Assembly (NCBI RefSeq): GCF_003755185.1
Contig: NZ_RKIC01000011.1
Coordinates: 407,018-471,017 of the forward strand
DNA from: Frigoribacterium sp. PhB24
Lineage (GTDB): Bacteria; Actinomycetota; Actinomycetes; Actinomycetales; Microbacteriaceae
Length of the DNA: 64,000 nt
Reading direction: 5' to 3'
The notes under the pieces are model-generated. The model did not search any database. It was not told where the DNA came from and saw only the letters and a list, made by a program, of their open reading frames with translations. Position 1 is the stretch's first letter, and each line of letters opens with the position of its first letter. This document shows, one piece after another, positions 1-64,000 of this stretch. A program made the position numbers and the translations under genes.

Positions 1-672
1 CCGGCCGAGGATCGTGGCACCTTGGGAGGCGGCGAAGCGTCGGATGAACTGCTTGCGGATCGTGTCGGTCAGGCCGCTCATCGCCGCCTTCGGCAGTTTC
101 GAGGTGACGAGCTCGCCCCAGAACGCGGTCCGGGCCGGAGCCGTGCCCATCGCCTCACCGGCGAACTGGCGGACGAGGCTCGCGCCGGGGCCTCCGAGCA
201 GCATCGCCATGACCAGGGCTCGGGCGCGGTCGGGGTCCGAGACGGCGATTCCGTGCACCTCGGTCACGGACTGCGCGAAGAGGGCACTCGCCTCGAGGAA
301 GCCGGCGGTCTCGACGCCGGAGAGTGCCAACGAGACACCCCAGCCGACGCCGGGGATCACCGCGCTGGCACCCACGGCGGCTCCGCCCGTGGTCACGGCC
401 GCGAGGTACTCGCGCTCGAGGACGGCGATCAGCTTCTGCGGTGTCGCCTTCTTGTGGCGACGCCGGAGCGCGGCGACGTGCTTGACCACGACCGGTCGCT
501 GGACCGCGAGCAACTTGTCGAGCCGTCGCACCCAGGCGGCATCGTCGGTGCGGTCGGGCGACGTCGTCTCGTAGTGGTATTCGGCTGAGGTCGTCGCATC
601 GCGGGCGACCAGTCGCCCGTCCGTCGTCGATGCGTCGTGGTCGGGGCTGTGGGGCTGGCTACGTTCGGGCAC
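1..672 (-). CDS. EcsC-like conserved protein, C-terminus outside window
   Basis: Partial gene: 224 codons read without a stop from a GTG at 672 to the window edge, so the end of the protein is missing. After a polar, Asp/Thr-rich start of about 45 residues comes a basic helical stretch (VVVKHVAALRRRHKK) and a Gly/Ala-rich hydrophobic stretch (GGAAVGASAVIPGVGWGVSLAL) followed by ALFAQSVTEVHGI. This pattern resembles EcsC-family membrane-associated proteins, but I assign it only by eye. The start lies 9 nt after the stop of the exporter ATPase, with no clear ribosome binding site, so translation is probably coupled. Its place as the last visible gene of a polysaccharide-export operon suggests an envelope role; the molecular function is unknown. 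Confidence 0.7.
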   Translation of the reverse strand, partial: MPERSQPHSPDHDASTTDGRLVARDATTSAEYHYETTSPDRTDDAAWVRRLDKLLAVQRPVVVKHVAALRRRHKKATPQKLIAVLEREYLAAVTTGGAAVGASAVIPGVGWGVSLALSGVETAGFLEASALFAQSVTEVHGIAVSDPDRARALVMAMLLGGPGASLVRQFAGEAMGTAPARTAFWGELVTSKLPKAAMSGLTDTIRKQFIRRFAASQGATILGR

Positions 673-681
673 TGCTCGACA

Positions 682-1443
682 CTACGCCGAGGGGCGGGGA
701 GGGTGATCGGAGGCGTAGCGGGCCAGAGCATCGTCGAGCGGGCCGTCGAAGACCAGTTCGCCCTTGTCGAGGTAGAGGCCCCGCCGGCAGAACCGCTTGA
801 GGTCGCGTTCGTTGTGCGAGACGAGGAAGAGCGTGCGACCGTCGGCCAACATCTCGCCGATCCGGGCGTAGCACTTCTCGCGGAAGGCCTTGTCGCCCAC
901 CGCGAGCACCTCGTCGACGAGCACGACGGGCTCCTCGAGTCGCGAGATGACGGCGAAGGCGATGCGGACCTTCATGCCGCTCGAGAGGTGCTTGTAGGGG
1001 GTGTCGACGAAGTCGGCGATCTCGGCGAACTCGATGATCTCGTCGAAGCGCTCGTCGATCTCGGTGCGGTGCATGCCGTGCAGACCGGCGGTCAGGTAGA
1101 CGTTCTCGCGCACCGTCAGGTCGGCCACGAAGCCACCGGTGATCTCGATGAGGGGGGCGACGCCGCCCGAGACCTCGACCGTGCCCGTGTCGGGCAGGAT
1201 CACCTCGGCCACCAGCTTGAGCAACGTCGACTTGCCCTGGCCGTTGCGTCCCACGACGCCGATGGCCTCGCCGGGCTGCACCTCGAAGCTGACGTCGCGG
1301 AGCGCCCAGAACTCACCGGGGCGTGACCGGCGGCTGCTGTCGGCGAAGAGGTCCTTGAACGACCGTCGCCCGCGGCGGTTGCGACGGAAGCGGATGCCGA
1401 CGCCGTCGACGCGGATCACGGGGCCCTGGCCGGTGGTGGGCAT
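682..1443 (-). CDS. Wzt/TagH-type polysaccharide ABC exporter, ATPase subunit
   Basis: 253-residue ATP-binding subunit that should power export of an undecaprenyl-linked wall or capsular polysaccharide with the permease encoded just upstream. Walker A is GRNGQGKS (about residue 65), the signature is LSSGMKVR, Walker B is EEPVVLVDEVLAVGD, and the switch His lies in FLVSHNE. The LSSGM signature and the VDEVLAVGD Walker B are typical of the Wzt/RfbE/TagH group rather than of drug exporters. It lacks the long C-terminal carbohydrate-binding extension of some Wzt proteins. The ATG at 1443 overlaps the permease stop by one base (TGATG), which decides the start and indicates translational coupling. 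Confidence 0.9.
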   Translation of the reverse strand: MPTTGQGPVIRVDGVGIRFRRNRRGRRSFKDLFADSSRRSRPGEFWALRDVSFEVQPGEAIGVVGRNGQGKSTLLKLVAEVILPDTGTVEVSGGVAPLIEITGGFVADLTVRENVYLTAGLHGMHRTEIDERFDEIIEFAEIADFVDTPYKHLSSGMKVRIAFAVISRLEEPVVLVDEVLAVGDKAFREKCYARIGEMLADGRTLFLVSHNERDLKRFCRRGLYLDKGELVFDGPLDDALARYASDHPPRPSA

Positions 1444-2240
1444 CAGATCTCCTTCAGGACGGCACGCTCGCTGGCCCGGAAGACGAGCAGTCCGATCGCC
1501 AGCACCACGAAGCACACGGCCCCGCCGACGAGGACCTCGGTGAGGTCGAACTGCTCGGGGAAGAACGCCGAGCGGTACAGGCCGAAGATTCCGCTGAGCG
1601 GGTTGATTGCGGCCAGGAGGTGCAGGCTCTCGGGCAGGTCGCGGGTGCCGTAGATGATGGGCGAGGCGTAGAAGGTGAACCGCAGCGCGAGCTTGGTGGC
1701 GCGTTCGAGGTCGCGGAAGAACACGACGAGCGGGGCGACGATGAGCCCCACCCCGGCGACGAGGACGGTCTGCAGGATCATCGCGAGGGGGAAGAACACC
1801 ACCTGCCACTGGAGGTGGGCGCCTCCGGCGACGGCGAACAGGGCCAGGACGGGCAGGCTGAGGGCGAATTCGATGCCCTTCGAGCCCACCAGCCGGAACA
1901 CCCAGATCGTGCGGGGGATCTTGGTCGATCGGACGAGCTTCGCCTCGCGGATGAAGGCTCGGGTGCTGTCGGAGACGGCTCCGTTGAACCACATCCAAGG
2001 GAGGAGCCCCGAGAGCAGGAAGACGATGTACGGTTCGTCGCCGACCGAGCGCTTGAACACGACGGAGAAGACGAAGAAGTAGATGCCCGACATGACGAGC
2101 GGATCGAGGATCGACCAGAAGTACCCGAGCTTCGACGTCGAGTACCGGACCTTGAGGTCGCGACTCGTCAGCAGCCACAGGGTCTGACGGTATCGAGCGA
2201 AGCCGCTGCGACGGGGCCGTTCGGCCTGGTCAGTGTTCAC
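1443..2240 (-). CDS. Wzm/TagG-type polysaccharide ABC exporter, permease
   Basis: 265-residue ABC-2 family integral membrane protein with about six hydrophobic segments, beginning with the conserved cytoplasmic stretch SRDLKVRYSTSKLGYFWSIL that marks the Wzm/TagG/RfbA permeases. It would form the channel for flipping or exporting a lipid-linked glycan. The downstream ATPase overlaps by one base. A nucleotidyltransferase lies 61 bp upstream on the same strand, consistent with a wall-polysaccharide operon reading leftward. No glycosyltransferases for the exported polymer are present in the window, so the substrate cannot be named. Confidence 0.9.
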   Translation of the reverse strand: MNTDQAERPRRSGFARYRQTLWLLTSRDLKVRYSTSKLGYFWSILDPLVMSGIYFFVFSVVFKRSVGDEPYIVFLLSGLLPWMWFNGAVSDSTRAFIREAKLVRSTKIPRTIWVFRLVGSKGIEFALSLPVLALFAVAGGAHLQWQVVFFPLAMILQTVLVAGVGLIVAPLVVFFRDLERATKLALRFTFYASPIIYGTRDLPESLHLLAAINPLSGIFGLYRSAFFPEQFDLTEVLVGGAVCFVVLAIGLLVFRASERAVLKEI

Positions 2241-2301
2241 GGACGTCCTTCGCGGTCAGGACATCACCCACTGGTGCGCGTCCGTCGGAAGACGGCCGGG
2301 T

Positions 2302-3015
2302 TCAGACGAACAGGTTCGCGCGCTCGAGGTCTTCGGCGAAGTCGACCTCGACGGCGTAGAGGTCGGAGATGTCCACGGGCTCAAAGCGTAGCCCGTCCTG
2401 GCCGATGGCCAGTTCGATGCCGCGCTCGAAGTAGTCCTGGTTGTCGACCTTGGACAGCTGGTGCATCAGCGTGGCCTTGTCGGCCTTCGAGACGTAGTTG
2501 ATGCCCACGGCCTCGCCCAGACCGCCCTTGACCTGCTTGGACAGCTCGGCGATGTAGCCCTCGGCGTCGGTCGTGTACTTGACCTCTTCGTCGGACACCT
2601 TCGAGGTGTTGACGGTGACGAATGACTGGTCGTCGCGGACGAGTCGAGCCGCACGCGTGAGGGCCGTGGGGTCGAAGACGACGTCGCCGTTCATCCACAG
2701 GACGCCGCCGGAGGCGCTGGCCCGGAGGGCGCGGAGCAGGCTCTTGGAGGTGTTGGTCTGGTCGTACATCTCGTTGTAGACGAACGAGGCCGACGGGAAC
2801 GCTTCGACGATGTGCTCGAACTTGTAGCCGACGACGACGGTCACCCGGGCGTCGGGCCCGAAGGCGTCACGGATGTTGTCGAACTGCTGCTGCATGATCG
2901 TGCGGCCGTCGTTGAGTTCGGTCAGTGCCTTGGGCAGCGACCGGCCGAGCCGGCTGCCGAGTCCGGCGGCCAGGATGACGACCTGCTGACGGTGGTTCGT
3001 GTCGTTCTTGCTCAC
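2302..3015 (-). CDS. Sugar/choline-phosphate nucleotidyltransferase
   Basis: 237-residue nucleotidyltransferase of the GT-A-like fold. The N-terminal NTP-binding signature is VVILAAGLGSRLG followed by PKAL, and the metal-binding aspartate is in VLWMNGDVVFDP. Such enzymes make NDP-activated sugars or CDP-choline-like head groups (LicC-type) from a phosphorylated substrate; the short length favours a LicC- or sugar-1-phosphate-type enzyme without a trimerising beta-helix. The GTG start at 3015 is preceded by GAGGAGA at proper spacing; no ATG lies nearby in frame. It probably opens the operon running through the Wzm/Wzt exporter and may supply a decorated precursor for the exported polymer. Confidence 0.85.
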   Translation of the reverse strand: MSKNDTNHRQQVVILAAGLGSRLGRSLPKALTELNDGRTIMQQQFDNIRDAFGPDARVTVVVGYKFEHIVEAFPSASFVYNEMYDQTNTSKSLLRALRASASGGVLWMNGDVVFDPTALTRAARLVRDDQSFVTVNTSKVSDEEVKYTTDAEGYIAELSKQVKGGLGEAVGINYVSKADKATLMHQLSKVDNQDYFERGIELAIGQDGLRFEPVDISDLYAVEVDFAEDLERANLFV

Positions 3016-3279
3016 GCTGGTCTCCTCACAAGGGGCGAGCTCGTGCGGGACGGGCTCTGCGGTGGCCCCGGCGGTGCGGACCGGACCCGTCTCTGGGTGC
3101 GATTCGCCTCGTGTTCGAGCGGTGTTCACCGCGGAGCATCGATCTGGACACGTCGTCGTGCCGTTGCAGACTACCCGATGGGGCCTTCGGCGGCCAGGGA
3201 CGGCGCCCGAAGCGTGTCCGTTTCGTGATATGCACCTCCCGCCGTCCGGCGGGTGTCGTCGCCTTGGTACGGTGGGGCG
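3016..3279. other. Divergent intergenic region
   Basis: This 264-bp stretch separates the leftward polysaccharide operon from the rightward ABC exporter. It must hold promoters for both. I can point to a -10-like box only for the rightward gene (3268-3273). Open frames here are short and shadow-like. Confidence 0.5.
3268..3273 (+). promoter_or_regulatory. -10 box of a likely leaderless promoter
   Basis: TACGGT ends six bases before the ATG at 3280, placing the expected transcription start on the start codon itself. No ribosome binding site precedes that ATG. Confidence 0.5.
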
Positions 3280-4746
3280 ATGGCTGGACGGCGCGAGGAC
3301 GAAGTGGGTGAGATCGCCCCCGACTCGACGCCGGGTGACGACGCGGTCGGAGCGGTGGGCGCATCCGACCAGGGGGAGAACGCAGTGGACGACGGCACGA
3401 CGACCACGGGGGACGTGGCCGACGGCGCGATGGCGGTGACGGGTGACGAGGCTCCGACCACCGGGGCAGGGTCCGCCGACGCAGGGTCGTCCGGCGCAGG
3501 GTCGACCGGCGCGTCGACGTCGACGGGCCGCAAGCCCGCGGCGCCCCGCAAGCCCGCGACGCCGCGCAAGCCCGCGACGCCCCGTAAACCATCGCAGCGG
3601 ACGGCGGCCGACCGGTCGGCCGCCGCCAAGAAGGCGGCGGCGACGCGTGCCGCCAACGCGCGCGCCCGGGCCGAGGCCGCGGCGAAGGCCGCGGAAGAAG
3701 AACTCGTCGTCGAGCTGGCCGACGCGGGGGTCACGACCGACGGCACCGTGGTCGTCCCCGTCTCGGCCGACGACTACTTCGGCGACGCCCTGGCCGCCGA
3801 GGACGAATCGGCCGCGGCCCTCGACGAGGCCCTCACCGTCGTCGCCCCTCCGACCGAAACGGGCGACGACGTCCCCACGACGGCCGACGAGACGGCCGAC
3901 GAGACGGCCGTCGAGGCCTCGTCCGACGAGCCTGCCGCCGTCGACCCGGGCCACGCGCGTCCCGGCCGCCCGGTCGACACCGAGGCCCCCGTGGTCCTCG
4001 CCATCTCGGGACTCATGAAGCGCTACGGCGGCACGGTCGCGGTCGAGAACGTCGACCTCGAGGTCCGGGCCGGCTCGTTCTACGGCATCGTCGGTCCGAA
4101 CGGGGCCGGCAAGACCACCACGCTGTCGATCGTCACCGGTCTGTTGCGGCCCGACGCCGGCACGGTGACCGTCCTCGGCGCCGACGTCTGGCGCGACCCG
4201 GCCGCGGCCAAGCGGTCGCTCGGCGTCCTCCCCGACCGCCTGCGTCTCTTCGATCGGCTGACCGGAGCGCAACTCCTCTACTACTCGGCGACCCTGCGCG
4301 GGCTCGACGGGGTCACGGCCCGCAAGCGGTCCTCCGACCTCGCCACGGCGTTCGGCCTGCACGACGCGCTCGGCCGTCTCGTCAGCGACTACTCCGTGGG
4401 CATGACGAAGAAGATCGCCCTGGCCGCCGCGATCATCCATTCCCCGCGGGTCCTCGTGCTCGACGAGCCGTTCGAGTCGGTCGACCCCGTCTCGGCCGCG
4501 ACGGTGACGGACGTCCTCCAGCGCTACGTGGCCGGGGGCGGGACGGTGCTGCTCTCGAGTCACAGCATGGACCTGGTCGAGCGCATCTGCGACAGCGTCG
4601 CGGTCATCGTCGACGGTCACGTCCTCGCCAGCGGCACGGTCGACGAGGTCCGGGCCGGGCGCTCCCTCGAGCAGCGGTTCGTCGAGCTCGCCGGCGGGCG
4701 CGCGGTCACGGAGGGCATGGAATGGTTGCAGAACTTCTCCGACTGA
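3280..4746 (+). CDS. ABC transporter ATPase with long disordered N-terminal extension
   Basis: 488 residues. Residues 1 to about 225 are low-complexity (Ala, Asp, Thr, Pro, Glu-rich) and include a 15-bp DNA repeat coding tandem PRKPAT units, then an Ala/Lys/Arg helix and an acidic stretch. The ABC ATPase domain follows: Walker A GPNGAGKTT, Walker B VLVLDEPFESVD, switch LLSSHSMD. The signature motif is DYSVGMTKK instead of LSGGQ, so it is divergent. The domain resembles CcmA-type drug or lipid exporter ATPases. The overlapping permease follows. I chose ATG 3280 because a -10-like box lies exactly six bases upstream; an alternative start nine codons earlier has no support. The extension is absent from ordinary ATPases of this family. 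Confidence 0.88.
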   Translation: MAGRREDEVGEIAPDSTPGDDAVGAVGASDQGENAVDDGTTTTGDVADGAMAVTGDEAPTTGAGSADAGSSGAGSTGASTSTGRKPAAPRKPATPRKPATPRKPSQRTAADRSAAAKKAAATRAANARARAEAAAKAAEEELVVELADAGVTTDGTVVVPVSADDYFGDALAAEDESAAALDEALTVVAPPTETGDDVPTTADETADETAVEASSDEPAAVDPGHARPGRPVDTEAPVVLAISGLMKRYGGTVAVENVDLEVRAGSFYGIVGPNGAGKTTTLSIVTGLLRPDAGTVTVLGADVWRDPAAAKRSLGVLPDRLRLFDRLTGAQLLYYSATLRGLDGVTARKRSSDLATAFGLHDALGRLVSDYSVGMTKKIALAAAIIHSPRVLVLDEPFESVDPVSAATVTDVLQRYVAGGGTVLLSSHSMDLVERICDSVAVIVDGHVLASGTVDEVRAGRSLEQRFVELAGGRAVTEGMEWLQNFSD

Positions 4747-6287
4747 GACTGCAGACGATCGGCAACACGGTCCGCTTCGGACCGCGTCGCCTGGCCGTCG
4801 CGGTTGCTTCCGTCCTCGCTGTCCTCATCGTCACCATCGCGGTCGCGAGCCTCGTCAGCGGCTTGCGTGACGCGCCCCTCGACGACGTCCGGGCTCTCGC
4901 GGTCGGCGGGGGCGCCCTGCTGCTCGTGGGCTTCGCCGTCGTGCCCTTCGCGACCGTCCGTCCCGCCTGGAGCGACCCTCGCCGCCTGGCGGTCCTCGGT
5001 GTGCCCGAGGGGCGTGCGGCCGTCGGCCTGGCACTCGGCACCGTCATCGGCCTGCCCACCCTCGCCCTGCTCGTCCTGTCGACCGGCTACGTCCGGGCGT
5101 GGGGCGAAGGAACCGGCGTGGCGGCCGTCGCCGTCGTGGCCGCCTTCGTCGCCGGGGTGACCGCCCTGTTGCTCGCCCTGGTGGCCTCGACGCTGAACAG
5201 CGTCGTCCTGACGTCCCGGCGCGGGCGGGAGCTGGCGCTCGTCGGTGCCGTGCTCGTGGTCCTGCTGGCCGTGCCGGTGATCGTCGACCTGGTCCGTCTC
5301 TCGCTGCCGGGCCGTTCGGGCACCGGCGTCATCGCCGACACCCTCGCCTGGACGCCTTTCGGGGCCGCCCTCGCGCTTCCCGGTCACGTCGCGGCCGGCC
5401 AGACCGGGCGCGTCGTGGCCGACGTCCTCATCGCCACGGTCACGCTCGCCGTCCTCTGGCTCGCGTGGCGGGCCCTCGTCGCCCGTGCGTTCGTCGACCG
5501 ACCCGAGCCCGAAGAGGTCGACGACCACGACGGGCTCGGCTGGTTCGAGTACGTCCGCGCCTCGCCGACGGGTGCCGTCGCCGGCCGCAGCCTCACCTAC
5601 TGGATGCGCGACGCGCGCTACCGCATGTCGCTCGTCATCATCCCGTTCCTGCCCCTCCTGGTCGTCCCGCTCGGGATCGCCGGGGTCAGCTGGAACTGGC
5701 TGGCGCTCGTCCCCGTGCCGATCATGTGCCTCATCCTCGGGTTCCTGCCGCACAACGACGTGGCCTACGACAGCACCGCGCTCTGGATGCACGTGGCGTC
5801 CGACACGCGGGGTCTGGCGGACCGCGTGGGGCGACTCGCCCCTCCTCTGCTGATCGGGGTCCCGCTCGTCGTGCTCGGCTCGGTCGTGGCGACCTGGCTC
5901 TTCGGCGACTGGCAGGCGCTCCCGTCCGAGCTGGGGGTGAGCGCCGGCTTCCTGCTCAGCGGCCTGGGCCTGTCGAGCCTGGTCTCGGCCCTCATGCCGT
6001 ACGCCACCGTCCGGCCTCACGACGATCCGTTCCAGCAGCCGCAGTCGAACGGCGCCATGGCGGCGTGGGCGCAGACCGTCATGATCGGGGGTGCCGTCCT
6101 GGCGACGGCGCCCGCGCTCTGGTTCGCCGGTCGTGGGCTGATCACGGGGTACCCGACGGGCGGCACGTGGGCACTCGTCCTCGGCGTCGGCGTCGGGCTC
6201 GTCGTGCTGGTCGCCGGCGTCGCCCTCGGTGCCCGGGTCTTCTCCAGACGGGCCCCCGAGCTTCTGGCGTTCGCCCTCCGCAGCTGA
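4722..6287 (+). CDS. ABC exporter permease
   Basis: 521-residue polytopic membrane protein with roughly twelve hydrophobic segments, overlapping the end of the ATPase gene by 25 bases, which marks the two as one translationally coupled exporter. A cytoplasmic stretch in the middle (about residues 255-300, ending ARYRMSLVIIPFLP) separates two membrane halves, as in long actinobacterial ABC-2 type permeases. The cargo is unknown; heterologous relatives move drugs, lipids or peptides. No signal peptide or extracellular domain is seen. Confidence 0.8.
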   Translation: MVAELLRLRLQTIGNTVRFGPRRLAVAVASVLAVLIVTIAVASLVSGLRDAPLDDVRALAVGGGALLLVGFAVVPFATVRPAWSDPRRLAVLGVPEGRAAVGLALGTVIGLPTLALLVLSTGYVRAWGEGTGVAAVAVVAAFVAGVTALLLALVASTLNSVVLTSRRGRELALVGAVLVVLLAVPVIVDLVRLSLPGRSGTGVIADTLAWTPFGAALALPGHVAAGQTGRVVADVLIATVTLAVLWLAWRALVARAFVDRPEPEEVDDHDGLGWFEYVRASPTGAVAGRSLTYWMRDARYRMSLVIIPFLPLLVVPLGIAGVSWNWLALVPVPIMCLILGFLPHNDVAYDSTALWMHVASDTRGLADRVGRLAPPLLIGVPLVVLGSVVATWLFGDWQALPSELGVSAGFLLSGLGLSSLVSALMPYATVRPHDDPFQQPQSNGAMAAWAQTVMIGGAVLATAPALWFAGRGLITGYPTGGTWALVLGVGVGLVVLVAGVALGARVFSRRAPELLAFALRS

Positions 6288-6300
6288 GCCGAGGTCGACG

Positions 6301-6306
6301 TACGAT
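6301..6306 (+). promoter_or_regulatory. -10 box of a likely leaderless promoter
   Basis: TACGAT, then six bases, then the ATG at 6313. The gene has no Shine-Dalgarno sequence, so the message probably begins at the start codon. Confidence 0.55.
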
Positions 6307-6312
6307 GTCTCC

Positions 6313-6573
6313 ATGACTGACACGCAGACGGGCGGCGGCCTCGACGTCATGGACCGCGAGCTCGAGAAGCTCCTGAACGACGAAGCGATCGACCCGGGCG
6401 ACCACGAGCGCTTCTCGCACTACGTCAAGAAGGACAAGATCATGGAGTCCGCCCTCAGCGGCAAGCCCGTCAAGGCGCTCTGTGGCAAGAAGTGGACTCC
6501 CGGACGCGACCCCGAGAAGTTCCCGGTCTGCCCGACCTGCAAAGAGATCTACGAGAAGATGACGCGCGAGTGA
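6313..6573 (+). CDS. DUF3039 family zinc-ribbon-like protein
   Basis: 86-residue protein matching the actinobacterial DUF3039 family in length and in its C-terminal pattern CGKKW(...)CPTCKEIYE, where one Cys and a later CxxC pair could bind zinc. The central [28 protein letters not shown] is the conserved core of the family. Its function is not known; genes of this family commonly sit alone among housekeeping genes. The start ATG is chosen because it follows a -10-like box by six bases and gives the usual family length. Confidence 0.88.
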
Positions 6574-6586
6574 GCCCGGGCCGGGG

Positions 6587-7876
6587 TCAGGCGTAGACGG
6601 TCGGCACGACCGGCTCGCCGCGGCCGAGGCGCAACGCCTGGTCGGGCAGCTCCGCCACGGCCGCGGCCCGGTGGAGGCGTGCGCGGGCCACACCCTCGGC
6701 CCCCGTGTGACGGGTGTCGATCTCACCTGCCGTGACGAGCGGCACGTGCAACGGGCGCTCCCCGTCCGCGACCTCCGACGAGCCGACGCGGATCAGCTCT
6801 CGGGTGGCGACCCCGTCGACGATCACGCGCACCGGCGACTTCCGTCCCCCGACGGTGGCCTTGTCTGCCGACTTCTTCGCCACCGCGACCCAGGCGCCGT
6901 CGTCGCCTCGACGGGCCACCAGCTTGAAGACCATCCCGGCGGCGGGATGGCCAGAGCCCGAGACGACGGAGGTCCCCACGCCGAACGAATCGACCGGGGC
7001 CGCGCGCAGGGCGGCGATCGTGTACTCGTCGAGGTCGTTCGTCACGGTGATCTTCGCCGCGGAGGCCCCGAGGTCGTCGAGCTGGGCCCGGACCTGCCCC
7101 ACCAGCGACGGCAGGTCGCCGCTGTCGATGCGCACGGCCCCGAGCCCCGGACCCGCCACCCGCACGGCGGTGGCCACGGCCTCGGGGATGTCGTAGGTGT
7201 CGACCAGCAGGGTGGTTCGCGGGCCGAGGGTGTCCACCTGGGCACGGAAGGCGTCCTCTTCGGTGTCGTGCAGCAACGTGAACGCATGGGCCGCGGTGCC
7301 CATCGTCGGTACGCCCCACGATCGTCCGGCCTCGAGGTTGCTCGTGGCCCCGAAACCGGCGATGTAGGCGGCGCGGGCCGCGGCGACGGCGCTGCGTTCG
7401 CCCGTGCGGCGCGAGCCCATCTCGGCGAGGGGGCGACCGTCGGCGGCCGAGACCATGCGGGCTGCCGCGCTGGCCACGGCCGAGTCGTAGTTGAAGACGC
7501 TCAGGGCGAGGGTCTCGAGCAACACCGCCTCGGCGAACGTCGACTCGATGACCAGCAGCGGCGACCCGGGCAGGTAGACCTCTCCCTCGGCATAGCCCCG
7601 GATGTCACCCGAGAACCGGTAGTCGGCCAGCCAGTCGGCCGTCGTCCCGTCGACCACGCCGGCGTCGCGCAGCCAACGCAGCTCGTCGTCGCCGAAACGG
7701 AAGTCGGCGAGCAACTCGAGGAATCGGCCGGTGCCCGCGACGATGCCGTAGCGCCTGCCCTCGGGCAGGCGCCGGGCGAACACCTCGAAGACGCTGTCGC
7801 GGTGGGCCGTGCCCGCCTTGAGGGCGGCCTCCACCATGGTGAGCTCGTACCGGTCGGTCAACAGTGCGCTGGTCAC
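6587..7876 (-). CDS. pncB: Nicotinate phosphoribosyltransferase
   Basis: 429-residue enzyme of the NAD salvage (Preiss-Handler) pathway: it joins nicotinate to PRPP to give nicotinate mononucleotide in the cytoplasm. The N-terminal [14 protein letters not shown], the central TMGTAAHAF with the phosphorylatable His, the VDTYD and VRIDSGD motifs, and FGVGTSVV are family hallmarks. Length fits the bacterial enzyme. The GTG start lies six bases downstream of a TAGGCT box, so the transcript may be leaderless, though GGAGG also falls in the gap. It faces murI across a 66-bp divergent promoter region and converges on the DUF3039 gene with only 13 bp between stops. Confidence 0.95.
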
Positions 7877-7882
7877 GCCTCC

Positions 7883-7888
7883 AGCCTA
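7883..7888 (-). promoter_or_regulatory. -10 box for pncB
   Basis: Read on the minus strand this is TAGGCT, six bases ahead of the GTG start of pncB. Together with a second TAGGCT at 7929-7934 on the plus strand it makes a compact divergent promoter pair. Confidence 0.45.
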
Positions 7889-7928
7889 GGCTCGCCCGGT
7901 CGTCCCGGGGGCGGCGGCTCGCGACGGG

Positions 7929-7934
7929 TAGGCT
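7929..7934 (+). promoter_or_regulatory. -10 box for murI
   Basis: TAGGCT eight bases ahead of the GTG at 7943. A leaderless or nearly leaderless transcript is likely because no ribosome binding site is present. Confidence 0.4.
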
Positions 7935-7942
7935 TCGTGGTC

Positions 7943-8797
7943 GTGACGGACGCACCCATCGGAGTCTTCGACAGCGGCGTCGGCGGCCTGACCGTGTCGC
8001 GGGCGATCATCGACCAGCTGCCCCACGAGTCCATCCGGTACGTGGGCGACACGGCCCACTCGCCGTACGGGCCGAAGCCCATCGCCCAGGTGCGCGAGTA
8101 CGCCCTCGCCGTGATGGACGACCTCGTGGCGCAGGGCGTCAAGCTGCTGGTCATCGCCTGCAACACGGCGTCGTCCGCGGTGCTGCGCGACGCCCGCGAG
8201 CGGTACACGATCGGCGCGGGCATCCCCGTGGTCGAGGTGATCCAGCCGGCCGTGCGCGCTGCGGTGCAGCAGACCCGCAACGGTCGCATCGGCGTGATCG
8301 GCACCGAGGGCACGATCAACTCGCGCGCCTACGAGGACGCCTTCGCGGCCGCCGCGGGCCTCGAGCTGTTCACGCAGGCGTGCCCTCGCTTCGTCGAGTT
8401 CGTCGAGGCGGGCGACACGTCGAGTCCCGAGCTGCGGGCCGTCGCCGAGGGGTACCTCGCCCCCCTGCGCGACGCGGGCATCGACACGCTCGTCCTCGGC
8501 TGCACCCACTACCCGCTCATGTCCGCCGCCGTGCAGTACGTGGTCGGCCCCGACGTCCGTCTCGTGTCCAGTGCGGAGGAGACCGCGGCCGACGTCTACC
8601 GCACCCTCGTCCAGCACGGGCTCGAGCGAACCGACCGCGGCGAGCCGCACCACGAGTTCGAGGCCACCGGGCCCGACGGCACGGCGTTCCTGCGCCTCGC
8701 CCGACGGTTCCTGGGGCCCGAGGTCTCGCGCGTCGGCCACCTCGAGACGGGCGCGATCGAGCTGCCCACCGGCCTCCGCCCCGTCGAACGGACCTGA
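7943..8797 (+). CDS. murI: Glutamate racemase
   Basis: 284-residue cofactor-independent racemase making D-glutamate for peptidoglycan. The signature [12 protein letters not shown] is at the N-terminus, with the two catalytic cysteines in ACNTASS (about residue 73) and GCTHYPL (about residue 190). Length is usual. Start: GTG at 7943 gives the standard [13 protein letters not shown]-terminus; another in-frame GTG two codons earlier cannot be excluded. It is followed after 75 bp by rph and rdgB on the same strand, the common murI-rph-rdgB order of actinobacteria. Confidence 0.96.
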
Positions 8798-8872
8798 CCC
8801 GCGCCTCCTGCGCTCCCCGAGGGGTCGACGACCCCGCCCGCCACCCGTCCACCACCGCCGAGAGAAGGCACC

Positions 8873-9619
8873 ATGACCGACATCACGAGCACGACCGTCC
8901 GCGCCGACGGGCGCAGCACCACCGACCTGCGCCCCGTCACGATCGAGACCGGCTGGAGCGCCCACGCCGAGGGCAGCGCACTGATCACGTTCGGCGGCAC
9001 GAAGGTGCTCTGCACGGCGTCCTTCACGAACGGCGTGCCCCGCTGGTTGACGGGCAAGGGCAAGGGGTGGGTCACCGCCGAGTACGCGATGCTGCCCCGA
9101 GCCACCAACTCGCGCAACGACCGCGAGAGCGTCAAGGGGAAGATCGGCGGTCGCACGCACGAGATCTCGCGTCTGATCGGCCGCAGCCTGCGGGCGGTGG
9201 TCGACACGAAGGCACTCGGCGAGAACACGATCGTGCTCGACTGCGACGTCCTGCAGGCCGACGGCGGCACCCGCACCGCCGCGATCACCGGCGCCTACGT
9301 CGCCCTCGCCCAGGCGATCGAGTGGGGCCGCGAGAAGAAGTTCGTCGGGCAGAAGGCCACGCCTCTCACCGACAGTGTCTCGGCCGTCTCGGTGGGCATC
9401 ATCGACGGCGAGCCCATGCTCGACCTCGCCTACGTCGAGGACGTCCGTGCCGAGACCGACATGAACGTCGTCGTCACCGGCAGTGGATCGTTCGTCGAGG
9501 TGCAGGGAACGGCCGAGGGCGCGCCCTTCGACCGTCGCGAACTCGACTCGCTGCTCGACCTCGCCGTCGCCGGGGCCGTCGACCTGAGCCGCTTCCAGCG
9601 CGAGGCCCTCGGCCGATGA
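8873..9619 (+). CDS. rph: Ribonuclease PH
   Basis: 248-residue phosphate-dependent 3'-5' exoribonuclease that trims tRNA 3' ends. Family motifs seen include [10 protein letters not shown], the [19 protein letters not shown] block with substrate-binding residues, [13 protein letters not shown], and [24 protein letters not shown] ribosome binding site precedes the ATG. The stop overlaps the rdgB start by four bases (ATGA), so the two are translated together. Confidence 0.97.
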
Positions 9620-10242
9620 CCCGTGTCGTCATCGCCACGCACAACCCGGGCAAGGTGGCCGAGTTGCGGCTGCTGCTCGCCGAGACGGCCCCCGGCGTCG
9701 AGCTGGTCGCCTACGACGGCCCCGAACCGGTCGAGGACGGCGACACCTTCGCCGCCAACGCCCTGATCAAGGCCCGTGCGGCCGCACGCCACACGGGACT
9801 GCCCGCGCTCGCCGACGACAGCGGCATCTCGGCGGCGGCCCTCGGCGGGGCACCGGGCATCCACTCGGCCCGCTACGCCGGGACGCGCGACGCGGACGAC
9901 AACATCGACAAGCTGCTGACCGAGCTCGGCGGTGCCGACGACCGCTCGGCCTGGTTCTCGTGCGCGGCCGCGCTCGTCGTGCCGCCGCCCACCGGGGCCG
10001 AGGGGCCCGACGGTCCGCCCGAGGGCAGCGAGTGGGTCGAGCACGTCGAGTACGGCGAATGGCACGGAGAGGTGCTGGAGGCGCGGGTCGGCTCGAACGG
10101 GCACGGCTACGACCCCGTGTTCCGGCCCGAGGGCGAGAGCCGCAGCGCCGCCGAACTCACCGCGGACGAGAAGAACGCGGTCAGCCACCGCTCCCGGGCG
10201 TTCCGGGCTATCGCACCCCGGGTGGCCGCGCTCGCCGACTGA
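9616..10242 (+). CDS. rdgB: XTP/dITP diphosphatase (RdgB/HAM1)
   Basis: 208-residue nucleotide house-cleaning enzyme that hydrolyses non-canonical purine triphosphates to monophosphates. Motifs: [11 protein letters not shown] at the N-terminus, ADDSGI (metal site), [18 protein letters not shown] and SHRSRAF near the C-terminus. A 30-residue Pro/Gly/Glu-rich insertion ([19 protein letters not shown]) sits between core strands, longer than in typical homologs but usual enough in actinobacteria. Start codon overlaps the rph stop by four bases. Confidence 0.96.
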
Positions 10243-10299
10243 GTCGCACGCGCCTCCTCGGGTCCCTGCGCCCCGACGGCGCCGGCTCGGGCGCGGCGG

Positions 10300-11007
10300 T
10301 CAGGCGTCGTGGGGGGCGGACGACACGTCGGGCATCTTGACTTCGCCCGACTGCTCGGCCTTCTTCGCCTGGTGCACGCCGTGGACGTAGTGGATCGCGA
10401 TGGGGATCACCGTCGCGAGCACGGCCCCGAGCAGGATCAGGTCGATGTACGAGCTGACGAAGTTCGCGACGGGCGGGATGTGCCCGATGCCGAAGCCCGC
10501 CAGCGTGATGCCCATGCCCCAGACGACGGCGCCGATCGCGTTGAACAGCGAATAGCGCCGGTAGCTCATGTGGCCGACCCCGGCCATGATCGGCGCGAAG
10601 GTGCGGATCACCGGGACGAACCGGGCGATGATGACGGCCGTGGGGCCGAAGCGCTCGAAGAACGCGTTCGTGCGGTTGACGTTGGCCACGCTGAACAGCC
10701 CGCTCTCCTTCCGCTCGAAGATGCGCGGGCCGACCTTGTGGCCGATGAGGTAGCCGAGCTCACCGCCGGCGAACGCGGCGATGCTGATGAAGATCGCGAT
10801 CAGCCAGATCGGCAGGCCGAGGGCTCCGGGGTTGGTCGCGGCGAGGATGCCCGTGATGATCAGCAGCGTGTCACCCGGGAAGAGGAAGCCGACGAGCAGA
10901 CCCGTCTCGGCGAAGACGAGCAGGCAGACTCCCAGCACGGCCCACGGGCCGAAGGCCGTGAGGAGGTACTCCGGGTTGAGCCAGGGGATGGAGACGAGGG
11001 GCAGCAT
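10300..11007 (-). CDS. DedA family membrane protein
   Basis: 235-residue integral membrane protein of the DedA/SNARE-associated family. The motif FAETGLLVGFLFPGDTLL, the re-entrant segment GGELGYLIGHKVG and the FERFGPTAVIIARFVPVIRTFAPIMAGVGHMSYRR block with conserved Glu, Arg and Gly residues are clear. DedA proteins support membrane potential and recycling of lipid carriers such as undecaprenyl phosphate. The start at 11007 is preceded by CGGAGAA; a longer frame upstream lacks one. A -10-like TAGCCT lies at 11052-11057 on the minus strand. A second, distinct DedA gene is at 24732. Confidence 0.92.
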   Translation of the reverse strand: MLPLVSIPWLNPEYLLTAFGPWAVLGVCLLVFAETGLLVGFLFPGDTLLIITGILAATNPGALGLPIWLIAIFISIAAFAGGELGYLIGHKVGPRIFERKESGLFSVANVNRTNAFFERFGPTAVIIARFVPVIRTFAPIMAGVGHMSYRRYSLFNAIGAVVWGMGITLAGFGIGHIPPVANFVSSYIDLILLGAVLATVIPIAIHYVHGVHQAKKAEQSGEVKMPDVSSAPHDA

Positions 11008-11101
11008 CGGGTGTTCTCCGGTCGAGGTGGCCGGCCTGCCGGTCTCGATCAGGCTACCCGTGCGGGAGGGGCACATCGGCCCTCGTCCCGTCGGGCGGTC
11101 G

Positions 11102-11183
11102 TGCGGGAGAAGGGACTTGAACCCTCACGCTCGAAAGCACAGGAACCTAAATCCTGCGTGTCTGCCAATTCCACCACTCCCGC
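11102..11183 (-). tRNA. tRNA-Leu(UAG)
   Basis: Read on the minus strand it folds as a class II tRNA. The acceptor stem is GCGGGAG paired with CTCCCGC, the D-arm contains TTGGCAGAC, and the anticodon stem CAGGA/TCCTG encloses the loop TTTAGGT, giving anticodon UAG. A long variable arm follows, then a T-arm with loop TTCAAGT. The discriminator base is A, as required for leucine; CCA is not encoded. A TACACT -10-like box lies at 11194-11199, correctly placed for transcription start just upstream of the tRNA. Confidence 0.95.
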
Positions 11184-11193
11184 GGCAGCACCG

Positions 11194-11199
11194 AGTGTA
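11194..11199 (-). promoter_or_regulatory. -10 box for tRNA-Leu
   Basis: TACACT on the minus strand, ending ten bases before the tRNA 5' end; a weak TTCCGG -35 candidate sits 17 bp further upstream (11217-11222). Confidence 0.45.
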
Positions 11200-11239
11200 C
11201 CGACGACGGCCCCGTGCCGGAACGGCGGACGAGGAGGCG

Positions 11240-12490
11240 CTAGCGCTTCGAGCGGGGCACGTGCGGTGAGTACCGGGGCACGTAGCGCACGAGGATCGCC
11301 GCGCCCACGAGCCCGAGCACACCCATCACCCCGCTGGCGAGCGAGATCGACACGAGCGCGGTCACGCCGGAGATGAGGAGCGGGGCCGCTGCGCTGCCGG
11401 CGTCCCCGGTGAAGCGCCACGCGCCGAGGAAGGGTGCGGGGTCGCCCTTGTCGGCCAGGTCGGCGCCGAGCGTCATGAGGATGCCGCTGCCGATGCCGTT
11501 GGCCAGCGACATCAGGACGGCGACCGCGACGAACCACCCGATGTTCGCGTCGAGGTCGTGCGTGACCGACAGGGCCAGGTACGAGAGTCCGAGACCGACC
11601 ATGCAGGGGACGGCGCTCCACAGCCGCCCGAAGCGGTCCATGATCTGGCCGCTCGTGTAGAAGAGGGCGAAGTCCACGGCCCCGGCGACGCCGATGATGA
11701 TCGCTGTCTCCGATGCCCCGAGGCCGATGCTGACGGCCCAGAGTGGCAGCATCACCTGGCGGCCGGAGCGCATCGCGCCGATCAGGGCCGCGCCGCTGCC
11801 GAGCTTCACCAGGACGCCGCGGTGACGCCAGAGGGTGCCGAACAGCCCGTGGGACTCCTTCGCCACGAGCTCGGCGCCGTCCTCCGCGCCACGCCCCGGC
11901 CGGACCCCGAAGGCCGCCGACGGGTCGCGCAGGACGAGCAGCGCGATCGCCGCGCCGAGGCAGCCGACGATGTGCACGACGAACGCCGACTGGACGGACC
12001 CGGTCAGCTCGATGACCCCGGCCGACAGGAACGGGCCGACGAAGTAGCCGAGCCGGAAGACGCCGCCCAGGCTCGACAGCGCCCGGGCGCGGATCTCGAC
12101 GGGGACGAAGCTCGTCATGAAGGCGTGTCTCGCGAGGGCGAACACCGCGGTCGCGAGACCGATGACGAGCACGCCGACGGCGAGGACGATCTCGTTCGGA
12201 GCCAGCAGACAGGTGACGAGACCACCGATGCTGACGAGCGAGGCCCCGATCATCGAGGTGCGCTCGCCGATGCGGCCGACGAGCCAGCCGCTGGGGATGT
12301 CGCCGATCAGCTCGCCCACCAGGATGAGCGCGGCGACGAAGCCCGCGAAGGGGAGCGAGGCACCGAGTTCGCTCGCCACGACGGGGATGATCGGGATGAT
12401 GGCGCCCTCGCCGATGGCGAAGAGAGCCGCGGGCAGGAACGCCGCGAGGGCCACCGACCGCATGCTGAAGGCGGGGGAGGAGGAAGACAT
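11240..12490 (-). CDS. MFS transporter
   Basis: 416-residue major facilitator with about twelve transmembrane segments. The loop 2-3 motif appears as [14 protein letters not shown] and its second-half equivalent as [14 protein letters not shown], both typical of drug/H+ antiporter-type MFS proteins. Substrate is unknown; the sequence is closest in style to multidrug or metabolite exporters. The ATG at 12490 is used because a TAGGGT box lies ten bases upstream, implying a very short leader. The gene faces mnmA across a 39-bp divergent promoter region and ends next to tRNA-Leu. Confidence 0.88.
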
Positions 12491-12517
12491 GTCGCTCGCC
12501 ACCCTAGGCCCGCTGCG

Positions 12518-12523
12518 TACACT
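12518..12523 (+). promoter_or_regulatory. -10 box for mnmA, leaderless arrangement
   Basis: TACACT followed by six bases and then the ATG at 12530; no ribosome binding site is present between them. Confidence 0.55.
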
Positions 12524-12529
12524 TGTCGG

Positions 12530-16020
<3,491 letters not shown>

Positions 16021-16050
16021 TTCCCCTGGTCAGGCGGCACTTTCTCTTCG

Positions 16051-16056
16051 TAAGAT
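16051..16056 (+). promoter_or_regulatory. -10 box upstream of DUF1023 hydrolase
   Basis: TAAGAT in the 105-bp gap after ligA; leaves a leader of about 63 bases before the GTG at 16126. Confidence 0.4.
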
Positions 16057-16125
16057 GTGAGGACGTGTCGTTCTCCAGCAGTAGGGAGCCGGGGTACAGG
16101 CACGTGACGAGGGAGAAGACCCGAC

Positions 16126-17583
16126 GTGCTGTTCCTCGCTGCGGCGATCATCTTTGCCTCCGTGCACCTGGGCGGGGTGGCCGGCGCTCCAGCTCTGACC
16201 GCCGAGCCGGCCACCACGGGTGACCTGGGGCGGTCCGCCGCCGACGTCGAGGCGTCCCCGCACGGCGTCACCGTGTCCCCGCCGATACGCGACGGTCGGG
16301 TCGAGCCCGATTTCGACGGTTGCCGCGGGGCCGGGGCGAGCACGTTCTCAGCGGAGGCCTGCCTCGACCAGCTGGCCCGCGCCTCCTCGTCCGGGGCCGA
16401 GCGGTTCGCCGCGACCCTCGACGCCGACGGCGACGACGCGACGTCTCTCGCGGCAGCGGTCGGAGAGCAGGTGTCGCCCGAGGTCACGGCGACCTGGTGG
16501 TCCGACCTGGAAGACGAACGGCGTCGCGTCCTCGCGCAGGCGCTGCCGGGCGTCGTCGGCAACCTCGAGGGCCTCCCGTACGCGGTGCGTGACACCGCCA
16601 ATCGGCAGTCCCTGCGGTACGCGACCACGGCGGTGGCCGACCGGATCGGTTCCGACGCCGAGCGAGCGGACGATCCCCGGCGCCTCGCGATGCTCCAGCA
16701 GGTGCGGGCGACGCTCGACGGCGCGACGCACGACGTGCCCTTCGCCGGGACGGCGGACCGCCACCTCGTCGCCCTCGACACGGCGCTGCCCGGCCGGGCG
16801 GCCGTCACCGTCGGCGACCTCGACACGGCCGACGACGTCAGCGTGCTCGTGCCCGGCATGCTCTTCACCGTCTCGGACCAGCTCGTCGACTGGACCAACA
16901 CCGCCGGCGCCCTGCACGACGAGCAGGCCACCTGGGCGACGTTGCTCGGTCGCGGCGGGCCGGGGCCCGTGCCGACCGTCGCCGTCGTGGCCTGGATGGG
17001 CTACCAGACGCCCGACCTGACGAACTTCTACGACCTCGGCCTCGCCCACCGGGGTGCCGACCACCTCGAGGACGCCCTCGCCGGACTCGACGCGGCCCGG
17101 CCGGCGGACGAACCGCGCGTGTCGGTCATGGCGCACTCGTACGGGTCGACGACGGCCACGATCGCCCTGTCGTCGGGCCGCGTCGCGGTCGACTCACTCG
17201 TGCTGCTGGGGTCGCCCGGGAGCGTCGTCACCGAGGCGGGCGACCTCGCCGTCCGGGGGGACGACGTCTACGCGGCGGCCGGGAGCTTCGACCCGGTGGC
17301 GGGCAGCGGGTTCTTCGGGGCCGACCCGGCGACGGCCGCCTTCGGTGCGGTCGTGCTGCACATGGGCGGCGGCTCCGACACCGTGACGGGGCGCGCCCTC
17401 GACGCGGCCCTGGGCCACAACGACTACTTCCGCGCCGGCACCGAGTCGATGCGCAGCCTCGCGCTGATTGGACTGGGGCACGGCGACCTCGTGGACGGTC
17501 GCGCCGGCGACCCCGGCGGGGGAGGCCCTGAGGCTCCCGCCCTCACGCTGGTGCGCCCGCAGGACGTGTACTTCCGTGACTGA
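16126..17583 (+). CDS. Secreted alpha/beta hydrolase, DUF1023 family
   Basis: 485 residues. A hydrophobic N-terminal segment (MLFLAAAIIFASVHLGGVAG) looks like a signal peptide or anchor. The C-terminal half has the DUF1023 alpha/beta-hydrolase core: nucleophile elbow AHSYGSTT (about residue 342), preceded by VAWMGYQTPD, and a possible catalytic His in GLGHGDL. DUF1023 proteins are common in actinobacteria with no settled substrate; lipase or esterase activity is an inference from the fold. GTG start with GAGGGAGAAG ribosome binding site. It stands between ligA and gatCAB as an independent unit. Confidence 0.85.
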   Translation: MLFLAAAIIFASVHLGGVAGAPALTAEPATTGDLGRSAADVEASPHGVTVSPPIRDGRVEPDFDGCRGAGASTFSAEACLDQLARASSSGAERFAATLDADGDDATSLAAAVGEQVSPEVTATWWSDLEDERRRVLAQALPGVVGNLEGLPYAVRDTANRQSLRYATTAVADRIGSDAERADDPRRLAMLQQVRATLDGATHDVPFAGTADRHLVALDTALPGRAAVTVGDLDTADDVSVLVPGMLFTVSDQLVDWTNTAGALHDEQATWATLLGRGGPGPVPTVAVVAWMGYQTPDLTNFYDLGLAHRGADHLEDALAGLDAARPADEPRVSVMAHSYGSTTATIALSSGRVAVDSLVLLGSPGSVVTEAGDLAVRGDDVYAAAGSFDPVAGSGFFGADPATAAFGAVVLHMGGGSDTVTGRALDAALGHNDYFRAGTESMRSLALIGLGHGDLVDGRAGDPGGGGPEAPALTLVRPQDVYFRD

Positions 17584-17632
17584 GAGGCCGACGACGTCGT
17601 CCGGGCGACCCCCGGGCGTCGGTGCCGCCCCG

Positions 17633-17638
17633 TAGAAT
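17633..17638 (+). promoter_or_regulatory. -10 box of the gatCAB operon
   Basis: TAGAAT, a good -10 match, about 45 bases before the GAGAGAAG ribosome binding site of gatC. Confidence 0.5.
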
Positions 17639-17689
17639 CGTGCGGTAGCCCCGCCGCGGTACCCCCGCACGACCACGTGAGAGAGAAGC

Positions 17690-17989
17690 ATGTCCGAAAT
17701 CACGCGCGAGCAGGTGCAGCACCTCGCCGGTCTCGCCCGCATCGCCCTCACCGAGGCCGAGATCGACACGATGACCGCCGAACTCGGCCACATCGTCGAC
17801 AGCGTCGCCAAGGTCCGAGAGGTCGCGACCGACGACGTCCCCGCGACCAGCCACCCGATCCCGCTCGAGAACGTGTTCCGGCCCGACGTCGTGGGCGAGA
17901 CGCTCACGGCCGAGCAGGCGCTGTCCGGCGCCCCCGACCACGACGGCTCGCGCTTCCGGGTGAGCGCGATCCTGGGAGAAGAGCAGTAG
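17690..17989 (+). CDS. gatC: Asp/Glu-tRNA amidotransferase subunit C
   Basis: 99-residue small subunit that wraps around and stabilises GatA in the GatCAB complex, which turns Glu-tRNA(Gln) and Asp-tRNA(Asn) into the amidated forms. Family features: [12 protein letters not shown], the middle helix [20 protein letters not shown], and the C-terminal [13 protein letters not shown] with GAGAGAAG upstream. gatA follows after two bases. Confidence 0.96.
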
Positions 17990-17991
17990 CC

Positions 17992-19542
17992 ATGACCGAC
18001 ACCACCTCGCTCGTCCACCTGTCCGCCGCCGAGCTGTCGACGCGGCTCGCCGCCGGCGACGTGTCGTCGGTCGACGTCACGCGTGCCCACCTCGACCGCA
18101 TCGAGGCGGTCGACGGCGACGTCCACGCCTTCCTCCACGTCAGCTCCGCCGCACTCGACACGGCCGCCGACGTCGACCGCCGTCGAGCCGCGGGCGAAGC
18201 CCTCGGTCCGCTCGCCGGCATCCCGATCGCCATCAAGGACGTGCTCTGCACGATCGACATGCCGTCGACCTCGGGCAGCAAGATCCTCGAGGGCTGGGTG
18301 CCGCCGTACGACGCGACCGTCGTCGCCAAGCTGCGCTCGGCCGACCTCGTCCCGCTCGGCAAGACCAACATGGACGAATTCGCGATGGGCTCGTCGACCG
18401 AGTTCTCGGCCTACGGGCCGACGCACAACCCCTGGTCGCTCGACCGCATCCCCGGCGGGTCGGGGGGTGGCTCCGCGGCCGCCGTGGCCGCCTTCGAGGC
18501 GCCACTGGCCCTCGGCAGCGACACCGGCGGGTCGATCCGTCAGCCCGGCGCCGTCACCGGCACCGTCGGCGTCAAGCCGACCTACGGCTCCGTCAGTCGT
18601 TACGGAGCGATCGCCCTGGCCAGCTCGCTCGACCAGGTCGGTCCGGTCAGCCGGACGGTGCTCGACAGTGCGATGCTCCACGACGTCATCACGGGGCACG
18701 ACCCCCGCGACTCCACCTCGTTGCGCGACGCCTGGCCCTCGTTCACCGAGGCGGCCCGCACCGGTCTCGCCGGCGGCGCCCTGAAGGGGGTCCGCGTCGG
18801 TGTCGTCCGCGAGCTCAACGGCGAGGGCTTCCAGGCCGGGGTCAAGGCACGTTTCGCCGAGGCCCTCGAGCTGATGAGCGCGGCCGGCGCCGAGATCGTC
18901 GACATCTCGGCCCCGAGCTTCGAGCACGCGATCAGCGCCTATTACCTGATCCTGCCCGCCGAGGCGTCGAGCAACCTCGCCAAGTTCGACTCGGTGCGCT
19001 TCGGCCTGCGGGTCGTCCCCGAGGGCGGCGGCACCGTCGAGGACGTCATGGCCGCCACCCGCGAGGCGGGCTTCGGCCCCGAGGTGAAGCGTCGCATCAT
19101 CCTGGGCACCTACGCCCTGAGCGCCGGTTACTACGACGCCTACTACGGCAGTGCGCAGAAGGTGCGCACCCTCGTGCAGCGCGACTTCGCGGCCGCGTTC
19201 GACCAGGTCGACGTGCTCGTCTCGCCCTCGGCGCCCACGACGGCCTTCCGGCTCGGCGAGAAGATCGACGACCCGCTGGCGATGTACCTCAACGACATCA
19301 CGACGATCCCGGCCAACCTGGCCGGCATCCCGGGCATCACGGTGCCGATGGGTCTGGCCGAAGAGGACGGGCTGCCGACGGGGCTGCAGTTCATGGCCCC
19401 CGCGCGCGGCGACGCCCGCCTCTACACCTATGGCGCCGCCCTCGAGCAGCTGCTCGAGCAGGGCTGGGGCCACACGCTCATCTCGCGCGCGCCCGACCTG
19501 AGCGCGACCGAGCAGACCGCCGCCACCGAGGGAGTCATCTGA
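17992..19542 (+). CDS. gatA: Asp/Glu-tRNA amidotransferase subunit A
   Basis: 516-residue amidase-signature subunit that releases ammonia from glutamine for the transamidation. The Ser-cisSer-Lys triad is visible as Lys in IAIKDVL, Ser in the [13 protein letters not shown] loop and the nucleophile Ser in [27 protein letters not shown] and TYGSVSRYG are family-specific. It sits between gatC and gatB with near-zero spacing, its TGA overlapping the gatB ATG by one base. Confidence 0.97.
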
Positions 19543-21041
19543 TGGCCAAGGCAGACCTGATGGACTACGAGAAGGCCCTCGAGCAGTTCGAGGTCGTCCT
19601 CGGCTTCGAGGTGCACGTCGAACTCGCCACGAAGACCAAGATGTTCTCGGACGCCCCGAACTTCTTCGGCGGCGAGCCCAACACCAACGTCACCCCGGTC
19701 GACCTGGGCCTGCCCGGTTCGCTGCCGGTGGTCAACGAGCAGGCGGTGCGTTACTCGATCAGTCTCGGTCTCGCGCTCGGCTGCTCGATCGCCGAGAGCT
19801 CGCGCTTCGCTCGCAAGAACTACTTCTACCCCGACAACCCCAAGAACTACCAGGTCAGCCAGTTCGACGAGCCGATCGCGTTCGAGGGAGAAGTCGAGGT
19901 CGAACTGCCCGACGGAACGGTCTTCGCCATCCCGATCGAGCGTGCCCACATGGAAGAGGACGCCGGCAAGCTGACGCACGTCGGCGGGTCCACCGGTCGC
20001 ATCCAGGGCGCCGAGTACTCGCTCGTCGACTACAACCGCGCGGGCATCCCGCTCGTCGAGATCGTCACCAAGCCGATCATCGGCGCGGGTGCGAAGGGCC
20101 CCGAGCTGGGCGCCGCCTACGTCTCCACCATCCGCGACATCGTGCGGGCCCTGGGCGTCAGCGAGGCCCGCATGGAACGCGGCAACCTGCGCTGCGACGC
20201 CAACGTCTCGCTGCGTCCGCACGGGCAGCGAGAACTCGGCACCCGGACCGAGACGAAGAACGTCAACTCGTTCCGCTCGGTCGAGCGGGCTGTCCGCTAC
20301 GAGATCCAGCGTCAGGCGGCGATCCTCGCCGCGGGTGGGACGATCACGCAAGAGACGCGCCACTGGCACGAAGACACCGGTCGCACCTCGGCGGGTCGCC
20401 CGAAGAGCGACGCCGACGACTACCGGTACTTCCCCGAGCCCGACCTGCTGCCCGTCGTGCCTCCGCGCGAGCTCGTCGACGAGCTGCGTCTCGCCCTGCC
20501 CGAGGCGCCCGTCGCCCAGCGCCGCCGGCTCAAGTCCGACTGGGGCTTCGCCGACCTCGAGTTCCAGGACGTGGTGAACTCGGGGCTGCTCACCGAGCTC
20601 GTCGAGACCGTCGCTGCGGGCGCTTCGCCTCAGGCGGCGCGCAAGTGGTGGACGGGCGAGATCGCGCGCCTGGCCAACGCCCGGGGCGTCGAGGCGTCGA
20701 GCCTCGTGTCTCCGCTGCACGTCAGCGAGCTCATCGCCCTGGTCGAGAGCGGCGAGCTGACCGACCGTCTCGCCCGTCAGGTGCTCGAGGGTGTCGTCGC
20801 CGGCGAGGGCAGCCCGTCCGAGGTCGTCGAGGCGCGCGGTCTCAAGGTCGTCTCCGACGACGGCGCGCTGATCGCCGCGATCGACGAGGCTCTCGCCAGC
20901 CAGCCCGACGTGCTCGCGAAGATCCGCGACGGCAAGGTCCAGGCCGCCGGAGCGGTCATCGGCGCCGTCATGAAGGCCATGAAGGGCCAGGCCGACGCCG
21001 CCCGCGTCCGCGAGCTGGTGCTCGAGCGGGCGCAGGCCTGA
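19542..21041 (+). CDS. gatB: Asp/Glu-tRNA amidotransferase subunit B
   Basis: 499-residue subunit that binds the misacylated tRNA and activates its side-chain carboxylate with ATP. Hallmarks are [36 protein letters not shown], the HMEEDAGKL motif and [13 protein letters not shown], followed by the C-terminal helical and YqeY-like tail domains. Coupled to gatA by a one-base start/stop overlap. Confidence 0.97.
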
Positions 21042-21078
21042 CCGACGTGACCACGGCCGCGGCAGGGTGCGGCGCACG

Positions 21079-21873
21079 ATGAACCTCGTCGCGCGTCTGC
21101 GCCCCGCCGTGCCCGTGGCGGTCGCGCTCGTCGGCGTCCTCGTGACCCTGGCGGTCGCCTCGCGCGTCCTGCCCGGCCGTGTCGTGATGGTCCACCTCAG
21201 CGAGACCGGCGGATCGGCGTTCGCGGCCAGCCGAGACGACCTCGTCCTGCTCGGTGGCGTCCTCGTGGTCGGCATCGTCGTGACCTGGCTGGTCTCGGCT
21301 CTGTTCCTCGCCGTGACGCCCGTGCGCCACGTGCTCGTCCCGCACGCCGCCTTCTGGAAGCAGCCGACGAACCGGGCCGAGATGAGGCGCCGGTACGCGC
21401 GGTACCTCGCCGTGGCGACCGGAGCCTCCTTGTGGTTCCTCTCGGCTCTCTTCGTGCTGGCCATGGCCTCGCAGAGCGGCCCGCTCGCCGCGTGGTGGCT
21501 GCCGGCGGCCGTCTCCGCCGCCTTCGTGCTGTTCGTCCTGGGCGGTCTGGTCTGGGTGTTCACCGTCGGGTTCGCGCCGACCCCGGCGGGCGTCGCGGCC
21601 CGCGGGGTCGCGTCGGCCCCGGAGGCGCGGGTCCGGTCGAGGCCGCCCGCCGCGGCCGTCGAGACCCCCCGGGCAGCTCCGGCGGCGCGTCCGCAACGGG
21701 CGGGCGCTGCCCCCGTCAGCGGGACGCCGAGAACCGGCACCGCGCCTCCTGTGCCGTCACCACGGCCGGGCCGTGTGCCCGGGCGCCCGGCGACACCGAC
21801 CGCCGACGGCCCGCGCAAGGGCCCACCCCGTCCCTACCAACCTCGACCCCGCTCCGGAGGCCCCCGTGGATGA
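21079..21873 (+). CDS. Membrane protein with proline-rich tail
   Basis: 264 residues. Four or so hydrophobic segments occupy residues 8-165; the first extracytoplasmic loop MVHLSETGGSAFAASRDD is reminiscent of the DUF1648 pattern but I do not assign it firmly. Residues from about 170 on are Ala/Pro/Arg-rich and apparently disordered. Start could also be the GTG at 21067; I prefer ATG 21079 because AGGG lies about ten bases ahead. It overlaps the DUF3097 gene by eight bases, so the two form a unit downstream of gatB. Function unknown. Confidence 0.7.
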   Translation: MNLVARLRPAVPVAVALVGVLVTLAVASRVLPGRVVMVHLSETGGSAFAASRDDLVLLGGVLVVGIVVTWLVSALFLAVTPVRHVLVPHAAFWKQPTNRAEMRRRYARYLAVATGASLWFLSALFVLAMASQSGPLAAWWLPAAVSAAFVLFVLGGLVWVFTVGFAPTPAGVAARGVASAPEARVRSRPPAAAVETPRAAPAARPQRAGAAPVSGTPRTGTAPPVPSPRPGRVPGRPATPTADGPRKGPPRPYQPRPRSGGPRG

Positions 21874-22702
21874 CGACCGGTACGGTGCCGACGTGCTCGC
21901 CGGCGACTGGAAGCGATCGTCAAGGCCTGCTCCGACGCCCACCGACGCCGTCCGAGACCTCGTGGTCGAGGAGGTCCGGTCGGGCTTCACCGGCGCGATC
22001 GTCCGCGTCGAGGCCGGCACCGTCGAACTCGAGGACTGGAAGGGGCGGGTGCGGGCCTTCCCGCTGACCGGGTCGTTCCTGATCGACGACGCCCCGGTCG
22101 CCCTGCGCGTACCCCGGGCGGCCCCGCCGGGTCGGGCGCGTACGGCGTCCGGATCGTTCGCCGTCGAGGACGCGAAGGCCCGGGTCGCGCGGCAGAGCCG
22201 CATCTTCGTCGAGGGGCGACACGACGCCGAGCTGGTCGAGAAGGTCTGGGGCTCCGACCTGCGGGTCGAGGGTGTCGTCGTCGAGTACCTCGAGGGGGTC
22301 GACCACCTGGCCGACGTGCTCCGCGAGTTCCGGCCGGGGCCCGAGCGGCGGGTCGGCGTGCTCGTCGACCACCTCGTGCCGGGCTCGAAAGAGAGTCGTG
22401 TGGCCGAGGGCATCGCCCGCAGTCCGCTCGGTCGCCACGTGCTCGTCGTCGGCCACCCGTTCGTCGACGTGTGGCAGGCCGTGAAGCCGGCTCGACTCGG
22501 CGTCGACGCCTGGCCCGTCGTGCCCCGCTCGGTCGAGTGGAAGCACGGCGTCTGCGAGGCGATGGGCTGGCCGCACGACGATCAGGCCGACATCGCGCGG
22601 GCCTGGCAGCACATCCTGTCGCGGGTGCGCAGCTACGCCGACCTCGAACCGTCGGTGCTCGGACGGGTCGAGGAGCTCATCGATTTCGTCACGTCCGGCT
22701 GA
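21866..22702 (+). CDS. DUF3097 family protein
   Basis: 278-residue protein of the actinobacterial DUF3097 family. The N-terminus DDRYGADVLAGDW and the central ARQSRIFVEGRHDAELVEKVWG are conserved; the latter has the Glu and the following acidic residues of a Toprim-like fold (FVEGRHDAELV ... VGVLVDHLVPGSKE), suggesting a nucleic-acid-related role that has not been shown. The GTG start is preceded by GGAGG at seven bases. Overlaps the preceding gene by eight bases. Confidence 0.88.
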   Translation: MDDDRYGADVLAGDWKRSSRPAPTPTDAVRDLVVEEVRSGFTGAIVRVEAGTVELEDWKGRVRAFPLTGSFLIDDAPVALRVPRAAPPGRARTASGSFAVEDAKARVARQSRIFVEGRHDAELVEKVWGSDLRVEGVVVEYLEGVDHLADVLREFRPGPERRVGVLVDHLVPGSKESRVAEGIARSPLGRHVLVVGHPFVDVWQAVKPARLGVDAWPVVPRSVEWKHGVCEAMGWPHDDQADIARAWQHILSRVRSYADLEPSVLGRVEELIDFVTSG

Positions 22703-22842
22703 GCCCGGGCGTTCGCGGAGGCACGGGTCGGTGCCGGCGTGCGCCTCGAGCCGTGGGCCGATATCGGGTCCGACCATTGCCTCCGAGACCCCGATCCCCG
22801 GGAATCGCCCGGGCGTGTCGGCACCTGGGCGGCATTTCGCCC

Positions 22843-22848
22843 TAAGTT
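22843..22848 (+). promoter_or_regulatory. -10 box, nearly leaderless
   Basis: TAAGTT seven bases before the ATG at 22856, which lacks a ribosome binding site. Confidence 0.4.
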
Positions 22849-22855
22849 CGAGGGC

Positions 22856-23719
22856 ATGGCCGAGCAGATCGAGGGACGCGTCAGTTCCGCCGTCGACGCC
22901 TGGCTCCGCTGGCTGCCCCGGTGGCACATCGGCACCGCCCGGGGCCGTACGCGCCCCTGTCGCGTCTGCCTGGGTTCTCCCGTCGCCACCGCGGCCGGCT
23001 TCGACCACGACGTGCCGCACGCCGTCCAGCACGCGCTGCTGAACCGGATGCGGCAGATCGTCGACGACGACGTCGACGAGTACACGGCCCGCAACCTGCC
23101 GCTCGTCACGCGCGAGCTCCGGCTCGCCGAGGCCCAGGAGGCGCGGGGCTACCGACCCGACCAGGGTCTCGACCTCGAGTTCCAGGGCCTCGACCTCGAC
23201 CCCGAGCCCGAACCGGGCCAGCCGTTCCTCTTCACGCTCGCCGGTCTCGCGGGCATGCCCGCGGACGAGGGGGTCGTCCCGCCCGACCCCACCCTCGGGG
23301 GGACGGAACCCTCGGGGAGCGGCACCGAGGTCGACCTCCCCGCCTTCTCGTCCGACGTCGACGATCTCGAGGGCTGGCTGCTGGCGCCCGACTCGTCGTC
23401 GTCCGACGCGCCCGGGTCGCCCGGTTCCGGCCCGGCGGCCGAGCCGGGACCGCAGCCCGAACCCGCTCCGCGACACGAGCACGAGCACGAGCACGAGCCC
23501 GAGCACGAGGTCGAGTACTCGGACGAGGCCAAGGCGGCGCTTCGACGCGAGATCACGCTGGCCGGCGACCACGCCGAGGCCGTCGGCACGAGCCTGTGCC
23601 TCGCCCTCGTGCACCACCGTCCGCGGATCGCCGAGGCGATCGACCGTCTCGTGGCGCCGCAGGTCGACGAACTGCTGGCAGAGTTGTCGCGCGCGCTCGA
23701 GCAGCCGCGGTCCCGCTGA
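22856..23719 (+). CDS. Hypothetical protein with CxxC motif and acidic His-Glu linker
   Basis: 287 residues, not recognised. An N-terminal part (1-100) has WLRWLPRWHIG, a CRVC pair at about residues 35-38 and a helical region; the middle (about 115-225) is disordered, Pro/Glu/Asp/Ser-rich and contains a 6-bp tandem DNA repeat coding His-Glu dipeptides (23474-23509); the C-terminal 60 residues are a predicted helix pair (SDEAKAALRREITLAG). One CxxC alone could bind metal only together with other ligands such as the His-rich linker. The ATG is chosen because a TAAGTT box lies seven bases ahead; the frame is open further upstream. Confidence 0.7.
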   Translation: MAEQIEGRVSSAVDAWLRWLPRWHIGTARGRTRPCRVCLGSPVATAAGFDHDVPHAVQHALLNRMRQIVDDDVDEYTARNLPLVTRELRLAEAQEARGYRPDQGLDLEFQGLDLDPEPEPGQPFLFTLAGLAGMPADEGVVPPDPTLGGTEPSGSGTEVDLPAFSSDVDDLEGWLLAPDSSSSDAPGSPGSGPAAEPGPQPEPAPRHEHEHEHEPEHEVEYSDEAKAALRREITLAGDHAEAVGTSLCLALVHHRPRIAEAIDRLVAPQVDELLAELSRALEQPRSR

Positions 23720-23772
23720 ACCGGAACCGCCCGACCTGCCGCGGGTGCCGACGTCACGAGAGGACCCCCGAG

Positions 23773-24189
23773 ATGACCCGCTCCACCCCGACCTCGAGCA
23801 CGACGACCCGGCGACGAGACGTGGGCCCGGCGCGGTGGCCGATCGTCGTCGACCTCGTCGCCGTCGTGGCCTTCGTCGTGATCGGTCGTCGCAGTCACGC
23901 GGAGGGGCTCGACCTGACCGGCCTGCTCGGCACCCTCTGGCCGTTCGTCGTCGGCGCGGTCGTCGGCTGGGTGAGCGTGGCAGGAGTCCGCTGGCCCCTG
24001 TCGACGGTCCGGTCGGGCGCGGTCGTCTGGGTCTCGACCGCCGTGATCGGGGTGTTGCTGCGGGTGGTCGCCGGACAGGGCGTGCAGCTCAGCTTCGTGA
24101 TCGTGACGATCGTCGTGCTCGGTGTGTTCCTGGTGGGCTGGCGGGCCGTCGTCGCCCTGGTGCGACGGGTGCGCGGTACCCGAGGCTAG
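23773..24189 (+). CDS. DUF3054 family membrane protein
   Basis: 138-residue small membrane protein with four transmembrane segments; VVDLVAVVAFVVIGRRSHAEG at the N-terminus and WPFVVGAVVGW in the middle are characteristic of DUF3054, found mostly in actinobacteria and haloarchaea, without known role. A GAGAGGACCCC ribosome binding site precedes the ATG. Confidence 0.85.
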   Translation: MTRSTPTSSTTTRRRDVGPARWPIVVDLVAVVAFVVIGRRSHAEGLDLTGLLGTLWPFVVGAVVGWVSVAGVRWPLSTVRSGAVVWVSTAVIGVLLRVVAGQGVQLSFVIVTIVVLGVFLVGWRAVVALVRRVRGTRG

Positions 24190-24214
24190 AGGTCACGGCG
24201 GCACCCGACCCGGG

Positions 24215-24541
24215 TCAGCCCCGTCGCTTGACGCTGTTGTCGAGGCTGGGCTCGTCGGTGAGCACGAGGCCGGACGAACTGTTCGACGAGGCCGTCAACT
24301 CGTTGAGCCAGTCACGGTTGATCGACGGCACCCGCCCGCCCGAGTACTTGAAGTAGAGCGGGATACCGGCGTCCAGCCAGATGCTGCTGCGGCCGTCGCC
24401 GACCTTCTGCGTGTCGCGCCACGAGAAGAAGAACGACTCGCGTCGGCGCAGCTTGGTGGCGATGACGATCTGGAGGTGTTCGAGCACGCGGTCCTCGAAC
24501 TCGACCTCGATGCCCGATGTGCCGTAGATGAGCGATCCCAT
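24215..24541 (-). CDS. DUF7882-type small protein
   Basis: 108 residues. The block MGSLIYGTSGIEVEFEDRVLEHLQIVI followed by KLRRRESFFFSW matches a Microbacteriaceae-restricted family (DUF7882) that databases have sometimes labelled ATP-dependent DNA ligase; no ligase motif (KxDG) is present and I do not accept that label. One compact domain of about 80 residues is followed by a polar tail with ASSNSSSG. The ATG has AGGACC upstream. Function unknown. Confidence 0.8.
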   Translation of the reverse strand: MGSLIYGTSGIEVEFEDRVLEHLQIVIATKLRRRESFFFSWRDTQKVGDGRSSIWLDAGIPLYFKYSGGRVPSINRDWLNELTASSNSSSGLVLTDEPSLDNSVKRRG

Positions 24542-24731
24542 TGGGGTCCTGTTTCGTGAGGGTGGCCGACGTCGGCGACGAGTCCGACACAGGTCAATGT
24601 ACCTTGCGATCAGGCGTTCTCCGACAGGCGAGCACCGCGGGGACGTTGTGGGCGGACGTGCAGGCTGTGACGCCATACTCGGGGCTGCCGATCCGCTGCG
24701 CCCCGAGCGCCCGACCGACCAGCTGGGACCC

Positions 24732-25448
24732 ATGACCTCGACAGCCCCCGTCCTCCGCGCCTCCTCGTCCTCGAGCCAGGACGTCGTCGCCGACCTCGAC
24801 GGCCTCGTCGGATTCGCCGCCCGCGTCATCGACGCCCTCGGCGAGTGGGGCGTCGCCCTGCTCACCTTCGTCGAGACCGTGTTCCCTCCGATCCCGAGCG
24901 AGATCATCCTGCCGCTGGCCGGGTTCCTGGCCGGCGCCGGGTCGATGAACATCGTGCTGCTGATCGCGCTGAGCACGCTCGGCGCCTACCTCGGCGCCCT
25001 CGTCCTCTACGGACTCGGGGCGGGGCTCGGCCTCGACCGCAGCATCCGCTGGCTGGCCAAGCTGCCGCTCGTCGACCGCCACGACTTCGAGAAGGCTGCC
25101 GGCTGGTTCGACCGCCACGGGAAGTCGGCGGTGTTCTTCGGCCGGTTCATCCCGGGCGTCCGCAGCCTCATCTCGCTGCCCGCCGGCGCCGAGCGCATGC
25201 CCCTGCTGGTCTTCTCGGTCTTCACCATCGTGGGCAGCGGCCTGTGGAACGGCCTGCTGATCGGCCTGGGCGCCGCCCTCGGCACCCAGTACGAGCTGAT
25301 CGACGAGTACGCCAAGTACCTCGACTACGCCGTCTACGCGGCGATCGCGGGCGTCGTGGTGTTCCTCGTCGTCCGGTCGGTGCGCCGTCGACGGGCCGGT
25401 GTCGACGACGCGTCGCGCGACGCCGTCGATCAGGACGTTCGCGGCTGA
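24732..25448 (+). CDS. DedA family membrane protein
   Basis: 238-residue second DedA paralog in the window. The key motif is FVETVFPPIPSEIILPLAGFLAG, with Glu and the PPIPSE signature of the YngC/DedA group, then GAYLGALVLYGLG, and FFGRFIPGVRSLISLPAG with the conserved Arg and Gly. It belongs to a different DedA branch from the protein at 10300, which carries FPGD instead of PPIPSE. Likely role: lipid (undecaprenyl phosphate or phospholipid) flipping. The ATG has GGGACC before it; the long upstream open frame shows no second start with better support. Confidence 0.92.
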   Translation: MTSTAPVLRASSSSSQDVVADLDGLVGFAARVIDALGEWGVALLTFVETVFPPIPSEIILPLAGFLAGAGSMNIVLLIALSTLGAYLGALVLYGLGAGLGLDRSIRWLAKLPLVDRHDFEKAAGWFDRHGKSAVFFGRFIPGVRSLISLPAGAERMPLLVFSVFTIVGSGLWNGLLIGLGAALGTQYELIDEYAKYLDYAVYAAIAGVVVFLVVRSVRRRRAGVDDASRDAVDQDVRG

Positions 25449-25557
25449 CGCTCCGTCGCTGCCCAGGCGGCAGGCTCGACCGGTCCGTAGCGTGGTGGGC
25501 AGACCGACGCCGCGCCCCGCGTGCGGCACCGAGCACACGACCCGACAGGACGTCACC

Positions 25558-26382
25558 ATGGGATTCCTCGACCGCCTCCTCGGCCGCGAGCCGCAGCAGG
25601 GCCAGCCTCAACAGCAGTCCGCTCCGCAGGGCTACCGGTACGGTCAGCAGAGCTACGAGCAGCCCGCCGCCCCACAGCAGGGCTACGACCAGCAGGGCTA
25701 CGACCAGCAGGGCTACGGCCAGCAGCCGTCGGTCCAGCCCGCGTCCGGGCGCCCCGCTGGTCCGGCCCGCAGCGACGACGAGATCGCCGTCGAGCGCTAC
25801 CGCTACCTGCTGAAGACGGCCCCGCCCGAGACCATCGAGCAGGTGCACGCCGAGGCCTTCGCGAAGCTCAGCCCCGAGCAGCGCCGCCTGGTCTTCGACC
25901 AGTTGACGGCCGAGTCGAGCCCCGGTGAGGCACCCCGCGGTGACGACGCCGGTTCGCTCGCCCAAGCGGCGACCCGCTCCGAGTTGCGCCGGCCCGGCAC
26001 GCTCGAGCGCACCCTCGGCGGCGGCGCGACCGGTCAGCAGCAGGTCGGCCCGAACGGCCAGCCCGTGCGCCAGGGGCCCGGGATGGGCTCGATCATCGGC
26101 GGATCGATCCTGGGCACGGTCGCGGGTTACGTCATCGGGTCGACCCTGATGAGTGCGTTCCTGCCCGACGCGGGCGCGACGGCGGACGGAGGCGCGGGGG
26201 ACGACCCCGGCGCCGACCAGGGCACCGAGGGCGACGGGGAAGCGGACGCGGGTGCCGACGGCGGGACCGAGACGGCGAGTGACGGCGGCGGCGACTTCGG
26301 TGCCGACACGGGTGGCGACTTCGGCGGAGGCGACTTCGGTGGCGGTTTCGGCGACTTCGGCGGCGGCGACTTCGACATCTGA
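25558..26382 (+). CDS. Low-complexity protein with Gln/Tyr and Gly/Phe repeats
   Basis: 274 residues, unrecognised. In order: MGFLDRLLGREP amphipathic start; a Gln-rich stretch containing three tandem copies of a 15-bp repeat coding QQGYD (25675-25719); a folded helical domain (about 75-125: DDEIAVERYRYLLKTAPPETIEQVHAEAFAKLSPEQRRLVF); a linker; a Gly-rich hydrophobic segment (MGSIIGGSILGTVAGYVIGSTLM, about 175-200) that may be a membrane helix; and an acidic, Gly-rich end built of GGDFGGG units. It has a GACAGGACGTC ribosome binding site. Possibly a surface or phase-separating protein; this is only inference from composition. Confidence 0.75.
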   Translation: MGFLDRLLGREPQQGQPQQQSAPQGYRYGQQSYEQPAAPQQGYDQQGYDQQGYGQQPSVQPASGRPAGPARSDDEIAVERYRYLLKTAPPETIEQVHAEAFAKLSPEQRRLVFDQLTAESSPGEAPRGDDAGSLAQAATRSELRRPGTLERTLGGGATGQQQVGPNGQPVRQGPGMGSIIGGSILGTVAGYVIGSTLMSAFLPDAGATADGGAGDDPGADQGTEGDGEADAGADGGTETASDGGGDFGADTGGDFGGGDFGGGFGDFGGGDFDI

Positions 26383-26471
26383 GACCTGAGCGTCGACCCG
26401 GGCCGGGCCCCTCGCCGCGGACTAGCGTCGAGGGTCCGCCCACCACCCGCCGTCAGGCCCCAGGGAGCACC

Positions 26472-27482
26472 ATGACCAGCACCAGAGTCGCCGTCGTCAC
26501 CGGAGGGTCGGCCGGTCTCGGCCGTGCCACCGTCCGAGAGCTCGCCGCCCGCGGCTGGGACGTCGCGGTCCTCGCCCGAGGCCAGGACGGGCTCGACGGG
26601 GCCGTGCGAGACGTCCAGGCCGCCGGGCGCCGAGCTCTCGGCATCGCGACCGACGTGGCCGACCGGGTCCAGGTCGAGACCGCGGCCGACCGCGTCGAGG
26701 CCGAGCTCGGACCCATCGACCTCTGGGTCAACGACGCCATGGTCGGCGTCTTCGGTGAGTTCCTCGAGACCGATCCCGACGACTTCGAACGGGCGACGGC
26801 CGTCAACTACTTCGGCTTCGTCAACGGGACGCGTGCGGCGCTGTCACGCATGGTTCCCCGGGACCGGGGGCACGTGATCCAGGTCGGGTCGGCCCTCGCC
26901 CATCGCGGCATCCCGCTCCAGGCCTCGTACTGCGGCGCGAAGCACGCCGTGCAGGGCTTCACGGAGTCCGTGACGACCGAGCTCATCCACAACAAGAGCT
27001 CGGTGCGCATCAGCACGGTCGACATGCCGGCTCTCAACACGATCCAGTTCAACTGGGTGCGGTCGACCCTTCCCGACCACCCCCAACCGGTGCCGCCCAT
27101 CTTCGAGCCCGAGGTCGGGGCCCGGGCGATCGCCGACGTCGCCGACAAGCCGCGTCGTCGGACCTGGCTCGGCGAGCCGACCGTCATGACGGTGCTGGGC
27201 AACCGCTTCGTGGCGAACTTCCTCGACGTCTACCTGGCCAAGAGCGGGTACTCGGGTCAGCAGGCACCCGACAAGAGCGAACCCATGCTGCCCGACAACC
27301 TCTACGAGCCCACGACCGGCGACCAGGGTGCCCGGGGCATCTTCAGCGACCGAGCCCGCAGCACGAGCCCGCAGGTCTGGTACACCCGTCATCGTGCCCT
27401 GACCGTGGGTGCCGCGCTCGGGGCCTCCGCGGCCGCCGCCGCCGCCGTCGTGGGCCGGGTGACCCGAGGACGTCGCGCATGA
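26472..27482 (+). CDS. SDR family oxidoreductase
   Basis: 336-residue classical short-chain dehydrogenase. The cofactor motif is TGGSAGLGRA near the N-terminus; the active site has Ser in QVGSALAH and the YxxxK pair in SYCGAKHA. The C-terminal 80 residues extend past the SDR core and end in an Ala/Gly-rich hydrophobic stretch, suggesting membrane association. Its stop overlaps the start of the FAD oxidoreductase by four bases, so the two are a coupled pair. Substrate unknown. Confidence 0.88.
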   Translation: MTSTRVAVVTGGSAGLGRATVRELAARGWDVAVLARGQDGLDGAVRDVQAAGRRALGIATDVADRVQVETAADRVEAELGPIDLWVNDAMVGVFGEFLETDPDDFERATAVNYFGFVNGTRAALSRMVPRDRGHVIQVGSALAHRGIPLQASYCGAKHAVQGFTESVTTELIHNKSSVRISTVDMPALNTIQFNWVRSTLPDHPQPVPPIFEPEVGARAIADVADKPRRRTWLGEPTVMTVLGNRFVANFLDVYLAKSGYSGQQAPDKSEPMLPDNLYEPTTGDQGARGIFSDRARSTSPQVWYTRHRALTVGAALGASAAAAAAVVGRVTRGRRA

Positions 27483-28942
27483 GCGCCGTGCCCGAGGTCG
27501 ACGCCGTCGTCGTCGGCGCGGGCCCGAACGGGCTCGCCGCGGCCGTCGTGCTCGCCCGGGCGGGCCTGCGAGTCGAGGTCGTCGAACGTGCCGACACCAT
27601 CGGTGGTGGAGCCCGGACCGCCGAGGTGACCCTGCCCGGTTTCCGACACGACATCTGTTCGGCCGTCCACCCGATGGCGCTCGCCTCGGGGTTCTTCCAG
27701 CGGTTCCAGCTCGACCGTCGCATCGAGTTGACGGTGCCCGAGATCTCGTACGCGCACCCGCTCGACGGCGGACGGGCCGGGATCGCCTACCGCGACCTCG
27801 AGCGGACGGCCGAGGGGCTCGGCGCCGACGGGGCGGCGTGGACACGCCTCCTCAGGGGGCTCGTCGAGCGCGAGCCGCGCATGGCGAGGTTCACGATGCG
27901 CGAGCTCGTCCGCGTACCCGACGACCCGGTCACCATGGCCCGCTTCGGTCTCGCCGCGCTGTCGCAGAGCGGCCCGTGGTGGAACGCCGGGTTCTCGGGC
28001 GTCGAGGCCCCCGCCATGCTGGCCGGTGTGATGGCCCACGCCATCCGCCCGATGCCCAGCCTGTCGACCTCGGCCGCCGGACTCGTGCTGGCCGTGCACG
28101 CGCACGCGCGGGGCTGGCCGGTGCCGACCGGTGGCAGCCAGTCGATCGTCGACGCCATGGCCGACGACGTCCGGGCCCACGGAGGCACGATCACGACGGG
28201 CGTGGACGTCACGTCGATCGACGAACTGCCCACGGCGCGGGCCACGATCTTCGACACGAGCGCCCGTGCCCTGGCCGACATCGCGGGCAGCCGTCTGCCC
28301 GACCGGTACGAGCGCGCCCTTCGCCGCTTCCGCTACGGCAACGCCGCGGCCAAGGTCGACTTCGCCCTGTCCGGCCCCGTGCCCTGGGCGAACGAGGAGG
28401 CCCGCCGCAGCCCGACCCTGCACCTCGGGGGCACGCGGGCCGAGATCGCCTCGGGCGAGCACGACGTCGCCTCGGGCCGACACGCGCGCACGCCCTACGT
28501 GCTGGTCGCCCAGGCCGGCGTGGTCGACGGCACGCGTGCGCCGGACGGCCAGCAGGCGCTCTGGGCGTACACGCACGTGCCGCGCGGTTCGACGGTCGAC
28601 CAGACCGAGACCGTCATCGCGGGCATCGAGCGCTTCGCCCCGGGGTTCCGCGACACGATCCTCGCGACGCACAGCCGCACGGCCGTCGACCTCGAGCGGC
28701 ACGACCCGAACTACATCGGCGGCGACATCGCGTCCGGGGCACCGAGCGTCTGGCAGCTCGCGGCACGACCCACGCTGTCGACCGAGCCGTGGCGCACGCC
28801 GACGCCCGGCGTCTACCTCTGCTCGTCGTCGACTCCGCCCGGGCCGTCGGTGCACGGCCTCGGCGGGGCGTACGCGGCCCGCAGCGCCCTGAAGCACGAA
28901 TTCGGCATCGATCGGCTGCCCTACCTGGGCGTCGACGCCTGA
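27479..28942 (+). CDS. FAD-dependent oxidoreductase, phytoene-desaturase-like
   Basis: 487-residue NAD(P)/FAD-dependent amine-oxidase-type protein. The dinucleotide-binding GAGPNGLAAAVVLARAGLRVEVVE sits at residues 12-35, followed by TIGGGARTAEVTLPGF. The C-terminal FAD motif appears as GVYLCSSSTPPGPSVHGLGG. This is the CrtI/PDSP-like group commonly annotated as phytoene desaturase-related, but there is no carotenoid gene nearby, so another substrate is likely. ATGA overlap with the preceding SDR; a small SRPBCC protein follows 52 bp downstream. Confidence 0.88.
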   Translation: MSAVPEVDAVVVGAGPNGLAAAVVLARAGLRVEVVERADTIGGGARTAEVTLPGFRHDICSAVHPMALASGFFQRFQLDRRIELTVPEISYAHPLDGGRAGIAYRDLERTAEGLGADGAAWTRLLRGLVEREPRMARFTMRELVRVPDDPVTMARFGLAALSQSGPWWNAGFSGVEAPAMLAGVMAHAIRPMPSLSTSAAGLVLAVHAHARGWPVPTGGSQSIVDAMADDVRAHGGTITTGVDVTSIDELPTARATIFDTSARALADIAGSRLPDRYERALRRFRYGNAAAKVDFALSGPVPWANEEARRSPTLHLGGTRAEIASGEHDVASGRHARTPYVLVAQAGVVDGTRAPDGQQALWAYTHVPRGSTVDQTETVIAGIERFAPGFRDTILATHSRTAVDLERHDPNYIGGDIASGAPSVWQLAARPTLSTEPWRTPTPGVYLCSSSTPPGPSVHGLGGAYAARSALKHEFGIDRLPYLGVDA

Positions 28943-28994
28943 CCGCCGGCACGACATCGGCACGTCCCGACCCGATCACTGCGAGGATCTACCC

Positions 28995-29450
28995 ATGAGC
29001 ACAACCCACCGCTTCATCGAGGCCTCGCCCCACGACGTCTTCGACGTGTTGGGCGACGGGTGGCTCTTCCCCAGCTGGGTCGTCGGATCGGCGCGCATCC
29101 GCGAGGTCGACCTCACCTGGCCGAGCGTCGAGGCCACCATCCACCACTCGTTCGGCATCTGGCCCCTGGTCATCGACGACGTGACGACGATCCTCGAGTG
29201 GGACCCTCCGGTCCGGGCCGTGTTCCACGCCAAGGGCTGGCCGATGGGTGAGGCCCGGGTCGAGATCGACGTGCGCAACCGCATGGGCGGCTGCTTCGTC
29301 ACGATGACCGAGTACGCCGTCGCCGGCCCCGGCCGCCTCGTGCCGAAGCCCGTGATGGACCCGCCGCTGCACTGGCGCAACAAAGAGGCGCTGCAGCGCC
29401 TCGCCTGGCTGGCCGAAGGACGCGTGCGTGACCGCGTCTCGCCCAGTTGA
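28995..29450 (+). CDS. SRPBCC family protein
   Basis: 151-residue START/Bet v1-like hydrophobic-pocket protein: the N-terminus THRFIEASPHDVFDVLGDGWLFPSWVVG and later GGCFVTMTEYAVAGPG are typical polyketide-cyclase/SRPBCC patterns. It probably binds a lipid-like ligand and may serve the oxidoreductases upstream. GAGGATCTACCC precedes the ATG. A strong bidirectional hairpin follows directly. Confidence 0.85.
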   Translation: MSTTHRFIEASPHDVFDVLGDGWLFPSWVVGSARIREVDLTWPSVEATIHHSFGIWPLVIDDVTTILEWDPPVRAVFHAKGWPMGEARVEIDVRNRMGGCFVTMTEYAVAGPGRLVPKPVMDPPLHWRNKEALQRLAWLAEGRVRDRVSPS

Positions 29451-29490
29451 CCCGCGCCTCCTGAGGGTCACCGCGTCGAGGAGGCGCGGG
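29451..29490. terminator. Bidirectional hairpin built on GCGCCTCCT core
   Basis: Perfect 12-bp stem: CCCGCGCCTCCT (29451-29462) pairs with AGGAGGCGCGGG (29479-29490) around a 16-base loop. It lies between two convergent genes, directly after the SRPBCC stop. No T-run follows, as is usual in GC-rich genomes. Confidence 0.65.
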
Positions 29491-29497
29491 CCGGGTC

Positions 29498-31180
29498 TCA
29501 GCGCTCGGCCAGCGAGTCGCGCACCTTGCGGCGCAGCACCTTGCCGATGAGCGACCTGGGCAGGTCGTCGACGACGACGATGCGCCGTGGCACCTTGTAC
29601 GGCGTGAGGTGCTTGCGGGCGAACGCACGGAGGGCGGCGACGTCGACGTGGGCACCGGGTTTCGTGACGATCGCGGCGGCCACCTGCTCACCGCCGGGCG
29701 TCGGCAGTCCGACCACGGCGGCCTCGGCCACGCCCTCGAACCGGGTCAGCACCTCTTCGACCTCGGACGGCGAGACGTTGAACCCGCCGGTGATGATCAG
29801 CTCTTTGATGCGGTCGACGACGCGCACGAAGCCGTCGTCGTCGATCGTGACGATGTCGCCGGTGCGGAACCAGTCACCGTCGACGAAGACCTCGCCCGAC
29901 TCTTTCGGCTTGCGGTAGTACCCGCTGAAGACCTGCGGGCCCCGGACGATGAGCTCACCGCGTTCGCCGGCGGGGACGTCGACCGTGGGGTTCTCGGGGT
30001 CGACGACCCGCACCTCGGTGCCCGGCAGGGGCAGCCCCACCGTGCCCGCGCGACGCGTCGGCCCGACCGGGTTGGCCATGAGCACCGGCGAGCACTCGGA
30101 CAGGCCGTAGCCCTCGACCAGCCAGCCACCGGACTCGGCCTCCCACGGTTCGACGACGTCGGCCGAGAGCGGCATGGCGCCCGAGATGGCGACGTCGACG
30201 CCCTTCAGCGGGACGCCGGCGTCGAGTGCGGCCTTCTGCAGGCGGGCGTAGATCGGCGGCACCGCGGGCAGGAAGGTCGGCGGGTGCTTCTTCATCACCT
30301 TGAGCACCAGAGCCGGATCGAAGGCGGGGAAGAGCACGAGCCGGGCACCCATGCTCATGGCGAACGTGAGGCAGAGCGTCAGGCCGTAGGCGTGGAACAT
30401 CGGCAGCACGGCGTAGACCACGCAGGTGCCGCGCTCGATGGTGGGCACCCAGGCCTGGGCCTGGGCGGCGTTCGAGAGCAGGTTGTGGTGCGTCAGCTGG
30501 GCGCCCTTCGGCGTGCCCGTCGTGCCACTCGTGTACTGGATGACGGCGAGGTCGGCGGTCGCCGGTCGCGGGTGCTTCGCCTTGATGCGGGACGAGCCGA
30601 CGATCTTCTCCCACGGGGTGGTGCCCGACACGCTGGTCGTCAGGCGTTCGCGCGACTGGCGGGCTTTCTTGATCGGCAGGGCCAGGGCGGCGCGGGTGGC
30701 GAACGGCATGGCCCGGGTGACGTCGACCGAGACGAGGTGGTCCACGGCGACGTCGTCGGGGAAGGCCTGGATGGTGTCGACGACCTTGTTCCACGCGATG
30801 GCGACCTTCGCGCCGTGGTCCTCGAACTGGTGACGCAGCTCGCGCGGCGTGTAGAGCGGGTTGTGCTCGACGACGATCGCCCCGAGACGGAGCACCGCGT
30901 AGAACGCCACGACGTGCTGCGGGCCGTTCGGCAGCACGATCGCGACCGTGTCGCCGTGCCCGACGCCGAGCCTGCGCAGACCCTCGGCGGCCCGCGAGAT
31001 CTGGTCGACGAGCTCGGAGTACGTCGTCGTCGCACCGAAGAACTCGAGCGCCACCGCCTTCGGGTAGCGCGCCGCAGAAGCCTCGACCAGGTCGAGCAGT
31101 GAGCCGTCGACCGGTTCGAGGTCGTGCGGCACGCCGGGTGCGTAGGAGTCGAGCCAGGGACGAGCGCTGTCGGTGGTCAC
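29498..31180 (-). CDS. Long-chain acyl-CoA ligase (FadD-like), copy 1
   Basis: 560-residue adenylate-forming enzyme that activates fatty acids to acyl-CoA through acyl-AMP. The AMP-binding P-loop is YTSGTTGTPKGAQLTH, followed by GYGLSECSPV, the WFRTGDI motif with the conserved Asp, DRIKELIITGGFNVSP, and the C-terminal catalytic Lys in RSLIGKVLRR. The N-terminus carries the block RPWLDSYAPGVPHDLEPVDGSLLDL that is shared almost word for word with the copy at 33919. GTG start lies six bases after a TAGAGT box, so the message is probably leaderless. Confidence 0.93.
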   Translation of the reverse strand: MTTDSARPWLDSYAPGVPHDLEPVDGSLLDLVEASAARYPKAVALEFFGATTTYSELVDQISRAAEGLRRLGVGHGDTVAIVLPNGPQHVVAFYAVLRLGAIVVEHNPLYTPRELRHQFEDHGAKVAIAWNKVVDTIQAFPDDVAVDHLVSVDVTRAMPFATRAALALPIKKARQSRERLTTSVSGTTPWEKIVGSSRIKAKHPRPATADLAVIQYTSGTTGTPKGAQLTHHNLLSNAAQAQAWVPTIERGTCVVYAVLPMFHAYGLTLCLTFAMSMGARLVLFPAFDPALVLKVMKKHPPTFLPAVPPIYARLQKAALDAGVPLKGVDVAISGAMPLSADVVEPWEAESGGWLVEGYGLSECSPVLMANPVGPTRRAGTVGLPLPGTEVRVVDPENPTVDVPAGERGELIVRGPQVFSGYYRKPKESGEVFVDGDWFRTGDIVTIDDDGFVRVVDRIKELIITGGFNVSPSEVEEVLTRFEGVAEAAVVGLPTPGGEQVAAAIVTKPGAHVDVAALRAFARKHLTPYKVPRRIVVVDDLPRSLIGKVLRRKVRDSLAER

Positions 31181-31186
31181 CGGGCC

Positions 31187-31192
31187 ACTCTA
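31187..31192 (-). promoter_or_regulatory. -10 box for acyl-CoA ligase copy 1
   Basis: TAGAGT on the minus strand, six bases from the GTG at 31180; no ribosome binding site. Confidence 0.5.
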
Positions 31193-31303
31193 TCGATCGC
31201 CGGGCGTACCCCGTCGGCTCGATGCCGGCTGGCAAGCTGACCGCGGACGAGGAGGCGCGGCGCAGCATGGTGCTCGACATCACGGAGAGAGGAACGACAT
31301 ATC

Positions 31304-32122
31304 GTGAGCAAGGTCTGGTTCATCACCGGTGCATCCAAGGGCTTCGGCCGCGAGTGGGCCGAGGCGGCCCTCGAACGCGGCGACAAGGTCGCGGGCACCG
31401 CACGGAAGATCGACGACGTCACGCCCCTCGTGGACGCGTACGGCGACTCCTTCCTGCCCATCCAGCTCGACGTGAACGACCGCGCGGCCGACGTCGCCGC
31501 GGTGCAGCAGGCGGCGGAGCGCTTCGGACGCCTGGACGTCGTCGTGAACAACGCCGGCTTCGGCCACTTCGGCATGATCGAGGAGATCACCGAGGACGAG
31601 GCGCGTGCCCAGCTCGAGACGAACCTGTTCGGCGCCCTCTGGGTGTCGCAGGCCGCGCTGCCCATCATGCGCGAGCAGGGCTCGGGCCACATCGTCCAGG
31701 TCTCGAGCATCGGCGGCATCAGCGCGTTCCCGACGGTCGGCATCTACCACGCGTCGAAGTGGGCCCTCGAGGGCTTCAGCCAGTCGCTGGCGCAAGAGGT
31801 CGCGGGCTTCGGCATCAAGGTGACCCTCGTCGAGCCCGGCGGCTTCTCGACCGACTGGTCGGGCCCGTCCGCCTCGCGCAGCGACGAGCTCGAGGCCTAC
31901 GCCGAGGTGCGCGAAGCCGCCTCGAAGCGCCCCTCGGCCGCCGACCCGGGAGACCCGACGGCCACCCGCTCGGCCATTCTGAAGGTCGTCGACGCCGACG
32001 AGCCGCCGCTGCGCATCTTCTTCGGCAAGGCGCCGCTCGAGATCGCCACGAAGGACTACGAATCGCGCCTCGAGACGTGGAACGAGTGGCAGCCCGTCTC
32101 GATCGAGGCCCACGGGAACTGA
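31304..32122 (+). CDS. SDR family oxidoreductase
   Basis: 272-residue short-chain dehydrogenase. Cofactor motif TGASKGFGREW at residues 8-18, NNAG at about 81, catalytic Ser in VQVSSIGG and YxxxK in YHASKWALEG. It resembles the group of NADP-dependent SDRs often next to lipid genes. GTG start with GGAGAGAGG upstream. A GCGCCTCCT hairpin follows the stop. Confidence 0.92.
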   Translation: MSKVWFITGASKGFGREWAEAALERGDKVAGTARKIDDVTPLVDAYGDSFLPIQLDVNDRAADVAAVQQAAERFGRLDVVVNNAGFGHFGMIEEITEDEARAQLETNLFGALWVSQAALPIMREQGSGHIVQVSSIGGISAFPTVGIYHASKWALEGFSQSLAQEVAGFGIKVTLVEPGGFSTDWSGPSASRSDELEAYAEVREAASKRPSAADPGDPTATRSAILKVVDADEPPLRIFFGKAPLEIATKDYESRLETWNEWQPVSIEAHGN

Positions 32123-32140
32123 CGCTTCCGCCCGTCACCG

Positions 32141-32186
32141 ACGCCGCGCCTCCTGCCCCCTCCCCGGCACGCAGGAGGCGCGGCGT
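32141..32186. terminator. Hairpin built on GCGCCTCCT core
   Basis: 15-bp perfect stem, ACGCCGCGCCTCCTG (32141-32155) with CAGGAGGCGCGGCGT (32172-32186), loop of 16 bases, 19 bases after the SDR stop. Likely rho-independent terminator or REP-like element. Confidence 0.65.
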
Positions 32187-32241
32187 GCGTCCGGCGCGGA
32201 TCGCGCCCGGTGTCCGCCGCGGGCGTCCAGCCACGGCGGCG

Positions 32242-32247
32242 CATGAT
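32242..32247 (+). promoter_or_regulatory. -10-like box, leaderless arrangement
   Basis: CATGAT six bases before the ATG at 32254; a weaker match than the others, but there is no ribosome binding site. Confidence 0.35.
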
Positions 32248-32253
32248 CGAGTC

Positions 32254-33171
32254 ATGCCCGCTCTGACCGAACCGCTCCGCGCCCGCCTGCAGTACACCTT
32301 CAACGGGCAGTACACGGGCACGCCCGAATGGGTCACCGACCTGGAGAAGGGCGACGACGAGGGGTTCTTCCTGCCGGGTTCGGCGGTGTGGGCCGTGCAC
32401 GGCGCGATGTCGACGATCCCGGCCGGCGTGCGGGCCCTGCTGGTCCAGGCGCTGCACCCGGGGGCTCTCGCCGGGGTGCACGACCACTCGCGCTTCCGCG
32501 AGGACCCACTCGGGCGCCTGGCCGGCACCATCCGATGGATCTACACCGTCTCGTACGGCAGTCGCGAGGCCGCCACCCACGCGTCGAACTGGGTGACGCG
32601 CCTGCACACCAAGGTCGTCGGCACGTACGACGACCGGAACGGCGTGAGCCACGACTACGCCGCCAACGACCCCGAGCTGCTCAGCTGGGTGCACATGGCG
32701 TTCGCCGACTCATTCCTGGCCGCCTACCTCGAGTGGGGTCGCGAGCCCGTCCCCGGCGGGCCCGACGCCTACGTCCGCGAATGGGCGACGGCCGGCGAAC
32801 TGATGGGCGTGCCGAACCCGCCCCGCAGCGTCGCCGAGATGCAGCACCAGCTGATGGACTTCGACCGTCGGGGAGTGCTCGAGCGCACCGCCCGGACCGA
32901 CGACGTCGTGAGGTTCATCAAGCGGCCGCCGCTCTTCCCGGCGCTCAAGGTCGGGTACCCCGTGCTGTTCAACGGTGCGGTCGGCACGTTGCAACCGAGG
33001 TTCCGCGAACTGCTCGGGCTGCGCGCACCGCACGTCGGGCCCGTCGCCCTGCCGACCCGGGGGCCGGCCCAGGCGATGCTCGCGGGCGTCGGGGGAGTCC
33101 TCGGCAAGCGGCCGGTCGCCGAGGAGCACGCCCTCGCCCGCCTCGACCGCATCGGGTGGACGGCCGCCTGA
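32254..33171 (+). CDS. MpaB-type oxygenase (DUF2236)
   Basis: 305-residue protein of the DUF2236/MpaB family, relatives of the latex-clearing and mycophenolic-acid pathway oxygenases that hold haem through histidines. Conserved features: FLPGSAVWAVHGAMSTIPAGVRALLVQALHPGALAGV near the N-terminus, DPLGRLAGTIRWIYTVSYGS, then HDYAANDPELLSWVH with the candidate haem or metal His. Cytoplasmic, no signal peptide. Actual substrate unknown. Start by leaderless promoter spacing. Confidence 0.87.
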   Translation: MPALTEPLRARLQYTFNGQYTGTPEWVTDLEKGDDEGFFLPGSAVWAVHGAMSTIPAGVRALLVQALHPGALAGVHDHSRFREDPLGRLAGTIRWIYTVSYGSREAATHASNWVTRLHTKVVGTYDDRNGVSHDYAANDPELLSWVHMAFADSFLAAYLEWGREPVPGGPDAYVREWATAGELMGVPNPPRSVAEMQHQLMDFDRRGVLERTARTDDVVRFIKRPPLFPALKVGYPVLFNGAVGTLQPRFRELLGLRAPHVGPVALPTRGPAQAMLAGVGGVLGKRPVAEEHALARLDRIGWTAA

Positions 33172-33249
33172 CCCCGGCGGGGTCGCGCCCCCTTCCGGCC
33201 CCCCTGACCGGGGAGGGCGGGAGCGCGCACCCGCTGGCAGGATGAGCCG

Positions 33250-33885
33250 GTGCCCGAAGCCAGCCCCCTCGCCGACGCGACCGACGACGGCGCGTCGACC
33301 CGCGCCTCCTCGGCTCGGCCGACGACGCGGTGGCTGCTCGAGCTGCTGGCGATCGTGCTGGTCGGGCTGGTGTTGTCGTGGGGCGTGCGCACGTTCCTCG
33401 TGCGCAGCTTCTCGATCCCGTCGGGGTCGATGGAGCAGACGCTGATGATCGGCGACCGGATCGTCGTGAACGAGCTCGCCCCCGGCGCGATGCCGCTGCA
33501 CCGGGGCGACGTCGTGGTGTTCGAGGACCCGGGCGGGTGGCTCGGCTACGGGGACGACGCCGGACAGTACCTGGTCAAGCGCGTCATCGGCCTGCCGGGC
33601 GACCACGTCAGCTGCTGCGACGCGGACGGGCACGTGCTCGTGGACGGCGAACCCCTCGACGAGCCGTACCTGACCCTGACGGACGGCGGCCCCCGGGCCT
33701 CGGCGACCGACTTCGACGTCACCGTGCCCGAGGGGGCGCTGTGGGTGCTCGGGGACAACCGCGACCACTCGGCGGACTCGCGCGCACACCAGACCGGTCC
33801 CTATGCGGGCTTCGTGCCCCTGGACGACGTGATCGGGCGCGCATTCGTCATCAGCTGGCCGGTCGAGCGGTGGCAGCGGCTCTGA
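33250..33885 (+). CDS. lepB: Signal peptidase I
   Basis: 211-residue type I signal peptidase with a single N-terminal transmembrane anchor (LLELLAIVLVGLVLSWGVRTFLV). The catalytic Ser is in PSGSMEQTL and the general-base Lys in YLVKRVIGLPGD; the Box E motif GDNRDHSADSR is intact. It removes signal peptides from secreted proteins at the outer face of the membrane. GTG start: a CAGGAT box lies six bases upstream. It converges on acyl-CoA ligase copy 2, 33 bp away. Confidence 0.95.
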   Translation: MPEASPLADATDDGASTRASSARPTTRWLLELLAIVLVGLVLSWGVRTFLVRSFSIPSGSMEQTLMIGDRIVVNELAPGAMPLHRGDVVVFEDPGGWLGYGDDAGQYLVKRVIGLPGDHVSCCDADGHVLVDGEPLDEPYLTLTDGGPRASATDFDVTVPEGALWVLGDNRDHSADSRAHQTGPYAGFVPLDDVIGRAFVISWPVERWQRL

Positions 33886-33918
33886 GCGGACCGACCGGGC
33901 CCGCCCCCGCCTCGGCTC

Positions 33919-35613
33919 TCAGCCCGCGGCGATGAGTCGGTCGCGCACCTCGCGGCGCAGCACCTTGCCGATCAGCGACTTCGGCAACTCGTCGAGCTGC
34001 ACGACCCGACGGGGCACCTTGTAGGCGGCCAACTGGCCGCGCGAGGCGTCGCGGATGGCCTCGGCGTCGAACGAGGCGCCCGGCTCGAGCACGACGGCCG
34101 CCACGACGTCCTCGCCGCCGCCTGACCGGGGCAGGCCGACGACGGCCACCTCGGCCACGCCGGGGGCGTTGCGCACGGCCTCCTCGACCTCGGAAGGAGC
34201 GACGTTGAAGCCGCCCGTGACGATGAGCTCTTTGATGCGGTCGACGATCGTGACGTAGCCGTCGGCGCTCATCGTGACGATGTCGCCGGTCCGGAACCAG
34301 CCGCCCTCGAGGAAGGCCTCGGCGGTCTCGTCGGGGCGGTTCCAGTAGCCGCGGAACACCTGCGGCCCGCGCAGCAGCAGCTCACCCGCGGCGCCCGGCG
34401 CGACCGGGCGGTCGGGATCGGGGTCGTCACGGTCGACGACCATCGCCTCGGTCGAGGGGAACGGCACGCCGACGGTGCCGACGCGGCGCGTCGGACCGAT
34501 CGGGTTGCCGAGTGCGACCGGCGAGGTCTCGGTCAGGCCGAATCCCTCGACGAGCATGCCGCCCGTGACGCCCTCCCAGGCCTGGACGACCGCCGTCGGC
34601 AGGTTCATCGCCCCCGAGATCGCGAAGCGGGCCGACGACAGGTCGACGCCGCGCTCACGGGCCGCGTCCGCCAGTCGCTGGTAGATGGGCGGCACGGCCG
34701 GCAGGAAGGTCGGCGGGTGCTTCTTGGCGGCCTTGAGCACGAGGTCGACGTCGAACTTCGGGAACAGCACGAGGCGCGCCCCGATGCTCATCGCGAAGGT
34801 GAGGCAGAGGGTCAGGCCGTAGGCGTGGAAGAACGGCAGCACGCCGTAGACGGTCTCGTCGCCGTCGACGAGGCCGGGCACCCAGGCGCGGCCCTGTGCG
34901 GCGTTGCTGCGCAGGTTGCGGTGGGTGAGGATCGCACCCTTCGGCGACCCGGTCGTGCCGCTGGTGTACTGCAACAGGGCGATGTCGTCGACGTCGGGGC
35001 GCGGGTGCTTCTTGCGCAGGGGACGGCCCGCCAGCAGGCCCTGCCAGGTGACGTCGCCCTCGGTGCCGTCGGTGAGGGCCGCGCGGCTCTTCTTGGCGGC
35101 GGGCACCGGCAGCTTGAGCGCGAGGCGCGTGGCGAGCGGCATGCCCTTCGTGACGTCGACCGAGACGACCGTCGAGAAGCCGATGTCGGCAGGCAGGTCG
35201 CGCAGCCGGTCGACCAACTTGTCCCAGGCGATGGCGATCGTGGCGCCGTGGTCCTCGAAGAGGTGGCGTAGTTCACGATCGGTGTAGAGCGGGTTGTGCT
35301 CCACCACGACGGCGCCCAGGCGCAGCACGGCGTAGAACGCCACGACGTGCTGGGGGCTGTTCGGCAAGATCAACGCGACCCGGTCGCCGCGACCCACGCC
35401 GAGCCTCCTGAGGCCCTCTGCCGCGCGCGCGACCTGGTCGCCCAGGTCGCGGTAGCTGGTCTCGCGGCCGAAGAACTCGAGGGCCGGCTTCTGCCGGTAC
35501 GTCGACACGGCGTCGTCGATCAGGTCGACGAGGCTGCCCGTGACGGGCTCGATGTCGGCGGGGACGTCGGGGGCGTAGCTGTGCAGCCACGGGCGGTCGA
35601 TCGGGGCGGTCAT
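33919..35613 (-). CDS. Long-chain acyl-CoA ligase (FadD-like), copy 2
   Basis: 564-residue paralog of the ligase at 29498. Motifs: YTSGTTGSPKGAILTH, GFGLTETSPVAL, WFRTGDIVT, DRIKELIVTGGFNVAP and SLIGKVLRRE with the catalytic Lys. The two copies share the N-terminal RPWLHSYAPDVPADIEPVTGS-type block and long identical stretches (HPPTFLPAVPPIY, LCLTFAMS), pointing to duplication within the lineage. ATG 35613 has GGTGGAGG immediately upstream; the much longer frame above it is not coding. Unlike copy 1 it is expressed from a message with a ribosome binding site. Confidence 0.93.
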   Translation of the reverse strand: MTAPIDRPWLHSYAPDVPADIEPVTGSLVDLIDDAVSTYRQKPALEFFGRETSYRDLGDQVARAAEGLRRLGVGRGDRVALILPNSPQHVVAFYAVLRLGAVVVEHNPLYTDRELRHLFEDHGATIAIAWDKLVDRLRDLPADIGFSTVVSVDVTKGMPLATRLALKLPVPAAKKSRAALTDGTEGDVTWQGLLAGRPLRKKHPRPDVDDIALLQYTSGTTGSPKGAILTHRNLRSNAAQGRAWVPGLVDGDETVYGVLPFFHAYGLTLCLTFAMSIGARLVLFPKFDVDLVLKAAKKHPPTFLPAVPPIYQRLADAARERGVDLSSARFAISGAMNLPTAVVQAWEGVTGGMLVEGFGLTETSPVALGNPIGPTRRVGTVGVPFPSTEAMVVDRDDPDPDRPVAPGAAGELLLRGPQVFRGYWNRPDETAEAFLEGGWFRTGDIVTMSADGYVTIVDRIKELIVTGGFNVAPSEVEEAVRNAPGVAEVAVVGLPRSGGGEDVVAAVVLEPGASFDAEAIRDASRGQLAAYKVPRRVVQLDELPKSLIGKVLRREVRDRLIAAG

Positions 35614-35699
35614 GCCTCCACCCTGGCAGGGGCGGGTGATGAACCGCCGGGAGGCGCGGGCCGCGGCCTCGGGAACGCCCGCCGCGGCCGCCGGTCGGC

Positions 35700-36257
35700 T
35701 CAGCGGGCGTCGCGCCCGGTCAGGGCGAGCAGGCGGACGCGCAACGGGGCGTCGTCGTCGACGGGCACGGGCGAGGCGAAGAGGCCCGACGCCTCGAGCG
35801 CGTCCTTCTGCGGCGCGAAGACGCCCCAGACGGCCTCGACCAGCGCGTCGTCGAGCTCTTCGTCCGTGCCCACGGCGCGGGCGAGGTCCCAGCTGTGGAT
35901 CGTGACGTCGGCGACCTGCTCGGCGAGGTACTCGTGCACGGGCACGACGTCGGCGCTCAACCGAACCTCGGCGTGGGGGTCGGCCTCGCTCCAGGCGGCC
36001 GTGGCCGCGCTCGACCACCGGTGCCAGGCCTCGACGAGGTCGTCGCCGAGGGGCTCGATCGAGTTCTCGGCCTCGGCGGGGTCGCCGCCCTCGAGCAGCA
36101 GCGGCACCCACTGCTGCTCACGCGTGACGTGCCGCACGAGGTCGCGCACCTTCCACTCGGTGTCGGGCGTCGGGGCGTCCCAGTCGGCCACGGCCTCGAC
36201 ACGACGGGCGAACTCGTCGTGGGCGGTCTTCTGCAGGGTGATCCAGTCGACGGTCAT
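35700..36257 (-). CDS. TIGR03086/DinB-like metal-binding protein
   Basis: 185-residue protein of the TIGR03086 group, four-helix DinB-like fold related to mycothiol-dependent maleylpyruvate isomerase. The N-terminal WKVRDLVRHVTREQQW and the HEYLAEQVADVTIHSWDLARAVG block supply the three histidines expected for a metal site. Possibly a mycothiol-dependent transferase; substrate unknown. GAGAGGACTCC is the ribosome binding site. Confidence 0.85.
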   Translation of the reverse strand: MTVDWITLQKTAHDEFARRVEAVADWDAPTPDTEWKVRDLVRHVTREQQWVPLLLEGGDPAEAENSIEPLGDDLVEAWHRWSSAATAAWSEADPHAEVRLSADVVPVHEYLAEQVADVTIHSWDLARAVGTDEELDDALVEAVWGVFAPQKDALEASGLFASPVPVDDDAPLRVRLLALTGRDAR

Positions 36258-36378
36258 CGGGGAGTCCTCTCGGGGCGGGGGCGGGCGCTCTCGGCGTCAA
36301 CCGCGGGCGACGCCAGGATGTTCCTGAGGCTCGTGCGGGGGCCGTGCCCGTCCGAGGGCTCCTGATGCTGCCCGCCAG

Positions 36379-36446
36379 GTCGGCGGGTTCCCGTCGTCCA
36401 GGGCGGGTCGGCGCTGACCCGCCCGGGGTGACGGGAACCCGCCGAC
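36379..36446. repeat. Long nested inverted repeat between divergent genes
   Basis: Outer arms of 17 bp, GTCGGCGGGTTCCCGTC (36379-36395) and its exact complement (36430-36446), enclose an inner 9-bp stem GGGCGGGTC/GACCCGCCC (36401-36409, 36416-36424) with a 6-base loop. Internal loops of five bases separate the two stems. It sits in the 227-bp gap between two divergently transcribed genes, where a terminator would have no obvious use, and ends 39 bases before the DUF6412 start. Confidence 0.75.
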
Positions 36447-36472
36447 ACCTCGAGGGGAGGCGCGGTGCGGAG

Positions 36473-36478
36473 TAGGTT
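36473..36478 (+). promoter_or_regulatory. -10 box, leaderless arrangement
   Basis: TAGGTT, six bases before the ATG at 36485; no ribosome binding site. Confidence 0.5.
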
Positions 36479-36484
36479 GGGCTC

Positions 36485-36781
36485 ATGACCCTCGGCCTGT
36501 CGACGCTGACGCCCCTCGTGGCGTTCGTCGAGGCCGTGCTCTCGTCGGGCGGGGCCCCGCTGTCGGCGGTCGTGCTCGTCGGCCTGCTCGGCGCCGCCAC
36601 CGCGGTGGTCGTGCTCGGAGTCGCCCGTGTCGTGCTCACACTCTGCGGGCTGGCCGGGGCGGTGCCCGAGGTGACCCTGCGTGAAGAAGCCGGCACGCGC
36701 CTCCTCGTCTGGCGACGCGACCCCGACGCCCGGGGGCACGTGCGGTCACGGGCTCCCGGACGGGCCGTCCCGGCCGCCTGA
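36485..36781 (+). CDS. DUF6412 small membrane protein
   Basis: 98 residues with two hydrophobic segments and a basic C-terminus. Length, topology and its position directly upstream of a YidC-like gene match the actinobacterial DUF6412 family. A role beside the insertase, for instance in membrane-protein biogenesis, is an inference from this pairing. Confidence 0.78.
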   Translation: MTLGLSTLTPLVAFVEAVLSSGGAPLSAVVLVGLLGAATAVVVLGVARVVLTLCGLAGAVPEVTLREEAGTRLLVWRRDPDARGHVRSRAPGRAVPAA

Positions 36782-36858
36782 GCGCATCCTCGCCCGCGTC
36801 GTCCCGACGCCCTCGGCGGCCAGAAGACACCCACCGTCTCTCTGACCGAGGAGTCCTC

Positions 36859-37602
36859 ATGGACCTGTCCACCTTTCCCCCGATCGCCGTCGTCCTCGGC
36901 GGTCTGCAATCGCTCGTCACCACCCTCGGCGTGCTCGTCGAACCGGTCGCCGGGACGTCCTCCCCCGCGCTCGGCGTCGTCCTGCTGACCCTGCTCGTCC
37001 GCCTGGTGCTCGTGCCCGTCGGTGTCTCGCAGGTGCGGGCCGAGATCGCCCGCCGCCGTCTGGCCCCCGCGATCGCCGACCTCACCCGTCGGGTCACCGA
37101 CCCCGCGGCGCGCAGCAAGGCGCTGATGTCGCTCTACGCGTCCGAGAAGGTGTCGCCGCTCGCCGGTTGCCTGCCGACCCTGGCGCAGGCGCCCGTGCTC
37201 ACGGCCGTGTACTCGCTGTTCGCGCACTCCGAGATCGCCGGTCACGCCAACACGCTGTTGACCCACACGCTCGGCGGGGCCGCCCTCGGCGCCAACCTGT
37301 TCGTCACGCTCGGAACGGGTCTCACGGCCGTCTGGCCGTACCTCGTGCTGCTGGTGCTGCTCGCGATCGTCGTCGAACTGAGCCGGCGCGCCACCCTGCG
37401 CTTCACCGGATCGCCGACCGCCACGACGACGGGGCGCGGGCAGGAGGCGCTCCCCGGCACGGCGGGTCTGGTGCGCTGGCTGCCGTTCGTCAGCGTGCTG
37501 TTCGCGGCGTTCGCCCCGCTGGCCGCCGGTCTCTACCTCGTGACGAGCGCGGTCTGGACGCTGGGGGAGCGCGCCGTGCTGCGCCGTGCCCTCGCGCGGT
37601 GA
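36859..37602 (+). CDS. YidC/Oxa1-like membrane insertase, short paralog
   Basis: 247-residue YidC/Oxa1/60KD inner-membrane family protein. The core is seen in LLTLLVRLVLVPVGVSQVRAEIARRRLAPAIADL, the cytoplasmic hairpin RVTDPAARSKALMSLYASEKVSPLAGCLPTLAQAPVLTAVYSLF, and three further membrane segments. The hydrophilic-groove arginine is probably the Arg in LLVRLVLVP. It is shorter than the main YidC and lies with a DUF6412 gene, so it is probably a second, accessory insertase. GAGGAGTCCTC gives the ribosome binding site. Confidence 0.85.
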   Translation: MDLSTFPPIAVVLGGLQSLVTTLGVLVEPVAGTSSPALGVVLLTLLVRLVLVPVGVSQVRAEIARRRLAPAIADLTRRVTDPAARSKALMSLYASEKVSPLAGCLPTLAQAPVLTAVYSLFAHSEIAGHANTLLTHTLGGAALGANLFVTLGTGLTAVWPYLVLLVLLAIVVELSRRATLRFTGSPTATTTGRGQEALPGTAGLVRWLPFVSVLFAAFAPLAAGLYLVTSAVWTLGERAVLRRALAR

Positions 37603-37606
37603 CGTG

Positions 37607-37643
37607 GAAGGGCCCGCCCTCGCGGTGCGAGAGCGGGCCCTTC
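37607..37643. terminator. Bidirectional terminator hairpin
   Basis: GAAGGGCCCGC (37607-37617) pairs with GCGGGCCCTTC (37633-37643), and the loop contains a further CTCGC/GCGAG pairing, giving an almost continuous 16-bp stem. Located between convergent yidC-like and yceI-like genes. Confidence 0.8.
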
Positions 37644-37655
37644 GGGTGCCGGTGC

Positions 37656-38207
37656 CTACGCGGCGAGCGTGAACTGGATCTCGAGCGTGACGGTGACGTC
37701 GTTGCCGAGCGTGAAGCCGCCGGCCTCGAGGGCGGCGTTCCAGGTGACGCCGAACTCGGTGCGGTCGATCTTGGTCGTCGCGGAGAAGCCGAGCTTGGTC
37801 TGGCCGTAGCCGTCGACGACGAGGCCGCCGAACTCGCTCTTCAGGGTGACGGGCTTGGTGACGCCGCGCAGGGTCAGGTCGCCGTGCACGAGGAACGCGT
37901 CGTCGCCCTTCTCCTCGATGCTGGTCGACACGAAGGTCATCTTGGGGTGCTCTTCGGCGAGGAAGAAGTCGCCGGTCTGCAGGTGACCGTCGCGGTCCTT
38001 CTGGTTGGTGTTGACCGAGGCCACGTCGATCGAGGCCGTGACCTTCGAGGCGGTGTGGTCCTCGGCGGTGACGAGCGAGGCGTCGAAGGACTCGAACGAG
38101 CCCTTGACCTTGCTGATGGCCAGGTGGCGGACGCTGAACGAGACCTCGCTGTGGGTGGGGTCGAGGTTCCAGGTGCCGGCGGGGATCTTCTCTGCGGTGA
38201 TGGTCAT
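37656..38207 (-). CDS. YceI family lipid-binding protein
   Basis: 183-residue YceI-like beta-barrel protein that binds isoprenoid-type lipids. Family signatures: AGTWNLDPTHSEVSFSVRHL at the N-terminus, HLQTGDFFLAEEHPKMTF, LTLRGVTKPVTL and FGVTWNAALEAGG. No signal peptide, so it is the cytoplasmic form usual in actinobacteria. ATG 38207 follows CAGGAGAAC; an upstream in-frame start adds 13 residues outside the family. The promoter is unusually good and carries a perfect palindrome, see the separate entries. Confidence 0.92.
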   Translation of the reverse strand: MTITAEKIPAGTWNLDPTHSEVSFSVRHLAISKVKGSFESFDASLVTAEDHTASKVTASIDVASVNTNQKDRDGHLQTGDFFLAEEHPKMTFVSTSIEEKGDDAFLVHGDLTLRGVTKPVTLKSEFGGLVVDGYGQTKLGFSATTKIDRTEFGVTWNAALEAGGFTLGNDVTVTLEIQFTLAA

Positions 38208-38236
38208 GATGTTCTCCTGAATCTGTGAGGTCGAGG

Positions 38237-38254
38237 TCGATGACATGTCATCGA
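38237..38254. promoter_or_regulatory. 18-bp perfect palindrome, likely repressor operator
   Basis: TCGATGACATGTCATCGA is a perfect 18-bp palindrome lying just downstream of the predicted transcription start of the yceI-like gene and upstream of its ribosome binding site, the classic place for a TetR- or MarR-type operator. No regulator gene is adjacent. Confidence 0.6.
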
Positions 38255-38264
38255 AGCTGGTACG

Positions 38265-38293
38265 AGTATATGCAAGCGCATCCAGCCGGACAA
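38265..38293 (-). promoter_or_regulatory. Sigma-70-type promoter of the yceI-like gene
   Basis: On the minus strand: TTGTCC (38288-38293), a 17-bp spacer, then TATACT (38265-38270). This is the best housekeeping-type promoter I see in the window. An imperfect inverted repeat (GGACA ... TGTCC, 38288-38309) overlaps the -35 box. Confidence 0.7.
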
Positions 38294-38363
38294 CATTCCC
38301 GGGATGTCCGGAAGGTGTCGAGGGGGCGTCGACCGGCCGGACCGAGGTCGGGCCGGCCGAGGC

Positions 38364-39368
38364 TCACGCCGGTCGGTGCTCGGGCGAGACCGTCTTCGCG
38401 GGGTCCTTCTCGGCGAGGTCGCCGAGCGCCTCGTCGATGCGCGACATGACGTCGGTGGGCAGCGCGACGCCGGCCGCCTTGACGTTGTCGGCCACCTGCT
38501 CGGGGCGCGAGGCGCCGATGATGGCGGATGCGACGTTGTCGTTCTGCAGCACCCACGCGATGGCGAGCTGGGCCATCGAGAGGCCGAGGTCGGCCGCGAT
38601 CGGCTCGAGCTTCGCGACGCCGGCGAGCACCTCGTCGGTGAGGAAGCGCTTGATCGTGTCGGCGCCTCCCTTGTCGTCGGTCGCCCGGCTGCCCGCGGGC
38701 AGTTCGGCACCCGGCTTGTACTTGCCGGTCAGGACGCCCTGGGCGACGGGCGACCAGACGATCTGGCCGAGGCCGTGCCGCTTGCTGGCCGGCACGACGT
38801 CGGATTCGATGACGCGCCAGAGCATCGAGTACTGCGGCTGGTTCGAGATCAACTGCACGCCGTGCTTCACGGCCAGCTCGTGGCCGGCCCGGATCTGCTC
38901 GGCCGTCCACTCGCTGACCCCGATGTATAGCGCCTTGCCGGCCCGCACCACGTCGGCGAAGGCCTGCATGGTCTCTTCGAGAGGGGTCTCGTGGTCGTAG
39001 CGGTGGGCCTGGTAGAGGTCGACGTAGTCCGTGCCCAGGCGCCGCAGCGACCCGTCGATGGACTCGAGGACGTGCTTGCGGCTGAGGCCGACGTCGTTGT
39101 GGCCGCGGGGACCGGTGGGCCAGTAGACCTTCGTGAAGATCTCGAGGCTCTCGCGACGCTCACCCTTGAGGGCGTCGCCGAGGACCTGCTCGGCCGCCGT
39201 GTTCGCGTAGGCGTCCGCGGTGTCGAAGGTCGAGATGCCGGCGTCGAGGGCCGCGCGGACGCACTGCGTCGCCACGTCGTTCTCGACCTGGGACGCGTGC
39301 GTCAGCCAGTTGCCGTAGGTGATCTCCGAGATCTTGAGTCCGCTGTCGCCGAGGTGTCTGAAGTCCAT
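38364..39368 (-). CDS. Aldo/keto reductase
   Basis: 334-residue NADPH-dependent aldo/keto reductase with a TIM barrel. Catalytic tetrad: Asp in STFDTADAYAN with Tyr four residues on, Lys in IFTKVYW, His in YQAHRYD. It resembles the voltage-gated potassium-channel beta/YghZ subgroup. The ATG lies six bases after TAGCGT, so a leaderless message is expected. Substrate unknown. Confidence 0.93.
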   Translation of the reverse strand: MDFRHLGDSGLKISEITYGNWLTHASQVENDVATQCVRAALDAGISTFDTADAYANTAAEQVLGDALKGERRESLEIFTKVYWPTGPRGHNDVGLSRKHVLESIDGSLRRLGTDYVDLYQAHRYDHETPLEETMQAFADVVRAGKALYIGVSEWTAEQIRAGHELAVKHGVQLISNQPQYSMLWRVIESDVVPASKRHGLGQIVWSPVAQGVLTGKYKPGAELPAGSRATDDKGGADTIKRFLTDEVLAGVAKLEPIAADLGLSMAQLAIAWVLQNDNVASAIIGASRPEQVADNVKAAGVALPTDVMSRIDEALGDLAEKDPAKTVSPEHRPA

Positions 39369-39374
39369 GACCCC

Positions 39375-39380
39375 ACGCTA
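39375..39380 (-). promoter_or_regulatory. -10 box for the aldo/keto reductase
   Basis: TAGCGT on the minus strand, six bases from the ATG at 39368. Confidence 0.5.
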
Positions 39381-39429
39381 CGCGTCGGTGTGGAGGCGGC
39401 GAAGGGGTGTGCGGCCGACTCGCGCGCGG

Positions 39430-39435
39430 TACAGT
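39430..39435 (+). promoter_or_regulatory. -10 box of the exopolysaccharide locus
   Basis: TACAGT, about 115 bases before the GTG of the first gene. The intervening leader holds an 8-bp perfect hairpin (TGTCCCCC/GGGGGACA, 39453-39460 and 39465-39472, loop GCCT). The long structured leader contrasts with the leaderless genes around it. Confidence 0.45.
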
Positions 39436-39550
39436 GACGATTCATCAGATCATGTCCCCCGCCTGGGGGACACGGTCCGTCGGACGCCGCGGTCCCACCC
39501 GGGGCGGGTGTCCGAGGCTCCTGCTGACCCGACCCGACTGGAGCACCACC

Positions 39551-40993
39551 GTGACCTCCGACCCGACCCTCGCGGCGCCCGGCCCCGTCCTGACCCCGAC
39601 GTTGCCCGCCACGCCCGTGACGCCCGTGCCGAACCGCGACGGCGTGCCCTCGGTCCCGGTCGAGCACGTCTCGGCAGCTCTGCCCTGGGTCGACTGGTCG
39701 AGCGTGCAGTGGGCCGGCTTCGTGCTGCTCGCCGTGCTCGTCGCCCTGACCCTCGTGGTCTCGATCCGTCGCCTCGTGCACAGGCTGTACCTCGTCCGCG
39801 AGCAGGAGGAGCTCGGCCGTCGCGACCTCGACGGCCCGGTGTTGCCCTCCGCGCACACCTTCACCGCGCTCGTGCCGGCGCGTGGTCCGGCCGGGCTGGC
39901 CGTGACCCTCGACCTCCTGGCGCGGCAGCAGCACCCCGACGTCCACGTCCTCGCGGTCGTGGACGCGGACGACTCGTTGACCCTCGACGTCGCGACCTCC
40001 GCCGTGCGGCGTCACCCCGGGCGCGTGCAGGTCGTCGAGACCCGGTCCCTCGGCGGGCGGCCCGCCACGGCCGCCTCGTCACTCGCCGACGGCCTCGCGG
40101 AGGTCGGTGACGGCGTGGTCGGTGTCTTCTCGGCTGGCGACCGCCCGCACCCCCGGCTCTTCGCCCTCGTCGACTCGGTCCTGACCCGCACGGACGCCGA
40201 CGCGGTCCAGCACGCCAGCCGACCGGCGCTCGAGTCGACGCCGTGGTGGGCGCCCCGGTCGGCCGTCGACCGGTGGTGGTGGTCGCGGTCGGTCGTCCGC
40301 TCCCACGGCCGGGCCGGCTTCGTGCCGTTGTCGGACAGCACGCTCTTCGTCCGTCACTCCTGGCTGGCCTGGTCGGGCGGCTGGGACGCGACCGGCGTCG
40401 AGGCGGGCCTCGACCTCGGCGTCCGCATGACGGTGGCCGGGGCCCGCGTCGTCATCGCCACCTCGGCCGAGACGACCACGGTCGAGCGCTCACCGGGGGG
40501 ACTCCGTGAACTGATGCGCGTCCGGGCGACGTGGGTCCGCGGCTGCCTGCAGGTGCTCGGCAAGCGGGACTGGCGTCGACTCCGGCCGAAGGCGCGACGA
40601 CGTGCCCTCGGCGTGCTCGTCGACCCGCTCCTCGACGCGGCCGTGACCGTCGTCACGACCGTGGCCCTCCTGTCGACCGTGCTGGTCGGTGCCCCCACCC
40701 TCATGATCGCGCTCGCGCTCGTGCCCGTGCTGCCCTGGGTGCTGGCGCAGCTCCTGGACGTCGGGGCCACGACGGAGGCGGCCGCGGAACAGGGGCGGCG
40801 GGCGACGGGCCGGGAGCGCCTCCTCGTCGTCGTCGGCTCGGTGCCCGACCGGCTGGTCGGCTTCGCCGCCGTCGTGGCGGCGGTCGGGACGGAGCTCGCG
40901 ACCGGCCGGGCGAGAGCCGTCGGCCCGTCGGCGTCGGGCGTCCCGACGCCCGACGGACGGCCCGTCGGGATCGACGCGACCGCCACGAGATGA
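39551..40993 (+). CDS. Degenerate membrane GT2 glycosyltransferase (pseudo-enzyme)
   Basis: 480 residues, clearly a paralog of the GT2 synthase at 41706: both have an N-terminal membrane segment after a WSxxxW block, GVFxAxDxxHPRLxxLVDS, TDADxVQ, FVxLxxxTxFVR and a C-terminal membrane region. But the catalytic motifs are lost here. The nucleotide loop KNKPKALN reads LGGRPATA, the DxD-bearing FDAEDEVHP reads FSAGDRPHP, the catalytic AEDCELG reads EAGLDLG, and the QxxRW motif QRTRW reads VRATW. The frame is intact and codon use is normal, so it is likely expressed as a non-catalytic partner. GTG with TGGAG eight bases ahead. Confidence 0.85.
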   Translation: MTSDPTLAAPGPVLTPTLPATPVTPVPNRDGVPSVPVEHVSAALPWVDWSSVQWAGFVLLAVLVALTLVVSIRRLVHRLYLVREQEELGRRDLDGPVLPSAHTFTALVPARGPAGLAVTLDLLARQQHPDVHVLAVVDADDSLTLDVATSAVRRHPGRVQVVETRSLGGRPATAASSLADGLAEVGDGVVGVFSAGDRPHPRLFALVDSVLTRTDADAVQHASRPALESTPWWAPRSAVDRWWWSRSVVRSHGRAGFVPLSDSTLFVRHSWLAWSGGWDATGVEAGLDLGVRMTVAGARVVIATSAETTTVERSPGGLRELMRVRATWVRGCLQVLGKRDWRRLRPKARRRALGVLVDPLLDAAVTVVTTVALLSTVLVGAPTLMIALALVPVLPWVLAQLLDVGATTEAAAEQGRRATGRERLLVVVGSVPDRLVGFAAVVAAVGTELATGRARAVGPSASGVPTPDGRPVGIDATATR

Positions 40994-41078
40994 ACGGCAG
41001 ATGTCGCCTACCTGGCAATTGGCCGAGACGGGGAGGCCCCGACCAAACCGAATCCCCGACGCCCCCCGAACCGGTGTC

Positions 41079-41690
41079 ATGCCCGAACCCGAGTACCCCG
41101 TTCAGGGGGCGCGTCCCGACCGTGCCACCTCGACGAACCCGACACCACCCCTGCGACTCGTCGCCCGGGTGAAGGAACTCGCGACCTTCGGCGCCGTGGG
41201 CGGGATCGCCTTCGTCGTCGACGTCGGCCTGTACAACCTGCTGCGTGCGACCCTGCTCGACGACAAGCCGATCGGCGCCAAGGTCATCTCGGTGATCGTC
41301 GCCACGGCCGTGGCCTGGCTCGGCAACCGGTACCTGACGTTCCGTGAGGGGCGCAACCAGGCCGTCGTCCGCGAGGCCGTCACCTTCGGCCTCGTCAACG
41401 TCGGCGGCCTGCTGATCGCCTCGGCGTGCCTGTTCGTCTCGCACTACCTGCTGGGCTTCACGAGCCAGCTCGCCGACAACGTCGCGGCCAACGGCGTCGG
41501 CCTCGTGCTCGGCACGGCGTTCCGCTACATGGCCTACCGCCATCTCGTCTTCCGCGGCTCGCCTGCGGTCACCACCCCGGTCGACACCCCCGACGCGTCG
41601 ACCGCGCTCGCCACCGTCACACGCCCCAGGCCGACCGACGCCCCCACCCGACAGAACACCGCGCAGACCCACCTGCACCCGACCCACTGA
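41079..41690 (+). CDS. GtrA family membrane protein
   Basis: 203-residue GtrA-like protein with four transmembrane segments (ELATFGAVGGIAFVVDVGLYNLLR; VISVIVATAVAWLGNRYLTFRE; and two more). Such proteins are thought to flip polyprenyl-phosphate sugars across the membrane. It ends with a Thr/Pro-rich tail. Start uncertain: ATG 41079 or ATG 41001, which adds 26 residues. It lies between the degenerate and intact GT2 genes and probably supplies lipid-linked sugar for the GT39 enzyme downstream. Confidence 0.85.
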   Translation: MPEPEYPVQGARPDRATSTNPTPPLRLVARVKELATFGAVGGIAFVVDVGLYNLLRATLLDDKPIGAKVISVIVATAVAWLGNRYLTFREGRNQAVVREAVTFGLVNVGGLLIASACLFVSHYLLGFTSQLADNVAANGVGLVLGTAFRYMAYRHLVFRGSPAVTTPVDTPDASTALATVTRPRPTDAPTRQNTAQTHLHPTH

Positions 41691-41705
41691 CTGGAGAGTG
41701 ATCCT

Positions 41706-43196
41706 GTGTCGACTGACCCGACCCAGATCCCGACATCACGTCTCGCAGCGGGCGAACCCGCCCCGCTGCTCACCCCGCAAGCTCCCGCCGACCCGTCGCA
41801 GTTCGTCCCGAACCGTGGCTCGAGCGGCACCGCCGAGTCGATGATCGGTTTCCAGCTGCCCGACTGGTCGCCCCTCGAATGGATCGGCTACTCGTCGCTG
41901 ATCGTCGTGACGATCCTGCTCACCGCGGTCGCCGTGTCGACCCTCTGGTGGATGCTGCACGCCTGGCGGTCGAAGGACAACCTCGACGACAGCCAGTTCA
42001 GCGACGACCCGCTCGACGCCGCCCACTCGTTCACCCTGCTCGTCCCCGGCCGGCACGAGGAGGAGGTCATGGGCCAGACCCTCGACCGTCTTGCCCAGCA
42101 GGACCACCCCGACTTCGAGATCATCGCCATCGTCGGCCACGACGACCCCGGCACCGAGCGGGTCGCCCGCGAGGCGGCCGCCCGTCACCCCGAACTGATC
42201 CGCGTGGTCGTCGACTCGAGCGTGCCGAAGAACAAGCCCAAGGCGCTCAACCTGGCGCTGCAGTCGTCACGTGGTGAGATCGTCGGCGTGTTCGACGCCG
42301 AGGACGAGGTGCACCCGCGCCTCCTGACCCTCGTCGACTCGCGGTTCACCGAGACCGACGCCGACGTGGTGCAGGGCGGTGTGCAGCTGATGAACTTCCA
42401 GAGCAGCTGGTGGAGTCTGCGCAACGTGCTCGAGTACTACTTCTGGTTCCGGTCGCGCCTGCACTTCCACGCCAAGGAGAAGTTCATCCCGCTCGGCGGC
42501 AACACGGTCTTCGTGCGCAAGGACTGGCTCGACTGGTCCGAGGGCTGGGACGCCGAGTGCCTCGCCGAGGACTGCGAACTCGGGGTCCGCCTCTCGAGCG
42601 CCGGGGCCAAGGTCGTCGTGGCCTACAGCCCCGAGGTCGTCACCCGCGAGGAGACGCCCGGCTCCTTCGTCTCGCTGCTCAAGCAGCGCACCCGCTGGAA
42701 CCAGGGCTTCATGCAGGTCTACGGCAAGGGCGAGTGGAAGAAGCTGCCCCGTCTGCGCCAGCGCCTCATGGCCCGCTACCTGCTGACGATGCCGTTCATC
42801 CAGGCCGCCACCGGCCTGCTGATTCCCGTCTCGATCGTCCTGATCCTGACCACCAAGGTGCCGACCGCCATCGCGCTCGTGTCGTTCGTGCCCCTGGCGC
42901 CCACGCTCGTGCTGCTGGCCGTCGAGTTCACCGGCCTGCGCGAGTTCGGCCGGGTCTACGGGCAGAAGGTCCGTGCCCGGGACTACTTCCGTCTCGTCTG
43001 GGGCCTGCTGCCCTACCAGATCTTCCTCGCGCTCGCCGCGGTGCGGGCGGTCTTCCGTCAGCTGCGCGGCCTCAACGCGTGGGAGAAGACCGAGCACACC
43101 GGAGCGCACCGCGACGAGGTCGCGACCGAACCGCAGGAGGCGCCCCGCGCCTCCCAGCAGGAGCCCGCCCTGGCCATGACCGGAGGTGACCGATGA
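41706..43196 (+). CDS. Processive membrane glycosyltransferase, GT2 (cellulose-synthase-like)
   Basis: 496-residue integral membrane GT2. A membrane segment (about 58-80) precedes the catalytic domain: FTLLVPGRHEE, nucleotide loop KNKPKALN, DxD-type metal site FDAEDEVHP, acceptor-site AEDCELG, and QRTRW, the processive-synthase QxxRW motif. Three or four membrane helices close the protein. There is no PilZ domain, so no visible c-di-GMP control. Combined with the GH8 enzyme downstream it suggests synthesis of a beta-glucan or similar polymer. GTG start with TGGAGAG; coupled to the next gene by a four-base overlap. Confidence 0.9.
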   Translation: MSTDPTQIPTSRLAAGEPAPLLTPQAPADPSQFVPNRGSSGTAESMIGFQLPDWSPLEWIGYSSLIVVTILLTAVAVSTLWWMLHAWRSKDNLDDSQFSDDPLDAAHSFTLLVPGRHEEEVMGQTLDRLAQQDHPDFEIIAIVGHDDPGTERVAREAAARHPELIRVVVDSSVPKNKPKALNLALQSSRGEIVGVFDAEDEVHPRLLTLVDSRFTETDADVVQGGVQLMNFQSSWWSLRNVLEYYFWFRSRLHFHAKEKFIPLGGNTVFVRKDWLDWSEGWDAECLAEDCELGVRLSSAGAKVVVAYSPEVVTREETPGSFVSLLKQRTRWNQGFMQVYGKGEWKKLPRLRQRLMARYLLTMPFIQAATGLLIPVSIVLILTTKVPTAIALVSFVPLAPTLVLLAVEFTGLREFGRVYGQKVRARDYFRLVWGLLPYQIFLALAAVRAVFRQLRGLNAWEKTEHTGAHRDEVATEPQEAPRASQQEPALAMTGGDR

Positions 43197-45199
43197 CCAG
43201 CACGCTGAACCGCCCCCGCGCGGCCGACACCACCGTGACGAACGGCCCCGGCACCCCCGTGGTGCCCACCAAGGACCTGCGAGGCGCCAAGCCCGCGACG
43301 TGGTTGCGTCGTCACGGTGCGAGCCTCGCGTGGCTGCTGCCCGTCCTCGCGATCGCCGCCGTCGTCATGGCCTTCAACATGGACGGTTCGCCCCAGCGCA
43401 TCGACGACGAGGGCACCTACGCCGCCCAGGCCTGGGCGATCCAGAACCTCGGTGAGATCACCCACTACACCTACTGGTACGACCACCCGCCCGTCGGTTG
43501 GCTGCAGATCTCGGCCTACACGGCCCTGACCGGTGCCTTCTCGCGCTACGACGTCGCCGTGCTCGCCGCCCGTGAAGCCATGCTGTTCTTCACGGTCGTC
43601 TCGGTGGCGCTCGTCTGGCTGCTCGGCCGCAAGCTCGGCCTCAGCCGTCCCGCGGCCGCCGTGGCCGGTCTCGTGTTCGCGGTCTCGCCGCTGGCCCTGC
43701 AGTTCCACCGCACGGTCTACCTCGACAACGTCGCCACCCCGTGGCTGCTCGCCGCGTTCGTCTTCGCCCTGAGCAAGCGCTACCAGCTCGCCGGCTTCGC
43801 GGCGGCGTCGCTCTCGTTCGGCATCGCGGTGCTCTCGAAGGAGACGTACCTGCTCGCCCTGCCCTTCCTGGCCTGGATGATGTGGCGGGGCGCCGACAAG
43901 TCGACCCGCCGGTACACCCTCTCGATCGCGGGCAGCCTGCTCGTGCTCGTCGGTCTCGGCTACGTCGCGCTCGCCGCGGTGAAGGGCGAGTTGCTGCCGG
44001 GTGCCGGCCGGGTGAGCCTCCTCGAGGGCATCCAGTTCCAGCTCGCGACCCGCGAGGCCAGCGGCTCGGTCTTCGACACCGGCAGCCTGTTCTTCGCGAC
44101 CGTGTCGCAGTGGTGGCAGCTCGACCAGGTGCTGATCGTGCTCGGGACCCTGGCGTCGATCGTCGCGGTCTTCGTCAAGAAGGTACGTCCGATCGGCGTG
44201 ATGATGGTGTTCCTGATCGCCTTCATGTTCCGCCCCGGTGGATACCTGCCGGTGCCCTACGTGATCATGCTGCTGCCGTTCGCGGCGCTGCTCGTCGCCG
44301 CCGTCACCGACCACGCCGTCAGAGCGTTCCGCGCCCGCCGGGCCGGTGCCCTCACGACCGCGGCCACCCGCACCGGCTCGGTCGCCTGGTTGGCCCTGAC
44401 CCTCGCGGCCGTGGTCGCCGTCGTCCCGCTCTGGGCCGTGCAGCTGCGTGGCTTCCTCGACGCCGACCTCGACGCGCCCATGCGGAACGCCGAGACCTGG
44501 GTCGAGACCAACGTGCCGAAAGACAGCCGCCTGCTCGTGGACGACGCCGTGTGGGTCGACCTGGTCAAGGCCGGGTTCGCCCGGGAAAACGTGATCTGGT
44601 TCTACAAGATCGACACCGACGGTGCCGTCCAGGCTCAGTCGCCGAACGGCTGGCGCGACTCGGACTACCTGTTCGAGACCGAGTCGGTCCGCACCTCGGG
44701 GCCGACCTCGCCCGAGATCCGCGAGGCCCTCGCGAACTCGACCGTCATCGCCTCGTTCGGCGACGGCGACCAGCAGGTCAACGTCCGACAGATCGACAGC
44801 CAGGGGGCCGCGCAGGCGCAGACCGAGGCGGATGACGCCGCGTCGGCCCGCTCGCAGGCCGGTGCCGAACTCGCCCAGAACCCGAACCTGCAGATCTCGT
44901 CGACCCTGTCGACGGCGCTCTCGGACGGTCGAGTCGACCCTCGTGCGATCATCGTGCTCGGCCAGCTCGCCGCCCAGGGGCCGATCTCGGTCGCCGACCC
45001 CGGGGCCCTGCCGGGCGAGCAGGACGCGCTGTTCCGACAATTCGACGTCACCCCGCAGGGCGGCCAGTCCGTCGACGAGGTACGAACGACCCTCGAGGGC
45101 CTGGGCAGCGTCTACGTCCCCGAGTCGGTCGCCCCCTCGGGTGACGGACTGCGCGTCACCTTCTCGGCCGTCGCTCCGACCGGCGTCCTCTCCAACTGA
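43193..45199 (+). CDS. GT39-family membrane glycosyltransferase (ArnT/PMT-like)
   Basis: 668-residue polytopic transferase using polyprenyl-phosphate sugar donors at the outer face. The first extracytoplasmic loop has the acidic motif RIDDEGTYAAQAWAIQNLGEITHYTYWYDHPPVGWLQI, with the Asp-Glu pair needed for catalysis, followed by about eleven membrane helices, and a C-terminal extracytoplasmic domain of about 220 residues (from about residue 430). ATGA overlap with the GT2 gene. It may decorate the polymer or glycosylate surface proteins. Confidence 0.88.
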   Translation: MTSTLNRPRAADTTVTNGPGTPVVPTKDLRGAKPATWLRRHGASLAWLLPVLAIAAVVMAFNMDGSPQRIDDEGTYAAQAWAIQNLGEITHYTYWYDHPPVGWLQISAYTALTGAFSRYDVAVLAAREAMLFFTVVSVALVWLLGRKLGLSRPAAAVAGLVFAVSPLALQFHRTVYLDNVATPWLLAAFVFALSKRYQLAGFAAASLSFGIAVLSKETYLLALPFLAWMMWRGADKSTRRYTLSIAGSLLVLVGLGYVALAAVKGELLPGAGRVSLLEGIQFQLATREASGSVFDTGSLFFATVSQWWQLDQVLIVLGTLASIVAVFVKKVRPIGVMMVFLIAFMFRPGGYLPVPYVIMLLPFAALLVAAVTDHAVRAFRARRAGALTTAATRTGSVAWLALTLAAVVAVVPLWAVQLRGFLDADLDAPMRNAETWVETNVPKDSRLLVDDAVWVDLVKAGFARENVIWFYKIDTDGAVQAQSPNGWRDSDYLFETESVRTSGPTSPEIREALANSTVIASFGDGDQQVNVRQIDSQGAAQAQTEADDAASARSQAGAELAQNPNLQISSTLSTALSDGRVDPRAIIVLGQLAAQGPISVADPGALPGEQDALFRQFDVTPQGGQSVDEVRTTLEGLGSVYVPESVAPSGDGLRVTFSAVAPTGVLSN

Positions 45200-45251
45200 T
45201 CGCCACGCCGGCGTCCGCCCTCGGGCGGGCACCGGCACCTCCTCACCGCGT

Positions 45252-45271
45252 CCCACCCCCCTCGGGGTGGG
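45252..45271 (+). terminator. Hairpin just upstream of the DUF4397 gene
   Basis: CCCACCCC and GGGGTGGG form an 8-bp stem with a 4-base loop in the 98-bp gap after the GT39 gene, a few bases ahead of the GGAAAGGACC ribosome binding site. Could be a terminator, or a leader structure controlling the secreted protein. Confidence 0.5.
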
Positions 45272-45297
45272 GCACCCGACCGGAAAGGACCAGCCTC

Positions 45298-46167
45298 ATG
45301 GCTTCCCTCTCACGCACCACCGGAACCACCGCCGCTCTCGCCGCCGCACCTCCCGTCCGGCGTCGCCGCCTCGCGACGGTCCTCGCCCTCACCGCCGCAG
45401 CCGGCGTCGCCCTGGCCGGTTCGCTCGTCGGCGTCTCGCCCGCCCACGCCGCCGACGGCGACGGCTGGGTGCGCGTCGGCCACCTCTCGCCCGACACGAA
45501 GGCCGTCGACGTGACCCTGACCTCGCTCAAGGGCGGCCAGGTCGTCATGGACCTCGACGACGTCACCTACGGTCAGGTCAGCCCGTACCAGGCGCTGACC
45601 GCCGGCACCTACGTGGTGTCGATGACCGCGGCGGACGCACCCGCCAGCGCCAAGCCGGTCATCACGTCGAACATCACGGTCGACAGCGGCCAGCCGATCA
45701 CGGCCGTCGCCTACGGACCGAACGACGACCTGAAGACGCAGGTCTTCACGGACGACCTGACGGCTCCGGCCGACGGCCAGGCGAAGGTCCGCCTGGTGCA
45801 GGCCGCGAACGTCAGCAAGACCGTGACGGTCGCGACGAGCACGGGCACCACGATCGCCGAGGACGCGCCCTTCGGCAGCGCCAGCGGCTACGCGCAGGTC
45901 GCGGCCGGCCCCTGGACGCTCGACCTGACCGGCCAGAAGGTCCGCGGCACCAGCGACGTCGACCTCACCGCCGGCAGCATCAACACCCTGTTCGTCCTCG
46001 ACAACTCGACCGGCGGCATCACCATCGTCCCGGTGGTCGACAGCGCGGCGACCGCGCAGGCGCCGGTCGGCGGTGTCCAGACGGGCGGCGGCTACCTCGC
46101 CGAGCACCCGCAGAAGAGCGAGGCCAAGGGCCTCTGGGCCACCGTGCTCGGCTGGTTCGGGGTCTGA
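45298..46167 (+). CDS. Secreted DUF4397 domain protein
   Basis: 289 residues. A Sec signal peptide (RRRRLATVLALTAAAGVALAGSLVGVSPAHA, cut probably after AHA at about residue 50) precedes two immunoglobulin-like DUF4397 repeats; the first opens with GWVRVGHLSPDTKAVDVTLTS and the second with GQAKVRLVQAANVSKTVTVA. DUF4397 proteins are extracellular and often encoded near class F sortases. There is no LPxTG motif; the end is an amphipathic GLWATVLGWFGV. Function: probably surface or matrix component. GGAAAGGACC gives the ribosome binding site. Confidence 0.88.
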   Translation: MASLSRTTGTTAALAAAPPVRRRRLATVLALTAAAGVALAGSLVGVSPAHAADGDGWVRVGHLSPDTKAVDVTLTSLKGGQVVMDLDDVTYGQVSPYQALTAGTYVVSMTAADAPASAKPVITSNITVDSGQPITAVAYGPNDDLKTQVFTDDLTAPADGQAKVRLVQAANVSKTVTVATSTGTTIAEDAPFGSASGYAQVAAGPWTLDLTGQKVRGTSDVDLTAGSINTLFVLDNSTGGITIVPVVDSAATAQAPVGGVQTGGGYLAEHPQKSEAKGLWATVLGWFGV

Positions 46168-46190
46168 CGCCCCGCACCGCCCCGGCAGGG

Positions 46191-46232
46191 CGAGGAGGCG
46201 CGGTGAGCGACACGTCGCACCGCGCCTCCTCG
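46191..46232. terminator. Hairpin built on GCGCCTCCT core
   Basis: 15-bp perfect stem CGAGGAGGCGCGGTG (46191-46205) with CACCGCGCCTCCTCG (46218-46232), loop of 12 bases, 24 bases after the DUF4397 stop. Partial terminator separating the secreted protein from the glycanase operon. Confidence 0.65.
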
Positions 46233-46291
46233 GCTCCCCGCCCCACCGCAGGACCGATGCTCGGCACCGTCGAGCGAGAGAAGAGAACGAC

Positions 46292-47464
46292 ATGACGAAG
46301 AAGACGAAGGCGCTGCTCGCAGCGGCCGTCGTGGTGGCGCTCGCCGTCACCGCCGGCATCGCCTCCCTCGTCGTCGGAGGGTCCAGCGGCCCGTCGACGG
46401 ACCAGGCAGGCGGCGCGGACGCGACCGGCACCCCCGGCGCGGGCACCGCGACCCCCCAGCCCCGAACCGCCACCGAGATCGGAGAGGACTTCCTCGCCGA
46501 CTACGTCGACGACGACGGTCGCGTCGTCCGACGCGACCAGGGCGACGACACCGTCAGCGAGGGACAGGCCTACGGCATGCTCGTCGCGGTCGCCGTGGGC
46601 GACGAGAAACGGTTCGACGCCATCTGGACCTGGACGAAGGACGAACTCGTCCGCCCCGACGGCCTGCTCGCCTGGCAGTGGAAGGACGGCGCGGTCGTGG
46701 ACGACATGCCGGCCAGCGACGCCGACGTCGACGCCGCGCGGGCCCTGGTGCTCGCCGGCTCCACGTTCGACCGCCCCGACCTCACGACCGACGGCGTCGA
46801 CCTCGGCACCGACGTGCTCGACGAGATGACGGTCGCGACCGACGTCGGCCGCATCCTGTTGCCCGGTCCGTGGGCCATGGGCCCCGGCCCCTGGTCGTAC
46901 AACCCCTCGTACGCGTCGCCCGCCACCTTCGCGCAGCTCGGCGAGGCCAGCGGCGATCCCCGATGGGCCGAGCTCGAGACCGGCTCGCGAGCCGTGACCA
47001 CGACCATCCTCGCCTCGACGGCCCTGCCGAGCGACTGGGCCCAGGTGCGTCAGGACGGGACGACCGTCCCGCTGCCGAGCGCCGACGGCTCGTCGGGCAG
47101 CGTCCAGTACAGCTACGACGCCGGTCGGCTCGCCCTGCGCTACGCCGAATCCTGCCAAGCGGACGACGTGGCCCTCGCCGCGTCGATGGCCACCGTGCTG
47201 CAGCGGTACGACGAGTTGCCGATGCAGCTCGACCTCGGCGGTCAGTCGGTCGGCTCGGACCAGAGCCCCCTCGCCTACGCCGCCCGCGCGGCGGCCGAGG
47301 CCAGCGACGGTCAGCACGACCGGGCCGCCGCCGACCTCAAGACCGCCGACGCCCTCTCGCAGTCGACCCCGACCTACTACGGTGCCGCCTGGGCCGCCCT
47401 GGCGGCCCTGCAGCTCGAGGGCACGAGCCTCGGCGCGTGCTCGCCCCTGGCGGTGGCCGGATGA
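46292..47464 (+). CDS. Glycosyl hydrolase family 8 protein, secreted or anchored
   Basis: 390 residues with an N-terminal signal/anchor (LLAAAVVVALAVTAGIASLVV) and a Thr/Ala/Pro linker up to about residue 65. The GH8 (alpha/alpha)6 barrel is recognised by the general acid in TVSEGQAYGMLVAVA and the conserved Asp in DMPASDADVDAARAL, then YNPSYASPATFAQL. GH8 enzymes cut beta-1,4-glucans, chitosan or related polymers; BcsZ of cellulose loci is GH8. Here it probably trims the polymer made by the GT2 synthase. GAGAGAAGAG gives the ribosome binding site; ATGA overlap with the sortase. Confidence 0.87.
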   Translation: MTKKTKALLAAAVVVALAVTAGIASLVVGGSSGPSTDQAGGADATGTPGAGTATPQPRTATEIGEDFLADYVDDDGRVVRRDQGDDTVSEGQAYGMLVAVAVGDEKRFDAIWTWTKDELVRPDGLLAWQWKDGAVVDDMPASDADVDAARALVLAGSTFDRPDLTTDGVDLGTDVLDEMTVATDVGRILLPGPWAMGPGPWSYNPSYASPATFAQLGEASGDPRWAELETGSRAVTTTILASTALPSDWAQVRQDGTTVPLPSADGSSGSVQYSYDAGRLALRYAESCQADDVALAASMATVLQRYDELPMQLDLGGQSVGSDQSPLAYAARAAAEASDGQHDRAAADLKTADALSQSTPTYYGAAWAALAALQLEGTSLGACSPLAVAG

Positions 47465-48138
47465 GCCTGGCGACCTTCGTGGCCGGCCATCGTGCCGCCG
47501 TCCTCGCCGCCGGCGCCGCCCTGGTTCTCATCGCCGGCGGGGTGACCGTTGCCGCGGTCGCCGCCCAGCCCGACGACACGGGCACCTCGGCCGCGGCCAC
47601 ACCGTCGGCCACCGCGACGCCGGACCCCGCGAGCGGCTCGGCCGGGGCCTTCCAGGACCCTGCGGCACCGTCGTACACCGCACCCCCGGCCGATGCGACG
47701 CCCGTCCGCGTGCAGATCCCGTCCATCGGGGTCGACTCGGGCCTCGAGGACCTCGGGCTCGGGGCGCAGGGCGAGCTCGACCCACCGAAGGAGTGGCAAT
47801 CGGCCGGGTGGTACCAGGACGGCGTCGTCCCCGGCGCGGTCGGACCGGCCGTCATCGCAGGGCACGTCGACTCGGGCTCCGGCCCGGCGGTCTTCGTCGA
47901 CCTGGCGAAGCTCGTGCCCGGCGACGAGGTGCAGGTCACGCTGTCCACCGGCTCGGTCGAGACCTTCCGCGTCACCGGCAGCGAGCGCACCCCGAAGGCG
48001 ACGTTCCCGACGAGCGACGTCTACGGTGCCAGCCCGACCCCCGGCCTCCGGTTGATCACCTGTGACGGCACCTTCGACCGCTCCACCGGGCACTACGTCG
48101 ACAACCTCATCGTGTTCGCCGATCTCGTGACCTCGTGA
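47461..48138 (+). CDS. Class F sortase
   Basis: 225-residue class F sortase: N-terminal membrane anchor (AAVLAAGAALVLIAGGVTVAAVAA), Thr/Ala/Pro spacer to about residue 78, then the barrel. Catalytic His is in VIAGHVDSGSG, Cys in LRLITCDGTFDRSTGHY, and the Arg is the one following the Cys loop. It would join surface proteins to the wall or to each other. No protein in the window has a classical LPxTG sorting signal, so the substrate must be elsewhere or unusual. The last codons lie inside an 8-bp tandem repeat array. Translationally coupled to the GH8 gene. Confidence 0.9.
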   Translation: MSLATFVAGHRAAVLAAGAALVLIAGGVTVAAVAAQPDDTGTSAAATPSATATPDPASGSAGAFQDPAAPSYTAPPADATPVRVQIPSIGVDSGLEDLGLGAQGELDPPKEWQSAGWYQDGVVPGAVGPAVIAGHVDSGSGPAVFVDLAKLVPGDEVQVTLSTGSVETFRVTGSERTPKATFPTSDVYGASPTPGLRLITCDGTFDRSTGHYVDNLIVFADLVTS

Positions 48139-48178
48139 CCTCGTGACCTCGTGACCTCGTGACCTCGTGACCTCGTGA
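48131..48178. repeat. Six tandem copies of the 8-bp unit CCTCGTGA
   Basis: Exact copies occupy 48131-48178 and a seventh, with one mismatch (TCTCGTGA), precedes at 48123-48130. The first perfect copy contains the sortase TGA stop. Because identical copies follow, gain or loss of a unit leaves the sortase end unchanged but moves the downstream glycosyltransferase start by eight bases each time. The array ends 47 bases before that start. Confidence 0.9.
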
Positions 48179-48225
48179 CCGACAGCGACAGCTCCGACTC
48201 CCACCCGACGGGAAAGGACCCCACC

Positions 48226-49032
48226 ATGAACGACGCCCTCGTCATCATCCCGACCTTCAACGAGCGCGAGAACCTCGACTGGATCGTGGGCCGCACCCTG
48301 GCCTCCGGTGCCTCGGTCGACGTGCTCGTCGTCGACGACGGCTCGCCCGACGGCACGGGCGAGCTCGCCGACGCCTACGCCGACCGGGACCCCCGCGTCC
48401 ACGTGATGCACCGCACCGAGAAGGCCGGCCTCGGCGCCGCCTACCTGGCGGGCTTCGCCTGGGGGCTCGAGCGCGGCTACGACGCCCTGGTCGAGATGGA
48501 CGCCGACGGCTCGCACCACCCCGAGTACCTGCCCGGCATGCTCGAGCTGCTGCGCGAGAACGACCTGGTGCTCGGCTCCCGCTGGGTGCCCGGCGGTGCC
48601 GTCGAGAACTGGCCGCTGCGCCGGAAGCTGCTGAGCCGGGGCGGGAGCTGGTACACGCGCGGCGCCCTGGGCATCCGGGTGGCCGACACGACCGGCGGGT
48701 TCCGGGTGTTCCGGTCGTCGGCGTTGCGCCGGATCGACCTCGACCTCGTCGAGTCGCGTGGCTACTGCTTCCAGGTCGACCTGCTCTGGCGCGCGCTTCA
48801 GGCGGGCCTGCGGGTCGTCGAGACTCCGATCACGTTCACCGAGCGCATCCACGGCGCCTCGAAGATGAGCGGCTCGATCGTCAGGGAGTCGCTGACCAAG
48901 GTGACCCTGTGGGGTCTGCGCCGACGGTCCCGCGCCGTCGTCGAGTTGGTCGTGCGACGCCGTCGCCTGCCGAGCGTCCGCGCCACCTCGCACCGGGTCG
49001 GGCCCGTGCGGGGCGGCGTGTCCGCGCGCTAG
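48226..49032 (+). CDS. Polyprenol-phosphate-mannose-synthase-like GT2
   Basis: 268-residue cytoplasmic GT2 of the DPM1 family: [28 protein letters not shown], the DxD in [15 protein letters not shown], and the IHGASKMSG block before the C-terminus. It would make polyprenyl-phosphate mannose (or glucose), the donor used by GT39 enzymes such as the one at 43193. No C-terminal membrane domain is present, so this is a single-domain synthase. ATG with GGAAAGGACC; the longer frame upstream would run into the repeat array. Confidence 0.9.
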
Positions 49033-49047
49033 CAGGCAGGCGGCACG

Positions 49048-49080
49048 CGCGCGCCCGGAGTGGTCAGCCCCGGGCGCGCG
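49048..49080. terminator. Bidirectional terminator hairpin
   Basis: CGCGCGCCCGG (49048-49058) pairs with CCGGGCGCGCG (49070-49080), 11 bp with an 11-base loop, between convergent GT2 and treZ genes. Confidence 0.7.
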
Positions 49081-49111
49081 TCACCGGCGAGAACTCCGCC
49101 GGGCACTCGGA

Positions 49112-50884
49112 TCAGCGGACGATCGCGACGGAGTGCGCCGGGAGGAGCAGGCTCGCACCCGGGACGATCGACTCGTGGCTCGCGAACAGCACGGTCTCGG
49201 CGACCACCGCGACCCGCGCCTCCTGGTCGGCGAGGTTGATCGCGATCCGCAGGTCGCCACGCGTCAGCACGAGCCAGCGGGCGTCGCCGTCGTACTCGAC
49301 GCCGGTCCGGCCGAAGCGCGGGTCGGTCAGGGCGGGCTCGCTGCGCCTGAGGGCGCCGAGGCGACGGTAAGCGTCGAGCAGCACCGCGTGACGGCCGGTC
49401 TCGAGCTCGGACCAGTCGAGCTTGCTGTTCTCGAACGTCGAGGGCTCTTGCGGGTCGGGCACCGACGACTCGTCCCAGCCCATCTTCGCGAACTCCTCGA
49501 TGCGGCCTTTCGCCGTCGCCTCGCCGAGATCGTGCTCGGGGTGCGAGGTGAAGAACTGCCACGGGGTCGAGGCGCCCCACTCCTCACCCATGAAGAGCAT
49601 CGGCGTGTACGGGCCGGCCAGGGTCAGCGTCGCGGCGATGATCAGCTGCCCGTCGTCGAGGGTCGCGGCCAGGCGGTCGCCGATCGCACGGTTGCCGATC
49701 TGGTCGTGGTTCTGGTTGGCCACGACGAGGCGCCAGGTCGGCATGTGCTCGGTATCGACCGGGTACCCGTGCGTCGCCTCGCGGAAAGACGACCAGGTGC
49801 CGTCGTGGAAGAAGCCCTTGGTGAGCACCTTGGCGAGGGCGCCGAGCGGCTCGAAGTCGGCGTAGTAGCCGGTCGTCTCGCCGGTCAGGGCGACGTGCAC
49901 GGCGTGGTGGAAGTCGTCGCTCCACTGCGCGTCGAGGCCGTAGCCCTGGCGGTGGTCGGGGCCGAAGCCGCCGCCGTCGCGCGGCGTGATCAGTCGCGGG
50001 TCGTTCAGGTCGCTCTCGGCGATCAGCGAGAGCGGGCGGCGCAGGTGGCTGCCGAGGGCCGCGGTGCGCTCGGCGAGCTCCTGCAGCAGGTGGACGTCGC
50101 TGTCGTCCTTGAGCGCGTGGACGGCGTCGAGGCGCAGGCCGTCGACGTGGTAGTCGTCGAGCCACATGGCCGTGTTGTCGAGGATGAACTCGCGCACCTC
50201 GTGGGCGCCGTCGTCGTCGAGGTTGACGTTGTCGCCCCACGTGTTGGCGTGCTTGCTCGACAGGTACGGGCCGAACAGCGGCAGGTAGTTGCCCGACGGG
50301 CCGAGGTGGTTGTAGACGACGTCCTGCACGACGCCGAGGCCGGACGCGTGCGCGGCGTCCACGAAGCGCTGGTAGGCCTCGGGGCCGCCGTAGTTGTCGG
50401 TCACGGTGAACCAGTCGACGCCGTCGTAGCCCCAGTTCCAGCGGCCGTTGACGCCGTTGACCGGCAGCAGCTCGACCAGGTCGACGCCGAGGCCGACGAG
50501 GTGGGGCAGCTTCTCGATCGCCGAGTCGAGCGTGCCCTCGGGCGTGAAGGTGCCGACGTGCAGCTCGTAGACGACCGAGCCGGCCAGCTGGCGCCCGGTC
50601 CACCCGTCGTCGGTCCACGCGAAGGCGCCCGGGTCGTAGGTCTCGCTGAGGCCGTGCACGCCGTCGGGCTGCCGACGCGAGCGAGGGTCGGGCAACGGGG
50701 TCTCGTCGGCGGGGGAGTCGCCACCGTCGAGCACGAAGCCGTAGCGGTGACCCGGGCCCCGGTCGAGGTCGGCGGGGGCGCGCCACCAGCCGGTGTCGGG
50801 CTCGGCCGCCAGCGGCAGCAGCTCGCCGTCGAGGTGCAGGTGCACGGTGGTCGCTTTCGGGGCCCAGACGTCGTAGACGCTCAT
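49112..50884 (-). CDS. treZ: Malto-oligosyltrehalose trehalohydrolase
   Basis: 590-residue GH13 enzyme that releases trehalose from maltooligosyl-trehalose. N-terminal CBM48-like domain ([18 protein letters not shown]), then the barrel with GH13 motifs [18 protein letters not shown] (nucleophile Asp), IAESD (acid Glu) and [23 protein letters not shown] is typical of TreZ. CCGAGGAGACC is the ribosome binding site of the ATG. It lies third in the glgX-treY-treZ unit, separated from treY by 135 bp containing a hairpin. Confidence 0.95.
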
Positions 50885-50930
50885 CGGTCTCCTCGGGTTC
50901 TCGTGGTCGGGTGGCCTGGACGTCACGACC

Positions 50931-50958
50931 TGCCGCCCACCTGTGGAGGTGGGCGGCA
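50931..50958 (-). terminator. Intercistronic hairpin between treY and treZ
   Basis: 12-bp perfect stem TGCCGCCCACCT/AGGTGGGCGGCA with a 4-base loop, between treY stop and treZ start. Probably a partial terminator or mRNA-stability element that lowers treZ relative to treY. Confidence 0.6.
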
Positions 50959-51019
50959 TGCCATGACGGCTCGCTCGGGGCGACGGTAGTCGGACGTTTC
51001 GACGCGCGACCCGGCGGGG

Positions 51020-53416
51020 TCAGTCCTCTGCGGGGATCAGCAGGGCGACGGGGTACGTGTCGAGCACCTCGGCCAGGCGGAGGCGACCGCCCTCGTGCCG
51101 ACGGCCGGTGAGCACGTCGCGGTACGCGCCTCCTGCGGTCAGGACGACGGTGTCGTCCCAGCCGCCGGCCTGCTCGAGCGCGACGGGCAGGCGGGTCGCG
51201 ATCGCGAGTGCCCCGCCCCGGTCGACGGCGACGGCCGACGCGGCCTGCTCGCCGAAGACCGGCAGCGCGGCGTACCGCGTGAACAGGTCGGGGCGGTCGC
51301 GGCGCAGCGTCAGGGCGTGATGCGTGACGACGAGCTTGGCGGCACCGGTGTCGTCGATCGCGGGCGTCGCGCCTCCGCGGACCTCGTCGAGGAGGCGCCG
51401 GCGGAGCTCGAAGTCGACCTCGCGTCGGTTGTCGGGGTCGACGAGCGAGAAGTCCCACAGCTCGCCGCCCTGGTAGACGTCGGGGCTGCCGGGGCCCGTC
51501 AGCTGCATCAGCGCGACGCCGAGCGAGTTGCTGTAGCCGGGCGCGCGGAGGACGTCGACGATGCGCTCGACCTCGTGACGCACCTCGTCGTCGTCGAAGG
51601 CGGCGTCGACCGCGGCGTGCAGGCGCTCCTCGAAGGCCTCGGCCTCGTCGGTGCGGTCCGTCCAGGTGGTCGACGTGCTCGCCTCGCGGGACGCCTTCTC
51701 GGCGTAGGCGTGCAGGCGCTCACGCGATGCGGGCCACGAGCCGACGATCGTCTGCCAGAGGATGTTCTCGAACGGGCCGTCGCCGACCGGGGCGAGCTCG
51801 CGCAGGCGCTCGAGGGTCGCCGCCCACTCGGTGGCGACCTCGGCCAGCACCGAGATGCGGGCACGGACGTCGGAGCTGCGCTTCGTGTCGTGGGTGGACA
51901 GGGTCGTCATGCCGAACGGACGCTCGGCGAGGCGGACCTGCTGACGAGCGTGGAACTCGTCGGGCGTCAGCGAGAACTCACTCGGGTCGGCGCCCACCTC
52001 GGTCAGCGTCGCCAGGCGGCTGTAGCGGTAGAAGGCGGTGTCCTCGACGCCCTTGGCCATGACCATGCCGCTCGTCTGCTGGAAGCGCACCGAGGCCGGG
52101 TGCGATGCGTCGCGCAGGACCGCGACGACGCGCTCGACGGAGTCGGCGAGGTCGGGGCGGTGGGCCGCGGCGACCTCGGCGGCCTCGGACAACGCGTCGG
52201 CGCCCTGCGGCAGGTAGCTGCGGTACACCGGGAAGGCCGCGGTGAGCTCGGCCAGCGCGTCGACCACGGACGGGTCGACGGTGTCGCCGCCGGCGATCAG
52301 CCGGGCGAGGCGGTTGATCTCGCTGCCCAGGATGCCGTCGGCGATGCCGCGCTTCGTGCCGAGGATCATCTCGTGCCAGTCGACGGGCTCGTCGCCGGTG
52401 GTCTCGTCGGCCCCGGCGGCGCGCTCGTCGGCGTCGACCCCACGGGCTCGGCGCAGGCGCGCGTCGAGGGCGTCGAGGGCCGGTGCCCCGTTCGGGTCGA
52501 CGAAGAGGCGGTCGAGGTCGGCGAGGGCGTCGTACCCCGTGGTGCCGGCCGTCGCCCAGTCCTCGGGCAGGCGTTCGTCGCCTTCGAGGATCTTCTCCAC
52601 GAGGACGTGCGCGTCACCGGTCAGGGCGGCGAGCAGGTCGAGGTAGCCCTTGGGGTCGGCCAGGCCGTCCGGGTGGTCGACGCGCAGGCCGTCGACGAGT
52701 CCCTCGGAGAACCAGCGGCCGATCTCGGCGTGCGACTCGGCGAAGACCCCTTCGTCTTCGACGCGGATGCCCGCGAGGGTGTTGACGGCGAAGAAGCGGC
52801 GGTAGTTGAGGTCGGTGTCGGCCCGCTTCCAGTGCACCAGCTCGTAGTGCTGGCGCGAGTGCACCGTGGCGGCGTCGTCACCGGGCGAGCTCGTGCCCGG
52901 GGCGATCGGGTAGACGTTGTCGTAGTAGTGCAGTTCGTCGCCGTCGACCGTGAGGCCCTCGATCGACCCGTCCGCGGCGGCGGGCTCGCCGAGCACCGGC
53001 AGCAGCACCTTGTCGCCGCCCGCGGCCCAGTCGACGTCGAACGCGTCGGCGTAGCGGGACGCGCGGCCGTGGGTCAGGAGGTCCCACCACCAGACGCTCG
53101 CCTTCGGGGTCGCCACCCCGACGTGGTTCGGCACGATGTCGACCAGGACGCCGAGGCCCTCGGCGTGGGCTCGGGTCGAGAGCTCGTCGAGCCCCTCGGC
53201 ACCGCCACGCTCGGGGTCGACCTGGCTGTGGTCGACGACGTCGTAACCGTGGTCGCTGCCCGGCTCGGCGGCGAGGATCGGCGACAGGTAGACCCAGTCG
53301 GCGCCGAGGTCGCGCAGGTACGGCACCAGTTCGGCGGCCGCGTCCAGTTCGAAGGAGGCGCGCACCTGCAGGCGGTACGTCGAGCGCGGGTGCATGGTCG
53401 GTTCGTGTCGGGTCAC
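51020..53416 (-). CDS. treY: Malto-oligosyltrehalose synthase
   Basis: 798-residue GH13 enzyme that turns the reducing-end alpha-1,4 bond of a maltodextrin into the alpha,alpha-1,1 bond of trehalose. Motifs: [23 protein letters not shown] at the N-terminus, [27 protein letters not shown] (nucleophile Asp), VEKIL, and [15 protein letters not shown]. The GTG at 53416 overlaps the glgX stop by four bases and has GAGGAAG upstream, so I prefer it to the ATG at 53395 that removes seven residues. Confidence 0.95.
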
Positions 53417-55611
53417 AGTTCTTCCTCGGCCGTGGCACGCAGGACGACGAGCGAGCGACCCACCACGGGGAGTCGGTCGCCGGCCCGCAGGGCCGCGGGG
53501 GCCTGCGGGGTCGAGGGCGGTTGGGGGGTGGTGGCGGCACGGGTGGCCGTCGGGGTGCGCGGAGCGGCGCTCGCGGGCGGCGGGGGAGCGGTCACGGTGC
53601 TGTCGACGACGACCTCCCAGCCCTGGGCGTACTCGTCCGGCGGCAGGACGAACGTGACCGTGTCGGCGCTGGCGTTGAAGTAGAGGACGAAGTTGACGTC
53701 GGTGATGCGGCCGCCTCGGGCGTCGCGCCCCCGGATGCCGTTGCCGTTGAGGAACATGCCGATCGCCTTGGCGTAGGACTCGTTCCACTCGCCCTCTTGC
53801 ATGGCGTCGCCCTCGGTGGTCAACCAGACGATGTCGGGCAGGGGCTCGCCCTCGCCGCGGGTCACGGGACGGCCGTTGAAGTACCGCTGGCGGCGGAAGG
53901 TCGGGTGGTCGTGTCGCAGCTTGATGACCTCGGCGACGAACTCGATGAGGTCGCGGTCGGCGTTCGGCCAGTCGACCCAGCTGATGGCGTTGTCCTGCGC
54001 GTAGGTGTTGTTGTTGCCGCCCTGGGTGCGGCCCAACTCGTCGCCGTGCAGCAGCATCGGCACGCCCTGGCTGAGCAGCAGGGTCGCGAGGAAGCTGCGT
54101 TGGCGCTGCTCGCGCAGGGCGCGGATCTCGCCGTCCTCTGTCTCGCCCTCGACGCCGGAGTTCCACGAGCGGTTGTGGCTCTCGCCGTCGTTGCCGTCCT
54201 CGCCGTTGGCGTCGTTGCGCTTCTCGTTGTAGCTGACCAGGTCGCGCATCGTGAAGCCGTCGTGCGCCGTGACGAAGTTGATGCTCGCGACCGGGCGTCG
54301 GCCGTCGCGCTCGTAGAGGTCGGCCGAGCCGGTGATGCGGCTGGCGAACTCGCCCAGGGTCGAGGGCTCGCCGCGCCAGAAGTCGCGCACCGTGTCGCGG
54401 TACTTGCCGTTCCACTCGGTCCACTGCGGGGGGAAGTTGCCGACCTGGTAGCCACCGGGGCCGACGTCCCACGGCTCGGCGATCAGCTTGACCTGCGAGA
54501 CGATGGGATCTTGCTGCACGAGCTCGAAGAAGGTCGAGAGGCGGTCGACCTCGTAGAACTCCCGGGCGAGCGAGGCCGCGAGGTCGAAGCGGAAACCGTC
54601 GACGTGCATCTCGGTCACCCAGTACCGCAGGCTGTCCATGATCAGCTGCAGCGAGTGCGGGTGGCGCACGTTGAGGCTGTTGCCGGTGCCCGTGTAGTCC
54701 ATGTAGTGCTGCTGGTCGTTGTCCATCAGCCGGTAGTACGCCGCGTTGTCGATGCCCTTGAACGACAGGGTCGGGCCCAGGTGGTTGCCCTCGGCGGTGT
54801 GGTTGTAGACGACGTCGATGATGACCTCGATGCCGGCCTCGTGCAACACCCGCACCATCGTCTTGAACTCCTGCACCTGCTGGCCGATGTCGCCGGTGGC
54901 CGAGTAGGCGGCGTGCGGGGCGAAGAAGCCGATGGTGTTGTAGCCCCAGTAGTTGCTGAGGCCCTTCTCGAGCAGCGTGTTGTCTTGCACGAACTGGTGC
55001 ACCGGCATCAGCTCGAGGGTCGTGATGCCGAGCTTCTTCAGGTGGTCGATGATGGCCGGGTTGGCGACACCGGCGTAGGTGCCGCGTTCTTCTTCGGGGA
55101 TGTCGGGGTGCGTCTCGGTGAGGCCCTTGACGTGGGCCTCGTAGATGACGGTCTCGTCGTAGCTGTACTTGGGGGCGCGGTCGCCCTGCCAGTCGAAGAA
55201 CGGGTTGATGACGACGCCCAGCATCATGTGCGGGCCGCTGTCCTTGTCGTTGCGTGAGTCGGGGTCGCCGAAGGTGTAAGCGAAGAGCGCCTCGTCCCAG
55301 TCGATCTCGCCGCAGGTGGCCTTGGCGTAGGGGTCGAGCAGCAGCTTGTTCGGGTTGGCGCGTACGCCCTTCGCGGGGTCGTACTCGCCGTGCACGCGGT
55401 AGCCGTAGCGCTGGCCGGGCTGCACGGTGGGCAGGTAGGCGTGCCAGACGTAGGCGTCGACCTCGGTGAACTCGACCCTCGTCTCGGTGCCGTCGTCGTC
55501 GAAGAGACACAACTCGACCTTGCTGGCGGCTTCGCTGAAGATCGCGAAGTTGGTGCCGCTGCCGTCGTAGGTCGCGCCGAGGGGGTAGGGGTTGCCGGGC
55601 CAGGTGTGCAT
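53413..55611 (-). CDS. glgX: Glycogen debranching enzyme GlgX
   Basis: 732-residue isoamylase-type GH13 protein that removes the short branches left by phosphorylase and so feeds linear chains to TreY. CBM48 domain ([33 protein letters not shown]), then [39 protein letters not shown] and [13 protein letters not shown]. The C-terminal domain contains an unusual Pro/Ala/Thr-rich insert (about residues 668-705) before the last beta strand. GGAGG precedes the ATG. First gene of the trehalose unit. Confidence 0.95.
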
Positions 55612-55651
55612 CGAACCTCCGATTGGGACTCGCTCAGCCTAGAGGCGAACC

Positions 55652-55681
55652 GGCGCCCCGTCCGCGCGGGGACGGGGCGCC
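55652..55681. terminator. Strong hairpin downstream of the subtilase gene
   Basis: GGCGCCCCGTCC pairs perfectly with GGACGGGGCGCC around GCGCGG. Sits between the subtilase stop and the glgX start on the minus strand, so it should terminate the subtilase message before glgX. Confidence 0.75.
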
Positions 55682-55725
55682 CGCCGGGCCGCCGGGGCCG
55701 GGTGGACGCCCCGTCGGGGGCCGTG

Positions 55726-55781
55726 CTCGCTACGCGGCGCTCGCTACGCGGCGCCCGCTACGCGGCGCTCGTCACGCGGCA
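55726..55781. repeat. Four tandem 14-bp units (CTCGCTACGCGGCG)
   Basis: Two exact copies (55726-55739, 55740-55753), a third with one change and a fourth with four changes (55768-55781), immediately after the subtilase stop codon. No function evident; may be a slippage-generated 3' extension. Confidence 0.8.
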
Positions 55782-55785
55782 CCCG

Positions 55786-57381
55786 TCACTTCGTGACGGC
55801 CGCGAGGGCGTCGACGATCCCTTCGCCGAACCAGCCGTTGTCGGCCGGCGTACCCGTGCACGTCGTGGTGCCGGTGGGGCAGGGGGTGTCGGTCGCCTGC
55901 CGTTCGAGCAACCCGGTGAGGGCCGTGCCCGTGAGACGCGGGTGGGTCGACTTCAGCAGGGCCAGCACGCCCGCGACGTGAGGCGAGGCCATCGAGGTGC
56001 CGGACTTGGTCCCGTAGCCGCCGCCGGTCACGGTCGACAGGATCGCCGAGCCGGGGGCCGCGACGTCGACGACGCCCTCGCCGTAGTTCGAGAAGCCCGA
56101 CTTCGCCCCCGCCGAGGTGGTCGACGACACGGTCACGACGCCGTCGAGCTCGGTCGGGATGTCCAGGCAGCGCGAGTCGATCGGTCGCGGGACCGGCGTG
56201 GTGTCGTTCGGGCTGTCGGTGTCGACCGTCTTGTTCGCGAGGTCGATCGAGGAGTTGCCCGCCGCCGCCACGTTGACGATGCCCTTCTTCTGGGTGAACT
56301 GCACCGCGCGGTCGACGGCGGTCAGCACGGCCGCCTGGTCGGGGTCCGAGCCGCACCAGAACTGCCAAGGGTCGACGTAGTAGCTGTTGTTCGTGATGTC
56401 GGCACCGGTCGCGGCGGCCTGCATGAAACCGCAGATGGCGGCTTCGGGGTAGATGAAGCCGTCGTCGCTGACGACCTTGACGGCCGAGATCGTCACACCG
56501 GGGGCGACGCCCACGATGCCGACGCCGTTGCGGGCCGCCGCGATCGTGCCGGCCACGTGGGTGCCGTGGTCACTCGTCGTGGGCTGCCAAGAGGTGTAGT
56601 TCGAGTCGGGTGTCCCGGTCAGGCAGCTCGCCGAGGCGGCCACGTCGATGTTGGGCTGCAGGTCGGGGTGGTCGCCTTCGATGCCCGAGTCGAGCACGGC
56701 CACGAGCACGTCGCGGCTGCCGTCGGTGACCTGGTGCGCCTGGTCGGCCTTGATCGCGGTGAGGTCCCATTGCTGGGCCTCGAGGGGGTCGGCGACGACG
56801 GTCGTGGCCTCCTCGAGTCGCTGCTCGGGCGAGGTCGCTGCCTTCGGCCCGCCGGGGTGTCCCGGTCCGCCGGGTTTGCCGGGAGCGCCCGGGTGGCCGG
56901 GCCTGACGGGCTTGCCCGGGCCAGGGGTGGTCGTGCCGACTCCGTAGGTCGGGTCGGTCTCGGCGACGGCGGCGGTGCGGGTGGCACCGGCCGACGCCAC
57001 GGCCTTGTCGCCGCGCACCGAGGCCGCGAAGTTCGTGTTGCTCGACTGCGCTACGATCACGCCGAGGTCGGCGTACGCGGCGATGACGCTGCCGCCGGCC
57101 GCTGCGACCGCGCGTTCGACCTGCTTGGTCGCGCCCGGGTTCGCCTTGGCCGCGTTGACGACGTAGTTCATCACCGGGCCCTCGACGACCGGCAGCGTCG
57201 GGGCGGGGCCCGGCTTGCCCGGTGCAGCCGGTGCACCGGGTGCGGCCGGTGCGGACGCGGGAGGGGCGGCGACGGCGGCTCCGGAGCCCACGGCGACGAG
57301 TCCCAGGGTCAGGGACGCCGCGAGGCAGACGGTCGTCACGCGGCGGCGGGTGCCGCGGGCGCGGGGGTCGGTGAAGGTCAT
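55786..57381 (-). CDS. Secreted S8 family subtilisin-like peptidase
   Basis: 531 residues. Signal peptide (VTTVCLAASLTLGLVAVGSGAAVAA), an inhibitor-like propeptide region (VMNYVVNAAKANPGATKQVERAVAAAGG ... DLGVIVAQSSN, about 70-125), a collagen-like Gly-Pro-rich linker of about 25 residues, then the catalytic domain: Asp in VAVLDSGIEGDHPDL, His in DHGTHVAGTIAA, oxyanion Asn in AAAGNSS and Ser in SGTSMASPHVAGVLALL. It resembles actinobacterial extracellular subtilases. The ATG has GAGGAGAACC upstream. Ends in a region of tandem repeats and a terminator. Confidence 0.93.
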   Translation of the reverse strand: MTFTDPRARGTRRRVTTVCLAASLTLGLVAVGSGAAVAAPPASAPAAPGAPAAPGKPGPAPTLPVVEGPVMNYVVNAAKANPGATKQVERAVAAAGGSVIAAYADLGVIVAQSSNTNFAASVRGDKAVASAGATRTAAVAETDPTYGVGTTTPGPGKPVRPGHPGAPGKPGGPGHPGGPKAATSPEQRLEEATTVVADPLEAQQWDLTAIKADQAHQVTDGSRDVLVAVLDSGIEGDHPDLQPNIDVAASASCLTGTPDSNYTSWQPTTSDHGTHVAGTIAAARNGVGIVGVAPGVTISAVKVVSDDGFIYPEAAICGFMQAAATGADITNNSYYVDPWQFWCGSDPDQAAVLTAVDRAVQFTQKKGIVNVAAAGNSSIDLANKTVDTDSPNDTTPVPRPIDSRCLDIPTELDGVVTVSSTTSAGAKSGFSNYGEGVVDVAAPGSAILSTVTGGGYGTKSGTSMASPHVAGVLALLKSTHPRLTGTALTGLLERQATDTPCPTGTTTCTGTPADNGWFGEGIVDALAAVTK

Positions 57382-57590
57382 GGTTCTCCTCGTCGGGTCG
57401 CGCGTGCCGGGACGGGACGCGCGGAGCGGGTGGCTCGTCGCGGGCCGTGCCCGGTGATCCGACGAGCCGCCGTGCTCCTCATGGGAAGTCTGAAGAATCC
57501 GTGGCCCGAGCACAGTGGGCACTTGGGGGGACGCCCGATGACCCCCATGCGGGGTACACGGTCGAGAGCGGCGCCGGGTAGCGTCGGGGA
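57382..57590. other. Divergent region between subtilase and epimerase
   Basis: Holds a 9-bp inverted repeat GGCTCGTCG/CGACGAGCC (57432-57440, 57460-57468) in the leader of the subtilase gene, and at the right end the TAGCGT box of the leader ORF. Confidence 0.5.
57579..57584 (+). promoter_or_regulatory. -10 box of a leaderless leader ORF
   Basis: TAGCGT six bases before the ATG at 57591, matching the spacing of other leaderless genes in the window. Confidence 0.5.
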
Positions 57591-57680
57591 ATGTCCTCCG
57601 ATGCCGTGCGCAGCGCCGCCACCCCTCGTCCCCGTCGTCCGCTCCGGGCCCGCCCGATCGTCTCCGGGGTGGCGTCGTGA
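57591..57680 (+). CDS. 29-residue leader ORF overlapping the epimerase start
   Basis: ATG at 57591 opens a 29-codon frame (MSSDAVRSAATPRPRRPLRA ...) rich in Arg and Pro that ends in TGA at 57678-57680, sharing GTGA with the start codon of the next gene. The start sits six bases after a TAGCGT box, so it would be translated from a leaderless transcript and pass ribosomes to the epimerase, which has no good ribosome binding site of its own. The CCTCGTCCCCGTCGTCCG run of Pro/Arg codons could slow ribosomes. Seen in sequence only; no homology claimed. Confidence 0.5.
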   Translation: MSSDAVRSAATPRPRRPLRARPIVSGVAS

Positions 57681-58636
57681 AGATCGTCGTCATCGGGTCC
57701 ACCGGCCACGTGGGCGGTTTCCTCGTCCCTCGACTGGTCGAGGCCGGCCACGAGGTGGTCGCCGTCAGTCGCGGGGCCTCCGAGCCGTACCGACCGCACG
57801 CGGCGTGGTCACGCGTCACGCGCCTCCTGCTCGATCGCGAGGCGGGCGACGCCGACGGCACGTTCGCGAGCGAGATCGCCGGGCTCGGGGCCGACGTCGT
57901 GATCGACATGATCTGCTTCACGGTCGCGTCGGCCCGACAGATGGTCGACGCCCTGCAGGGTACGGGCACCGTGTTGGTGCACTGCGGCACGGTCTGGGTG
58001 CACGGCCCGTCACGCGAAGTTCCGATCACCGAAGAGGCCGAGCGCACCCCCTTCGGCGAGTACGGCACCCAGAAGGCCGCGATCGAAGAGATGTTGTTGC
58101 GTGAGTCGCGGCGCCCCGGCGGGGTGCAGAGCGTCGTGTTGCATCCGGGGCACATCACCGGCCCGGGCTGGCCGATGATCAACGCGGTGGGCAACCTCGA
58201 CCTGTCCGTCTGGGAGGCCCTTGCCGCCGGCCGCGAGATCGCGATGCCGGGCCTCGGCCTCGAGACCGTCCACCACGTGCACGCGGACGACGTCGCGCAG
58301 GCGTTCCAGCTCGCCGCCGAGCGGCACTCGCAGGTCGTCGGCGAGGCGTTCCACATCGTCAGCGAGCGGGCCATCACGCTGCGCGGGCTCGCCGAGGCGA
58401 TCGCCCGGCACGTCGGTCAGGAGGCGCGGCTGCGGTTCGTCTCGTGGGCCGAGTTCCGAGACCAGACGTCCGAGGAGCATGCCGACGCGTCCTGGCAGCA
58501 TGCGTCGCGCAGTCACTCCATGAGCATCGACAAGGCACGACGCCTGCTCGGCTACGCGCCGCGCTACACCTCGGTTCAGGCCGTCGTCGAGGGCCTCAAG
58601 TGGCTCGAGGCCGACGGGCAACTGACGTTGAGGTGA
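57677..58636 (+). CDS. NAD-dependent epimerase/dehydratase family protein
   Basis: 319-residue extended SDR. N-terminal nucleotide-binding MKIVVIGSTGHVGGFLVPRL, catalytic YxxxK pair in EYGTQKAAIEE, and HPGHITGPGWP. The substrate is unknown; nucleotide-sugar modification is possible but no sugar genes adjoin it. GTG start at 57677 begins directly at the first beta strand and overlaps the leader ORF stop by four bases. Confidence 0.88.
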   Translation: MKIVVIGSTGHVGGFLVPRLVEAGHEVVAVSRGASEPYRPHAAWSRVTRLLLDREAGDADGTFASEIAGLGADVVIDMICFTVASARQMVDALQGTGTVLVHCGTVWVHGPSREVPITEEAERTPFGEYGTQKAAIEEMLLRESRRPGGVQSVVLHPGHITGPGWPMINAVGNLDLSVWEALAAGREIAMPGLGLETVHHVHADDVAQAFQLAAERHSQVVGEAFHIVSERAITLRGLAEAIARHVGQEARLRFVSWAEFRDQTSEEHADASWQHASRSHSMSIDKARRLLGYAPRYTSVQAVVEGLKWLEADGQLTLR

Positions 58637-58807
58637 CCTTCGTGCGCGCCGCTCGGGAAGGGGCGTCCGGTGGGCGGTCGTTCATCGGGACACTTTCTCG
58701 GACCTGTCTCGGCCGGCTGAGGTCAAGTGGCGCCTGGCCTGCGGATTCGCGTATGCCTGTCCCGCAAAAATGCCCGGTGACGGGGGTCTAAACGCTACAG
58801 TCGTCAG
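58637..58807. other. Putative resolvase recombination site region
   Basis: 171 bp between epimerase and resolvase. It contains CGGGACA (58686-58692) facing TGTCTCG (58705-58711) across 12 bases, and a further TGTCCCG (58758-58764), the sort of paired inverted sites a serine resolvase would bind next to its own gene. Base composition changes here from very GC-rich to less so. Confidence 0.4.
58796..58801 (+). promoter_or_regulatory. -10 box for the resolvase, leaderless
   Basis: TACAGT six bases before the ATG at 58808; no ribosome binding site. Confidence 0.5.
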
Positions 58808-59374
58808 ATGCTCATCGGATACGCCCGCATGTCGACCTCGGGACAGGACCTCGCAGCACAGCGCGACGGTCTTGCAGCACTCGGTGTTGACGATCAACAC
58901 GTCCATGTTGACCACGGGCTGTCGGGGACGACTCGAGCGCGTCCTGGCCTCCGCGAGGCCCTCGCTGCCTGTCGTACCGGCGACGTCCTGGTCGTGACGA
59001 AGCTCGACCGCCTCGCCCGATCGCTGCGTGATGCGACGGACATCGCGGACGAGCTGACGAAAAAGGGCGTGGCCTTGAATCTCGGGGGAGCGGTCTATGA
59101 CCCGACCGACCCGGTAGGCCGGCTCCTGTTCAACGTCCTCGGCATAGTGGCCGAGTTCGAAGCCGACTTGATCCGTGCCCGAACACGGGAAGGCATGGCG
59201 ATCGCCAAGGCCGCAGGCAAGCTCCGAGGCCGGAAACCCAAGCTGACTGCCTCGCAGGAAAAGCACCTCGTGCAGCTGCACCGCACCGGCGCCCACACGA
59301 CCAGCGAGATCGCGGAGCTCTTCGGTGTCGCCCGCTCGACGGTCTACCGAGCCATCCAGTGTGCAGGAGTGTGA
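58808..59374 (+). CDS. Serine recombinase of the resolvase/invertase family
   Basis: 188-residue site-specific recombinase. Catalytic Ser at residue 9 in GYARMSTSGQD, the conserved LDRLARSLRD block, GRLLFNVLGIVAEFEADLIRARTREG helix E region, and a C-terminal helix-turn-helix (TTSEIAELFGVARSTVYRAI). Full length for a Tn3-type resolvase or Hin-type invertase. No transposase gene, terminal inverted repeats or invertible segment is visible nearby, so its mobile unit may be decayed or extend beyond the window. Marks the left side of the accessory stretch. Confidence 0.92.
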   Translation: MLIGYARMSTSGQDLAAQRDGLAALGVDDQHVHVDHGLSGTTRARPGLREALAACRTGDVLVVTKLDRLARSLRDATDIADELTKKGVALNLGGAVYDPTDPVGRLLFNVLGIVAEFEADLIRARTREGMAIAKAAGKLRGRKPKLTASQEKHLVQLHRTGAHTTSEIAELFGVARSTVYRAIQCAGV

Positions 59375-59404
59375 TGATTCGCGGGAAAGAAAGCCGCGGC
59401 CGCA

Positions 59405-60253
59405 CTAGATCGAGAAGATCTTCTCTCGTTTCTCGCCCTGTTCCTCCCATCGAACAACGATGACGGGGTCATCTGACTGCATTGTGAGCATGTACGGAAA
59501 GCGGCGTGCTTGCCCAGCGTGGACAGTCGTTGGGGCGTCTGGGCCGGCTAGAAAAACGCCCTGTGATGTGGCTTCGACTGTCACGCTCTGGGCATCGACG
59601 GTTCCGCGGTTGATAAGTTCAACCCAGCGACGGGTCTCATGCTTCAGTCGCCCGCGGCTATCCGTCTTGGGAATGGACTCCTGGCCCGGCTGGGCAAGAA
59701 AATCGACTGCTGTTTTCTCCGCAGTGGTGCCGCCTGGGATTCCGGCTATGTCCAACTGGACGAGGTCGTGCTCAATCGCTTGCCAGACGTGCGCTGTTAG
59801 TTCCTCAGGGCTCCGGAACGAGCCGTACAGGCCACGTTGCTGCATCTCGTTTTTAAACTTCGCCAATGCTTTGAGTTGATCGGGATCGACGTCGTTCGGG
59901 TGAGGAGCTTCCGAAAAGTAGAGGTGAACGGGTTTTCCAGATCCCTGTGCCGCTTCGATCTCCTCGGCCGTCCCCGAGACGGACTCAGCCGTGACGGCAC
60001 CGAGTCGGCTGCCGAACAACGCCACCACGATGTCCGATTTTTCCACAAGCTGAGAGTTGATGAGCGCCTGGGGGTGCTTACCGAGCATGGGGACCGAACT
60101 GGTCTCCCACCGAAGGGGGACGAGGACTATGTTCCGATTTGCCGTGTTGGCTTCATTCCAGCGGGTGACGGCCTGGTGAACCTGCTCTCGCTCGGTAGGG
60201 ATGTCGGCAGGAGAGGCGATCATGATGAACAGTGCGGTCGCAAGCTGGGCCAT
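59405..60253 (-). CDS. DUF4062-like Rossmann domain plus Ig-like C-terminal domain
   Basis: 282 residues. The N-terminal half (about 1-130) has the DUF4062/TIR-related pattern: FIMIASPADIPTEREQVHQAV, then LVPLRWETSSVP, SDIVVALFGSRLG and SGTAEEIEAAQGSGKPVHLYFS. Such domains occur as effectors or sensors in STAND-type and other defence proteins. After a helical linker, residues 190-282 form a probable beta sandwich (RRWVELINRGTVDAQSVTVEA). ATG 60253 follows TATCCT by six bases. It is paired with the P-loop ATPase gene upstream on the same strand. Activity unknown; NAD- or nucleotide-cleaving effector is one possibility. Confidence 0.75.
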   Translation of the reverse strand: MAQLATALFIMIASPADIPTEREQVHQAVTRWNEANTANRNIVLVPLRWETSSVPMLGKHPQALINSQLVEKSDIVVALFGSRLGAVTAESVSGTAEEIEAAQGSGKPVHLYFSEAPHPNDVDPDQLKALAKFKNEMQQRGLYGSFRSPEELTAHVWQAIEHDLVQLDIAGIPGGTTAEKTAVDFLAQPGQESIPKTDSRGRLKHETRRWVELINRGTVDAQSVTVEATSQGVFLAGPDAPTTVHAGQARRFPYMLTMQSDDPVIVVRWEEQGEKREKIFSI

Positions 60254-60476
60254 AGTCTGAGGATATATCCGCTTCACAGCGTGATGAGTCGTCTGTGGCA
60301 ATAAGGAGAGGCCTAGGCCGACTGAATGGTCATGGAGTCGCGCTTCACCGGAGGCGTGTCGGTGCGTCGTTGGGCCATCGCGCACCGGCCAACGCGCGAC
60401 TTGCGGAGTCTGAAGCGCCACAACCGCACGAAGATGCTACGACGAGCGCGATGGAACTTGGCACCTTGCGCTGACT
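60254..60476. other. Gap between the two defence-like genes
   Basis: 223 bp with a leaderless-type -10 box (TATCCT on the minus strand, 60260-60265) for the DUF4062-like gene. Two overlapping short frames, one per strand, are rich in Arg and have no convincing start signals; I see no gene here. A weak CGTTGG/CCAACG inverted repeat is present near 60370-60395. Confidence 0.45.
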
Positions 60477-61973
60477 TCATGCTGAAAAGGGGATGTTCCA
60501 CGCGTGGCAGAGGGCGTTGTGCAGGATGAAGCTTCCGTGTAGGTAAAGCTGGGCGTCGTCTCGGCGATGATAAAACTGCATGTAGCTGCCACCGCGAATC
60601 TGGACTTCATTGCCGATCGCTCCAGCGAAGAACAGCAACTTGAGGAGTCGGTTGACGACGGTCGCCTCAGTAACTCCGAGCGTCTCGAGCTGGCTTGCAA
60701 AGGCTGCACGGTCGAACCGTTGGCGCTGGAGGGTCTGAAGGGTGTCTAAGGCCTTGCTGGCTTCGTCGGGTCCGAACTCATAGCCTGCGAACTCGTTACG
60801 GATTGCACCGGGGAAGTAGCGTGTCGCGTATTGCAACACCCCCTCTCGGATGACGTCTTGCCGGAGCTGGTGTTGGCTGGCTGGGAAAATCTGGGACGCT
60901 TCGACGTCGCGGATCGCGTCCAACAGCCGGAGAAGATCCCGGGGTGTGTGGCGGGTGAAGTTCAGGAGGTACTGCAGGCGGTTGATGGTGCGGTGGCTCT
61001 TCCCGTGCAGCTCGATGTTTTTCGGGAAGTAGTCAAGGACGTCAACTCGCTCGACTTCCAGAGCTTTGGCCGCTTTCCCGTTGACCAGGCGAATGAGGGG
61101 AGCGTTGGCGCCCGCTGCCCCGGAAAGGACACGCCAGTCGAGCTCAACGGAGAAGTCGTCGCGCATCTTCTGGGAGTCGGGCAGGGTCAGAGACACTCTG
61201 TTGAAGACATCGTTCCGCAGAAGTAAAACAATTGTGCCGGTGGCGCCCGTGTTGGCGAGGCGCTGATTGATCGAGTAAGCCGCTTGCACTAGTGATGCGA
61301 GGCTCTCGTCGTACTTTTCGTCGTTAAGGAAGATGGAGTCGAGGCCATCGAGCATGAGCAGGTGCCGGTTCCCGGAGCGGGCATTCGCCGCCCACTCTTC
61401 GAGGTAGGGCAGCAGCGAGAAAATGTTCAGCTTTGATCTCGACTCGCGGCGGTAGACCGTGCCGAGCTTCGGGATTGGGATCTCGATGGTGGTGTTCGAC
61501 ACATTCAGGATCGCCCGGCCGGTCGTGTCGCCGAGAAGCCCGTACTGGCGTAGCAGCCGAGTGACACGGGTGACCTCCGCACGGTTCGGGAGGTCGCAGG
61601 ACTGGTCCTCGAGTAGGAGGGACAGGTAGTTGCAGAGCAGGATGAACTTCCATGCGGAGACCGTCCGGTCGGTGCCGGCGGGTTGGCCGGTGTCCAAGCG
61701 GGGAATGTCCGCCAGTGGCAACTCAGAAGCGTCGCGGACGACACAGAGGTAGTTGTTGCCATGCTGGGACTCGTGGAGGTACCACGCGAGGGCAGATTTT
61801 CCGGTGCCCTTCGGGCCGAGAACCAAAGTCTTTTCGCCGGACACGACGGCATCTGTGATCCGGTTGAGATCCACGAAACTTCGGACGAAATCGTCACGAC
61901 CGCCCGACAGCTCGTTCTTCGAGTCGCTCTTCCCAAAGTAGAGGTCTGCAAAGCGAGGAGTCGTCAGCGTCAT
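60477..61973 (-). CDS. P-loop ATPase, Sll1717-like
   Basis: 498 residues. N-terminal RFADLYFGKSDSKNELSGGRDDFVRSFVDLNRI, then Walker A GPKGTGKSALA (about residues 52-62) and Walker B in HLLMLDGLDSIFL (about residue 220). The central part resembles AAA+/STAND ATPases of the Sll1717 family; the C-terminal third (FDRAAFASQLETLGVTEATVVNRLLKLLFFAGAIG) looks like a winged-helix domain. The family is found scattered in bacterial accessory regions. The ATG lies six bases after TACGAT (minus strand), so the transcript is likely leaderless. Composition is less GC-rich than the core genes. Probable partner of the DUF4062-like protein. Confidence 0.78.
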   Translation of the reverse strand: MTLTTPRFADLYFGKSDSKNELSGGRDDFVRSFVDLNRITDAVVSGEKTLVLGPKGTGKSALAWYLHESQHGNNYLCVVRDASELPLADIPRLDTGQPAGTDRTVSAWKFILLCNYLSLLLEDQSCDLPNRAEVTRVTRLLRQYGLLGDTTGRAILNVSNTTIEIPIPKLGTVYRRESRSKLNIFSLLPYLEEWAANARSGNRHLLMLDGLDSIFLNDEKYDESLASLVQAAYSINQRLANTGATGTIVLLLRNDVFNRVSLTLPDSQKMRDDFSVELDWRVLSGAAGANAPLIRLVNGKAAKALEVERVDVLDYFPKNIELHGKSHRTINRLQYLLNFTRHTPRDLLRLLDAIRDVEASQIFPASQHQLRQDVIREGVLQYATRYFPGAIRNEFAGYEFGPDEASKALDTLQTLQRQRFDRAAFASQLETLGVTEATVVNRLLKLLFFAGAIGNEVQIRGGSYMQFYHRRDDAQLYLHGSFILHNALCHAWNIPFSA

Positions 61974-61979
61974 ATCCGG

Positions 61980-61985
61980 ATCGTA
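61980..61985 (-). promoter_or_regulatory. -10 box for the P-loop ATPase gene
   Basis: TACGAT on the minus strand, six bases from the ATG at 61973. Identical to the box of the core DUF3039 gene. Confidence 0.55.
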
Positions 61986-62061
61986 CCGTTGGGCACGGAC
62001 TCCGACCGCCGGAACCGCATGCGCGAATACGAGTCTTCTTGACTGCCTGATAGCCGATTGT

Positions 62062-62319
62062 TCACTGACTCGGCGTGTCCATGGGCTTGTCGTCTTCGTC
62101 CTCAGGCTCGAAGCCGCGGTCAAAGACGTTGTCGGCTCGGTGCCAGACCTGAATCCCGATCGTGAAGACCAACACGGGCAGCGCGCCGGCCAGGCGAAGT
62201 AGCCAGGGCAGATCAGGGGCGACCAAGTTGGCCACGAGGGGACCGATGACAAGCAAGACTGCCGTAATAATGATCCCGGAGGCCAGCCGCTTCCGCCGCT
62301 GCGCCGCAGGAGTTTGCAT
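62062..62319 (-). CDS. Small membrane protein
   Basis: 85 residues: a basic N-terminus (AAQRRKRLAS), two hydrophobic helices (about 14-33 and 39-57) and an acidic tail EPEDEDDKPMDTPSQ. Not recognised. It runs in the same direction as the P-loop ATPase gene, 88 bp upstream of it, and may belong to the same accessory module. Confidence 0.6.
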   Translation of the reverse strand: MQTPAAQRRKRLASGIIITAVLLVIGPLVANLVAPDLPWLLRLAGALPVLVFTIGIQVWHRADNVFDRGFEPEDEDDKPMDTPSQ

Positions 62320-62667
62320 GGCTCAGTGTGCAACGAATCGGCGTTCATTGCGCGCACGTGTATTTCGCGCCGCAAGTGCCCGATAGGGGATCGTCTGCCG
62401 GCACGAAGTTCAGTCGTCGCCCTCGGTTTTGTGCGAGGGGCCCGAATTGATCGAAAGGCCTCGGAACATGAAGAGAGAGCTAGCGACACTTCTCACGCTG
62501 ATCGCCGTGCTCACCCAAGGTGTCGAGTGGTCGAGCACGAATGCGTCGGGTCCACGGCCGACTCGGGGAAGCGGCCAAGGTGGATTCTTCGTCGTAAGCC
62601 CTCGCCACGCGGGTGGTTCCACGCCTACGGGCGGTACGTGGGGGAGGTGCCGGCTTACGGTCAGTGG
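62320..62667. other. Divergent intergenic region with one possible small ORF
   Basis: 348 bp between divergent small membrane-protein genes. It holds a TACGGT box (62656-62661) six bases before the next ATG and the possible small frame at 62468. Nothing else is recognised. Confidence 0.45.
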
Positions 62668-62671
62668 ATGA
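62468..62671 (+). CDS. Possible small secreted or membrane peptide
   Basis: 67-codon frame starting MKRELATLLTLIAVLTQGVEW, which looks like a short signal or membrane helix after a basic start, followed by a Gly/Ser/Thr-rich part. Its stop overlaps the next start by four bases (ATGA), as in real coupled genes. No ribosome binding site is clear and the next gene has its own leaderless-type box inside this frame, so it may be spurious. Confidence 0.25.
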   Translation: MKRELATLLTLIAVLTQGVEWSSTNASGPRPTRGSGQGGFFVVSPRHAGGSTPTGGTWGRCRLTVSG

Positions 62672-63240
62672 CCAAGGAAGAGCATGCAACGGGTGGCAAG
62701 ATCGTGGGGCCCTCTTCGCAGGTGATGATGATCCCCTTTTCCGTTTTCGGCGGACTTCTTGCCGCGTTTGCAGCTTTGGGAGACGGTGTCACTGGCGTCA
62801 CATTTGGCGTGTCCGTGACTCTTGCTGCTGTTGCTGTGGTGTCCGCGATCCTGGGGTGGCGAAGAGCCAAGTCCGTCGAGGCTCTGATGCCGTTCATCTA
62901 TTGGAGCAGTGCCGACTATCCCTTCTCGCAGCTCGACCCGGACAGGCGACGACTCCTGGTCCGACAAATGTTCGGACGGGAACCGGTGACAGCTGAGAGC
63001 GCGGAGTTAGTCCGTTTCCTGATTCGCCGTAAGCGGCGTCGTGCGACCGCGCTGATGCCGTCGCTTTTAGCTATGTTTCTCATCCTGGCCGCGCTGGCGA
63101 TCGCAGCTGGCTATCCGGGGTGGGGTTTGCTTGGAGCAGTTCTCCTACTCGCGGTCTTGGTCACGGCAACCCAGTACGAGAAGCGACGCGAGGACCGAGT
63201 GCTTAGGCTCACGGACGAGGCCAACCTAGATAGGGAGTGA
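62668..63240 (+). CDS. Membrane protein with two hydrophobic hairpins
   Basis: 190 residues. Two hydrophobic helices near the N-terminus (about 16-33 and 40-60), a cytoplasmic central region (YWSSADYPFSQLDPDRRRLLVRQMFGREPVTAESAELVRFLIRRKRRR) and a second pair of helices (about 130-170) before a charged tail. Not recognised. ATG 62668 lies six bases after TACGGT; the frame is open for 118 codons upstream, but that part reads like non-coding sequence. Confidence 0.65.
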   Translation: MTKEEHATGGKIVGPSSQVMMIPFSVFGGLLAAFAALGDGVTGVTFGVSVTLAAVAVVSAILGWRRAKSVEALMPFIYWSSADYPFSQLDPDRRRLLVRQMFGREPVTAESAELVRFLIRRKRRRATALMPSLLAMFLILAALAIAAGYPGWGLLGAVLLLAVLVTATQYEKRREDRVLRLTDEANLDRE

Positions 63241-63304
63241 TGTACTCCGAAGCCGACTCTCGCAACTTTGCAAGCTGTTCTTTTTCATCGACAAGGAGCG
63301 ATTG

Positions 63305-63493
63305 ATGTCGTCCAAGATGCCTCGCTGGCGAAAGCGCATGGGTGTGGCCACGATCTTCTACGCGCTCGGCGCCACGCTGTTCATTGTCAACGTGTTCATT
63401 GACCTGCCCAAGGCGCTGAGTCTTCTGGGCGTGGCGCTCATCGCGATCGGCCTTTACTTCAACATTCGCGTTATGGCTGAGATGCGTCGCTGA
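63305..63493 (+). CDS. Small two-helix membrane protein
   Basis: 62 residues: basic start (MSSKMPRWRKRMG) and two hydrophobic helices (VATIFYALGATLFIVNVFI; ALSLLGVALIAIGLYFNI). ATG preceded by AAGGAGCGATTG. Not recognised; probably an orphan envelope protein of the accessory stretch. Confidence 0.6.
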   Translation: MSSKMPRWRKRMGVATIFYALGATLFIVNVFIDLPKALSLLGVALIAIGLYFNIRVMAEMRR

Positions 63494-63618
63494 CGGCCGT
63501 CACTTGAAGGGACTATTTCCAAGGGCAGGTGCATCGTCCCGTTGAGGGATCGACGAGCGGGCGTTCTGCCGATTGGCAATGTCGCGAGGGGGCGGACCCG
63601 TCACCGGCTACGGCACCA
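63494..63618. other. Convergent intergenic region
   Basis: 125 bp between two convergent small membrane-protein genes; no convincing hairpin or gene is seen. Confidence 0.4.
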
Positions 63619-63984
63619 TCAAGCTGTCGCGGCATAAGTCATTAGGGCGGAGGCGAGCAGAATGAGAGCGCCGAGCATGACTAATGCACCGAGAACAAGG
63701 ATGGCGATCCCTCGTGGGTTGGCTCGATCGCGAAGCAACCAGATACCGATTGATGAGGCCAAGAGGAGTAGGCCCGCGAGGAACGGGTAAGCACGAAGGG
63801 TCCCGGCGCCGAGGGCGTAGTTGCAGTTGCCCGTGCGGGGGATACACGCGGCGAATGCCATGGAACCGATGGCCACGGCGTACCAGCCGACGAACGCAAG
63901 AGGGACACCAAGCAGGACGATTCCCACGATTGCTGAGAAGACGACGCTCATCGGAGATCCCACGCTTCTGCGTTCATTGCTCAC
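63619..63984 (-). CDS. Small four-helix membrane protein
   Basis: 121 residues with four hydrophobic segments and the extracytoplasmic loop CIPRTGNCNYALGAG carrying two cysteines that could form a disulfide. Start uncertain: GTG 63984, or the ATG at 63951 which has GGGATC ahead of it and removes 11 residues. Not recognised. Confidence 0.6.
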   Translation of the reverse strand: MSNERRSVGSPMSVVFSAIVGIVLLGVPLAFVGWYAVAIGSMAFAACIPRTGNCNYALGAGTLRAYPFLAGLLLLASSIGIWLLRDRANPRGIAILVLGALVMLGALILLASALMTYAATA

Positions 63985-64000
63985 TGATCAATCGTGTCAC

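Follow-up and report, generated by a model that had tools for sequence, protein, structure and literature searches.

A DUF4062 gene and an Sll1717-family ATPase gene adjoin in a Frigoribacterium insertion and are not co-conserved as a pair

DUF4062 domains have been described as TIR-like NADases in a preprint of May 2026 (PMC13174449), which reports that one-gene DUF4062 proteins, named Swarozyc, guard E. coli against phages via abortive infection. According to that preprint the catalytic Glu of the protein KpSwz is E97, the phage portal triggers KpSwz by way of an auxiliary domain with a helix-turn-helix/winged fold, and some DUF4062 genes sit in operons with other enzymes. Further systems for comparison are DS-41, named in PMC13092281 (DefensePredictor), and the PADLOC candidate PDC-S60. 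Here we analysed a window of 64,000 nucleotides from Frigoribacterium sp. PhB24 in which a DUF4062 gene lies next to a gene for an Sll1717-family P-loop ATPase. A preliminary description had proposed these genes as one defence system, with the ATPase as sensor and the DUF4062 protein as TIR-like effector. We find that the pair is not co-conserved. The features of the locus are as follows.

58662-64000, no strand: part of an insertion that lies in the window, from border comparison with relatives
58808-59374, plus: serine resolvase/invertase gene (PF00239, E 1.5e-40), convergent with the DUF4062 gene
59405-60253, minus: DUF4062 (TIR-like) gene, encoding P0002 (282 aa; PF13271, 28.1 bits over a cut-off of 24.7)
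59948-59980, minus: approximate codons of the P0002 motif S93-G94-T95-A96-E97-E98 and neighbours, from alignment invariance
60254-60274, minus: leaderless-type -10 box TATCCT, 6 nt before the DUF4062 ATG
60477-61973, minus: Sll1717-family P-loop ATPase gene, encoding P0001 (498 aa; NF047389, 261 bits), read as a separate gene
61974-61990, minus: leaderless-type -10 box TACGAT, 6 nt before the ATPase ATG

The two ORFs lie exactly where the preliminary description had placed them, both on the minus strand, with the DUF4062 gene downstream of the ATPase gene across a gap of 223 bp. The lower GC content of the stretch (59.9% and 58.9% for the two genes vs 71.7% for window 1-58636) and the adjoining resolvase were likewise borne out. 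To the left, an epimerase gene (57677-58636) is present in 15 of 16 genus genomes, our own counted, at at least 78% identity and near full length, and from the genomes with this gene we compared the borders of the insertion in the regions of six relatives. Their likeness to the window ends at about 58661 and the next conserved gene resumes outside the window, at C3:486786. In five of the six the two borders are only 0.1-0.5 kb apart, and since they nearly adjoin there, the intervening ~21.1 kb (C3:465679 to about 486785, running past the window end to about 79768) is extra DNA in our genome. The sixth relative (L154) carries another gene at the site and its right border is unmatched, while the chromosomal genes that it has in common with L152 continue. 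Both genes therefore sit in a ~21-kb insertion that is absent from related genomes, where the site is empty or nearly so. The part of the insertion inside the window has a GC content of 60.8% compared with 71.7% to its left, and P0001 was found in our genome alone among the 16. By eye, no repeats in 57500-64000 stood out as insertion ends, and no tRNA genes were found in the region. The insertion site (G000:C3:465679-486785) is variable across the genus. Within the inserted DNA, window 62062-63984 also holds several short ORFs resembling small membrane proteins; the two tested had no Pfam match above cut-off.

By its profile score P0002 is a DUF4062 member, passing the curated cut-off by a small margin over residues 10-102, and a profile-profile comparison of the P0002 type with canonical DUF4062 gave 96.4% probability (E 1.3e-9). 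The protein consists of an N-terminal NADase-type domain (~6-168) and a C-terminal tail (~180-282). In the predicted model residues 1-168 are confident, with alternating strands and helices, and the tail has a pLDDT below 50. TIR and NDT-type/nucleotide-N-glycosidase chains were among the best rows of a fold comparison of the N-terminal part, in which some unrelated Rossmann chains scored nearly as high and which does not separate NADase from N-glycosidase activity. The modelled domain agrees with the five-stranded alpha/beta arrangement of a TIR-like fold, and the TIR-related domain of the preliminary description held up in both profile and fold. The motif S93-G94-T95-x-E97-E98 is kept in 18/18 aligned proteins of P0002 architecture, so that the active-site loss named beforehand as evidence against the proposal was not seen. 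The motif around E98 is also invariant in a separate alignment (11/11). In the profile-profile alignment E98 falls on the Glu that canonical DUF4062 conserves, and it is the likely catalytic Glu. The tail shows strands only in the part of the model with pLDDT below 50. Six or so Ig-like Pfam families were matched within the P0002 type, each by one of 18 relatives, and these single-member hints point to an Ig-like domain and not to a winged helix. We describe the tail as ~100 residues, strand-rich and possibly Ig-like, which retains the strands of the beta-sandwich suggested earlier and leaves the sandwich itself weakly supported. Searches for a solved relative by sequence gave no convincing match with single proteins or with profiles A3, A4 and A5, and P0002 had no match in 50,697 phage records.

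P0002 has much in common with Swarozyc as described in PMC13174449. Both have an N-terminal DUF4062 TIR-like domain, a conserved Glu and a C-terminal auxiliary domain, and both types are encoded by single genes that occur on mobile DNA and in the company of defence genes. The Swarozyc plan of a single gene with DUF4062 plus a C-terminal domain is present in P0002, whose relatives lack a conserved Sll1717 partner. In contrast, the auxiliary domain of KpSwz is of helix-turn-helix/winged fold on a helical stalk, from which the strand-rich, possibly Ig-like tail of P0002 would differ. The N-terminal part of PDC-S60 is matched by P0002 residues 10-153 (E 1.8e-22); we rejected P0002 as a full PDC-S60, since the match spans positions 7-156 of 906 and the remainder is absent from P0002.

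P0001 is, by profile match, a full-length ATPase_Sll1717 member with Walker A and B motifs (NF047389, E 1.9e-77, against a cut-off of 75 bits), its residues 13-492 spanning model positions 1-454 of 454. Walker A residues G53-K55-G56-G58-K59 and D209/D212 are invariant across 19 aligned members, in agreement with the ATPase assignment made beforehand. P0001 also matches the phage family phrog_13260 over residues 7-493 (E 4.4e-45). Its likeness to component 1 of DS-41 (NF053860) is weak, at 35.5 bits and E 5.5e-9 in two stretches; with a cut-off of 370 bits P0001 was rejected as a DS-41 component, and 0/118 genomes of the class had an NF053860 member above cut-off. A text search of the literature found no publication naming Sll1717 or NF047389. 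A role of the ATPase in defence or exclusion is plausible, because it is conserved, full-length, carried by prophages and located near restriction-modification genes in relatives.

Both genes have their own leaderless-type box 6 nt before the ATG, as the preliminary description had noted. Of 27 P0002-type loci taken, one gave no start, and in 13 of the remaining 26 genes (the window's own counted) a TANNNT ends 4-9 nt before the start. By comparison, such a TANNNT was met at 1.7% of random positions and before 2.6% of the ATGs of these loci. Because of their relatedness the 26 genes do not represent 26 independent trials. A purine-rich ribosome site was flagged in 6/26 of these genes and in 1/13 of those with the box. 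The recurrence of the box together with the few ribosome sites points to the DUF4062 gene having its own promoter and a leaderless mRNA, a trait that is probably conserved in part of the P0002 type. No leaderless-type box was seen by eye before close relatives of the ATPase gene, and a promoter/terminator consensus scan gave counts no higher than in shuffles. Separate promoters would suit a tuned pair no better than they would two independent genes.

We then asked how often the two families adjoin elsewhere. The closest relatives of P0001 were collected by scanning a single genome per species (3 loci) and by a family search (L046/L210). Their identities are 76% (Naasia lichenicola), 61%, 59% (Mycolicibacterium iranicum) and 59% (Gordonia), and neither narrow nor broad profiles detected a DUF4062 gene in these loci. 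P0002 matches occurred in 13/394 class genomes and 28/396 order genomes, and no Sll1717 gene was detected near P0002 relatives in 19 order-sample regions or in L017-L022. Among plasmids, 4/186 matching records cover at least 80% of P0002; three of these four, examined as intact genes (Amycolatopsis, Curtobacterium, Rhodococcus), have no adjoining Sll1717 gene, and on the Rhodococcus plasmid a distant Sll1717-like gene lies 5.6 kb from the P0002-type gene. Over all loci collected, with near-identical proteins collapsed and our own genome excluded, the other family was found within 500 bp for 0/51 distinct Sll1717 genes and 0/39 distinct P0002-type genes. Many of these loci came with a flank of only 1.5 kb, and at least 1 kb on both sides was present for 30/51 and 36/39, respectively. 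The adjacent pair is thus not co-conserved, the very outcome that had been named in advance as counting against the proposal, and we rejected the two-gene DUF4062 and Sll1717 defence system as a candidate. A DUF4062 gene beside a P-loop ORF in G257 (L012/L062) was also set aside, as the ORF lies on the opposite strand and its product is a different kind of ATPase.

At greater distances, both families occur within 6 kb in three regions (L024, L092 and L129), 0.9-5.6 kb apart. In L024 an Sll1717 ATPase gene (8443-9909) and a distant DUF4062 gene (55.3 bits; 10783-12258) are 880 bp apart on opposite strands with another small gene between them, and in L129, a prophage-like contig, an Sll1717 ATPase gene (5890-7458) is preceded at a distance of 2.8 kb by a canonical DUF4062 gene on the same strand. 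In 394 class genomes Sll1717 was over cut-off in 45 and DUF4062 in 54, with both in 21 by hand count. Eighteen of these 21 belong to one family of large genomes, and outside it 3 genomes have both compared with ~1.7 expected. The genome samples (394 class, 396 order and 249 family) are part of larger groups. The two families may have a loose tendency to occur in the same mobile or defence regions.

The surroundings of relatives were scanned in sets of 10 proteins, chosen by eye and with no control, leaving out L199 and part of L200; because of this choice the neighbours illustrate the setting and do not measure enrichment. P0002 relatives are found near GajB and GajA (480 and 551 bits) and a SIR2-type PDC-S65 gene (L194), near HsdM (886 bits) and HsdS (L197), near FRG/PDC-S15 and Mrr/PDC-S02 genes (L192), and near HerA (L193), where the DUF4062 copy is broken. 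Others (L201, L198, L202) lie in element-like surroundings with an adjoining integrase, recombinase or resolvase. Relatives of the ATPase adjoin HsdR in Gordonia and, on a Frondihabitans plasmid, genes annotated as type I restriction genes. The 59% relative in Mycolicibacterium iranicum (L028:8529-11491) is beside a phage integrase, with a major head protein/capsid gene in the stretch, and an Sll1717 ATPase on a prophage-like contig (L116:5932-7443) is beside terminase and portal genes. Each gene looks like mobile cargo. The candidacy of each as a defence gene is supported by its family, by the fold in the case of DUF4062 and by the neighbours of relatives.

Several further arrangements were observed in these loci. 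The resolvase in L202 (2657-3238, plus) is convergent with the DUF4062 relative (3409-4284, minus), as in the window. A virus contig (L097) carries tandem P0002-type DUF4062 genes (4738-5715 and 5980-6963, plus) that adjoin small terminase, large terminase and portal genes on the opposite strand. In L017, L191 and L195 P0002 relatives stand amid similar sets of small membrane-protein and long genes, which by eye resemble one transfer module; two scanned genes had no Pfam match. On an Amycolatopsis plasmid (L090:7227-7997) only 3 nt separate the end of a YfbU family gene from the DUF4062 gene that follows, a possible local operon.

We consider it probable that the two genes are independent mobile pieces, a Swarozyc-like one-gene defence NADase and an Sll1717 ATPase that does an unrelated job. 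That they instead form one system, a young or narrow combination in which the DUF4062 NADase is under the control of an ATPase that phage switches or that senses phage, we regard as very unlikely. Their common strand, 223-bp spacing, similar low GC and shared insertion would suit such a system, as would the three other regions with both families within 6 kb and the operons with other enzymes mentioned in PMC13174449. However, no other adjacency was seen among the 51 and 39 distinct genes, the nearest relatives of each stand without the other, and each gene has its own promoter-like box, which recurs in relatives of the DUF4062 gene. As neither gene's relatives keep the other adjoining, the one-system part of the preliminary description is unsupported.

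The activity and role of P0002 could also differ from those of Swarozyc. The protein might be a nucleotide or nucleoside N-glycosidase (DNPH1/MilB-like) acting on modified nucleotides, for example those of phages; this is unlikely, given that DUF4062 is matched by 18/18 members and exceeds the cut-off for P0002 itself, and that the domain carries an auxiliary tail, just as it does in known DUF4062 NADases. Both genes might be ordinary cargo of plasmids or elements that plays no role in phage defence and serves, for instance, to maintain elements or to let them compete with one another. Several P0002 relatives do lie on plasmids or in element-like modules, a resolvase adjoins the gene both here and in L202, and ATPase relatives are encoded in prophages, yet the Gabija, SIR2, restriction-modification and HerA genes beside relatives and the published defence role of DUF4062 give this explanation little likelihood. 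Under the preferred reading of two independent pieces, the C-terminal tail of P0002 would meet or sense a phage product, its TIR-like domains would then come together or oligomerise, and the protein would hydrolyse NAD+ using Glu98, so that the infected cell would halt growth before the phage matures (abortive infection). The unrelated job of the ATPase would most likely also be in defence or in phage-phage competition. Of this mechanism our analysis shows the family, the fold and the conserved Glu, and we infer the NADase activity, tail sensing and abortive infection by P0002, as well as the ATPase function. A further suggestion, possible and on balance doubtful, is that the P0002 type forms a distinct Swarozyc-like branch of minimal leaderless one-gene NADases, whose Ig-like tail senses a non-portal structural part of the phage and which are spread by actinobacterial elements and also carried in tandem by one phage (L097), next to its own terminase and portal genes, as a weapon against rival phages.

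Altogether, a tempting two-gene system is replaced by two single genes that can be tested separately. Measured against PMC13174449, in which the DUF4062 NADase is already published, what is new here is the apparent tail architecture of P0002 and the leaderless start that recurs in its type. Should the DUF4062 gene prove functional, a recently described NADase effector would have been combined anew with another sensor tail, so that the sensors could be swapped and compared. The recurrent leaderless start suggests that such a defence gene may bring its own promoter wherever it lands, which would ease the expression of mobile cargo in a new host. The Sll1717 ATPases, encoded in prophages and near restriction-modification genes, represent a family for which our literature search found no published function.
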